From Candidatus Methanoperedens nitratireducens (GTDB taxonomy: Archaea; Halobacteriota; Methanosarcinia; Methanosarcinales; Methanoperedenaceae), in NCBI RefSeq assembly GCF_000685155.1, contig NZ_JMIY01000004.1:225966-263270 (forward strand): a stretch of 37,305 nt of DNA, in the 5' to 3' direction. This document shows, piece after piece, positions 1 through 37,305 of the stretch. How positions within the stretch are numbered: position 1 is the stretch's first letter; the number at the start of each line of letters is the position of its first letter. The notes under the pieces are model-generated. The model saw nothing but the letters and a program-made list of their open reading frames with translations, was not told the DNA's origin and did no database searches. The translations under genes and the position numbers were made by a program.

Positions 1-285
1 GGACAGTATATGAGAGGATATATTGTGTTGATGCAGCATAGGAATATAATATGCGCTAAGAGCATGCAAGGTTATACATACAACGGAATTCTATGAGACT
101 GGACGATAAATAAAATCATAAAATAGCATGCTGCAAAGTGGAAAAGTGCGGAAAATAGGTTAGATGAGCCTATCAAGCTATATATGTAGTAAATTCAAAA
201 ATGAATAAGGTGGAAGAGGAAAAGAACTCAGCATAGCCTTTGGAGAAAGTTAAACGATGAACGATGATAGAGAAGGGCAGGGGAT
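1..285. other. Left-edge region without a recognised gene
   Basis: No recognisable coding region was found before the first gene. A short open frame runs from the window edge to a stop near 96, but its translation resembles nothing I know. The only usable signal is the purine-rich stretch just before position 286 (GGCAGGGGAT), which can serve as a ribosome binding site for the methyltransferase gene. Confidence 0.4.
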
Positions 286-987
286 ATGGTAGCTAAAAAC
301 AGAGTGCTGACGACCGGTCAGGTCATCTACCTAATTTTCAATACTCTGCTGTATCCGGCACTGCTCCTGCTGCTTTCCGGTGACTGGGCATGGGTGGAAG
401 GCTGGGTTTTCAGCATCTGGTTTGTTGTGACGGTCTCGTTCACAACCGTCTATCTGTACCGCCATGATCCGGAATTATTGAAAGAGCGCCTCAAGCGGCC
501 CGGAACCGGCGAACAGAAGGGCTGGGACAAGTATTTAATCTATGTACTCATATTCTCATTCTTAGCGTGGTTCATCGTCATGCCTTTGGACGCGAGGCGG
601 TACGAATGGACAGGGGACTTCCCGATTTGGCTGAAAGTCCTCGGTGGAATTGCGTTATTGGTTTCATTCTTCTTCACGTTCCGGTCGCTTGCCGATAACC
701 CGTATGCATCGCATCTCGTCCGAATTCAAACGGAACGCAAGCAGCATGTTGTGTCAACTGGAGTTTATGGATTCGTGAGGCATCCGATGTATCTTGGCGG
801 TATGCTGCTGTTCATCGGAGCACCCCTGTTGCTTGGTTCCAAATATGGTATTCTGATCGGCATAGCTCTATCTCTGCTTTTAGTCGGAAGAATCATCGGA
901 GAAGAAAAGATGCTGGTCGAGGAATTGGAAGGTTATGACGATTATAGGAAGAAGGTAAGATACAGGCTCATTCCGTTTGTTTGGTAA
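286..987 (+). CDS. Isoprenylcysteine carboxyl methyltransferase (ICMT)-like membrane protein
   Basis: This is a polytopic membrane protein of 233 residues. Hydrophobic segments lie near residues 12-30, 40-58, 82-100, 115-135 and 165-200. The C-terminal part carries the signature of the ICMT/NnrU-like methyltransferase family: GVYGFVRHPMYLGG near residues 157-170, then an E-x-x-L-x-x-EGYDDYRK segment and a final basic-aromatic tail. Family members use S-adenosylmethionine and methylate lipophilic or isoprenoid substrates at the membrane; some relatives are phospholipid or mercuric-resistance-linked methyltransferases. The substrate cannot be read from the sequence. The ATG at 286 follows a G-rich stretch that can act as ribosome binding site. 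The gene stands alone, followed by about 200 bp of non-coding DNA. Confidence 0.85.
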   Translation: MVAKNRVLTTGQVIYLIFNTLLYPALLLLLSGDWAWVEGWVFSIWFVVTVSFTTVYLYRHDPELLKERLKRPGTGEQKGWDKYLIYVLIFSFLAWFIVMPLDARRYEWTGDFPIWLKVLGGIALLVSFFFTFRSLADNPYASHLVRIQTERKQHVVSTGVYGFVRHPMYLGGMLLFIGAPLLLGSKYGILIGIALSLLLVGRIIGEEKMLVEELEGYDDYRKKVRYRLIPFVW

Positions 988-1076
988 ACCTCCCAGAGGT
1001 AAAAATCGCATGACCGGGCTTTTTCTTAGCCTGTGTGAAAATGTTAGCTACTGAGATAATGTTAGTAAGAGAATAA

Positions 1077-1162
1077 TTAAAGTATATAAATGAGCACAGC
1101 CAATATTTGCATAAACAATGCATAGAACGGCAATGAGCTAATACCCACTGAGTTTATGCAAA
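1077..1162 (+). promoter_or_regulatory. Putative tspO promoter with 11-bp inverted repeat
   Basis: An archaeal TATA-like box (AGTATATAAAT) lies at about 1081-1091. It is followed by a perfect inverted repeat, TTTGCATAAAC at 1106-1116 and GTTTATGCAAA at 1152-1162. The first arm sits about where transcription should start, roughly 25 bp below the box. The repeat could be a regulator site or an RNA hairpin in the leader. A strong ribosome binding site (GGGGAGGT) lies just before the ATG at 1192. Confidence 0.5.
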
Positions 1163-1191
1163 CAGTTAGTAGATATTAGGGGAGGTATGAG

Positions 1192-1680
1192 ATGGAAAGT
1201 AGCAAAGTAACTGAGGTTACCAGATTAGTAGTGAGCGTGACCATCTGCCTGTTTGCAGGTCTTATTGGCTCGGTTTTCACGGCACCCTCTATTCCAGCCT
1301 GGTATACAACTTTAGAAAAGCCACCCTTCACACCGCCCGACTGGTTGTTTGCCCCGGTCTGGACAGCTCTGTTTGTACTGATGGGAATATCAGCATTTCT
1401 CGTGTGGCGCAAAGGTCTGAATAATAAGCAGGTCAAAAATGCCCTTGGCATCTTCGCCATACAATTGGTTCTCAACGTCCTGTGGTCTGCAATGTTCTTT
1501 GGGCTTAGATCCCCTCTTGCCGGGCTTATTGGTATTTCCGTTCTCTGGATTGCTATACTTGCCACGATACTTAAATTCAGCAAGATATCAAAGGTAGCGG
1601 GGCTGCTGCTCGTACCTTATATCCTGTGGGTAAGCTTCGCAGCAGTCCTTAATTTCTTCATCTGGAGACTTAATGCTTGA
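1192..1680 (+). CDS. tspO: TspO/MBR family tryptophan-rich sensory protein
   Basis: This 162-residue membrane protein has about five hydrophobic segments, the usual size and layout for TspO/MBR (peripheral benzodiazepine receptor-like) proteins. The diagnostic stretch is at residues 38-58: a PPFTPPDW motif followed by FAPVWTALFVLMG. A second conserved stretch, with Asn and Trp in LNVLWSAMFFGLRSP, occurs near residues 91-105. Family members bind tetrapyrroles and sterol-like ligands and are linked to stress and porphyrin handling; the role in archaea is not settled. The start is well supported by GGGGAGGT 8 bp upstream. Its stop codon overlaps the TTG start of the downstream DNA glycosylase (TTGA, 1677-1680), so the two are probably translated together. 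Confidence 0.93.
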   Translation: MESSKVTEVTRLVVSVTICLFAGLIGSVFTAPSIPAWYTTLEKPPFTPPDWLFAPVWTALFVLMGISAFLVWRKGLNNKQVKNALGIFAIQLVLNVLWSAMFFGLRSPLAGLIGISVLWIAILATILKFSKISKVAGLLLVPYILWVSFAAVLNFFIWRLNA

Positions 1681-2165
1681 GGTTGTGGAGCATACATCCT
1701 AAGTACCTTGATCGGGCGGGATTGGTGGCACTGTGGAGAGAGTCTTTACTTGCTCAGAAAGTTTTAAGAGAAGAAACAAAAGGGTACAAAAGACATCCCC
1801 AGTTGAAAAGATTCTGGGGTCATCCCAACCCTGTGGGAGCTATTGCGAACTATCTGATCGCAGTATGGGAAGAATCAAAAAGGCGGGGATACAATTTTGA
1901 TAAAGGAAAAATAGGAACTGTAGCACCTGTGGAGAAGATACCAGTAACCAGAGGCCAGTTGAAGTATGAATTTGATCGGCTATGTGATAAGTTAAAGAGT
2001 CGCAATATTGTTAGATACAGAGAGCTGCTCTCCATTAAAGAGATTGAATGCCATCCGATTTTTGAAGTTATAGAGGGCGGAGTAGAGGAATGGGAAGCAA
2101 CCGGGAATTATCGATCATTAGCTAACAAAAATGAAGACTTTAATTTGGCTGAATATTGTGTGTGA
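1677..2165 (+). CDS. Pyrimidine dimer DNA glycosylase-like protein (Pyr_excise family)
   Basis: The product of 162 residues begins MRLWSIHPKYLD and continues with GLVALWRESLLA, matching the family named for T4 endonuclease V, which cuts UV-induced pyrimidine dimers by glycosylase and AP-lyase action. The WRE triplet aligns with the Arg-Glu pair of T4 PDG, where Glu23 is catalytic. The translated residue 2 is Arg rather than the Thr that acts as the nucleophile in T4 PDG, so the exact chemistry is open. Translation starts at a TTG at 1677 that overlaps the tspO stop by 4 bp, and no better ATG keeps the conserved N-terminus. Pairing with tspO suggests a light- or stress-related operon. It ends 20 bp from the convergent nitroreductase gene. 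Confidence 0.8.
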   Translation: MRLWSIHPKYLDRAGLVALWRESLLAQKVLREETKGYKRHPQLKRFWGHPNPVGAIANYLIAVWEESKRRGYNFDKGKIGTVAPVEKIPVTRGQLKYEFDRLCDKLKSRNIVRYRELLSIKEIECHPIFEVIEGGVEEWEATGNYRSLANKNEDFNLAEYCV

Positions 2166-2185
2166 ACGTCAGTAATATAAGAAGG

Positions 2186-3136
2186 TTATACAAGAACCTC
2201 TTCTAATGGTCGCCTGGGTGTATGCCCCTTCTCCTGTTCGGCATATCCCAGACGGAAAATGTGTTGTGCAAATGAATCCGAATCCTGGATTAGCATCATC
2301 AGCACAGCCTTAAATTCCGGGATCTCAACGATCTGGCTCATTGGTTGCGTACTGATCCCAAGATCGGTGGCCATCAGGCAGATCCTCTCAAAAACCTGTC
2401 CGATCTTGATCTGAGACTCCTTATCATCCACTTTTGAGCCAAGAACAGCCAGAACCGGTGCGCTCATGAGGGCTTTTGAGTCCTCTTTAGCCTGTCTTTT
2501 ACCCATATCTATGTGTGTGATGGCAAATTTTGTTAATTTGGCCATAAGCCATGGTGTACCGAAAGTACCCTGTCCTATCCAGTAGCCAAGTTCCTCACGG
2601 TAGGCAGGATTAGAGAGCAGGATTGCATCGCCACACATGACCAGTCTATCAACCTTCCGCCTGATATCCAGATCGCCCGTCATGTATAGCAGGATATCCT
2701 CTTCAACGCAGCAATCCTGCAGACGTTTTAGGTCATCCGGAGGAACAGTGCGCTCCTCGTATATTTTGTGGTTGGTGCGCCTGACTGGAATCGCGTTGAA
2801 TAAAGCAGTACCTCTGAATGGTGATGGCTGACCCTGAGGTATGAATTTGATTGTGGCAGCCAGTTCCTCTTTATCGGGATCTGGCAGATAAACTACCTGA
2901 TGCCCGTACCCAAAATGCTCTGCGGCTACCAGCAGGTTCTCAAGCGCACAGCCTATGCTAATATATAACTCCCGCTGATCAGGGTCTGATACCTTTAACC
3001 AGCGGGTCTTATCCGTGAATACCTGGATTTCATCCTCACCGATTGAGAATTTCCAGGGCTGTGTATTAAAGCTGGAAGGCGCAAGGATTGCATACCTTAG
3101 CAGGAATCTCAGCTTCTCTATTGAAATCCTGCTCAT
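2186..3136 (-). CDS. Acg/TM1586-like nitroreductase-family protein
   Basis: This protein of 316 residues has the nitroreductase-fold signature near its N-terminus (LRYAILAPSSFNTQPWKF, residues 11-28), where Ser, Asn and Gln contact FMN in the family. A second conserved region is PVRRTNHKIYEE near residues 115-127. The duplicated layout and length above 300 fit the Acg group of FMN-binding proteins rather than the classical 200-residue nitroreductases. Acg-type proteins may store or bind flavin rather than reduce substrates. The gene lies 24 bp downstream of hsp20 on the same strand and is probably co-transcribed with it, suggesting a shared stress role (inference). Confidence 0.82.
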   Translation of the reverse strand: MSRISIEKLRFLLRYAILAPSSFNTQPWKFSIGEDEIQVFTDKTRWLKVSDPDQRELYISIGCALENLLVAAEHFGYGHQVVYLPDPDKEELAATIKFIPQGQPSPFRGTALFNAIPVRRTNHKIYEERTVPPDDLKRLQDCCVEEDILLYMTGDLDIRRKVDRLVMCGDAILLSNPAYREELGYWIGQGTFGTPWLMAKLTKFAITHIDMGKRQAKEDSKALMSAPVLAVLGSKVDDKESQIKIGQVFERICLMATDLGISTQPMSQIVEIPEFKAVLMMLIQDSDSFAQHIFRLGYAEQEKGHTPRRPLEEVLV

Positions 3137-3160
3137 TGACCTGCCAGGGCGTAGCTATGC

Positions 3161-3631
3161 TCACTCAACTGTCAATGTCTTTCTCTCTTTAACTTCCATC
3201 TTTGGCATTCTTATCTCAAGGATTCCATTCCTGTAGGTTGCCTTTGAATTCTCAGTGTCAATTGATGTCGGCAGTGAGATTGCGCGATAATAAGCCCCCC
3301 GGCTTCTTTCCCTGTATATATACCCCCTCTCTTCCCTTTTCTCTTCACGCTTTGTTTCTGCTGATATCTCAAGCCTGTTCTCTGTCAGGTTTATTTTAAT
3401 ATCCTGTTTTTCAATACCTGGCATATCGGCAGTAGCGATAACCTCCTTATCTGTCTCAACGACATCAACAGAGGGCTCCCTGTACTCGGCAGGAAGGCCT
3501 GCCCTCTCTCCAGGCAGCATGGCCCTGCCAGGGGCTAAAAGCCGTCTTGTGGGTCTTATCCACAATTCCTCAAACATCCGGTTCATCATATCGTGGAATC
3601 TTCTAAATTCTTCCTCCCATGCATCTACCAT
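3161..3631 (-). CDS. hsp20: Hsp20/alpha-crystallin family small heat shock protein
   Basis: A product of 156 residues, typical of archaeal small heat shock proteins. The N-terminal region is Phe/Met/Arg-rich and probably disordered (residues 1-45). The alpha-crystallin domain begins at the PSVDVVETDKEVIATADMPG stretch and ends with the YRNGILEIRMPK motif, where the G-x-L triad is conserved. The C-terminus is KTLTVE. It acts as an ATP-independent holdase that keeps unfolding proteins soluble in the cytoplasm. The ATG at 3631 is preceded by an excellent ribosome binding site (AGGAGGT on the minus strand), with an AT-rich TATA-like element (TTTTAAGTATG) upstream. The end of an IS481-like element lies only about 50 bp upstream of the start, so the insertion may have changed its promoter. 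Confidence 0.95.
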   Translation of the reverse strand: MVDAWEEEFRRFHDMMNRMFEELWIRPTRRLLAPGRAMLPGERAGLPAEYREPSVDVVETDKEVIATADMPGIEKQDIKINLTENRLEISAETKREEKREERGYIYRERSRGAYYRAISLPTSIDTENSKATYRNGILEIRMPKMEVKERKTLTVE

Positions 3632-3682
3632 TACTAATTACCTCCTAGAACATTGTTTTTCTATGATCATACTTAAAACTAA

Positions 3683-4164
3683 TGTTAAGTCAACTTTCCA
3701 ACGTTACACCTCCCATAGAGCTTTGCCGGCTGTATCCCTATTCCTCTATGCAGCCTTTCCTCGTTATACCATATCTGATACTCCTTTATCTGCCCATTCA
3801 GCCATTGCGGGAATTTCTTGTTCACGAAGTGGAGCGTAGCTCTGCAGGTTCACAAATTCCTCTGCAACGTTCCTTATCGTCCTCTCTACCCTGCCTTTAT
3901 CCTGCGGGTAATAGGGATGTGCAAATAACGGCTCTATGCCCTGTATTTTCAGAAATTTTTTCCATGATTCTTTGCACGAAAGAACTTCCATCCCTTGCTC
4001 TGCTTTTTGTATCCATTCATTTTGTGCTTTCTGAGGATATTGTTTATTGAAGTCCTGGACAGATCTACACCCTGAATGCAATCGGTAGAACTTTTTGCAT
4101 AAACGGCGGCAGAGATGACAACCCTTTGCGTATTCTTTCAGTTCCCCAATCAAAAATAACACGC
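3683..4164 (-). mobile_element. Truncated copy of an IS481-like element (left copy)
   Basis: The sequence from 3683 is a near-identical direct repeat of the element at 7659-8411, starting with the same terminal sequence (TGTTAAGTCAACTTTCCAAC). Similarity stops abruptly after 4164, so the N-terminal third of the transposase region and the other terminal repeat are missing. On the minus strand it encodes the C-terminal part of a DDE integrase-type transposase, with a PYYPQDKGRVERT motif containing the expected Glu. It carries 31 nt at 3818-3848 where the right copy has 9 nt, a net gain of 22 nt that shifts the frame and replaces the C-terminal end. It is non-functional. Confidence 0.8.
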
Positions 4165-4165
4165 C

Positions 4166-4612
4166 TTTCAAAATCATGCTGATATCTGGTACAAGTTGAA
4201 AGCCAAACCGTTAATATCATTGCCAGTGAATGCTGTGATCAATGAAGAAGGTGAACTTAAGAGAATAGATCACTGGGTGAACAAAATGTGGGAACTTGGC
4301 GGTTCAAGACATATGAGAATAGATGAAAAGCTAAGATTTCTTTATGAAAATGGCAGGCAAGAGCAGGTAGGAATGTACTTGAGAAATCATAATTTGAAGA
4401 ATGAAAACTTTCCTGATTCATTAAAACTCAGAAAAGAGTGTGAGCGAATCCATGGACATATCAAAAATACGGTGCAGTTCGATGTAAGACGTATAAGAGA
4501 AGAGAGCAGGGAGCTGTACTCCAAATTTAACTTTGTCGTTTATCAATTGTTGCTGTTGACAAATCTACAGAACAGGGTTAAACCTGCTAACGCTTTCGGA
4601 AATTACATCTAA
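4166..4612 (+). pseudogene. C-terminal remnant of a second, unrelated transposase
   Basis: An open frame begins at the exact point where the IS481-like copy is cut off and ends at 4612. It can be read from codons before the nominal TTG at 4196, including a HADIWYKLKAKP segment. Downstream is a region resembling the last part of archaeal DDE transposases: WELGGSRHMRIDEKLRFL, then a Glu in RKECERIHGHIKN, then FNFVVYQLLLLTN. There is no proper N-terminus, no convincing start codon and no ribosome binding site. I read it as a 5'-truncated transposase left after recombination with the neighbouring element. The family is unrecognised; assignment as a transposase rests on motif style only. Confidence 0.55.
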
Positions 4613-4960
4613 CATTTAACCTGCTGTAGAACAATAAAGTTTGGTTTACAAGTAGCTGTGGCTATCAACTATTTCACTTAAAATTGAGTTTTTAAATCCT
4701 TAATAAGCCTATTGGATAGTCTGATACTTCTTACTATCAAAATTCTTAACATAAAATTAGATATTTATTTAAATAGATGTAAGCAATCTATCAAATTAAA
4801 AATGCCAGTTTTTTAATTGGATTGGATTTACTCCTAATGCAAAACTTGAGAGATGAAAAGCTTTTTATAGTTTTAGAAATTACATATAACCAAGGGGTCT
4901 CAACCAAGGGGTCTCTAAAAAAAAGTGGGACGGTTTCCTGAATTATCAGTTGGTGCAACA
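4613..4960. other. AT-rich leader region of the S-layer gene
   Basis: This stretch of about 350 bp holds no recognisable gene. It is very AT-rich with several TATA-like sites, for example CTTTTTATAG at 4861-4870. A perfect tandem duplication of the 14-mer AACCAAGGGGTCTC lies at 4888-4901 and 4902-4915. It probably contains the promoter and untranslated leader of the S-layer gene. An alternative GTG start at 4925 lies inside this region. Confidence 0.4.
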
Positions 4961-7645
4961 ATGTTCCAGAATAAAGCTTATAGAAAACGTATTTCCAGAA
5001 TCGCGGTTGGGGTAACAATAATTGCAGTCTTATTACTGGCAATCGGCGCAGGTGCAGAATCTGATCAGTCCGGTAACCGCATCTGGGATATAAGCAAAGG
5101 AATGAACGAGACCTCCTACACCTGGAACTCGTACAGCTTTTCCGGGTTCTATTACAACCTCGACGATAACCTCAGCACCGAGGAACTTACGATCAATAAT
5201 ATCAAGAGGAACATAGCTGAAGGTGATATAGATTATAAGACTTCTCCAATAGAGGTCAGCTTCGAATATTCAGGATTTGGCTCATACCAGGTAATCGGCT
5301 TCATGGCAGACAAGTATTTCGCAGGCTATTCAACGAACAGTGTTATTTCAGAGAGAAGAGAGATAAGCACCATTGGAAGCGGTCAGTTGCAAAGGGTGCT
5401 TCTTGATGATGAAGATAGACGCACCGTCACTGTTGGCGGGACATTGACCTTAAGAGAAGGCTATGTGCTGAGGATGAGGGAAATTGACATCGGCGCTGGC
5501 CCCGGGCAAATATGGATCGTGCTATTAAAAGACGGGGCAGAGGTTGACAGTGACGTTGTTGCCGGGGGTGAGACCTATGTGTATTCAAAAAGGGTGGGAG
5601 GTGTGAGCGACCTGCCTATCATAGCTGTGCGCTTTGAATCGGTTTTCAGGGGAAGAGAGGTAAATGCCGCTTTTATAAGAGGAGTATTCCAGATCTCAGA
5701 GTCTTATGCCGAGGTGAGGGGCGGCGACAGGTTTGGCGTCATGGAAATAACAGGAGTCGATAGAGATCAGATCATAATGGAGAACAGAAATTCCGTCGCC
5801 CTGTCCCCGAGGGATACTGTAGACCTGATGGGTAATCTTAAAATCATAGTCGCAGACAACAGCAGCGTTCTGCGCTTTGGTCTATCTGCAGAAAGAACCG
5901 GTACCTATGAGGTAAGAGGGACGATCCATCCTGTAACTGATGCATGGATGCCCCTGAACTTCGGTCTGAATATCGGAGGCACAAGCGTAGGTTTTTACTA
6001 CGATATGGACGAGGACATAGGTACAGAGAACCTTGCGATAACAGAGATCAGCGGGACCTCGATCCCTGAGGGAGGGCTGATTTATTCCACGTCCCCGCAG
6101 GACGTCAGTTTTGATTATTCGCCCTTTGGCTCATACCAGGTGATCGGCTTCATGGCAGACAAGTATTTTGCAGGCTATTCAGCGAACACCAGGCCTCCAA
6201 ACCCGACTGCGCCTGCAGGAGAAAAGAGCACGATAGCCCAGGGGCAGCTTCATAAAGTGCTTATCGATGACGACGTACAGCGCGTCGTAGCTATGGGGGG
6301 TACTCTTACTCTGGGAGAAGGGTATATCCTGAAGGCAGAGGACGTAGATGCGCCCGCAAGGACGATGCTCCTCTCCCTGTTAAAGGATGGGGAGGTAGTG
6401 GATACAACTCCGCTTTCAGCAGGTCAGACCTACGTATATACAAAGAGGGTAGGCGCTATAACAGACCTTCCCGTTATAATCGTGAGATTTGATAGCGTTT
6501 TCGTAGGGAGAGAGGTATCGGCTGCATTTCTCAGAGGAATGTTCCAGATATCTGAAGCTATCACCCCTGTGAGGACAGGAGACAGGTACGGGCAGATGGA
6601 GGTCAGGAGCACTGGAGCGGATGGGATTAGAATGGATAACCGGAATTCTGTTGGTCTTTCTTCTGGAAGCACAGTAGACCTGATGGGCAATATCAAGTTC
6701 AGGGTAGCAGATTCCAGCGAAGTGCGGTTCTATCCTTTTGTTATGGTAACTCCGGAGATGGTGGCAAATCAGCTCATAATAGATGCCCCTGCGCGAGCCT
6801 TTGCCGGAGATGTGATCAGGATAAGGGTGACAGCAGGCGGCAGCGCTGTTGAAGGCGTATCCATAGACATCGAGCCCGGGATCGGGCAAATAGACGACAG
6901 GACGGATAAGAATGGGGACCTTAACTATACGCTGCCAAGAACATTAAACGGTACGTATAACATGACCGCGACCAAACTTGGCTACCAGAAGGCAACAAGG
7001 AGCATAGAAGTGCAGGAATTTATTGAGAACAGACTGAGCATAGATGCACCTTCAAGAGCAAACCAGTTTGAGATGATAACCATACTGGTTACATTCAATG
7101 GTACCGCTGTTAGCGGGGCTAATGTAACCTATGATAATGTAACTATCGGATTAACAGGTAGCGACGGAACCCTAAACTTCACGCCGGAAACAAGCGGACT
7201 ACGTACCATATCTGCATCAAAGAACGGTTTTATCACCGTTTCCAGGGATATCGAGGTCAGGATGCCATTCTCTGAATTCATAGCGCTGGATATCAATATT
7301 ACCCCTGCGATTGTTTTCACGGACGAGACGACAGTAATCAGGTCAAATATTACGAACGCAGGCACAAAAGCTGATACTCTTCCCGTGGTACTTATAATCA
7401 ACAACACCGAGGTGGACAACAGATCTGTTGCTCTTGCTCCAAATGAGGTAAAAGAGATTGATTTCACCCATAAGGTTACTTTGCCGGCAGGCAATTACAC
7501 TGTTGAGATCCTTGGACAGAGAGGTACATTGGAGGTCAAAGAGGCGCCGTTTAACATCTTCCTGGTCGTTGGAATAGTAATAATAGTAATCGCTGCAGGA
7601 GCGGTTATTATCTACTTTTTGATGGCAAAAAAGACAAAAATATAG
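4961..7645 (+). CDS. S-layer duplication-domain surface protein with C-terminal membrane anchor
   Basis: I place the start at the ATG at 4961, giving 894 residues. It puts a clean signal peptide at the N-terminus (basic YRKRISR, then hydrophobic AVGVTIIAVLLLAIG, cleavage after GAGA). A GTG at 4925 would add 12 residues before it. Two homologous S-layer modules follow, at about residues 50-270 and 300-570. Each has a GFYY-D-D opening and the shared segment GSYQVIGFMADKYFAGY, as in Methanosarcinales S-layer proteins. Next come two Ig- or carboxypeptidase-regulatory-like domains (about 590-760, each starting I-DAP-RA) and a CARDB-like domain (about 765-860). A membrane helix near 867-889 and a short Lys-rich tail end the protein. 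It is a cell-envelope component anchored at the C-terminus. It lies between two IS481-like copies, so it may be mobile or prone to loss. Confidence 0.9.
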   Translation: MFQNKAYRKRISRIAVGVTIIAVLLLAIGAGAESDQSGNRIWDISKGMNETSYTWNSYSFSGFYYNLDDNLSTEELTINNIKRNIAEGDIDYKTSPIEVSFEYSGFGSYQVIGFMADKYFAGYSTNSVISERREISTIGSGQLQRVLLDDEDRRTVTVGGTLTLREGYVLRMREIDIGAGPGQIWIVLLKDGAEVDSDVVAGGETYVYSKRVGGVSDLPIIAVRFESVFRGREVNAAFIRGVFQISESYAEVRGGDRFGVMEITGVDRDQIIMENRNSVALSPRDTVDLMGNLKIIVADNSSVLRFGLSAERTGTYEVRGTIHPVTDAWMPLNFGLNIGGTSVGFYYDMDEDIGTENLAITEISGTSIPEGGLIYSTSPQDVSFDYSPFGSYQVIGFMADKYFAGYSANTRPPNPTAPAGEKSTIAQGQLHKVLIDDDVQRVVAMGGTLTLGEGYILKAEDVDAPARTMLLSLLKDGEVVDTTPLSAGQTYVYTKRVGAITDLPVIIVRFDSVFVGREVSAAFLRGMFQISEAITPVRTGDRYGQMEVRSTGADGIRMDNRNSVGLSSGSTVDLMGNIKFRVADSSEVRFYPFVMVTPEMVANQLIIDAPARAFAGDVIRIRVTAGGSAVEGVSIDIEPGIGQIDDRTDKNGDLNYTLPRTLNGTYNMTATKLGYQKATRSIEVQEFIENRLSIDAPSRANQFEMITILVTFNGTAVSGANVTYDNVTIGLTGSDGTLNFTPETSGLRTISASKNGFITVSRDIEVRMPFSEFIALDINITPAIVFTDETTVIRSNITNAGTKADTLPVVLIINNTEVDNRSVALAPNEVKEIDFTHKVTLPAGNYTVEILGQRGTLEVKEAPFNIFLVVGIVIIVIAAGAVIIYFLMAKKTKI

Positions 7646-7658
7646 GAAATAATAATGC

Positions 7659-8411
7659 TGTTAAGTCAACTTTCCAACGTTACACCTCTCCATATAGCTT
7701 TGCCGGCTGTATCCCTATTCCTCTATGCAGCCTTTCCTCGTTATACCATATCTGATACTCCTTTATCTGTCCATTCAGCCATTGCGGGAATTTCCTGATC
7801 AGATTCACAAATTCCTCTGCAACGTTCCTTATCGTCCTCTCTACCTTGCCTTTATCCTGCGGGTAATAAGGATGTGCAAATAACGGCTCTATGCCCTGTA
7901 TTTTCAGAAATTTGTTCCATGATTCTTTGCACGAAAGAACTTCCATCCCTTGCTCTGCTTTTTGTATCCATTCATTTTGTGCTTTCTGAGGACATTGTTT
8001 ATTGAAGTCCTGGACAGATTTATACCCTGAGCGCAATCTGGTAGAACTTTTTGCATAAACGACGGCAGAGATGACAATCCTTTGCGTATTCTTTCAGTTC
8101 CCCAATCAAAAATAACACGCAGATGCAGGATTGTTAGTTCTACAGTCTGTGTTATTTTTCCTTCTTTTGGTTCTCCTGGCTTGTCCCGGAAACTTTCTCT
8201 TCCCCGGTGAAATGATCTCTTGCACCATCGGTGCACAGTCTGACGTGTTGTATCGAATAGCCTCTGCAATAAAGCTTTTATTGTACCCTTTCCTATGTAA
8301 TGCTGCGAAAGATTTTCGCAACTCAGGGGTAGTTCTTGACATAAATTTCGCCCCTGAGATTCTAAATCAGAAAGAAGTTAATAAGTGTAACGTTTAGAGG
8401 TTTACTTTACA
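7659..8411 (-). mobile_element. IS481-like element, internally deleted (right copy)
   Basis: Both ends are visible as imperfect inverted repeats of about 26 bp: TGTTAAGTC...CGTTACAC from 7659 and, read on the opposite strand, TGTAAAGTA...CGTTACAC ending at 8411. At about 753 bp it is shorter than a normal IS481 element of about 1 kb. The minus strand encodes an N-terminal HTH region (MSRTTPELRKSFAALHRKG), a linker (INNVLRKHKMNGYKKQSKGW) and then, in another frame, the C-terminal GIEPLFAHPYYPQDKGKVER part. The segment that should carry the two catalytic Asp residues is missing between them. No clear target-site duplication was seen. Confidence 0.82.
7680..8342 (-). pseudogene. Frameshifted, internally deleted IS481-type transposase
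   Basis: The coding remains fall in three overlapping frames on the minus strand. The N-terminal helix-turn-helix starts at 8342 (MSRTTPELRK). It continues after a frameshift in the LFDTTRQTVHRWCKRSFHRG frame through FDWGTERIRKGLSSLP to KKQSKGWKFFRAK. The C-terminal retroviral-integrase-like end follows, with the third catalytic residue (Glu in KGKVERTIRNVAEEF) and the tail IWYNEERLHRGI. Between the FFRAK part and the GIEPLFAHP part about 80-100 residues typical of the family are absent, including both Asp residues. It cannot make active transposase. The same junction occurs in the left copy. Confidence 0.75.
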
Positions 8412-8534
8412 CTTTAATGGTTTTAAGGTATGTTGCTAAGGGCACTGACTTGAGCAACGACGAGCTTGCAGCGCACCTTTATAGTCGCCCCACGATGGAG
8501 TGATACTGCAAATTCAAACCTAATATTAATATAC
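8412..8534 (+). other. Spacer between IS end and toxin-antitoxin promoter
   Basis: There is no complete gene here. A short open frame on the plus strand (about 8416-8503) translates to a protein-like string containing AKGTDLSNDELAAHL and stops at SRPTME. It could be a relic of a coding sequence cut by the IS, but I do not recognise it. Confidence 0.25.
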
Positions 8535-8556
8535 ATGTATAACAGACGTTATACAT
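8521..8556 (+). promoter_or_regulatory. Toxin-antitoxin promoter and perfect palindromic operator
   Basis: A TATA-like stretch (TAATATTAATATA, 8521-8533) is followed directly by a perfect inverted repeat: ATGTATAAC at 8535-8543, a 4-nt spacer, and GTTATACAT at 8548-8556. The antitoxin ATG is at 8561. The palindrome covers the expected transcription start, and the mRNA would be nearly leaderless. This is the classic position for autorepression by a ribbon-helix-helix antitoxin. Confidence 0.65.
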
Positions 8557-8560
8557 AACC

Positions 8561-8851
8561 ATGAAAGAAGAAACTATTGCTTTGAGGGTTGAGCCAAAGC
8601 TCAAGAGAGAAGTTGAATTAGTGGCAAAGGTACTGCATGTTTCACCATCCGAATGGTTAAGGACAAGGCTGTCATATGAAGTTAAACATCTAATAGAGGA
8701 TTTAAAGTCTCAGATCGTGCTGGAATACATGAAAGGTAATCTGACTAAAGAAGAGCTAACAGAGCTATTTGGGAAAACTGCCGAAGATATAGACTTCATA
8801 ATAGAAAAGACAAGAAAAGATTTTCTAAAAGCAAAAAAACTTGCAAATTAA
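8561..8851 (+). CDS. Ribbon-helix-helix antitoxin
   Basis: This small protein of 96 residues starts with a ribbon-helix-helix-like DNA-binding segment (ETIALRVEPKLKREVELVAK, then VSPSEWLRTRLS), the fold common to dimeric antitoxin repressors. The C-terminal half has KGNLTKEELTELFGKTAEDIDF, resembling the helical region of UPF0175-type antitoxins. That part would wrap the toxin. It is followed 7 bp later by a PIN-domain gene, and a perfect palindrome covers its promoter. It likely neutralises the PIN toxin and represses its own operon. The paired arrangement makes the assignment fairly firm even though the exact subfamily is uncertain. Confidence 0.75.
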   Translation: MKEETIALRVEPKLKREVELVAKVLHVSPSEWLRTRLSYEVKHLIEDLKSQIVLEYMKGNLTKEELTELFGKTAEDIDFIIEKTRKDFLKAKKLAN

Positions 8852-8858
8852 ATAGCTC

Positions 8859-9338
8859 ATGATGTTAACCGTAGTTGCTGATACTGGTGCAGTGATATCA
8901 CTGGCATTAAGTGGATTATTTGGAATCTGTCATAAGCATTTCAAAATAATTATTGGAGAAAAAATAACAGAGGAATTGAAAGAGATCTCATCAACGGATG
9001 ATGACCTCGGAAAGGCAGCAGAAGAAGTGCTTGGAGTAATAGAGATAAAATCAGCAGGCAAAAATTTCATCACCGGGGAAGATGAAGCATTGGAACTGCT
9101 GAAAATGACAGAAGCAGACTTATTGATTTCAGATGACATACGATTTGTAAAAAAGCACAGAGAAAATGAAAAGATAAGCTTCAGTGTGGTGTTATTCGGA
9201 ATTTTGCTTAAGAGAAATATCATAACAAAAAAGGATTTTCTAAATGCTGTTGATGCAATGTTTATGAAACGTGGGTGGGAAGAGAACCTTATATATCTTG
9301 TAGCAAAAAATATGCTTGAAGAGGATTTACTCTGTTAA
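8859..9338 (+). CDS. PIN-domain toxin (VapC-like ribonuclease)
   Basis: A product of 159 residues with the acidic constellation of a PIN nuclease: Asp8 in VVADTGAVISLA, Glu39 in the KITEELKEI helix, Glu74/Glu76 in TGEDEALEL, and Asp92/Asp93 in ADLLISDDIRF. These residues would hold the divalent metal ion used to cut RNA, often tRNA, in VapC-type toxins. The protein is somewhat longer than classical VapC (about 130 residues) and resembles the DUF3368 branch of PIN proteins, which pairs with UPF0175-type antitoxins. It starts at ATG 8859, 7 bp after the antitoxin stop, so both genes share one transcript. Confidence 0.8.
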   Translation: MMLTVVADTGAVISLALSGLFGICHKHFKIIIGEKITEELKEISSTDDDLGKAAEEVLGVIEIKSAGKNFITGEDEALELLKMTEADLLISDDIRFVKKHRENEKISFSVVLFGILLKRNIITKKDFLNAVDAMFMKRGWEENLIYLVAKNMLEEDLLC

Positions 9339-9660
9339 ATAACATACTAAGCCGTCCTTCAGGAATAAACTATCATCTTTTACAGCTGTCCCACGATGAA
9401 GCCCTGCACCGACTTTTAAAGATGTGAAGATCATCTCTGGGCTCATGGTTGCTATCATGGCTCGGTTGGGCAGGGCTGGGAAGTGGTTGAAAAATACATT
9501 TCCACCCGGAACTGTACTAGCGGCGAAAAAGCTTAATAGGCAAAAAACGCTAACAAGCCCTGTACCATTCAAGTACGGGGTATAGTGACTGCAACGATAG
9601 GTGTCTTTCATGCTCGTATGGGCGATAGAAATTCAAAACAATTTCTTTTTAGATAAAAGT
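9339..9660. other. Unassigned intergenic stretch with protein-like open frames
   Basis: The stretch after the toxin gene holds no gene I can name. An inverted repeat, AGCCCTGC at 9400-9407 and GCAGGGCT at 9470-9477, could form a large stem. A plus-strand frame opening near 9397 and ending at the TAG around 9588 has protein-like composition (GRAGKWLKNTFPPGTVL) but no good start. The opposite strand is also open (9327-9611). It may be a relic of a mobile element or a structured RNA; nothing decides between these. Confidence 0.3.
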
Positions 9661-9677
9661 CAGGTGTAAACAGAAAC

Positions 9678-9716
9678 TTTTATATTTATTAATCTATATA
9701 TTGCAGCCTAAGGAGA
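9678..9716 (+). promoter_or_regulatory. Promoter and ribosome binding site of the PD-(D/E)XK-like gene
   Basis: A TATA-like box (CTTTTATATTT, 9678-9688) lies 36-46 bp upstream of the ATG at 9724. A clear ribosome binding site, TAAGGAG, lies at 9709-9715. The spacing fits a short leader, so the gene appears independently transcribed. Confidence 0.5.
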
Positions 9717-9723
9717 CAAAAAT

Positions 9724-10404
9724 ATGTCTATTATGCATGAAGATTTTCATAATATTGTAAAAAATGCAGCAAATGAATTGAAAAATCAATCGATTCACTG
9801 CAATAAGAATATGAGAGAGTTACCTGAAGCGCAATTGGAACACGAAATTGATGTTGAATTTAGGAAAAATAATCATTGGGCAGTCGTTCATCCAAAATAT
9901 TTACCAAATAATAAAAAAATAGGCATAGGTGATTTAGAAATTATTAGTCTTCACAATGACAGAATATTTGTTGAAATCAAAAGCACTGGATTTACGCACA
10001 AGGATGAAAATATGGAAAATCGATTAGGAAAGACTGACACTGATAGGAAAGATGATTATTATAAACTTAAAACACTTTCTTTAAATGTTTACAAATGCAC
10101 TTCACTTAAAGGTTTTTGGGTATGGCAGTATTTTTTTAAAACCCACAAACCTAAAATAGAAAAATTGATTAATAAATTTAATATAGTTAACTTGGCTGAT
10201 TTTAGTGGACCATACAAATATCAAGATGTTATGGATATTTTTAAGCCACCGAAGAATGGTAAGCGTATGACATTAGAAAAATTTTTAAATGTGATAAACA
10301 TTTCGTCTATGGATACTCTTATTAGTATTCTTCCAAAGATTAAACAAAAAGATTACTCTTCCCATCACTTTTCAATATTATTGATAACGAGCGAAATTAA
10401 GTGA
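9724..10404 (+). CDS. Uncharacterised protein with a PD-(D/E)XK nuclease-like motif
   Basis: I do not recognise this 226-residue protein as a named family. Residues 64-89 read as a short beta-hairpin with the pattern of a PD-(D/E)XK nuclease core: Asp70 in IGIGDLEI, then Glu84 and Lys86 in FVEIKSTG. A Glu-rich helix upstream (PEAQLEHEIDVEF, residues 34-46) fits the helix that precedes the core in restriction-type nucleases. The C-terminal half is Lys-rich and mostly helical. There is no signal peptide or membrane segment. The gene is visibly more AT-rich than the housekeeping genes and sits next to a toxin-antitoxin pair and IS remnants, which suggests horizontal acquisition. A solitary restriction-type or defence nuclease is plausible; no methyltransferase partner is visible. 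Confidence 0.55.
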   Translation: MSIMHEDFHNIVKNAANELKNQSIHCNKNMRELPEAQLEHEIDVEFRKNNHWAVVHPKYLPNNKKIGIGDLEIISLHNDRIFVEIKSTGFTHKDENMENRLGKTDTDRKDDYYKLKTLSLNVYKCTSLKGFWVWQYFFKTHKPKIEKLINKFNIVNLADFSGPYKYQDVMDIFKPPKNGKRMTLEKFLNVINISSMDTLISILPKIKQKDYSSHHFSILLITSEIK

Positions 10405-10777
10405 AAAAATAAACAAGATTGGCGCCGCAAAAGAAAGAAAAAACTCAAATTACCCCCAAATCCTATAACCATCAAGCATCTATTGGGATGCATCGTGATT
10501 TATCGCGGTGTCCGTGACTATCGTGGTAAATAAAACCCTAGCATTTGATTCCAGGGTTCAACATTTCGAATAGCACATCAGGATTGATCGATATAAGCAT
10601 GTAAGGCGTAGTGCCAGGGCTCTCCCTGCACATGGACAGGTGCAGGCCCATCAAACTGTAATCCAAACAGAGTAGGTCTGGCATTGTACCATCCATCAAG
10701 TGGCGGTGAATATCTGAGGGACACATTCACGTTGACTTTCGTAACTCCAGAAGAAGGGAGGCCAGATTAAAGTATTG
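10405..10777. other. Gene-poor region with repeat segment and coding relic
   Basis: No intact gene is present in these 370 bp. Around 10495-10530 lies a repeat-like segment, with ATCGTGATTTATCGCGG followed by TGTCCGTGACTATCGTGG. It is similar in style to the sequence around 35356-35410. On the minus strand, roughly 10573-10765, a frame without start codon encodes a protein-like string (VNVNVSLRYSPPLDGWY) ending in a stop. That piece is probably a decayed gene fragment. Confidence 0.35.
10573..10765 (-). pseudogene. Possible decayed exported-protein fragment
   Basis: Read on the minus strand, this stretch is open for about 60 codons, from a stop at its upstream end to a TGA near 10573. It contains alternating hydrophobic and polar residues typical of beta-rich extracellular domains (VNVNVSLRYSPPLDGWY, then HVQGEPWHYALHAYI). 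There is no start codon or ribosome binding site. I cannot name a family; the call rests on composition alone. Confidence 0.25.
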
Positions 10778-12010
10778 TTATCGTATCCCCATCTCATTCA
10801 TCACATTCATCACTCCCAGCGCCACGCCCTCAACCTCAATCCCGCCTCTTCCTTTCGCCCCATCCCCCACAACATACAGGTTGCCAATCGGCGTCTTATT
10901 CCCTATATCGCTTCCAGATGAAGCCCTGTTCACAGGCCAGCCATTTGAATAGGACTGTACCAGCAGCACCTCGTACTTTTTATCAGGGAACAGTCTTTTA
11001 AGATCACGAAGTCCAAGATTTATCTCAAGGTTTAAGTCATCCGAGATCACAGCCTGATGCGACATTGTGAGGTGTTTTCCCTGCGGGGCAAGGGATGGGT
11101 CGGCGTTTGTAACCTCATTAAGCCCGTTAATCCTCTCTGTAAAAGGAGTGAAGAGAACACCGCAGTGGCCTATAAGAGGCTCATCAGAGGAAAGGCATAT
11201 CTTGATTCCCTTTGAAGGTTTTATCTTTTTTATTCTCTCTAAATATTGTTTATCTTTGCACTCGTACATCCTGCTCGTCTCAGGGTGTCCGATATTACTG
11301 ATTACAATATCGGCATCGATTACTCTCCCATTCACGCTGATCCCGACTGCCAGGTCCTTATCTGTGATTATTCTATCGACACAGGATCTGGTATGTACCC
11401 TTCCACCGTTTGAACGTATGACATCCAGAAGTGCACCTGTCACCCCACTGCATCCACCAAGCGGGACTCCAGATCCGCTGTATCGATGCATATTATCTAT
11501 GATATCAAGTACCTCACGGGCAGGGACATCTTTTGCCTGCATGCTTAAACTCCAGCCGCAGAAAGAATCGGCAAGTTTGAGTAGAAAAATATCATCAAAA
11601 TATTTTAATGTCCATTCTTTGAATGAGATATCGCTTTTTGGCTTGAATTTTGCTGACATTGCAAGTATAGTCCCGAGTTTCACGCTCTTTGTGAGCGGAA
11701 GCTGTTTTTTGAAATCACGGAACTCAATATCCTGCCCTGTATCCATCCTGATCACGGCCATGGGGTTTGAATCGATTATGGTTACAGATGCGCCAACCTC
11801 ACGCAGCATCCGGGCAAGAGGGCCACGTGAGCCGTGGGGTATCATGTGAAGCGCGCCTGTACTCAGCTTAAAACCCCTGTACTCAAGATTGGCAAACCGC
11901 CCGCCGATTATGGGAAGCCGCTCAAAGATCTCCACATCATATCCTGCCTTTGAGAGCTTTGCCCCACAAAGCAGCCCACCAAGACCAGCTCCCAGAATTA
12001 TCGCTCTCAT
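10778..12010 (-). CDS. FAD-dependent oxidoreductase, phytoene-dehydrogenase (CrtI)-like
   Basis: A product of 410 residues with an N-terminal dinucleotide-binding motif, ILGAGLGGLLCGAKLSKAGY, and a following acidic residue (EIFER) that binds the FAD ribose. The segment GGRFANLEYRGFKLSTGA is typical of the CrtI/NAD(P)/FAD amine-oxidase superfamily. The C-terminal FAD-binding motif is GNLYVVGDGAKGRGGIEVEG. Archaeal members saturate or desaturate isoprenoid chains (for example geranylgeranyl reductase-like or carotenoid enzymes), but the substrate is not evident. The start overlaps the stop of an upstream ferredoxin gene (ATGA, 12007-12010). The ferredoxin is therefore its likely electron partner. 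Confidence 0.85.
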   Translation of the reverse strand: MRAIILGAGLGGLLCGAKLSKAGYDVEIFERLPIIGGRFANLEYRGFKLSTGALHMIPHGSRGPLARMLREVGASVTIIDSNPMAVIRMDTGQDIEFRDFKKQLPLTKSVKLGTILAMSAKFKPKSDISFKEWTLKYFDDIFLLKLADSFCGWSLSMQAKDVPAREVLDIIDNMHRYSGSGVPLGGCSGVTGALLDVIRSNGGRVHTRSCVDRIITDKDLAVGISVNGRVIDADIVISNIGHPETSRMYECKDKQYLERIKKIKPSKGIKICLSSDEPLIGHCGVLFTPFTERINGLNEVTNADPSLAPQGKHLTMSHQAVISDDLNLEINLGLRDLKRLFPDKKYEVLLVQSYSNGWPVNRASSGSDIGNKTPIGNLYVVGDGAKGRGGIEVEGVALGVMNVMNEMGIR

Positions 12011-12168
12011 GCATCACCAGAGATCGCGCATACAGGACAGTAATCCACGCAGGTACAGCATTCAACGCACTTACCATTCATCACAGCGCGCCCGAAGACA
12101 GCTATAGCACCATATGGGCAGTAAGCAGCACACTGACCGCAGCCCACGCACTCCTGACTGATCCTCAT
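12007..12168 (-). CDS. Small 2[4Fe-4S] ferredoxin
   Basis: Direct translation of the minus strand gives a protein of 53 residues. It has two classical cluster motifs: C7-x2-C10-x2-C13-x3-C17-P and C34-x2-C37-x2-C40-x3-C44-P. This is the bacterial-type low-potential ferredoxin fold and nothing else is present, so it is a dedicated electron carrier. An additional Cys38 and Cys47 lie outside the consensus. Its start overlaps the DHH gene stop by 4 bp (ATGA, 12165-12168), and its stop overlaps the FAD oxidoreductase start in the same way. All three are therefore translationally coupled. It likely feeds electrons to the FAD oxidoreductase (inference from coupling). Confidence 0.93.
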   Translation of the reverse strand: MRISQECVGCGQCAAYCPYGAIAVFGRAVMNGKCVECCTCVDYCPVCAISGDA

Positions 12169-14276
12169 CCTGTTCCCGCCATCCCTATCTTCTCTGCCAG
12201 TCTTGCCAGTACTTCTTTTCTCATGCCCTCAACAAACTTGATGCTTCCAACCACAAGATGACCGCCACCGTTTACGCCTGCACCTTTAATCTCACTGCGA
12301 AGCTCTCTCACTATCTGGGGTATGTTCATTTTAACACCCCTTGAGCGCAGCACAGCAAAATCAGGACCGTATCCGATTGTGACAACAGGCTGCCCGCTGT
12401 ATTTTAAGCACATTCTGTCATGGATCTCCCCACTTGTCTTTCCAGGAGGGGGGAATGTGAACTTGTGTGCAAAATTCTCAACATCGATCACATTCAGCAC
12501 AGCCCCGTTTGGCAATTTCTGCGTCTTTACATTCGGCATTGATGCCTCTAATTGTTCTGCAATTGCAAGATTAGCCTGCTCGTATAGCAATCTGACGATC
12601 TGCTGATGCCTGATACTTGAGCCAAGGTTAAGAATATCATTCATTATCCCGCGCCCGTCGTTGAACCTCTGCCAGAAAGCCTCATAATCAAGGGCAAGCG
12701 CCATGCATTTTAAATCCTCAGGCTTATACTTCTCTGCTACCAGGGATTTATAGGATTCTGCTTCAGGCGCCTCTGATCTGTCCCCGACAGCAGAGACGGC
12801 AGGCAGGTGCTTTATCTCTTCTGTGACATCAGGGTTGATCATGCGTGCAATCTCAGTGCCGAGCATGCCTGTAGTTATGCCGTAGTCTCCGCCTGCATAT
12901 GCCGGGTTTACATGTTCAAGCACCAGTGAATCTATTGTACCGTCCGGGTGATGGTGGTCGATCACCATGATATCCATACCATAAATGATGGCCTGCTTCA
13001 TCGAAGGCATATCCTCTTCCGTCGCACCGTTATCCATCAATACTACAAGCGGCATCTTCTGGCCAAAGCGCTCATGGTCTTCAAGCGCAAAGGTCAGGTC
13101 TTTTGTTACATCCTCCAGTTCATAGAACGGGGCTTTGGAAGGTGAGCGCCTGTAGAAGTGATAGCTGGCATCCGAACCTCCAACATCACGGATAAGCGGC
13201 AGGAGCGCCCGCTCTATAGCAATGGCTGATGTAATGCCGTCAGCATCTGCATGGTGCCTTATGATAATCGGGCGGGACTTTAAAACAGCCTTTCTTATAA
13301 GTCTGGCTGCGTTTCGCATCCCTGGTTTGAGTTTCTCCATAACCTCACTCTTTACAAGGAACTGGGTATCATGCGGTTCTGCACGCCTGTCTATAGCAGA
13401 ATCTATCCTCTCTTTAATACCTGTGGCATCCCCTCCCCAGAGCTGTTTCATGGAACGTATCTCAACCTGCATTGCGCCGTTCCTCATTGAGGGCTCACCG
13501 ATCACCTTAACTATTGATTCTGACTTTATATCAGGATAAGCGCGCTCTCCGGCTTTCTCAAAGGCAGCGCACTGCACCGTGCTGTCCTCATCAGATATTG
13601 TGAATATGGTGGGACCGCCGGTCTGTTTTATCTGGATTACCTCACCTGAGATATGGACGGGCTTGCCCAGGTACTTTGTGAGTTCGGTCGTTTTTCTGCG
13701 GGGAAGCTGTTTTTCAACCTCAATTACCTGGTATTCCTTGAGATTTTTAGGGATTAACTCGATGTTGCCGTTTGAGGCTATGTTCCTTACTTCGATGAGA
13801 ATCTTATCTCCGACTTCCGGGGTGAAATTGATGTTGCTTGAGTGTATAAGGCCCCTGAGCTGCGGGTTCAGATTCACGAACACGCCAAAGTTTGCATGTC
13901 CCTGCACCCTGCCTTCATAGATCTTTCCTATCTCAAGCTCACGGGTGTCGCATTCTGGACTGAGAACATGGATAAGGGATTTTCTGGCACAGCTCTCGCA
14001 GAGCTCTTCTCCGGCTACGGTCCTGCCGCAGACCGTGCATGTGAAGAACTTACCCGCTCCTGCACAGGCTTTGCAGGGTTCTGTCACTGATATTTTGCCC
14101 TCGCCATTGCATTTAGTACATTTCATGCCCCCTGACATGAGTTTACTAAGGTCTTTTTCAGATAGTTTATCAAGGCTTATTGATTTCTGCATACCTCCAC
14201 CTTTACAGTCAGGACACTCCTTCTCGCTGATTATGATGGAACCCGTGCCTTTGCAGTCTTTACATTCTATGGTCAT
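12165..14276 (-). CDS. Multidomain DHH phosphoesterase (RecJ-like) with zinc finger, S1 and OB domains
   Basis: A product of 703 residues. Residues 1-95 contain repeated CxxCxGxG-type motifs (CKDCKGTGS, CPDCKGGG, CTKCNGEG, CKACAGAG) like the DnaJ zinc-binding region, plus a second CxxC pair (CTVCGR, CESCAR). An S1 RNA-binding-like domain follows (GRVQGHANFGVFVNL, about 120-180), then an OB-fold (about 195-280). The DHH catalytic region begins at RHHADADGITSA near residue 340, with MDNGAT and the DHH signature VIDHHHPDG. The DHHA1 end has GAGVNGGGHLVVGS. Archaeal RecJ-like enzymes of this layout degrade single-stranded DNA or RNA with metal ions, and this one carries extra nucleic-acid-binding parts. 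It is coupled to the ferredoxin and FAD genes, an arrangement with no obvious functional logic. Confidence 0.9.
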   Translation of the reverse strand: MTIECKDCKGTGSIIISEKECPDCKGGGMQKSISLDKLSEKDLSKLMSGGMKCTKCNGEGKISVTEPCKACAGAGKFFTCTVCGRTVAGEELCESCARKSLIHVLSPECDTRELEIGKIYEGRVQGHANFGVFVNLNPQLRGLIHSSNINFTPEVGDKILIEVRNIASNGNIELIPKNLKEYQVIEVEKQLPRRKTTELTKYLGKPVHISGEVIQIKQTGGPTIFTISDEDSTVQCAAFEKAGERAYPDIKSESIVKVIGEPSMRNGAMQVEIRSMKQLWGGDATGIKERIDSAIDRRAEPHDTQFLVKSEVMEKLKPGMRNAARLIRKAVLKSRPIIIRHHADADGITSAIAIERALLPLIRDVGGSDASYHFYRRSPSKAPFYELEDVTKDLTFALEDHERFGQKMPLVVLMDNGATEEDMPSMKQAIIYGMDIMVIDHHHPDGTIDSLVLEHVNPAYAGGDYGITTGMLGTEIARMINPDVTEEIKHLPAVSAVGDRSEAPEAESYKSLVAEKYKPEDLKCMALALDYEAFWQRFNDGRGIMNDILNLGSSIRHQQIVRLLYEQANLAIAEQLEASMPNVKTQKLPNGAVLNVIDVENFAHKFTFPPPGKTSGEIHDRMCLKYSGQPVVTIGYGPDFAVLRSRGVKMNIPQIVRELRSEIKGAGVNGGGHLVVGSIKFVEGMRKEVLARLAEKIGMAGTG

Positions 14277-14334
14277 AAATTAGATGATAGATGCGGTTCA
14301 GGATGAAAAAACTTACGAAACGCAAATCAACTAT

Positions 14335-14895
14335 TCAAAACCCGGCCAGGAACAGTATCCCGAATAGTATGAACATTATTCCTGCGCCCAGCTTTATTTT
14401 TGGCAGTGGTACTATCCCGGTTAGTTTTTTACCGATAAGTATGCCGATTAAGCTTATTAATCCAAGCGCAAGAACCGCCCCGATAAATACCAGGTATGGT
14501 GAATCATATCTTGCAGATAGCGCAATAACCGAGAGCTGGGTTTTATCTCCCATTTCTGCAAGAGCTATCATGCTGAATGTGGAAACTAATGGATTGCCCA
14601 ATGGAACGTTATCATCAGCATCGTTCTCTTTCTCTGGCAGCAGAGTCCAGATGCCGAAGACCAGGAAAAATAGGCCCGCAATTATTCTGATCAGGGCAGG
14701 ATCGATCAGTTGAAGTAATGTTTTCCCCACTAATATACCAAGACCGGTTATAAGTGCAAAGGCAAGTATAACGCCTGCAAAAACCCTGAGCCTATCATAA
14801 CGGGCAGATAACGCAACTACGATTAACTGTGTCTTATCGCCGAACTCAGCAACAGCAATAAGTCCAAATGTTGTTAGAAGTGGGGTAATATCCAT
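14335..14895 (-). CDS. GDT1/TMEM165 (UPF0016) family cation transporter
   Basis: A membrane protein of 186 residues with six hydrophobic segments arranged as two homologous halves. Each half carries the family motif: AEFGDKTQL near residue 16 and AEMGDKTQL near residue 112, each followed by ALSARYD. Members of this family export Mn2+ or Ca2+ from the cytoplasm, using the acidic E-x-G-D motifs to bind the ion. The protein is full length for the two-repeat bacterial and archaeal form. It sits 58 bp upstream of the DHH gene on the same strand, so it may lead that transcript. A Mn2+ exporter next to a Mn2+-type DHH enzyme is suggestive but unproven. Confidence 0.92.
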   Translation of the reverse strand: MDITPLLTTFGLIAVAEFGDKTQLIVVALSARYDRLRVFAGVILAFALITGLGILVGKTLLQLIDPALIRIIAGLFFLVFGIWTLLPEKENDADDNVPLGNPLVSTFSMIALAEMGDKTQLSVIALSARYDSPYLVFIGAVLALGLISLIGILIGKKLTGIVPLPKIKLGAGIMFILFGILFLAGF

Positions 14896-15016
14896 AAGAT
14901 TCGTGTTAGTATGTTAAAGTAACTTATGTGTTTCTCTATTTTTTCTAAATTATTTATTATCGGCACCCTCTCCCTCTGTCATGGTGTATCTTGGGCTTCA
15001 TGGGCAAAGGCTTGCT

Positions 15017-15173
15017 TCATTGCCAGTTATGGAACCACACAGCACCTGTGTAGCTATTTACGCTGAGCATTCCGTAGAAAGTGATTATCGAACTCTATTA
15101 TTTCTATAAGCCTCAAGTCAGTGTTTCCTGTTGAAGTTAGATACTTCTCTACAGCTTCCTTGGCTTTCTCAAT
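15017..15173 (-). pseudogene. PepSY-like C-terminal domain, frameshifted away from the Met-rich protein
   Basis: Directly downstream of the Met/Gly-rich gene, the minus strand keeps coding in other frames. From 15173 it reads IEKAKEAVEKYLTSTGNTDL, then LIEIIEFDNHF. After a second frame change near 15080 it reads FYGMLSVNSYTGAVWFHNW before a stop at 15017. This matches the PepSY-like tail seen on related Met/Gly-rich exported proteins, in which an E-F-x-N-x-F-Y core is followed by a TG turn. Two frameshifts within 100 bp mean either a decayed gene or local sequence errors. Confidence 0.6.
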
Positions 15174-15175
15174 GG

Positions 15176-15586
15176 TTATGGGGTGGCATTTACCCCATAG
15201 CCGCTGCCGGCATAACCGCCGCCTGCGCCGCAATGATCATTTCCGTTGCCATAACCCATCATTCCACTTTCGGTCCCATTGCCGCCCATCATTCCGCCGT
15301 AGCCTGCTGTTGCTCCGTTACCGTAGCCCATCATGTCCCTGTGACCGCCCATCATGCCGTTCCAGATGCCATTTCCGAAGTTGTTCATCATACCTGTATA
15401 TTGGCCCATCATACCGCTCAAGCCGCCTGCTATTCCGCTGCCGTAGCTTCCCATCATCCCATTACTGTACGAGTTGCCGCCCATCATGCTGCCCCAGGAA
15501 TCACCGCTCCCCGGTCTTGCAAGGGCATAGCCTGCTCCCAGTACTGCAAGGATTATCGCTACTGCCACAATTGTTTTCGTGTTCAT
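15176..15586 (-). CDS. Exported Met/Gly-rich (GMMG-repeat) protein, truncated
   Basis: From the ATG at 15586 the product has 136 residues. It has a signal-peptide-like hydrophobic segment (TIVAVAIILAVLGAGYALA), then a low-complexity region with about ten MMG motifs (GSMMGG, NGMMGSYG, GMMGQY, and so on) and a few His, Asp and Asn residues. Met-rich exported proteins often bind copper or silver. A ribosome binding site (AAGGTGA) lies 7 bp upstream of this ATG. A second ATG at 15631 overlaps the upstream gene's stop (ATGA) and also has GAGGTGA, so the start is ambiguous. The normal C-terminal PepSY-like domain follows in other frames (15017-15173), so the protein stops early at ATP. Confidence 0.7.
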   Translation of the reverse strand: MNTKTIVAVAIILAVLGAGYALARPGSGDSWGSMMGGNSYSNGMMGSYGSGIAGGLSGMMGQYTGMMNNFGNGIWNGMMGGHRDMMGYGNGATAGYGGMMGGNGTESGMMGYGNGNDHCGAGGGYAGSGYGVNATP

Positions 15587-15627
15587 ATATTTCACCTTTT
15601 GTCGTCCGTATGTGGTCTCAACTTTGT

Positions 15628-15861
15628 TCATTTATTTTCACCTCTTTTTATGATGGTCTTCAACTCAGACATTGGTATGCCCAGGTCTATTACACCGAAT
15701 TTGCCCGCAACCCTGAGGATTTCGCCTTCAACCATCTTGATCTCATCGACCTCCAGGGTGCCTCCGAACTCAAATTCCTGCCTGTAGTCGCATCTGATCT
15801 TGAGGTCTTTTATCATGTTTGGCTTCAGGGTCACATAGAATGCAAATTCGTGTACGACCAT
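15628..15861 (-). CDS. Small conserved-looking protein of unknown function
   Basis: A 77-residue protein I do not recognise. It is rich in charged residues and beta-forming segments (MVVHEFAFYVTLKPN, FEFGGTLEVDEIKMVEG) and ends in a helix with KTIIKRGENK. It has no signal peptide or membrane segment. The stop codon overlaps an ATG of the downstream Met-rich gene by 4 bp (ATGA, 15628-15631), which favours it being real and co-translated. A GTGATAAG sequence just upstream can act as ribosome binding site. It shares an upstream region with the divergent FilR1-type regulator, so that regulator may control it (inference). Confidence 0.6.
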   Translation of the reverse strand: MVVHEFAFYVTLKPNMIKDLKIRCDYRQEFEFGGTLEVDEIKMVEGEILRVAGKFGVIDLGIPMSELKTIIKRGENK

Positions 15862-15896
15862 TTCTTATCACAAGGAGAAAAATGGATTTGGAAATG

Positions 15897-15965
15897 CTTA
15901 AATAAAATCTGGCATGAATGTGGAGTTAGACAACAAGCTTATAACAAAGGTTACACAAATGTAAC
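15897..15965 (+). promoter_or_regulatory. Regulator promoter with a perfect 6-4-6 palindrome
   Basis: An archaeal TATA-like box (CTTAAATAAAA, 15897-15907) sits about 70-80 bp upstream of the regulator ATG at 15977. Just before the start codon is the palindrome GTTACA-CAAA-TGTAAC at 15950-15965. It lies downstream of the expected transcription start, a position suited to a roadblock-type autorepressor. The divergent small gene starts at 15861, close to the same TATA-like region. Confidence 0.55.
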
Positions 15966-15976
15966 AAGGAAACACG

Positions 15977-16720
15977 ATGAAAGTCTACGAGCTATTTACG
16001 GAACTGTCTTCAGAAAACAGGCTTGGTATACTTCAAACCCTGGATGAACAACCGATGACATTCACCAATCTGATCAAAGAAGTTGACATGAACTCAACAG
16101 AAGCATCAAGACAATTATCAAGATTAACAGAAGCCCAGTTAATTGAGAAAAAGGGGGACGGTAAATATTATAATACACTATTCGGAAAACTGGTTTTATC
16201 CAGCATATCAGACCTGAACTTCATATCTGAGAAATCTGGATACTTTCTGAAACATGACACTGCACAAATCCCGCTCGATCTTCTGAGACAAATAGACGCC
16301 CTTTCTTCAGGAGAGATAATAACAGGCGTCTATAATATTTTAAATACCTATGAAAAATTGGGCGATGGTATAAAGAGCTACATGTGGTACATGTCCGATG
16401 ATTTTCCAAGACATCATCTACCCAATATCGAAAAGAAATTGGAGGAGGGAAAGGAAATCAGAGTAATACTTCTAAAAGACCTACCATCCCCTTCGATGCT
16501 TAGTGAAAAAAACAGGAAAAAGATACAGATCAAAGTATTGGACGAGATCAAAATATCAGTAATCGTAAGCGATAACTTTTCTATGTTCGAATTACCCGGA
16601 CCGGATGGAAAGATCGATCAAAATACTGCCATCTTCGGTTATGACGACCGATTCAGAGAGTGGTGTAAAAAGCTCTTCCAATATTATTGGGAAGCAAAAT
16701 GTTATCCTTGTTGTACTTGA
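15977..16720 (+). CDS. FilR1/DUF1724-domain winged-helix transcriptional regulator
   Basis: A product of 247 residues. The first 75 form an ArsR-like winged helix (YELFTELSSENRLGILQTL, then STEASRQLSRLTEAQLIEKK), the DNA-binding part. The rest matches the FilR1 domain common in methanogenic archaea: FISEKSGYFLKHDTAQIPL near residues 81-99, then a central MWYMSDDFPRHHLP stretch and a C-terminal FGYDDRFREWCKKLFQYYWE motif. Archaeal regulators of this type control methyltransferase, surface or metal-response genes; the ligand here is unknown. The ATG at 15977 closely follows a perfect palindrome, consistent with autoregulation. The Cys pair near the end (CYPCC) is unusual and could sense a metal or redox state. 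The gene is divergent from the small protein and Met-rich gene, its probable targets. Confidence 0.88.
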   Translation: MKVYELFTELSSENRLGILQTLDEQPMTFTNLIKEVDMNSTEASRQLSRLTEAQLIEKKGDGKYYNTLFGKLVLSSISDLNFISEKSGYFLKHDTAQIPLDLLRQIDALSSGEIITGVYNILNTYEKLGDGIKSYMWYMSDDFPRHHLPNIEKKLEEGKEIRVILLKDLPSPSMLSEKNRKKIQIKVLDEIKISVIVSDNFSMFELPGPDGKIDQNTAIFGYDDRFREWCKKLFQYYWEAKCYPCCT

Positions 16721-16762
16721 TTTCTTTTATTATCAGTACTTGTAAAACAAAAATGACTAAAA

Positions 16763-17146
16763 TCATTTCCTCTTCTCAAACTGCAGCAGGTACAGATCAG
16801 GTCTTGGCGTTTTCCCCTCTCCCCTTGCAAACTCTGGATAGCATCGACTACAGAGCACGCGCCAGTTAAGCGATGCCACAATAGAACTCCCTGGCACAAG
16901 CCGTGCAAACACCACAGAAGGTTTGACCCCGAGGTTAGATGCCATTTCCTTAAGATATGGGAGCAGTTGCGGCTCAAACACATCAAGGTCATCAACCTCA
17001 AGTCCTCTTGTGTTCGCGGTTATTCCCGCGCACCCGCACGGCAGTGCGAACATATCAAGCTCAATTAAAAGTACAGGCCTGCCTACCAGTTTTCTTATTT
17101 TTTCCTCAAATCCGGATCGATTTTTTAAAAGTTCTTCTGTAATCAT
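16763..17146 (-). CDS. Uncharacterised small protein coupled to U32 gene
   Basis: I choose the ATG at 17146, giving 127 residues. It overlaps the U32-family stop by 4 bp (ATGA) and has GGTGAG upstream; an ATG at 17170 would lie well inside the previous gene. I do not recognise the family. The middle has ALPCGCAGITANT, a Cys-Gly-Cys segment in a hydrophobic context, and the C-terminal part has LCSRCYPEF, so four Cys residues could hold a metal or a cluster. There is no signal peptide. It is the last gene of the long priS-to-U32 run and probably works with the U32 protein (inference from coupling). Confidence 0.65.
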   Translation of the reverse strand: MITEELLKNRSGFEEKIRKLVGRPVLLIELDMFALPCGCAGITANTRGLEVDDLDVFEPQLLPYLKEMASNLGVKPSVVFARLVPGSSIVASLNWRVLCSRCYPEFARGEGKTPRPDLYLLQFEKRK

Positions 17147-18180
17147 GTTCTCACCGATAGAGTTTCCCATGGAGCAAGGGTTTCAGATTCAGTTCCTCCT
17201 TTTATATAAACCTGCGTGATCTTTTTTGTAAGAACCTTGCAGTAGCCGCACCTCTTGCATACCTTTTTGCAGCTCTTCCACTGCTCTATTACACCGTCCA
17301 GGCTCTTATTTGGTATATAGAACAGGTCTTTCAGATCCTTGGGGCAGTCAAGCAGGTCCATGAGGTTTCCCTCATAGCTCTCATTATGGTATGCGTTTGT
17401 GCAGTTCAGTATCCAGTCCACAAAATGGGTCCTGCCTCCTATCTTATAAACATCAGTGATATCCCTGTACTGCCTGATATCCTCAGGTCTTATCCATGGC
17501 GATTTGATAATGAGTTCAGGATTGACAATCCTGAGTTCCAGGCATTTGTAGTAATAGTAGTCATCCAGCACGTTTGGTCTGGGCTCAGGCCCGAAAGCGT
17601 GCGAGAAAAAGTTAAAATGGGCATACCTGAAAGGACAGCGGTACAGACACCCCTCGTTTACCAGGAGTTTTAATTCGCAGTCCACTGAATCCCGGATAGC
17701 ATGAAGCACATCAAAATGCCGGTTTACATTTGAATCGATAACAATAGAACTTGCGCCCAGATTCTCATAGAACTCTGCCTTCTGTGGCGAATCAACAAAG
17801 GCAAGGACCGAGACCACAACATCGATATCAAAATCCCTTGCAATAGTCTCCACAAGATACGGGTCAGCAACGACGATCGAATCAACCCCTATATCGACCA
17901 GTCTCTCGATATACCAGTGGTTGATCCGAAAACCCTCAGGTGTAAGCTGGCGTCCCCCCATACAGCTTGAGTTCAACACCATCTCCACCCTGACCCCGTG
18001 CCTATGGGCATATTCGGTCTGCGCAGCGATATCCTCAAGCTGCGGGGATGCAAGATTGCTTCTGCCAGTGCCGATATAATCAGGAGAGCCGGCCATGAAT
18101 ATGGAATATATCCTGTCCCTGGCTTCCAGTAATGTCTTAAGGCTGCTGATATGTCCGGGAGAGGGAACAAAAAGCTTCAT
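17143..18180 (-). CDS. Peptidase U32 family-like protein (UbiU/UbiV-type fold)
   Basis: I choose the ATG at 18180 (MKLFVPSPGH), giving 345 residues. It has an AGGTAG upstream and restores the usual family N-terminus; a TTG at 18201 would overlap the methyltransferase stop. The protein shows the TIM-barrel-like U32 pattern: FMAGSPDYIGTGRSN, VEMVLNSSCMGGRQLTPE, DSIVVADPYLV, and the core motif LLVNEGCLYRCPFRYAHF near residue 195. In UbiU/UbiV, Cys residues at this place hold a [4Fe-4S] cluster for O2-independent hydroxylation. A second Cys cluster, CKKVCKRCGYCK, lies near the C-terminus. Protease activity is not supported for this fold. It is sandwiched between a methyltransferase and a Cys-containing small protein, which suggests a modification pathway for an aromatic or lipid metabolite (inference). 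Confidence 0.83.
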   Translation of the reverse strand: MKLFVPSPGHISSLKTLLEARDRIYSIFMAGSPDYIGTGRSNLASPQLEDIAAQTEYAHRHGVRVEMVLNSSCMGGRQLTPEGFRINHWYIERLVDIGVDSIVVADPYLVETIARDFDIDVVVSVLAFVDSPQKAEFYENLGASSIVIDSNVNRHFDVLHAIRDSVDCELKLLVNEGCLYRCPFRYAHFNFFSHAFGPEPRPNVLDDYYYYKCLELRIVNPELIIKSPWIRPEDIRQYRDITDVYKIGGRTHFVDWILNCTNAYHNESYEGNLMDLLDCPKDLKDLFYIPNKSLDGVIEQWKSCKKVCKRCGYCKVLTKKITQVYIKGGTESETLAPWETLSVRT

Positions 18181-18191
18181 GGCTCTACCTG

Positions 18192-18782
18192 TTATTTGCA
18201 ATCCTGATAAATGTTTTGCAATTCCATTTGCAGGATTATAAAATTTTTTCTATCAGTATGGATGATCCTGAACCCGAATTGCTCTGATATCCAGTCAAAG
18301 GTGCGCATACTAAAAAAGCAGATATGTGTTGGATCGCTTATATACCACCAGCCTCCAAAATCCCTGATAGTATCGTGGAATGAGGTCATAACAGCAAGAA
18401 AGCCCCCGGGATTTAGAAGTGAGCGAATATTGTATAACTCCTCCCTGATATCCCTTAGATGCTCGAATACCTCTGTTGAGATCACAAGATCATAAGAGCC
18501 CCCTGGAACCACCGGATAGAAATACGGATCATAGACATCGCAGTAAAATCCATCTCTCTTCATTAACTCAGCCAGAACAGGCTCTGGACCGCAGCCGTAA
18601 TCCAGAGCAGAATTAACACCTGGACAATACTGACGGATCAGGGATATCTTCTCAAGGAACATCCTGACATACCCTTCATTCAAAAGCGTGTTATCATGGA
18701 GCCTGTAACGGGCTATCTCATCTCCGGGTAGAAGATGGTATCTATCAGGGACAAAGATAAGATCGCACACAGAACAGCGCAT
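18192..18782 (-). CDS. Class I SAM-dependent methyltransferase, N-terminus unclear
   Basis: From the ATG at 18782 the product has 196 residues. The SAM-binding motif I is ALDYGCGPEP near residues 59-68, followed by VYDPYF, SYDLVISTEVFEHL (motif-IV-like) and LLNPGGFLAVMT. This is the Methyltransf_23 style. The ATG lies inside a zinc-ribbon: MRCSVCDLIF carries the second CxxC, while an in-frame CILCSS with the first CxxC lies upstream at 18843-18857. The in-frame open region extends to 18884 but has no ATG, GTG or TTG. A GTG overlapping the previous stop (GTGA, 18880-18883) is in another frame. The real start is thus either non-canonical or masked by a frameshift. The gene lies between the PAC2-family and U32 genes on the same strand. 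Confidence 0.78.
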   Translation of the reverse strand: MRCSVCDLIFVPDRYHLLPGDEIARYRLHDNTLLNEGYVRMFLEKISLIRQYCPGVNSALDYGCGPEPVLAELMKRDGFYCDVYDPYFYPVVPGGSYDLVISTEVFEHLRDIREELYNIRSLLNPGGFLAVMTSFHDTIRDFGGWWYISDPTHICFFSMRTFDWISEQFGFRIIHTDRKNFIILQMELQNIYQDCK

Positions 18783-18879
18783 GAACGTGCGATCTCCTGA
18801 TGTTCTGGTTTGTTTTACTAAAAGAGGATAAACGAATTCACTGCTGCAGAGGATACACCCTGAGCCGGTTGGGATTGTA

Positions 18880-19641
18880 TCACCCTATGTACCTCAGGTC
18901 CTCATCTGATGAGACCGGTGTCTTTCCCTCTTCCATTTCCCTAAGTTTTGCAACGATCTTTTCCATCTCGGATGCCCTCTCTTCCAGTGCCTGCATATCA
19001 ACATCGATCTCAAGTATCTTACAAAGCACTTTCAGTACAGACTGGGCACTCTTTGGATCAACAAGATACCCTGAGGTTACCCCCATAAGACAGGCAACAT
19101 CGATTCCGCGAAGTCCACCAAGACCAAGAAGCAGACCTGATGCACCAACGATACCTCCGCCAGGTTCATTTGCCCTGAACTCCACACCATGTTCCTGAAG
19201 CTCCTTTACGAGCTCTATATTGTTCGCTGCGCCCAGAACAGTTTCAATCTCAACAAGCTGCCCTACGCCGTATCCACCGAGTGCATACATTCTCTTAACA
19301 TTGAATTCCTCTGCAATATCAAGGAATATACTGCATAACTCATAGTGTCCCTCGTTTGTAGTGCTCTGATGATCACCTACCAGTATCAAAAGATCATGTT
19401 TGCCTTTTGATTTATATGCGTAGATCTCATTCCTGACAAGCCTGATCGTACCGTCGCTTTCTACTATGACCTGCGGGGGAAAATGCGGAGAGTATATCTC
19501 TATTATCTTCTTTGCGCCGAGTTCCTCGACCATGTGCTCGGCAACCAGTTTTCCGACATGGCCTACTCCTGGCAGCCCCTCAATTAGTATGGGGTCCTTA
19601 AGCCTTGGTTTTTTAGTTCGTAGAATGGTTGTTTTTATCAT
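18880..19641 (-). CDS. Proteasome assembly chaperone (PAC2)-family protein
   Basis: A product of 253 residues with the archaeal PAC2-family pattern: DPILIEGLPGVGHVGKLVAEH near residues 16-36, YSPHFPPQVIV, LILVGDHQSTTNEGHYE, and YALGGYGVGQL. It ends in an acidic coiled-coil-like region (ERASEMEKIVAKLREMEEG). Relatives include eukaryotic proteasome assembly chaperone 2; the archaeal function is not well established. It starts at ATG 19641, overlapping the Nop10 stop (ATGA). It is part of the priS-GINS-L44e-S27e-aIF2a-Nop10 run that is conserved in euryarchaea. Confidence 0.9.
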   Translation of the reverse strand: MIKTTILRTKKPRLKDPILIEGLPGVGHVGKLVAEHMVEELGAKKIIEIYSPHFPPQVIVESDGTIRLVRNEIYAYKSKGKHDLLILVGDHQSTTNEGHYELCSIFLDIAEEFNVKRMYALGGYGVGQLVEIETVLGAANNIELVKELQEHGVEFRANEPGGGIVGASGLLLGLGGLRGIDVACLMGVTSGYLVDPKSAQSVLKVLCKILEIDVDMQALEERASEMEKIVAKLREMEEGKTPVSSDEDLRYIG

Positions 19642-19799
19642 AATTGCCTCTTCTTTGCTATCCTTCTGTATTTTCCATATCTGTCTTCAAGAGAGAACCG
19701 TGCGGGTTGAGAATATTCTGTCTCTCTCCTGCAAACAGGACAAATTTCTTTTAGAGTATACCTCCCACACGAGGGACATTTTCTTATCTTTGATACCAT
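19638..19799 (-). CDS. nop10: Ribosome biogenesis protein Nop10
   Basis: Found by direct translation; 53 residues. It starts MVSKIRKCPSCGRYTLKEIC and shows the small zinc ribbon Cys8-x2-Cys11 and Cys20-x2-Cys23. The C-terminal motif PARFSLEDRYGKYRR is the hallmark of Nop10, which together with Cbf5, Gar1 and L7Ae forms the H/ACA pseudouridylation complex and contacts Cbf5. Its stop overlaps the ATG of the PAC2 gene by 4 bp (19638-19641). The start at 19799 is the only ATG just before the zinc ribbon, and no strong ribosome binding site is seen. It follows the aIF2-alpha gene by 32 bp. The position after aIF2-alpha is conserved in archaea. Confidence 0.93.
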   Translation of the reverse strand: MVSKIRKCPSCGRYTLKEICPVCRRETEYSQPARFSLEDRYGKYRRIAKKRQL

Positions 19800-19831
19800 A
19801 ACAGCCGCAGATATCCGCCTTTACTTCATGA

Positions 19832-20626
19832 TCAGGTATTTTGCTCAGTATATCTGTGGAATTCACCTGTTCCACCCTTTTTTTCTATAACTTTAATAGC
19901 GGATTGCGCTGATTTTTTTAGGATACTTTCAGCTTTTTTATAATCCGGGGCAATGACATGTATTCTGTACCTCGGTGCTCCAGTGTACGATATATCGATA
20001 CTGATATCCTCACCATTGGCCTCACTTGCCGCTCTCAATGCATCTTTTATATGATCAATTCCATCAGGCAGAGTGCTTGTCAGATCAACATAACCTGCGA
20101 TCTCCACCTGCGGCTTCTTCAGGTTCTCTTCTGCAACCTTTTTAATCATCTCAGCAATTTCTTTACTAACTCCGATCTCTGTGAGAGCTGAGATCCCGCT
20201 CATTCTTGTTTTTTCAAAAGCTGAATAAACGCTTCCGAGCCTTTCATAGAGTAGATCGACTAATATGTTCAGCTCTTCATTACCTGTTTTTGTGACTTTG
20301 GCTACGTATTGTATCCATTTCTCAGCTTTCTGTTCATTCTTCCATTGCTGGATCTTTTCTCGCCGCTGGTGCTCGTTAACATCCTTGAGCGAGAGGTCGA
20401 TATGATGTTTGGCTGTATCCACGTAGAGTACTTTACATACTATCTTCTGCCCTTCCCTTACATGGTCCCTTATATACTTGACCCAGCCTGAAGCTACCTC
20501 TGAGATATGGATTAAGCCTTCTTTATGACTGTATTCATCCAGTTCAACAAAGGCTCCAAAATCAGTGACCTTCTTGACAGTACATACGACAAGTTCACCT
20601 TCTTCAGGCCATCCACTTCTTTCCAT
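19832..20626 (-). CDS. eif2a: Translation initiation factor aIF2, alpha subunit
   Basis: A product of 264 residues. The S1 RNA-binding domain spans about residues 8-85 with the motifs ELVVCTVKKVTDFGAFVEL and HKEGLIHISEVASGWVK, followed by a helical middle and the C-terminal alpha-beta domain that binds the gamma subunit (EDISIDISYTGAPRYRIHVI). The alpha subunit is part of the heterotrimeric factor that brings initiator tRNA to the ribosome. In archaea it stabilises tRNA and mRNA contacts. The ATG at 20626 overlaps the last base of the S27e stop (TAATG). It is full length for the family. Confidence 0.96.
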   Translation of the reverse strand: MERSGWPEEGELVVCTVKKVTDFGAFVELDEYSHKEGLIHISEVASGWVKYIRDHVREGQKIVCKVLYVDTAKHHIDLSLKDVNEHQRREKIQQWKNEQKAEKWIQYVAKVTKTGNEELNILVDLLYERLGSVYSAFEKTRMSGISALTEIGVSKEIAEMIKKVAEENLKKPQVEIAGYVDLTSTLPDGIDHIKDALRAASEANGEDISIDISYTGAPRYRIHVIAPDYKKAESILKKSAQSAIKVIEKKGGTGEFHRYTEQNT

Positions 20627-20799
20627 TACTCAAGAACCTCAATAATCTGTGTTTTAACAAATGCCTTGCCGCCAGTCGGTTCAGCAAGAGTTCTCCCGCA
20701 TACCAGGCAGCTTACGGTTCTGCTTGCACATCCGAAGATTACCTGCTCGTTCTCACAGTCTGTACATTTGACTTTTAAAAACCTGCTTTTCGGTTCCAT
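20626..20799 (-). CDS. rps27e: Ribosomal protein S27e
   Basis: Found by direct translation; 57 residues. It contains a zinc finger with Cys12-x2-Cys15 (KCTDC) and Cys31-x2-Cys34 (CLVC), and the conserved SRFLKVKC and GGKAFV segments typical of eS27. It is a small-subunit ribosomal protein that binds zinc and rRNA. The start overlaps the L44e stop by one base (TAATG, 20799) and its stop overlaps the aIF2-alpha start in the same way, so it lies in a tightly coupled operon. Confidence 0.96.
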
Positions 20800-21080
20800 T
20801 ATGCCTCCACAAGCTCAAATTTGCCTGCTCTGAAGCATGGCCTGATGTGTGCTTTTTTACAGCTTGTACATCTGTACCTGAGGTTTACGCGCTTTGTGGG
20901 TTTGTCTCCACCCGGTACTTTTGAGAACTTACCTGAGTTACCTGTACCTGTATGTCTGTACTTCTGTCTTGTTATTCGTGTTAATGTCGAGGCCTGTCCC
21001 TTTTTAACTCTCTCAACTACATGCAGAGAGTGGGCTTTGCAATAGGGACAGTACATATTGGATTTTTTGGGCATTTTCAT
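20799..21080 (-). CDS. rpl44e: 50S ribosomal protein L44e
   Basis: I use the ATG at 21080 ([15 protein letters not shown]), giving 93 residues; a GTG at 21089 would overlap the GINS stop (GTGA). A good ribosome binding site (AGGTGATC) precedes the ATG. Zinc-binding Cys pairs occur at YCPYC near the N-terminus and RCTSCKK near residue 73, as in eL42/L44e. The protein is basic and ends FELVEA. It sits in the conserved cluster with S27e and aIF2-alpha, and binds near the ribosomal E site. Confidence 0.95.
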
Positions 21081-21085
21081 AGTGA

Positions 21086-21805
21086 TCACCTTTTAACTGA
21101 GATTTGGATAGCCGCATTGCGATTGATTAATGCTTTAGCATTCAGCGCCGATAAGATAGCAACATCCTCTTTTGCTAAAGTGTAATTGCGTCCATCAGCT
21201 CCAACAAATGTGGGAATATCTTTTAGCAAACGCACTACAATGTATTCTTTACTTATATCCTTTTTGTATTCAAAAGAGATTTCTTTTTTCTTATTCGCAG
21301 ATGGTGTCTCTTCCTGTGGATCAGATTCTGGATCTGCATTATGCTGGTCCATCAGGGAATTTTCCAGGACTGCTGATTGTGCATAAGTAATAGATTGTTT
21401 ATCTTTTCTATTAAATATAAATATTTTATCGAGGAGTTCGCTTCTGTATTCTGTCATCAGCTCAAGCAGTTTGTTATAGAATTCTCGCTCCTCCTGTGTC
21501 ATCAAATCAAGGTCCTGTATCTCCCTCTGCTTCGATGAGGCCTGAAGTGAGGCTTTTTTGACAATTTTTTTTATCCTTTGCTCAATGATATTCTTTATTT
21601 CATTCTTTGCATTCTTAAATTCAGCTTCTATAATCTCGTATTTTGTACTATCCATGTCCTCCATGTTCTTTTTTGCCTCTCCAAGTTCACGTATAAGCAT
21701 TGCAGCTCTATCATAGAAATCATGCTGCAGAGGGACGAGTTTTTTCCGCTCATCTCTCTCGATTTTAAGGATATTATCCAGGTTTATACGGGACTGGTCA
21801 GGCAT
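21086..21805 (-). CDS. GINS complex subunit (Gins15/51-type)
   Basis: Starting at the ATG at 21805 the product has 239 residues. The N-terminal helical domain includes [20 protein letters not shown], and the middle is strongly charged ([18 protein letters not shown]). The C-terminal B-domain ([20 protein letters not shown], then [20 protein letters not shown]) is the recognisable archaeal Gins15 end. A long Ser/Asp/Glu linker joins the two domains. GINS bridges the MCM helicase and GAN/Cdc45 in the replisome. It overlaps the primase stop by 8 bp and is directly downstream of priS, its usual place in euryarchaea. The upstream ATG at 21874 would lie deep within priS and is not favoured. Confidence 0.85.
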
Positions 21806-23234
21806 ATTCGGCTGCTCCGCGGCACATGAGGTATATTGCCGCATATTCGGGTAATGTATTGATACCCTCTTCAACTCTAAAACGTTTTCCTTTTATTTCA
21901 ATAAGGGAGTTCTGCGGTTTAAGGGGCGGGATTACTTCTATTTTTATCTCCCTTTCATTGAATACCACAGCGTCATTCAGCGGCTCGAATTTCTTAAACT
22001 CAGTTGACGTGAGAGGAACAACCCGCATTCCGGAGCCGCCGTGCAGTGAGGAAGGCATACGGATGAGGCGCTTTGTATCTGCGGTGACAGGTTCATCGGT
22101 TTTTGCTCCACCCAGGTGAATACTGTTCTCATCCATTGCTTTTTGTGTAACTGCAGAGAAAAGTTCAGGGATTCCACTGGAGTCAACAATTCCTTTATTC
22201 TCGATCATTTCTAATTTTCTTGGATTCTTTGCAATATCCATTATAATCCTTACCTTTTTTGCAGCTTCTTTTTTGAAATCCCACAGATCATTTTCAATTA
22301 AAATTTTACGAACAATCCATTCTGGAGCATGGCTCTTATCAGCTATCTTTTTCAGACTCCATCCTGTGTGTTCTATTTTTATCTGCAGTATTTTTTTTGT
22401 GTCTACTTCATCATCGATCCTGTAATCTTCAGTTTTTTTTATGTTATACGTTTTGAGTAAATCTATAGTTTCATTAATAATATCTGACTCCTCTTTAGTG
22501 GATAATTCCTTTAAATAATGTACTATATACTGGCTAACACGTTTTCCCCAACCATATCCGCCAGAAATATCCTCAAAAGAAGTTATTCTTTTTATATCTT
22601 CATTCACTTTTATTTTTTGGGAATATACAGTCCCCTTTCCGAGATCAATTTCATGGGATTCTCCAATTCCATACTTTTTGAATAAAAATTCAACCGTTAA
22701 TCCAGTTCCGCCAACATAATCCACAATTTCCCTTCGTTCCGCGCCCTCAAGCATCATTACCCTGGGATCGCGCACATGAATATGATACCCGCGCCCGCCT
22801 GAGAATACAATGCTGATATTATTCTCTGAGAATCCAAAATCTTCAAGAAGAAAATCAAGAAGCTTTACAGCCTCACTTTTAACATTGGATAGCATCTCTG
22901 CGTAAGACCTTGCCTTCATCGGTAGATGGTCGGCATCGAGATCAAATATGAGATCAGCACCCTGCCACAGTTTTTCCTTCATGGTACCTGCCCCCGGGAA
23001 TTGATAGTATGCAGCCGAATGATATACATGCGCTGGCGCCATCATCCTTATGTACTCAAGCGCCTCACCTTCTACGGAGAAGGATTTGTGGCGGCGCATT
23101 ACCACGTTCGGCAGTTCATCAAAGAAGATAAAACCCCACTCACGCCTGGTAAAATCAGGTGGCAGGATAAGTCCTGAAGTCTGGTAGTACTCCCCGAACC
23201 TTTTTCTGAGAAACTGCTTTGTCCGGAAGTTCAT
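21798..23234 (-). CDS. priS: DNA primase small (catalytic) subunit PriS
   Basis: A product of 478 residues with the archaeo-eukaryotic primase features: RREWGFIFFDELPNVVMRRH near residue 30, the catalytic metal-binding Asp-x-Asp in DLIFDLDADHLP, and the SGGRGYHIHV motif with the conserved His. The C-terminal region MPSSLHGGSGMRVVPLT carries the last conserved nucleotide-binding elements. PriS makes the RNA primers that start each Okazaki fragment and works with PriL, which is not seen in this window. The ATG at 23234 leads a long minus-strand operon (priS, GINS, L44e, S27e, aIF2-alpha, Nop10, PAC2) coupling replication to translation. Confidence 0.95.
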   Translation of the reverse strand: MNFRTKQFLRKRFGEYYQTSGLILPPDFTRREWGFIFFDELPNVVMRRHKSFSVEGEALEYIRMMAPAHVYHSAAYYQFPGAGTMKEKLWQGADLIFDLDADHLPMKARSYAEMLSNVKSEAVKLLDFLLEDFGFSENNISIVFSGGRGYHIHVRDPRVMMLEGAERREIVDYVGGTGLTVEFLFKKYGIGESHEIDLGKGTVYSQKIKVNEDIKRITSFEDISGGYGWGKRVSQYIVHYLKELSTKEESDIINETIDLLKTYNIKKTEDYRIDDEVDTKKILQIKIEHTGWSLKKIADKSHAPEWIVRKILIENDLWDFKKEAAKKVRIIMDIAKNPRKLEMIENKGIVDSSGIPELFSAVTQKAMDENSIHLGGAKTDEPVTADTKRLIRMPSSLHGGSGMRVVPLTSTEFKKFEPLNDAVVFNEREIKIEVIPPLKPQNSLIEIKGKRFRVEEGINTLPEYAAIYLMCRGAAEYA

Positions 23235-23313
23235 GATGTTCTATTGATTTTCAATATTAAAAACTGTAGTGTTCCCGCAAATTTCATTGCAGGTAGTTGA
23301 CATCATATATAAC

Positions 23314-24168
23314 ATGTACAGTATCCATACAGATGATTTCAATCTCGGGTATACCCTCTCATGCGGCCAGGTTTTTCGATGGGAAAAGAACGACTGGTGG
23401 ACAGGCGTTGTAAACGGAGCTGTAATCCGGGCAAAGCAGGAAGACACTGAACTCTTAATCGATTCATCCATTGACAGGGAATTTATCTGGAAGTATTTCA
23501 GACTTGATGATGATATGGAGATGATATACTCGGATATCAACAAAGATAGTTTAATGGATTCATTGATCCGGAAATACAGGGGACTGCGCCTGATCCGCCA
23601 GGACCCATGGGAGTGCCTTGTATCATTTATCTGCTCAAGCAACAACACAATCAGGAACATAACCTACTCTATAAAATGCATATGCGAGCGCTTTGGCAGG
23701 GAGATTGAGAAGGGCTATTACTCCTTTCCCGCACCCGAGGTTCTCGCTGATATCCATCTCGGTGATCTGAGATCGTGCAAACTGGGATTTCGCGCTCCGC
23801 GTATCCTGAATATTGCATCCATGATAGCAAACAGCGAATTTGATCTGTACGGGATAAAATACCTGCCCTACAGGGAAGGGCGCAATGAGCTTGTAAAAAT
23901 AGCCGGCGTGGGTAACAAGATTGCAGATTGCGTGCTGCTTTTTGCGTTTGAAAAACTTGAATCCTTTCCTGTTGATACGCATATTGAGCAGATCATGGAC
24001 AGGTTCTATGGTGATAACTGGGGGAGTGCAAAGAAAAGTAAGAAGAGATATGAGACAGCTGAATTTGCTCGAAGATATTTTGGAAGATACTGCGGGTATG
24101 CCCAGGAATATTTATATATTGAAGCTCTGGGATTAAAGTTAAAATATATTCAGATGAATCAACTATAA
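23314..24168 (+). CDS. ogg: 8-oxoguanine DNA glycosylase / DNA lyase (OGG1-type)
   Basis: I use the ATG at 23314 (MYSIHTDDFNLGYTLSCGQV), giving 284 residues; an earlier start at 23269 would run into the priS promoter. The N-terminal domain has FNLGYTLSCGQVFRW, as in OGG1, and the helix-hairpin-helix has VKIAGVGNKIADCVL. The catalytic Lys202 and Asp221 (SFPVDTH) are in the expected places. The FICSSNNTIRNI motif is also typical. The enzyme removes 8-oxoguanine and cuts the abasic site. It is divergent from priS and faces the KaiC-like gene 40 bp downstream. Confidence 0.93.
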   Translation: MYSIHTDDFNLGYTLSCGQVFRWEKNDWWTGVVNGAVIRAKQEDTELLIDSSIDREFIWKYFRLDDDMEMIYSDINKDSLMDSLIRKYRGLRLIRQDPWECLVSFICSSNNTIRNITYSIKCICERFGREIEKGYYSFPAPEVLADIHLGDLRSCKLGFRAPRILNIASMIANSEFDLYGIKYLPYREGRNELVKIAGVGNKIADCVLLFAFEKLESFPVDTHIEQIMDRFYGDNWGSAKKSKKRYETAEFARRYFGRYCGYAQEYLYIEALGLKLKYIQMNQL

Positions 24169-24208
24169 ATAGTCATGCGTTTTAAACGTGTCTTATAGAG
24201 GTGGATAA

Positions 24209-25675
24209 ATGAAGACGGTACCTACTGGAATAAAAGGTCTGGATTTAGTTCTTAATGGAGGATTCAATTATCCTTCAACTGTTCTTGTAGCCGGCACTGC
24301 AGGGGCAGGAAAAACTACACTGGCTATGCAGTCCCTGTTCAATGCGGCCAGGGAGGGTGAGACGTGTCTTTTTATCTCAGCTATCTCAGAACCTGTTGCC
24401 ATGATGGAGAGCTTTGTATCCAACTACTCCTTTTTTGATCATTCTTTACTCGAAATGAAGAAGATAAGGCTATTTAACATGGAGGAAGAACTGATTCTAT
24501 CAGGGGCACCTGCAGTTATACAATTTATTGAAGAAAAAATACGGATATACAAACCAGGCAGGCTTGTTATCGATCCTGTAACTGTGCTGGCAGAATCAAA
24601 AGAGAATGAATTTAAACAGCGCCTTTTCCTCTTTGACCTCCTCACAAGAATGAAAAGCTGGAACCTGCTCGTTCTTCTCACGGGTGAGTTTACTATGGAA
24701 AGCCTGAGACTGAACCCGCTAAGCTACCTGGTAGACAGTATTCTGCACATCTCCGAGGTTGCAGTAGGGGATAGAAGTGAGCGCTATCTAAATGTAATAA
24801 AGATGCGGGGAAGAACGTATATATCGGGGAGACATTCCTATAGATTAAGCAGCGATGGTGTTGAGGTTTTCCCGAGGTTACTTCCAGAGACTGAGTTCAA
24901 AAGACCTGCATCACTGGATAGAGTAAGCGTGGGTGTGGAAGGTCTGGATAAGATGCTAAAAGGAGGTCTGTTAAGAGATAATGTAATCCTGTTCTCAGGC
25001 GGTCCGGGTACAGGAAAGACAATCTTTGGTCTGAATTTTATATACGAAGGTGCAAGTAAAGGTGAACCCGGTTTAATCATTACGTTTGAAGAATGGCCTC
25101 AGAAACTGATAAGAGATGCAAAGGCTTTTGGATGGGACTTTGAACAACTTGAGAAAAAGGGCATGGTCAAATTCCTGTATTTCTCCCCTGTACTGTTCAG
25201 CGCGAATGAGCATGCCTTGCTCATAAAAGATACCTTAAAGAATTATAATCTTAAAAGAATCTTTTTAGATGGTGTTGAAAATCTGGAAACATCCCTGCCA
25301 GATACAGTAAAAAGAAGGGACTACATTCATTCTCTTGTAAATTATTTCTCTTCACAGGGTATTACAACGCTTATAACCAGTGAGATCCCGGAGCTTTTCG
25401 GTACTATCAGATTAACCCTTGAAGCTCTATCCGGTACTGTTGATGCCATCGTACTGCTTCGGCATGTGGAAGTGGAGGGGCAGATGAGAAAGGCCCTGAG
25501 TGTTTTAAAATCCCGTGGCTCTGATCATGATAAGGAAATAAGGGAGTTCGAGATAACAGATAAAGGAATTGAAGTAAAGGTTGCTCTAAAAGGGTACGAG
25601 AACGTACTGGTCGGTACGGCAAGAAGACCTCCGTCAGATATATTCAGGGATATGTTCGGTGGTAAAAAGCCATGA
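24209..25675 (+). CDS. KaiC-like dual RecA-domain ATPase
   Basis: A product of 488 residues with two RecA/KaiC domains. Walker A1 is GTAGAGKTT at residues 29-37 and Walker A2 is GGPGTGKTI at about 264-272. Walker B-like strands are RLVIDPVTVL and RIFLDGVENLE. The second domain keeps the paired Glu typical of KaiC catalysis (ITFEEWPQKL). The first has FISAISEPVAM with no Glu pair and is probably a weaker ATPase or a regulatory lobe. Archaeal KaiC-like proteins act as signalling or sensory ATPases, not necessarily as clocks. The ribosome binding site is strong (AGAGGTGG). Its stop overlaps the next gene (ATGA), so it belongs with two membrane proteins and a receiver domain. Confidence 0.92.
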   Translation: MKTVPTGIKGLDLVLNGGFNYPSTVLVAGTAGAGKTTLAMQSLFNAAREGETCLFISAISEPVAMMESFVSNYSFFDHSLLEMKKIRLFNMEEELILSGAPAVIQFIEEKIRIYKPGRLVIDPVTVLAESKENEFKQRLFLFDLLTRMKSWNLLVLLTGEFTMESLRLNPLSYLVDSILHISEVAVGDRSERYLNVIKMRGRTYISGRHSYRLSSDGVEVFPRLLPETEFKRPASLDRVSVGVEGLDKMLKGGLLRDNVILFSGGPGTGKTIFGLNFIYEGASKGEPGLIITFEEWPQKLIRDAKAFGWDFEQLEKKGMVKFLYFSPVLFSANEHALLIKDTLKNYNLKRIFLDGVENLETSLPDTVKRRDYIHSLVNYFSSQGITTLITSEIPELFGTIRLTLEALSGTVDAIVLLRHVEVEGQMRKALSVLKSRGSDHDKEIREFEITDKGIEVKVALKGYENVLVGTARRPPSDIFRDMFGGKKP

Positions 25676-25941
25676 ATTATCTTTTAATATTACTGTGGGC
25701 AATATCAATGATCCCATTACTTCTTTTACCTTATAGTATAGCGCTTTTTTATCAGCGCAGTTTTAAAAGAAGAACCTATCCCTCTCTTTTTCTGATCTCT
25801 CTTGTTCTGTATATTGTCTCTTCAATCCAGTATTTATATTCCTCTTTTATTGTTGGAAATTTATTTTTTGCTCTTGGAGGCGTGCTCCTTGGAGGCGCCA
25901 GTTTTAGATTGCATAGAGTTATGACAGGGAGATGGAAATGA
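25672..25941 (+). CDS. Small membrane protein in KaiC-like operon (first)
   Basis: A protein of 89 residues with three hydrophobic segments (YLLILLWAISMIPLLLLPYS, LFLISLVLYIVSSIQYL and FIVGNLFFALGGVLLGG) and a short basic C-terminus. I do not recognise the family. The start overlaps the KaiC-like stop (ATGA, 25672-25675), and its own stop overlaps the next gene (ATGA), so the three are translated together. Such small membrane proteins may anchor or sense for the KaiC-like ATPase (inference). Confidence 0.72.
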   Translation: MNYLLILLWAISMIPLLLLPYSIALFYQRSFKRRTYPSLFLISLVLYIVSSIQYLYSSFIVGNLFFALGGVLLGGASFRLHRVMTGRWK

Positions 25942-26234
25942 TAATCGATTTCAGTTTATTCTTATCAGGCATTTTGGGCTTCCTTGTCCTTTATATAGTA
26001 TTGATACGCCTCAGCGCAAGAATGGGTGAAGGGATGGGGCTTCCAAGATATTATCTGCTGTACTATGTTGCTATTCTGGCTTTGATTCTAACTATACCTG
26101 CTGGCTGGTCGATTCATTATGCTAAAGAGGAAAGTCTGGAGGATGTTTTATTTACCCTGCTCATAATTGGAAATGCTATTGTCATCGCTGCTTCTTTTAA
26201 GTACTGGTGGTGGTTAAAAGATGAGTTCTGGTAA
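25938..26234 (+). CDS. Small membrane protein in KaiC-like operon (second)
   Basis: From the ATG at 25938 the product has 98 residues; the GTG- or ATG-like site at 25932 is less likely because the ATGA overlap (25938-25941) is the local rule. It has three hydrophobic segments (FSLFLSGILGFLVLYIVLI, YLLYYVAILALILTIPAG, VLFTLLIIGNAIVIAASF) and ends with an aromatic-rich KYWWWLKDEFW. I do not recognise the family. Its place between the first membrane protein and a CheY-type receiver suggests a membrane-linked signalling unit. Confidence 0.72.
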   Translation: MIIDFSLFLSGILGFLVLYIVLIRLSARMGEGMGLPRYYLLYYVAILALILTIPAGWSIHYAKEESLEDVLFTLLIIGNAIVIAASFKYWWWLKDEFW

Positions 26235-26257
26235 AAAGAAATAAAGAGGTTGATAAT

Positions 26258-26623
26258 ATGACTAAGAAAATAATGATCGTGGATGATGAGCCAGATACCG
26301 TGGATCTGGTTAGACTCGTACTTGAAACAGAGGGTTTTGAAGTAATAACTGCTTACACCGGCAGTGAGTGCCTGAAGAAACTGGATGAAGAAAAGCCAGA
26401 TGCCGTACTTCTGGATGTAATGATGCCTGAAATGGATGGCTGGGAAGTCTTCAAAAGAATCAGAGAGAAGTACGAGGATTTGCCTGTAGCCATGCTCACG
26501 GTAAGGAACCAGGATATCGATAAAATGCTCGGGCTTCATGTACTTAAAGCAGACGACTATATCACCAAGCCCTTTGGAAGAAAAGATCTGGTGGAAAGGG
26601 TTAGAAAACTGGTTGAGCAATAA
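26258..26623 (+). CDS. CheY-type response regulator receiver
   Basis: A stand-alone receiver domain of 121 residues. The acidic pocket is Asp9-Asp10, the phospho-acceptor is Asp53 (AVLLDVMMPEMDG), and the switch residues are Thr81 and Lys104 (YITKPF). All are present, so it can be phosphorylated. There is no output domain, so it must act by binding a partner. It follows the membrane genes by 23 bp with its own ribosome binding site (AGAGGTTGA). No histidine kinase is visible in the window, so the phosphate source is elsewhere, or acetyl phosphate. Confidence 0.93.
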   Translation: MTKKIMIVDDEPDTVDLVRLVLETEGFEVITAYTGSECLKKLDEEKPDAVLLDVMMPEMDGWEVFKRIREKYEDLPVAMLTVRNQDIDKMLGLHVLKADDYITKPFGRKDLVERVRKLVEQ

Positions 26624-26633
26624 GAGATCTGAG

Positions 26634-26642
26634 AAAAAAAAA
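26634..26642 (-). terminator. Putative T-run terminator of the 115-residue membrane protein gene
   Basis: A run of nine A bases on the plus strand reads as nine T bases on the minus strand, a short distance after the minus-strand gene ends at 26666. T-runs of this kind are the usual intrinsic stop signal in archaea. It also lies between convergent genes, where a stop is expected. Confidence 0.45.
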
Positions 26643-26665
26643 GTGCAGTGTAAGCTTTTGGCCTA

Positions 26666-27013
26666 TTACTGATTCGATTCGTATTTTTTCAGGATACTTA
26701 TTACTTGATTTAATAGATTCTTTGAATCTGACAGGTGTCTGGCACCGATATCAGCAGCCTTATCAAGATTTGCATCCAGTATAAGCAGATTCTGCTGAAG
26801 CAGGTGTATCAGGTACATCATTACACACCAGTATACTGCAAAGGCCAGCAGAGAGAATACACCGATAACTACCAGTTGATCATATACCAGCGCTGTAGAC
26901 CTGTCCAGCGGCTGCAATATATTTATTGCAGCTATGAAATTATAGAGTATTACTATTCCAAATAATAGCGGTACAATCGTTGCGAGAATTAAACTGTGTT
27001 TACTAAGTTTCAT
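26666..27013 (-). CDS. Two-helix membrane protein with cytoplasmic tail
   Basis: A product of 115 residues with two clear membrane helices (LILATIVPLLFGIVILYNFI and VIGVFSLLAFAVYWCVMMYL) joined by an extracellular-like loop, then a tail of about 45 residues with alternating charge (LLILDANLDKAADIGARHL) that could be a short coiled coil. I do not recognise the family. A strong ribosome binding site (CGGAGGAA) precedes the ATG at 27013. It is convergent with the receiver gene and divergent from the flavodiiron gene. The helix pair plus cytoplasmic helix resembles a small sensor or anchor (inference only). Confidence 0.65.
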   Translation of the reverse strand: MKLSKHSLILATIVPLLFGIVILYNFIAAINILQPLDRSTALVYDQLVVIGVFSLLAFAVYWCVMMYLIHLLQQNLLILDANLDKAADIGARHLSDSKNLLNQVISILKKYESNQ

Positions 27014-27266
27014 TCAGTTTCCTCCGATATGCCTTTTTATGCTATCAATGTATTTAAGTATATCTATATATCTAAGATTCGATATACATATTAAATATAT
27101 TATAACTATCGTGATCTGGGATCTATCAACTCTGGCATATTTCGTGGTTATTTTAGATAAAAACAAAATTCATAAGATGCGGTCGATTTAATGACTCAAT
27201 AGTATTAAATAGGTTAAAACTAAAAACACGATTACAGAGTTTCGAAGTATGCAGGAGTGTAATACA
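27014..27266. promoter_or_regulatory. Divergent promoter region of the membrane protein and fprA
   Basis: This 250-bp AT-rich region separates two divergent genes. For the flavodiiron gene, a TATA-like box (ATTAAATA, about 27204-27211) lies 55 bp before the ATG at 27267, with GGAGTG as ribosome binding site. For the other direction a TATA-like box is visible around 27050 (TACTTAAATACA on the minus strand). Several short AT-rich repeats lie between them (around 27060-27110). Confidence 0.45.
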
Positions 27267-28472
27267 ATGGTTGTAGAATTAAAAGAAGGTGTTTACTGGG
27301 TTGGAGTCGTTGACTGGAACATAAAGCATTTCCACGGTCATGAATACTCAACTCACAGGGGCACGACGTACAATGCGTATCTGATAGTAGATGAGAAAAC
27401 AGCTCTAGTAGATACTGTATGGGGACCCTATGCCAGTGAGATGATAGATAATATAGAGGAAATAACCGATATCAGAAATATAGATTATGTAGTGGCAAAT
27501 CATGCAGAGGTTGATCATTCAGGTGCGCTTACTGAATTGATGAAATTCATCCCGGATGCCACTGTTGTGGTCTCAGAGAAGGGAAGGGAAAGTGTCTATA
27601 AGCACCATCACAGGCTCTGGAATTTTAAGGTCGCTGGCACGGGCGATACCATCAGCCTTGGAGAGAACAGCCTGGCTTTTGTAAGTGCTCCCATGCTTCA
27701 CTGGCCTGACAGCATGTTCACGTATCTTACAGGTAAGAATATCCTGATGCCAAACGATGCCTTTGGCCAGCACTATGCGTCCTCAGGACGGTTCAATGAT
27801 GAGGTAGATCAGATCGAGGTATACCAGGAGGCTATAAAATACTATGCGAACATCCTGACCCCTTTTAGCGACCTGGTCATAAGAAAGATCGATGAGCTCA
27901 AGAGATTAAACCTCCCTGTGGACATGATCGCCCCAAGCCACGGGGTCATCTGGAGAAAAGACCCGATGCAGATCGTGGAAAAGTACTATGAATGGGCATC
28001 AGGGAAAAATGATGGCTCAGTTCTGGTAATCTACGATACAATGTGGAATGCTACAGAGAAGATGGCAAAGGCGATAAGTGAGGGGCTTGAGAAGGAAGGA
28101 GTGAAGTTCAGGTTATTCAATATGGCGGTCAGCGATAGGAACGATGTGCTGACAGAGGTGCTCAAAGCAAGAGGAATCCTTATAGGCTCACCTGCATTAA
28201 ACAATGGTCTTCTGCCTACTATTCAGCCGATACTTGAGGATCTTAAGGGCCTGAAGTTCAAGAACAAGGCAGGAGCAGCCTTCGGATCTTACGGCTGGAG
28301 CGGGGAGAATATTAAACACATAGAGCAAAACCTTGAGAAGGCAAGAATACCAATTGTTCAGGAAGGTCTTAAGATAAAATGGCAACCTACTAAAGAAGAA
28401 CTTGATAGATGTGTTGAATTTGGCAGGAATTTTGCGAAAAGCTTAAGAAGCTCTGAGCAAATTTCAGGTTGA
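27267..28472 (+). CDS. fprA: Flavodiiron protein FprA (F420H2 oxidase type)
   Basis: From the ATG at 27267 the product has 401 residues; GGAGTG lies 9-14 bp upstream. The N-terminal metallo-beta-lactamase-like domain keeps the diiron ligands: H-x-E-x-D-H in NHAEVDHSGAL, plus His in the HWPDSMFTYL and APSHGVIW segments and Asp in PNDAFGQHYAS. The C-terminal flavodoxin domain (about 255-401) starts VLVIYDTMWNATEKMAKAI. In methanogens these proteins reduce O2 to water with F420H2, protecting strict anaerobes from oxygen. There is a TATA-like box around 27204. It is followed by a YHS protein and Elp3 on the same strand. Confidence 0.93.
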   Translation: MVVELKEGVYWVGVVDWNIKHFHGHEYSTHRGTTYNAYLIVDEKTALVDTVWGPYASEMIDNIEEITDIRNIDYVVANHAEVDHSGALTELMKFIPDATVVVSEKGRESVYKHHHRLWNFKVAGTGDTISLGENSLAFVSAPMLHWPDSMFTYLTGKNILMPNDAFGQHYASSGRFNDEVDQIEVYQEAIKYYANILTPFSDLVIRKIDELKRLNLPVDMIAPSHGVIWRKDPMQIVEKYYEWASGKNDGSVLVIYDTMWNATEKMAKAISEGLEKEGVKFRLFNMAVSDRNDVLTEVLKARGILIGSPALNNGLLPTIQPILEDLKGLKFKNKAGAAFGSYGWSGENIKHIEQNLEKARIPIVQEGLKIKWQPTKEELDRCVEFGRNFAKSLRSSEQISG

Positions 28473-28497
28473 TAAATATTGATAGGAGGATATAGAT

Positions 28498-28689
28498 ATG
28501 GCTATTGATCCTGTTTGCGGAATGACGGTTGATGAGGAAACGGCACAGTACAAGACTGATTATAAAGGAAAAACATATTATTTCTGTGCGCCCGGATGTA
28601 AGAAAGTATTTGAATCAGAACCGGAGAAATACCTGAAGGGCGGGCCTGAAGGAATGCCTGGAGAGAAGCCCTGGTGGAAGTTCTGGTAG
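28498..28689 (+). CDS. YHS-domain protein
   Basis: A protein of 63 residues containing a complete YHS motif: MAIDPVCGMTVDEETA, then YYFCAPGCKKVFESEPEKY. Cys7, Cys36 and Cys40 are in the positions that bind metal in this family, which is often linked to heavy-metal handling. The Trp-rich tail (PWWKFW) is unusual. A strong ribosome binding site (TAGGAGGATA) precedes the ATG. It is 25 bp after fprA and probably shares its transcript, linking it to redox or metal stress (inference). Confidence 0.88.
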   Translation: MAIDPVCGMTVDEETAQYKTDYKGKTYYFCAPGCKKVFESEPEKYLKGGPEGMPGEKPWWKFW

Positions 28690-28752
28690 TATTGTAACTA
28701 TCACCTACATCTCCCTAACCTTAATTACCCTGCATGAGAATATAAGGACGAA

Positions 28753-30348
28753 ATGAATACAGCCGATTTCGCATGCAGGGAACTGTTAGAACAGATACTG
28801 CTTAAAAAAATAACAAATGAGCAGGAATTAAACGCTGCCAAGAAGGAAGTTAGCGTACGCTTTGGACTCTCATCCCTGCCCGGTAACTCCAGTATACTTG
28901 CAGTCGCAAATGAGAATGAGAAGCAGGAGGTTATTGAACTTCTCCAGCTAAAGCCGGTAAGAACATTATCAGGCGTGGCTGTCATAGCCGCAATGACCTC
29001 TCCTGCACCATGTCCGCACGGGCTGTGTGTACCATGCCCCGGGGGGCCGGGATCAAAATTCCACTCACCCCAGAGTTACATGGGAGCAGAGCCAGCGGCA
29101 AGGCGGGCGTTTGAGAATAATTTTGATCCATATGAGCAGGTATCCTCACGCTTAAGACAACTTATGCAGATTGGACACCCGATCGAAAAGGCAGAACTTA
29201 TAGTAATGGGTGGGACATTTACCTCACGAGAACCGTGCTATCAGGAGTGGTTCGTGAAACGCACTATTGAAGCAATGAACGATTTTTACAGCACGGAATG
29301 GAGAAAAGGTAGAAGCACATTCTCAATGGAGGATGTCCAGTCAGCTAACGAGAGCTCACGTATAAGGAACGTAGGGATCACCATAGAGACAAGACCGGAC
29401 TGGACAGAGAAAAGGCATATTGATACCATACTAGATCTGGGTGCGACAAAGGTAGAGATAGGGGTGCAGAGTACCTGTGATTCTGTACTTTCGAGGATGC
29501 AGCGCGGCCACACAGTAATGGAGAGCGCGGATGCAAATATGAGGCTTCGCGATAGCGGCCTTAAAGTGGGATTCCACATGATGCCCGGGCTTCCTGGCTC
29601 AACACCTGAGTCAGATCTTCTAATGTTCAGGACGTTATTTGAGGATGAGCGTTTTAAGCCTGATTATCTCAAGATATATCCAACACTGGTAACTGAAGGA
29701 ACAGCGCTTCACAGGATGTGGGAGCAGGGGGATTATGCACCCCTTGAAGTGGAAGAGGCAGTGGAATTGCTTGCAAAGACCAAATCCATACTGCCAAAAT
29801 GGGTTCGTCTGCAGAGGATACAGCGCGATATCCCTGCCTACCAGGTGCTTGCCGGAGTAAAGAAGAGCAATATAAGGCAGCTTGCAAAAGAGCGGCTTGT
29901 GAAGATGGGGGAAAGGTGCCGCTGCATCAGGTGCCGTGAGGTCGGACACGCAGGAATAGAGCCAGAGAACATTAAGCTGATAAGCGAGGAATATATGGCA
30001 TGCGGTGGAATAGAGCATTTCATCTCATTTGAGGATACGGAAAAGGATGTATTGATAGGGTTTATAAGGCTGCGTTTCCCGAACAAGCCGCACAGGCAGG
30101 AGCTTCCTGGCGCTGCTCTTTTGCGAGAGCTGCATGTTTACGGATCGATGGTCCCTCCCGGTCTCAGTGCCGGCTATGCCCAGTGGCAGCACCGGGGGTA
30201 TGGTGAGGAACTGCTTGCACAGGCCGAAGAGACGGCAGGGTATGCAGGATATGATAAGATAGCAGTGATGAGCGGTATCGGGGTGCGGGATTATTACAGG
30301 AAGTTCGGGTATGAGCGCGAAGGGCCTTATATGACGAAGAAATTATAA
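28753..30348 (+). CDS. elp3: Elp3 tRNA U34 modification enzyme (radical SAM and acetyltransferase)
   Basis: A product of 531 residues. The radical-SAM domain holds the Elp3-type cluster region in CPHGLCVPCPGGPGSKFHSP, with the TFTSREPCYQEWFV and IGVQSTCDSVL motifs. The C-terminal GNAT acetyltransferase domain ends with a GVRDYYRKFGYEREGPY segment. Elp3 makes the 5-carboxymethyl group on wobble uridine of tRNA. Archaeal versions work alone, without the rest of Elongator. The ATG at 28753 is 63 bp after the YHS gene. It converges with the ThiC-like gene, with one base between the stops. Confidence 0.95.
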   Translation: MNTADFACRELLEQILLKKITNEQELNAAKKEVSVRFGLSSLPGNSSILAVANENEKQEVIELLQLKPVRTLSGVAVIAAMTSPAPCPHGLCVPCPGGPGSKFHSPQSYMGAEPAARRAFENNFDPYEQVSSRLRQLMQIGHPIEKAELIVMGGTFTSREPCYQEWFVKRTIEAMNDFYSTEWRKGRSTFSMEDVQSANESSRIRNVGITIETRPDWTEKRHIDTILDLGATKVEIGVQSTCDSVLSRMQRGHTVMESADANMRLRDSGLKVGFHMMPGLPGSTPESDLLMFRTLFEDERFKPDYLKIYPTLVTEGTALHRMWEQGDYAPLEVEEAVELLAKTKSILPKWVRLQRIQRDIPAYQVLAGVKKSNIRQLAKERLVKMGERCRCIRCREVGHAGIEPENIKLISEEYMACGGIEHFISFEDTEKDVLIGFIRLRFPNKPHRQELPGAALLRELHVYGSMVPPGLSAGYAQWQHRGYGEELLAQAEETAGYAGYDKIAVMSGIGVRDYYRKFGYEREGPYMTKKL

Positions 30349-30349
30349 A

Positions 30350-31579
30350 CTACAAAAATCCCTTCATTAGTTTTATTGCGCAGAAATCCCCGCACATGGT
30401 GCACGGCCCTTCTTCTGGCGCTAATTCCCTTGCCCTCTCGCTATCGATAGCGTAGTTCAACTGCCCCTCCCAGTCAAGTTCTGCCCTTTTTTTTGCAAGA
30501 TGCATATCCCTCTCGTTGGGTCCGTATTTTATCGAATCCCCTATGTGTGCAGCTATCTTAAAAGCGATAAGTCCCTCCTTTACCTGCTCCGGACCGGGGA
30601 GACCCAGGTGCTCTGAGGGCGTGATATAGCACAGGTAATCCGCCCCTGCACCGCCTGCCATGCTCGCGCCTACGGCTCCGGCAATATGGTCGTATCCTAC
30701 TGCCACATCAGTGGGCAGCGGCCCTGCCACAAATAATGGGAAAGAAGAGCAGCGTTTATGGAACTTCACGTACTCAGCTATCCTGTCAGCGCGCACATGC
30801 CCGCCCATTCCCTCGATTATCACCTGCACACCCTCCTCGTTTGCACGTTTTGCAAGTCTCACGTTCTGCCTTATCTCCTCAAGCTGGGCCCTATCCCTTG
30901 TATCATGTATGCAGCCGCTTCTCATTGTGTTCCCAAGCGAGAGGACGATATCATATTTCTTCAGGGTCTTTAAAATCATATCGAAATTCTCTATGAACGG
31001 GTTTTCACAGTTATTGATCAGCATGTAAGCGCTCGTTATCGAACCCCCTTTGGATACCATACCCATTATCCTTTTTCCCCCTTTTAGCATGCCCAGCGTC
31101 TTACTATCGATGCAGTGGAGCACAAAAGAACTGACGCCCTCCTCTGCCTGCTGTCTTATATTTTGAACTATATCCTCCTGTGTCATGTTCCCAAGGCCCT
31201 TCTCAGCCACTGCCTGATAGATTGGAATTGTTGTTACAGGCAGCGTGGTATTATCAAATATCCTCTTGCGTATGCCTGTTATATTCCCTCCCATGGAAAG
31301 ATCGGTCAGGGTATCAGCACCGTACCTCTCTGCTATTCTTGCCTTCTCAACTTCCTCATCAGGGTTGATTCTTAAAGAGGATGTACCGATATTGACATTC
31401 ACTTTTGTTGCAAGACCCCTGCCGATGCCAACCGATTTTTTTCCCCTGCTCATGATTGCAATACTCCCCTCTGCTATCCGGGAGAGCAAGACATGGATAT
31501 CAATGCCTTCTGCTTCTGCAACCACTTCCATCTGCGGGGTAACAGCCCTATCTTTAGCCTGCTCTATCTGAGTTCTCAT
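30350..31579 (-). CDS. ThiC-family protein (phosphomethylpyrimidine synthase or HBI synthase-like)
   Basis: A product of 409 residues of the ThiC radical-SAM family: VNVNIGTSSLRI, TLTDLSMGGNITGIRK, MVSKGGSITSAYMLIN, and LCYITPSEHLGLP. Canonical ThiC binds its cluster with a C-x2-C-x4-C motif; here the C-terminal motif is CTMCGDFC, that is C-x2-C-x3-C. The usual EGPGH is EGMGGH. Standard ThiC makes the thiamine pyrimidine (HMP-P) from aminoimidazole ribotide. Paralogues (BzaA/BzaF) make 5-hydroxybenzimidazole, the cobamide lower ligand used by methanogens, from the same substrate. The start overlaps the metF stop (ATGA, 31576-31579), so it is co-expressed with folate-type C1 genes. I cannot tell ThiC from an HBI-synthase-type role by eye. 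Confidence 0.82.
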   Translation of the reverse strand: MRTQIEQAKDRAVTPQMEVVAEAEGIDIHVLLSRIAEGSIAIMSRGKKSVGIGRGLATKVNVNIGTSSLRINPDEEVEKARIAERYGADTLTDLSMGGNITGIRKRIFDNTTLPVTTIPIYQAVAEKGLGNMTQEDIVQNIRQQAEEGVSSFVLHCIDSKTLGMLKGGKRIMGMVSKGGSITSAYMLINNCENPFIENFDMILKTLKKYDIVLSLGNTMRSGCIHDTRDRAQLEEIRQNVRLAKRANEEGVQVIIEGMGGHVRADRIAEYVKFHKRCSSFPLFVAGPLPTDVAVGYDHIAGAVGASMAGGAGADYLCYITPSEHLGLPGPEQVKEGLIAFKIAAHIGDSIKYGPNERDMHLAKKRAELDWEGQLNYAIDSERARELAPEEGPCTMCGDFCAIKLMKGFL

Positions 31580-32451
31580 CTTATTTCCGCCATCTCAAGT
31601 ATCCTGGCTGTATTCTCATGGTTCCCCACAGGCATAATATGTACGCCGTCACACAGACCCTGCAGTTCTTTTATTAATCCTGCTGCTATCTCCATCCCTT
31701 TATCTACCGGATCTTTAGCTGTGCGCATCTGTTCGATTATGGGCTCCGGGACTTTTATGCCAGGGATATTCTTATTAAGGAATATTGCATTTTTTTCTGA
31801 TCGCAGAGGGATTATGCCTGCTATTATTTTTATTCCATCAAAGGCCTCTGAACTCTTAATTTTATTCATAAATTCTGATAACTTCCGGGTATCAAAGACC
31901 GCCTGGGTCTGGATAAACTCTGCACCCATCCTTCTTTTTTTCTTAAGCTTCATAAATCCAGGTTCATTTAATTCTACACTGGCCACAGCGCCTGAACAGA
32001 AATCAGGCTTTCCATCCAGCAGATTACCTGAGAGATCAAATCCCAGGTTTAATTTCTGGATCAATCCAAGAAGCTGGACAGAATCCAGGTCATACACAGG
32101 CTTTGCTCCTTCATGGTCTCCCTTTGTTGTGTGATCTCCTGATACTACCAGAACATTGTGTATTCCCATTGCCGATGCACCCAGAAGCTCGGACTGAAGT
32201 GCAAGCCTGTTCCTGTCCCTGCAGGTCAGGTGCATTATGGTCTCATATCCCCTATTTGAGAGAAGGCTGCATGCTGCTGCAGGGCTCATCCGCATAATCG
32301 CACGCTGGTTATCCGTGATATTAACCGCATCCACGATATCTTTTATAAGGCCTGCCTCTTTTATCATGTCTGCTATATCAGTACCTTTTGGTGGGCTTAT
32401 CTCGGCTGTGATTATGAATTTCCCGGAACTCAGTTTCTCCCTGAAGCTCAA
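31576..32451 (-). CDS. metF: Methylenetetrahydrofolate reductase MetF
   Basis: A product of 291 residues of the MetF TIM-barrel family. The N-terminus FIITAEISPPKGTDI contains the conserved Glu. It continues with AVNITDNQRAIMRMSP, YETIMHLTCRDRNR and NVLVVSGDHTTKGDH, the last near the FAD/folate site. It reduces methylene to methyl on tetrahydrofolate or tetrahydromethanopterin; with MetV it forms the anaerobic two-subunit type. The start overlaps the metV stop (ATGA, 32448-32451) and the stop overlaps the ThiC-like start. In archaea it can replace or supplement Mer. Confidence 0.93.
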   Translation of the reverse strand: MSFREKLSSGKFIITAEISPPKGTDIADMIKEAGLIKDIVDAVNITDNQRAIMRMSPAAACSLLSNRGYETIMHLTCRDRNRLALQSELLGASAMGIHNVLVVSGDHTTKGDHEGAKPVYDLDSVQLLGLIQKLNLGFDLSGNLLDGKPDFCSGAVASVELNEPGFMKLKKKRRMGAEFIQTQAVFDTRKLSEFMNKIKSSEAFDGIKIIAGIIPLRSEKNAIFLNKNIPGIKVPEPIIEQMRTAKDPVDKGMEIAAGLIKELQGLCDGVHIMPVGNHENTARILEMAEIR

Positions 32452-33068
32452 TTCTTCCTCCTCTGCTTTTTTGAGTGATCTTTAGGTTCATGGAGTATCT
32501 CAAGATACTCAAGCTTACCCATTTTTTTAAGCTTCTCATAAATACCATCCCATGCACAGGGTCGATCATCTACCTCGCATTTTCCATCAGCAGCGCCCCC
32601 GCATGGTCCGTTAAGCAGTCCCTTTGCACACTGTACAAGTGGGCATATCCCGCCGTATTCCCAGATCGTGCATTCCCCGCACATACCGCACTGCTCTTTC
32701 ATGATCTCATCCCGGCAGACCCCTCCCAGGGATTCTGTGTCAAGTGCAGGATAGACCTGGATTCCTGAAAGCATTGATATGACAGATGCTCCTCCCCCGC
32801 AGGACATAACAAGCAGGGCATCTGCTTTTTTAATTCCCGGGTTAAAAGAGAGAACCTCATCCCATGAGGTACTGCATACAGAACTCAAAACAGTCCACCC
32901 CACAATATTTTTTCTGGCTGCCGCCAGTCTTTTCTTCATATCGAGCACCTCAGGTTCACCGCCAACATGGGTCCTGGTTGCACATTTTCCGCAGCCGATT
33001 ATGAAAATATTCTGCTCTTTCAGTACCCTGAGTATATCTTTAAATTCCTTTTGCCTTGATATTATCAT
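32448..33068 (-). CDS. metV: MetV, Cys-rich partner of MetF
   Basis: A product of 206 residues. It matches the zinc- and Fe-S-containing MTHFR C-terminal-like family: IIGCGKCATRTHVGG near the N-terminus, then SCGGGASVISML, and the C-terminal block CGMCGECTIWEYGGICP with CAKGLLNGPCGGA. These Cys residues likely hold one or more clusters that pass electrons to MetF. It lies between folP and metF, 2 bp after the folP stop. A Lys/Arg-rich tail (KKQRRKN) ends the protein. Confidence 0.93.
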   Translation of the reverse strand: MIISRQKEFKDILRVLKEQNIFIIGCGKCATRTHVGGEPEVLDMKKRLAAARKNIVGWTVLSSVCSTSWDEVLSFNPGIKKADALLVMSCGGGASVISMLSGIQVYPALDTESLGGVCRDEIMKEQCGMCGECTIWEYGGICPLVQCAKGLLNGPCGGAADGKCEVDDRPCAWDGIYEKLKKMGKLEYLEILHEPKDHSKKQRRKN

Positions 33069-33070
33069 TT

Positions 33071-34291
33071 TTATCTTGAATACCTGAAAATAGTATCATC
33101 CTTTTTATAAATCAATTCTGCAAGCATATCAGCAATCAGAGGTAAATTCCTTACCTGGTGTTTTATCTTCTTTATAAGACGTTCGATCTGGAGCCGTGTC
33201 CCGATGATGATCAGGTTCACTTTATCTACCTCATGGGATACCGCTCCACGCGGAAGGGCTGCGTCTCCTCCCCTTGCAAGCATTTCCTGTTTTATTATCA
33301 ATGCCTCTGTAGTGGTTACGTTCCTGAGCAGGATATTATATAACACGGTCTTATTTTTCATGACATGGCTTCCACTTCCGGTCACTCCTATGGATCTCAT
33401 CGCTCTTTCGCTGTCATCCTGGTCTTTTATATAGAGCAATTCAGCCTCAAAATCATCAGATCTCACCGCTGGTATTCTCGCCCTTGCAGCCTGCGCAACT
33501 TTTACAGCATCCACTGTAGGTGCAACATCATGCGTCCTGATGATATGGGCTCCGTTTCGCACCGCAATCGCCGTGGCTGCAAGGCTTCCATAAAGCCGCT
33601 CACTGGCGGGTTTATTAAGTACGTCACCAATGAACGATTTCCTGGATATAGCAGCAAGAATGGGCTTTTCGAAAACACGGAGCCTCTTGAGGTTATCTAT
33701 GGTCTCGTAATCGTACATGGGAAGCTTCTGCGCCGTCCATCTGCCGATAGCAGGGTCTATGATAATATTATCAGGATCTACTCCCTTTCCCTCGGCATGG
33801 GATATTATCCTGCCGAGTGAATCCATTACCGCATCCATGCCAGCAGGGTCGCCCGGAAGCTTATTGCTTGCCATCAGTATAACAGGGCAGCTATATTTTT
33901 CTGCCACATCTGCCATAGCGGTATCTGCCGTAAAACCGCTTACATCGTTTATGATATCAGCGCCAGCATCAAGCGCCTCATCTGCTATATCAGAGAACAT
34001 GGTATCAACAGATATTGGAACTCTGATATCCGAGAGATGCTTTATTGCAGGAATGAGGTGCAAGCGCTCCTCTTCTTTTGATATTCTCCGGGCTTGAGGC
34101 CATGTGGAGCGGGCGCCAACATCAATCAGGTCAGCGCCCTCATCGATCATCCTCAGGGCAGCATCTAATATAGAATCGGCCTGAACTACAGACCCTTTAT
34201 AAAACGATTCTCTGCTCAGGTTTATTACACCCATTATCCTTACAGGCTGAGCATCTCCGATTTTCAATCCTGCAATGGTTTTTTCTATCAC
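33071..34291 (-). CDS. folP: Dihydropteroate synthase with extra C-terminal domain
   Basis: A product of 406 residues. The catalytic barrel (about 1-270) shows MGVINLSRESFYKG, EGADLIDVGARSTWP, PISVDTM and IINDVSGF, all standard for DHPS, which joins a pterin to p-aminobenzoate or a related arylamine. The remaining 130 residues form an extension with TTTEALIIKQEMLARGG and ALPRGAVSH, seen in clostridial-type and some archaeal DHPS enzymes. It starts at a GTG at 34291 next to a TATA-like box (minus-strand TTTATAAT, about 34315-34323), so the mRNA is probably leaderless. It leads the operon folP-metV-metF-thiC-like, so it may supply tetrahydrofolate-type carrier. Confidence 0.9.
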   Translation of the reverse strand: MIEKTIAGLKIGDAQPVRIMGVINLSRESFYKGSVVQADSILDAALRMIDEGADLIDVGARSTWPQARRISKEEERLHLIPAIKHLSDIRVPISVDTMFSDIADEALDAGADIINDVSGFTADTAMADVAEKYSCPVILMASNKLPGDPAGMDAVMDSLGRIISHAEGKGVDPDNIIIDPAIGRWTAQKLPMYDYETIDNLKRLRVFEKPILAAISRKSFIGDVLNKPASERLYGSLAATAIAVRNGAHIIRTHDVAPTVDAVKVAQAARARIPAVRSDDFEAELLYIKDQDDSERAMRSIGVTGSGSHVMKNKTVLYNILLRNVTTTEALIIKQEMLARGGDAALPRGAVSHEVDKVNLIIIGTRLQIERLIKKIKHQVRNLPLIADMLAELIYKKDDTIFRYSR

Positions 34292-34312
34292 GTTTTCATC
34301 TAATACTTTTTA

Positions 34313-34326
34313 CAATTATAAAAATG
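34313..34326 (-). promoter_or_regulatory. TATA-like box of the folP operon
   Basis: The minus strand reads CATTTTTATAATTG here. The centre is about 27 bp upstream of the GTG start at 34291, so the transcript would begin at or next to the start codon. This predicts a leaderless mRNA, which is common in archaea, and would explain the absence of a clear ribosome binding site. Confidence 0.45.
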
Positions 34327-34404
34327 TAACCTTAACACACAGCGTTTTCAATAATTCAAATACCATATACCAATTCAGTACTTGTGAAAAAGAGATAGCG
34401 TAAT

Positions 34405-34412
34405 AAAAAAAA
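34405..34412 (-). terminator. Putative T-run terminator after the FKBP gene
   Basis: Eight A bases on the plus strand form eight T bases on the minus strand, right after the FKBP stop codon. This matches an archaeal intrinsic terminator and separates FKBP from the folP operon downstream. Confidence 0.45.
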
Positions 34413-34413
34413 T

Positions 34414-34857
34414 TTAAGAAGAAACATCCACAACCCTGACCTTAAAATGTAATGTTTTTCCAGATAAAGGATGGTTCAGGTCAATAGCTACTGTTTCATC
34501 TGTCACTTCTACTATCTCTGCAGGCATCTGTCTCCCATCCGGTAGACTTAACAAAAACCTCATCCCGGATCTTATCTCCTCTTTAGGGAACTTTTCTCTT
34601 GGTAGTGTCCTGATTAATTCAGGATGATGCTCACCAAAGGCATCCGATGGTTGTAATGTGATATCTTTTTTATCTCCTTTTTCCATTCCTACCACTGCGT
34701 CGTCAAAGCCTTTTATTACCTGTCCAGCACCAACTACAAACTCCAGTGCTTTATCATGCCTTTTAGAACTGTCAAAAACCGTTCCATCATCTAAAGTCCC
34801 TTCATACTCAACTGTTACTTTATCTCCTGTTTTAATCGTAATTTTATCAACCCCCAT
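34414..34857 (-). CDS. FKBP-type peptidyl-prolyl cis-trans isomerase (SlyD-like)
   Basis: A product of 147 residues. The FKBP core is KVTVEYEGTLDDGTVFDSS with the catalytic-site residues (Asp in TVFDSS), and AFGEHHPELI marks the insert-in-flap region that makes it a chaperone-like SlyD/archaeal FKBP. The C-terminal strand AIDLNHPLSGKTLHFKVRV completes the fold. It has no signal peptide, so it acts in the cytoplasm, speeding proline isomerisation and holding unfolded chains. A promoter-like AT-rich stretch (minus-strand CTTAATTAATATA) lies upstream. It is probably a single-gene unit. Confidence 0.95.
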   Translation of the reverse strand: MGVDKITIKTGDKVTVEYEGTLDDGTVFDSSKRHDKALEFVVGAGQVIKGFDDAVVGMEKGDKKDITLQPSDAFGEHHPELIRTLPREKFPKEEIRSGMRFLLSLPDGRQMPAEIVEVTDETVAIDLNHPLSGKTLHFKVRVVDVSS

Positions 34858-35102
34858 TTAATCGTAAAAAGCATCAGGCTCGGTTTACGAATTGTTCACG
34901 GTTATATTAATTAAGTTTTTATTGCTATTATTACTTAAGTCTTATCCATCCGTATGAGAGCGCCGTCTATTCGATTTTCTGAGTGATTGGGGATATAGAT
35001 TGGCACAAATTTAAATAAATAGAAGATGATATTAACAGCTCTGGTAATACTGCATAGTACATTGAATTATTAGTGAGACTAAATACACAAAGGAAAATTC
35101 GA

Positions 35103-35201
35103 ATGATAACCGAAGCTGATACCTGCAGAAAATATGTCTTGCCAAAGTTTTACTCAGCAGGCTGGAGTGATGTACTTGGTGCATATATCCCGTTCGCTTA
35201 G
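35103..35201 (+). pseudogene. Truncated type I restriction enzyme R subunit (HsdR) start
   Basis: A 32-codon open frame begins with ATG at 35103, preceded by AAGGA as ribosome binding site. Its translation, MITEADTCRKYVLPKFYSAG with W next, matches the N-terminus typical of HsdR or related restriction helicases. It then leaves that pattern and stops at 35201. Everything after this is missing, so only the promoter, start and first part of the gene survive. Confidence 0.55.
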
Positions 35202-35355
35202 GGCTTTCTTACCGATATTTTCCATCTCTCATCATCCTGCAAGCAGTAGCGTCCTTTACCAAGATAGGGCATATAACTTAGTATATATATAAGCATATGG
35301 CTTAAAAATGTCTCTAATATTATAGTCTCCTGCCAAACTTACGAGAATTCGAACT

Positions 35356-35488
35356 GCGGATAAACTCAAATGAACGCAGATTTGCTGCATCGTATCTGCG
35401 TTTATCCGCGTAAACCTTTCCTAAAGGTTTATCAAACGAGGGGTATGCGAAGCATACCCCAACACTGCGCAAGCCGAAGTTTCGGCTT
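35356..35488. repeat. Cluster of four stem-loops, possible REP-like element
   Basis: Four hairpins lie in a row. The first has arms GCGGATAA (35356-35363) with ACGCAGAT (35374-35381), pairing with ATCTGCGT (35394-35401) and TTATCCGC (35402-35409). The second is TAAACCTTT/AAAGGTTTA (35411-35431). The third is a 9-bp stem with GAA loop (GGGGTATGC/GCATACCCC, 35440-35460). The fourth is AAGCCGA/TCGGCTT (35471-35488). The flanking TCTGCGGTTAAT resembles intergenic repeats of the GCGGATAAACGCAGAT type. Confidence 0.65.
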
Positions 35489-35610
35489 ATCTGCGGTTAA
35501 TATTTTATTGATTGTTACGTAGCAGACTATAGATATTCAAATTTCAGACACGAAAGACAGCAACTAAAAAACACAGCCTAAAAATAGAAAAAGAATAAAT
35601 AACCCTCGTG

Positions 35611-37164
35611 TTAGTTGTATATTAGTCTAAATTTTCCAAATTTAGGTGTGCCAACAGCATAGAGGGCATCATACGTAATAACTAAGGCATTCTCTCGTTT
35701 GTCTCTATCCAGATCGCCAATTGTGGCTCCCCATATCTTGCTATTGGATGATGCTTCCCACAGGCTGGTTCCATCGCTTCCTTTCCTGGCAGCTACTGTA
35801 AATGTGCCTGTTCCCCAGTTGCTTGTTGTTATGAGCACATCTGCAGTCCTGTCGCCATTGAGGTCACCAGTCGGTACTGCGTATATCCATGCATCTCCTG
35901 TAACTGATTCCTGCCACAGGCTGGTTCCATCGTTCCCTCTTCTGGCAATTACAGTATGGGTATTTGCGCCATCATTATGAATCGTCACCATCACATCATC
36001 GATTTTATCGCCATTTAGATCATTAGCGGATATTGTCTCTATCCAGTTGCCTCCTGTCCCTGATTCTTTCCACAGATTGGTTCCATCCCTTCCTTTCTTT
36101 GCTATTACGGTGTAGTCACCTGTCTTCCAATTGCCTGTTGTTACTAGCACGTCTGCAGTCCTGTCGCCATTGAGATCATCTATTGGTGTGGGGTACAGCC
36201 ATGCATCTGTACCTGAGACTGATTCTTGCCATAAGCTGGTTCCATCGCTTCCTTTCCTGGCAATTATAGTGTGGGTGTTTGTAGTCGAATTATGAACCGT
36301 CATTAGTACGTCATCGATCCTATCCCCATTTAAATCTTTAACTGATCTGGTTTCCATCCAGTCCAACCAGGTACCTTCAATTACCGACTCCTGCCACAGG
36401 TCGGTTCCATCGCATCCTCTCTTGGCAACTGCAGTATAGGTGCCCTCAGCCCAATTGTAAATACTCAATAATAGATCAGCATGCTTATCGCCATTTAGGT
36501 CACTCATTCCGCTTGTCTGTACGTTTCCGCTGCCAGATTCTTCCCAGAGGGTTGCACCATTACTACCCTTCCTGGCAGATATTGTATATGTGCCTGCAGA
36601 CCAGTCATTTACAATAACTACAGTATCAGTCAACCGATCATGATTTATATCATCCATGAACTCTACGGTTACCCACTCATTTCCAGTTACTGACTTCTCC
36701 CACAGGTTGGTTCCATCAATTCCTCTCTTTGCAATCACAGTACGGGTATTTGTATCCTTGTTATTGATAACAACCATAACATCAGGGAGTCTGTCACCAT
36801 CCAGATCCCCATACCTGTGATCTTTTGAAACATCACTTCCGAGAACTTTAATATCCATCCATGCATCCCCTGTTATTGATTCCTCCCATAAATGGGTTCC
36901 GTCGATCCCCCTTTTTGCAATCACTGTTTGGATTCTTGTGTCCGGATTATGTACGAATAATATCAGGTCATCCTTTTTATCACCATCCAGGTCCCCTGTT
37001 TGAACCGTATCCATCCAGCTACTTCCTGGAAAAGACTCTTTCCATAATATAGTAACATCCCCTTCAAAATCGACAGTGCTGCCAGCTACGACTGTTAAGC
37101 TGCTTGCCAGAAGAGCTATTGCAAGTAAGATAGCAATAGCTACCTTTTTAATTTTCTTGTTCAT
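35611..37164 (-). CDS. Secreted FG-GAP/VCBS-repeat beta-propeller protein
   Basis: From the ATG at 37164 the product has 517 residues, preceded by GGTGGGTGGG as ribosome binding site; a GTG at 37173 falls inside that site. The N-terminus is a signal peptide (MNKKIKKVAIAILLAIALLA, then SSLTVVAGS). The mature part is built of about nine repeats of 50-60 residues. Each has an acidic D-x-N/D-G-D-x-x-x-D motif (DLDGDKKDD, DLNGDRTAD, and so on) that fits calcium-binding FG-GAP repeats, plus a G-x-DGT-x-LW[EQ]ES segment. It is a secreted or surface-bound integrin-like propeller with no anchor at the C-terminus (ends FRLIYN). It is adjacent to an IS end at the window edge. Confidence 0.88.
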   Translation of the reverse strand: MNKKIKKVAIAILLAIALLASSLTVVAGSTVDFEGDVTILWKESFPGSSWMDTVQTGDLDGDKKDDLILFVHNPDTRIQTVIAKRGIDGTHLWEESITGDAWMDIKVLGSDVSKDHRYGDLDGDRLPDVMVVINNKDTNTRTVIAKRGIDGTNLWEKSVTGNEWVTVEFMDDINHDRLTDTVVIVNDWSAGTYTISARKGSNGATLWEESGSGNVQTSGMSDLNGDKHADLLLSIYNWAEGTYTAVAKRGCDGTDLWQESVIEGTWLDWMETRSVKDLNGDRIDDVLMTVHNSTTNTHTIIARKGSDGTSLWQESVSGTDAWLYPTPIDDLNGDRTADVLVTTGNWKTGDYTVIAKKGRDGTNLWKESGTGGNWIETISANDLNGDKIDDVMVTIHNDGANTHTVIARRGNDGTSLWQESVTGDAWIYAVPTGDLNGDRTADVLITTSNWGTGTFTVAARKGSDGTSLWEASSNSKIWGATIGDLDRDKRENALVITYDALYAVGTPKFGKFRLIYN

Positions 37165-37247
37165 ATTTCCCACCCACCTTATGCCAGTTAATAATCTGGC
37201 TATAAGAGTTACATCTTATCTACAATAAACCTTCTGCCTTAGTTTTA

Positions 37248-37305
37248 GAGCCTATCCGAAAAGTCCTGCTGCTCTGAATGTTATCCAAGCACATGCAAAA
37301 TGAAT
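37248..37305 (-). mobile_element. Insertion sequence end with transposase C-terminus (partial)
   Basis: From the window edge the minus strand reads IHFACAWITFRAAGLFG and a stop at 37252, the style of the last residues of IS transposases. The sequence around the stop, GAGCCTATCCGAAAAGT at 37248-37264, looks like a terminal inverted repeat of IS5-type elements. The element continues beyond the window, so the family is not fixed. Confidence 0.55.

Follow-up and report, generated by a model that had tools for sequence, protein, structure and literature searches.

A compact cassette, in which a KaiC-like ATPase is encoded directly ahead of two small membrane proteins and commonly accompanied by two-component signalling genes, is not confined to the organism in which we found it: it recurs in methane-cycling archaea and in some Chloroflexota, and it suggests that a KaiC-based signalling module, so far little known, works at the cell membrane. 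The cassette lies in the window, a stretch of 37,305 nucleotides from a 3.2 Mb genome (G000) close to Candidatus Methanoperedens. KaiC-family proteins are abundant in archaea, and few have known partners. The conserved cassette, which combines a receiver and a kinase with two membrane proteins of its own, offers an archaeal KaiC pathway that can be tested and that belongs to neither the clock nor the archaellum.

The cluster consists of four tightly packed genes on the same strand (Table 1), flanked by genes for an OGG-type DNA glycosylase and for a flavoprotein that we take, from reading its sequence, to be FprA-type. The KaiC-like gene is joined to the first membrane gene (TM1) by an ATGA overlap at 25672-25675, as the initial annotation had it; TM1 and the second membrane gene (TM2) overlap by 10 nt, and 24 nt separate TM2 from the receiver start. 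The minus-strand ORF beyond the receiver occupies the site that an operon kinase holds in relatives, has no Pfam family above cut-off, and is seen so far only in the window genome and a sister genome (L015).

Table 1. Features of the cluster, with positions counted within the window and residues within the KaiC-like protein
Feature	Position	Strand	Basis or remark
Two-domain KaiC-like ATPase, 488 aa	24209-25675	+	PF06745 twice, total E 7.5e-90; KaiC fold
Domain 1 Walker A GTAGAGKT, residues 29-36	24293-24316	+	first G and GxGKT core invariant (71/71)
Domain 1 motif CLFISAISEPVAMM, residues 53-66	24365-24406	+	I59-S60 in place of Glu pair; E61 invariant
Domain 1 Walker B, I121-D122-P123	24569-24577	+	IDP invariant (71/71)
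Domain 2 Walker A GGPGTGKT, residues 264-271	24998-25021	+	alignment of homologues
Domain 2 catalytic Glu pair FEEW, E294 and E295	25085-25096	+	E294 in 71/71, E295 in 70/71
S408, aligned with KaiC phosphosite S431	25430-25432	+	Ser in 67/71; HMMER alignment to PDB KaiC
TM1, small three-helix membrane protein, 89 aa	25672-25941	+	TM1 profile: copy in nearly every locus
TM2, small three-helix membrane protein, 100 aa, C-terminal KYWWWLKDE	25932-26234	+	profile; AlphaFold2 pLDDT 92.8
Stand-alone CheY-type receiver, 121 aa	26258-26623	+	PF00072, E 1.4e-30
ORF, 115 aa	26666-27013	-	two hydrophobic segments; separates the four-gene cluster from the flavoprotein gene

The KaiC-like protein and its first ATPase domain

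Two stretches of the protein match PF06745 (300.8 bits against a cut-off of 26.6), which places it in the KaiC superfamily. Its domains differ at the catalytic glutamates, with CLFISAISEP in domain 1 against LIITFEEWP in domain 2. The domain 2 pair sits 24 and 25 residues after K270 (E294 and E295); the same spacing in domain 1 falls, ungapped, on I59-S60, with E61 at +26. In an AlphaFold2 model of the protein (mean pLDDT 83.4) the preceding strand stops 22 residues after the lysine in both domains (residues 53-57 and 288-292), and because the strand ends at equal distance the gap-free match holds. Across 71 distinct two-domain homologues there is no Glu at positions 59 or 60 and E61 is always present, while the domain 1 Walker A, Walker B Asp and KxRG core (KMRG) are all kept. 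The initial annotation had described a good Walker A followed by FISAISEP without a Glu pair in domain 1, and a retained FEEW in domain 2, and had named a normal pair on realignment as the outcome that would overturn it; realignment finds no such pair in any homologue, and the domain 2 pair is retained almost without exception (Table 1). An ATP site conserved without its usual hydrolysis residue is thus a feature of the family and not a local accident.

Domain 1 is also the better conserved of the two, in 104 of 105 comparisons (from 15 chosen proteins, so that the comparisons are not independent), with mean identities of 54% versus 47%. This higher conservation and the domain tree rule out that domain 1 is a degenerating duplicate of domain 2. 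The closest company of domain 1 in the tree is a set of stand-alone SEP-type KaiCs that adjoin an SSF-DUF835 protein in family f7, and domain 2 falls, with weak support, near the single-domain KaiCs of the cassette. The two-domain protein thus appears to have arisen by the joining of two kinds of KaiC, not by the simple doubling of one. Stand-alone SEP-motif KaiC domains lie beside a large protein at two loci (L185 and L187), the neighbour at L185 being a sodium:solute symporter with two DUF835 domains, of family f7. The first ring, which lacks the Glu pair by nature and is more tightly constrained than the catalytic one, gives a handle on the role of a non-hydrolysing KaiC ring.

Domain 1 might still hydrolyse ATP, with E61 or E160 as the catalytic base, in which case activity would not be asymmetric. 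Neither acid varies among the homologues, nor do Walker A, the Walker B Asp and KMRG, and a site that only binds ATP need not retain an invariant acid there. We nonetheless consider this unlikely: E61 is predicted to lie two residues beyond the RecA/KaiC catalytic position, directly before the next helix, and we found no solved homologue with the SEP motif as a modelling template.

The membrane pair and the conservation of gene order

Each of the two membrane proteins contains about three hydrophobic segments, and AlphaFold2 models TM2 as three helices. As the initial annotation had implied in calling them unknown, the window proteins have no Pfam match even at E 1, and other members give only weak, scattered matches, none over a curated cut-off. 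A Foldseek search with the TM2 model returned no significant match (all E above 0.5), and hence none to a transporter or channel. A first comparison of TM1 with TM2, from 11 sequences, found no relationship; larger profiles are related by hhalign (85%, E 6e-6, in one comparison), which suggests a paralogous pair. The pair carries the signatures IAxFYQKKF, and LSxRLGE and KYWGWL; judged from charge by the positive-inside rule, the conserved stretches (FYQRSFKR and the C-terminus in TM1, LSARMGE and KYWWWLKDE in TM2) would be cytoplasmic.

The initial annotation had proposed a gene-order search, with homologues always lacking the membrane genes as the refuting result. We searched 238 genomes of the archaeal class with a TM2 profile, finding matches in 62 genomes from four families, and read 80 loci with their surroundings. 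The membrane genes proved to be the most constant neighbours, and only some homologues lack them: a KaiC gene lies immediately upstream of TM1-TM2 in 72 of the 80 loci, and of the remaining eight, five are truncated where the contig stops, L074 comes from a genome with a KaiC at another site (L172), and two (L100 and L105) have lost it. Junctions are tight: in 72 of 77 loci the KaiC-TM1 gap is no longer than 20 nt, and the same count holds for TM1-TM2. Two-component genes, for a histidine kinase, a receiver or both, lie among the next three genes in 62 of 80 loci, with Methanosarcinaceae-type and several f4 loci having neither directly downstream, and a Roadblock/LC7 gene precedes in 36 of 80.

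Methanoperedens has two operon types, and the window genome holds one of each. Type II, that of the window, has the order KaiC-TM1-TM2-receiver, and the next gene usually encodes a large dCache-HAMP-GAF-HisKA kinase. Type I runs Roadblock-KaiC-TM1-TM2, often with a phosphonate-binding-type lipoprotein, and then kinase, receiver and DUF2150; the copy in the window genome (contig C3, L061) reads Roadblock-KaiC-TM1-TM2-kinase-receiver. At L081 and similar type I loci the lipoprotein between TM2 and kinase belongs to PF12974, a possible extracellular sensor input. Another arrangement (L182) places a two-domain KaiC between an HTH-like protein and a different membrane protein of 115 aa, followed by a histidine kinase and receivers.

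Occurrence across families and beyond the class rules out a gene order local to one genus. Three of the four genomes of archaeal family f15 carry a single-domain KaiC with TM1-TM2, followed twice by a receiver (L153 and L155). Among Chloroflexota, we searched 199 genomes of the class to which the Anaerolineae record L017 belongs, and 43 encode TM2. In 17 of 20 loci read there, KaiC lies upstream of TM2; a winged-helix gene usually comes first, and a histidine kinase gene often follows. A search of 492 genomes in two other phyla, run without a positive control, gave no match. Bacterial members raise the question of inter-domain transfer and may be easier to work with. Recurrence of overlapping genes in several archaeal families and in a bacterial class makes it very improbable that the genes are mere neighbours lacking a functional link, although individual members have been lost from some loci.

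These losses show that the parts are not strictly inseparable. Several Methanosarcinaceae-type genera have KaiC at the syntenic site without TM1/TM2, and at that site g25 archaea (L100 and L105) have the pair without KaiC; TM1-TM2 also stands without KaiC at Anaerolineae-type loci (L210, L218, L219 and L151). In L175-L177, where KaiC lacks the membrane genes, the first Glu of domain 2 is gone (FVE, FNE, FDE) and domain 1 is better kept. The pattern fits a link between an active second ring and the membrane pair, from three examples, which are few; Methanoperedens L170-L172, with an intact domain 2 and no adjacent TM genes, speak against a strict rule. The membrane pair might conversely be the real sensor or effector, such as a small channel or a ligand-binding membrane unit, with KaiC only its ATP-dependent regulator. 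The strong signatures of the pair and its persistence without KaiC, in the g25 archaea and in three Anaerolineae loci, lend this some weight, but KaiC is by far its commonest partner, and proteins of only 89-100 aa without significant structural similarity to a transporter or channel leave about one chance in five for such a role.

The receiver and its kinase

All phosphorylation residues that the initial annotation attributed to the receiver are present (D9/D10, D53, T81 and K104); they are invariant in 8 orthologues, and the protein is 82-98% identical in 7 orthologues. We found no histidine kinase within or adjoining the window cluster, which consequently does not make up a complete two-component system. 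The earlier statement that there is no kinase is true of the window genome and an exception among relatives, most of which have a dCache/GAF kinase after the receiver. The type II operon kinase is missing from G000 and its sister G044, a recent, lineage-specific loss. It has not merely been relocated: the best match outside the operon, a kinase at C1:196880, falls in another orthologue group, one that genomes retaining the operon kinase also have. With its own kinase lost, the receiver would have to be served by another, for example that of the paralogous C3 operon. The type II and type I receivers of the window genome are 63% identical, so one kinase could serve both and cross-talk may occur.

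Proposed mechanism and comparison with known systems

We put at about even odds a reading of the whole as a membrane-docked KaiC-type signalling module. The KaiC-like protein would form a double-ring hexamer whose domain 1 ring binds ATP and hydrolyses little or none, giving a stable platform and docking face, and whose domain 2 ring would hydrolyse ATP and/or autophosphorylate S408. TM1 and TM2 would hold the hexamer in place by conserved faces on their cytoplasmic side, and the phosphorylated receiver, charged in the window genome by a kinase such as that of the C3 operon, would set the state of the KaiC-membrane complex. Autophosphorylation of S408 is uncertain, because the T432 equivalent is not conserved (Gly in the window protein, variable among homologues) and the single-domain cassette KaiCs have no Ser at this position. 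A stand-alone receiver fits the argument that archaeal two-component output works mainly through protein contacts (PMC5847659). The suggestion of an asymmetric, membrane-linked KaiC signalling system, made in the initial annotation, is supported, in that the asymmetry and the membrane and two-component genes are conserved; membrane docking and asymmetric biochemistry are predictions from these sequences.

Cyanobacterial KaiC has the same fold and two RecA-like domains (the best PDB matches to the model are KaiC, TM-score about 0.78). Shared with it are the domain 2 Glu pair (E318/E319 corresponding to E294/E295), of which E318 is the base that activates S431/T432 phosphorylation (PMC2777353), the K/R of a KMRGS-type motif and the Ser431 equivalent. 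The window protein differs in having no domain 1 pair (E77/E78 in KaiC) and no Thr432, and its locus has the membrane pair in place of adjoining KaiA/KaiB. Its scores fall below the thresholds for circadian KaiC (234.6 bits against 546.25 for the TIGR02655 equivalog, 305.4 against 408 for NF006799). A reduced clock, in which the membrane pair replaces KaiA/KaiB, would account for the fold and the conserved S431 equivalent, but clock KaiC depends on CI hydrolysis (PMC5007536), which the window protein should lack, T432 is absent, and the KaiB homologues of the genome are encoded away from the cassette, one of them next to another KaiC, of 570 aa, that has both Glu pairs; we regard a timing device as highly improbable. 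The locus of the 570-aa protein (G000:C5:107753-118903; L002, L188 and L189) contains three KaiB homologues and many histidine kinases, and may represent an independent system of KaiBC type; a fourth KaiB homologue lies on C1.

ArlH (FlaH) is likewise a KaiC-family protein acting at a membrane machine, that of the archaellum. It is single-domain, the window protein scores 71 bits where 215 are needed, and no archaellum genes were seen among the neighbours of the window KaiC. Searches of the literature for KaiC together with Methanoperedens or ANME returned nothing relevant.

A laboratory precedent is the KaiC E77Q/E78Q mutant, with its CI Glu pair removed and CII intact, which has 22% of wild-type ATPase, has lost CI ATPase, keeps CII kinase activity and phosphorylation and occupies a stable hexamer state (PMC5007536). 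Because the window protein resembles this state, we prefer a model in which a hexamer docked at the membrane holds ATP in its first ring, is active in its second and is controlled by a kinase/receiver relay. The mutant is engineered, whereas the window protein lacks the pair by nature, a condition conserved among its homologues together with an invariant E61. We tentatively propose, at somewhat less than even odds, a distinct KaiC class of archaea and Anaerolineae, in which the ring is held at the membrane by a paralogous three-helix pair and steered by kinase and receiver, and which in Methanosarcinales-type archaea became two-ring by gaining an ATP-holding ring, a natural counterpart of E77Q/E78Q.

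KaiC-like signalling hubs in archaea, including inactivated 'iKaiC', were proposed by Makarova, Galperin and Koonin in 2017 (as cited in PMC5847659), and KaiC-receiver fusions have been reported in Methanosarcinaceae (PMC5847659). The cassette shares with these hubs a KaiC-family ATPase linked to two-component parts, and inactivated KaiC domains are a known theme. Set against the 2017 proposal as represented in the citing paper, it stands apart by its one constant composition, by two membrane proteins that no Pfam family covers, by a SEP signature that does not vary and by its occurrence in bacteria. To that extent we regard it as a variant of the hubs and inactivated KaiC domains already proposed, rather than as a new kind of system.
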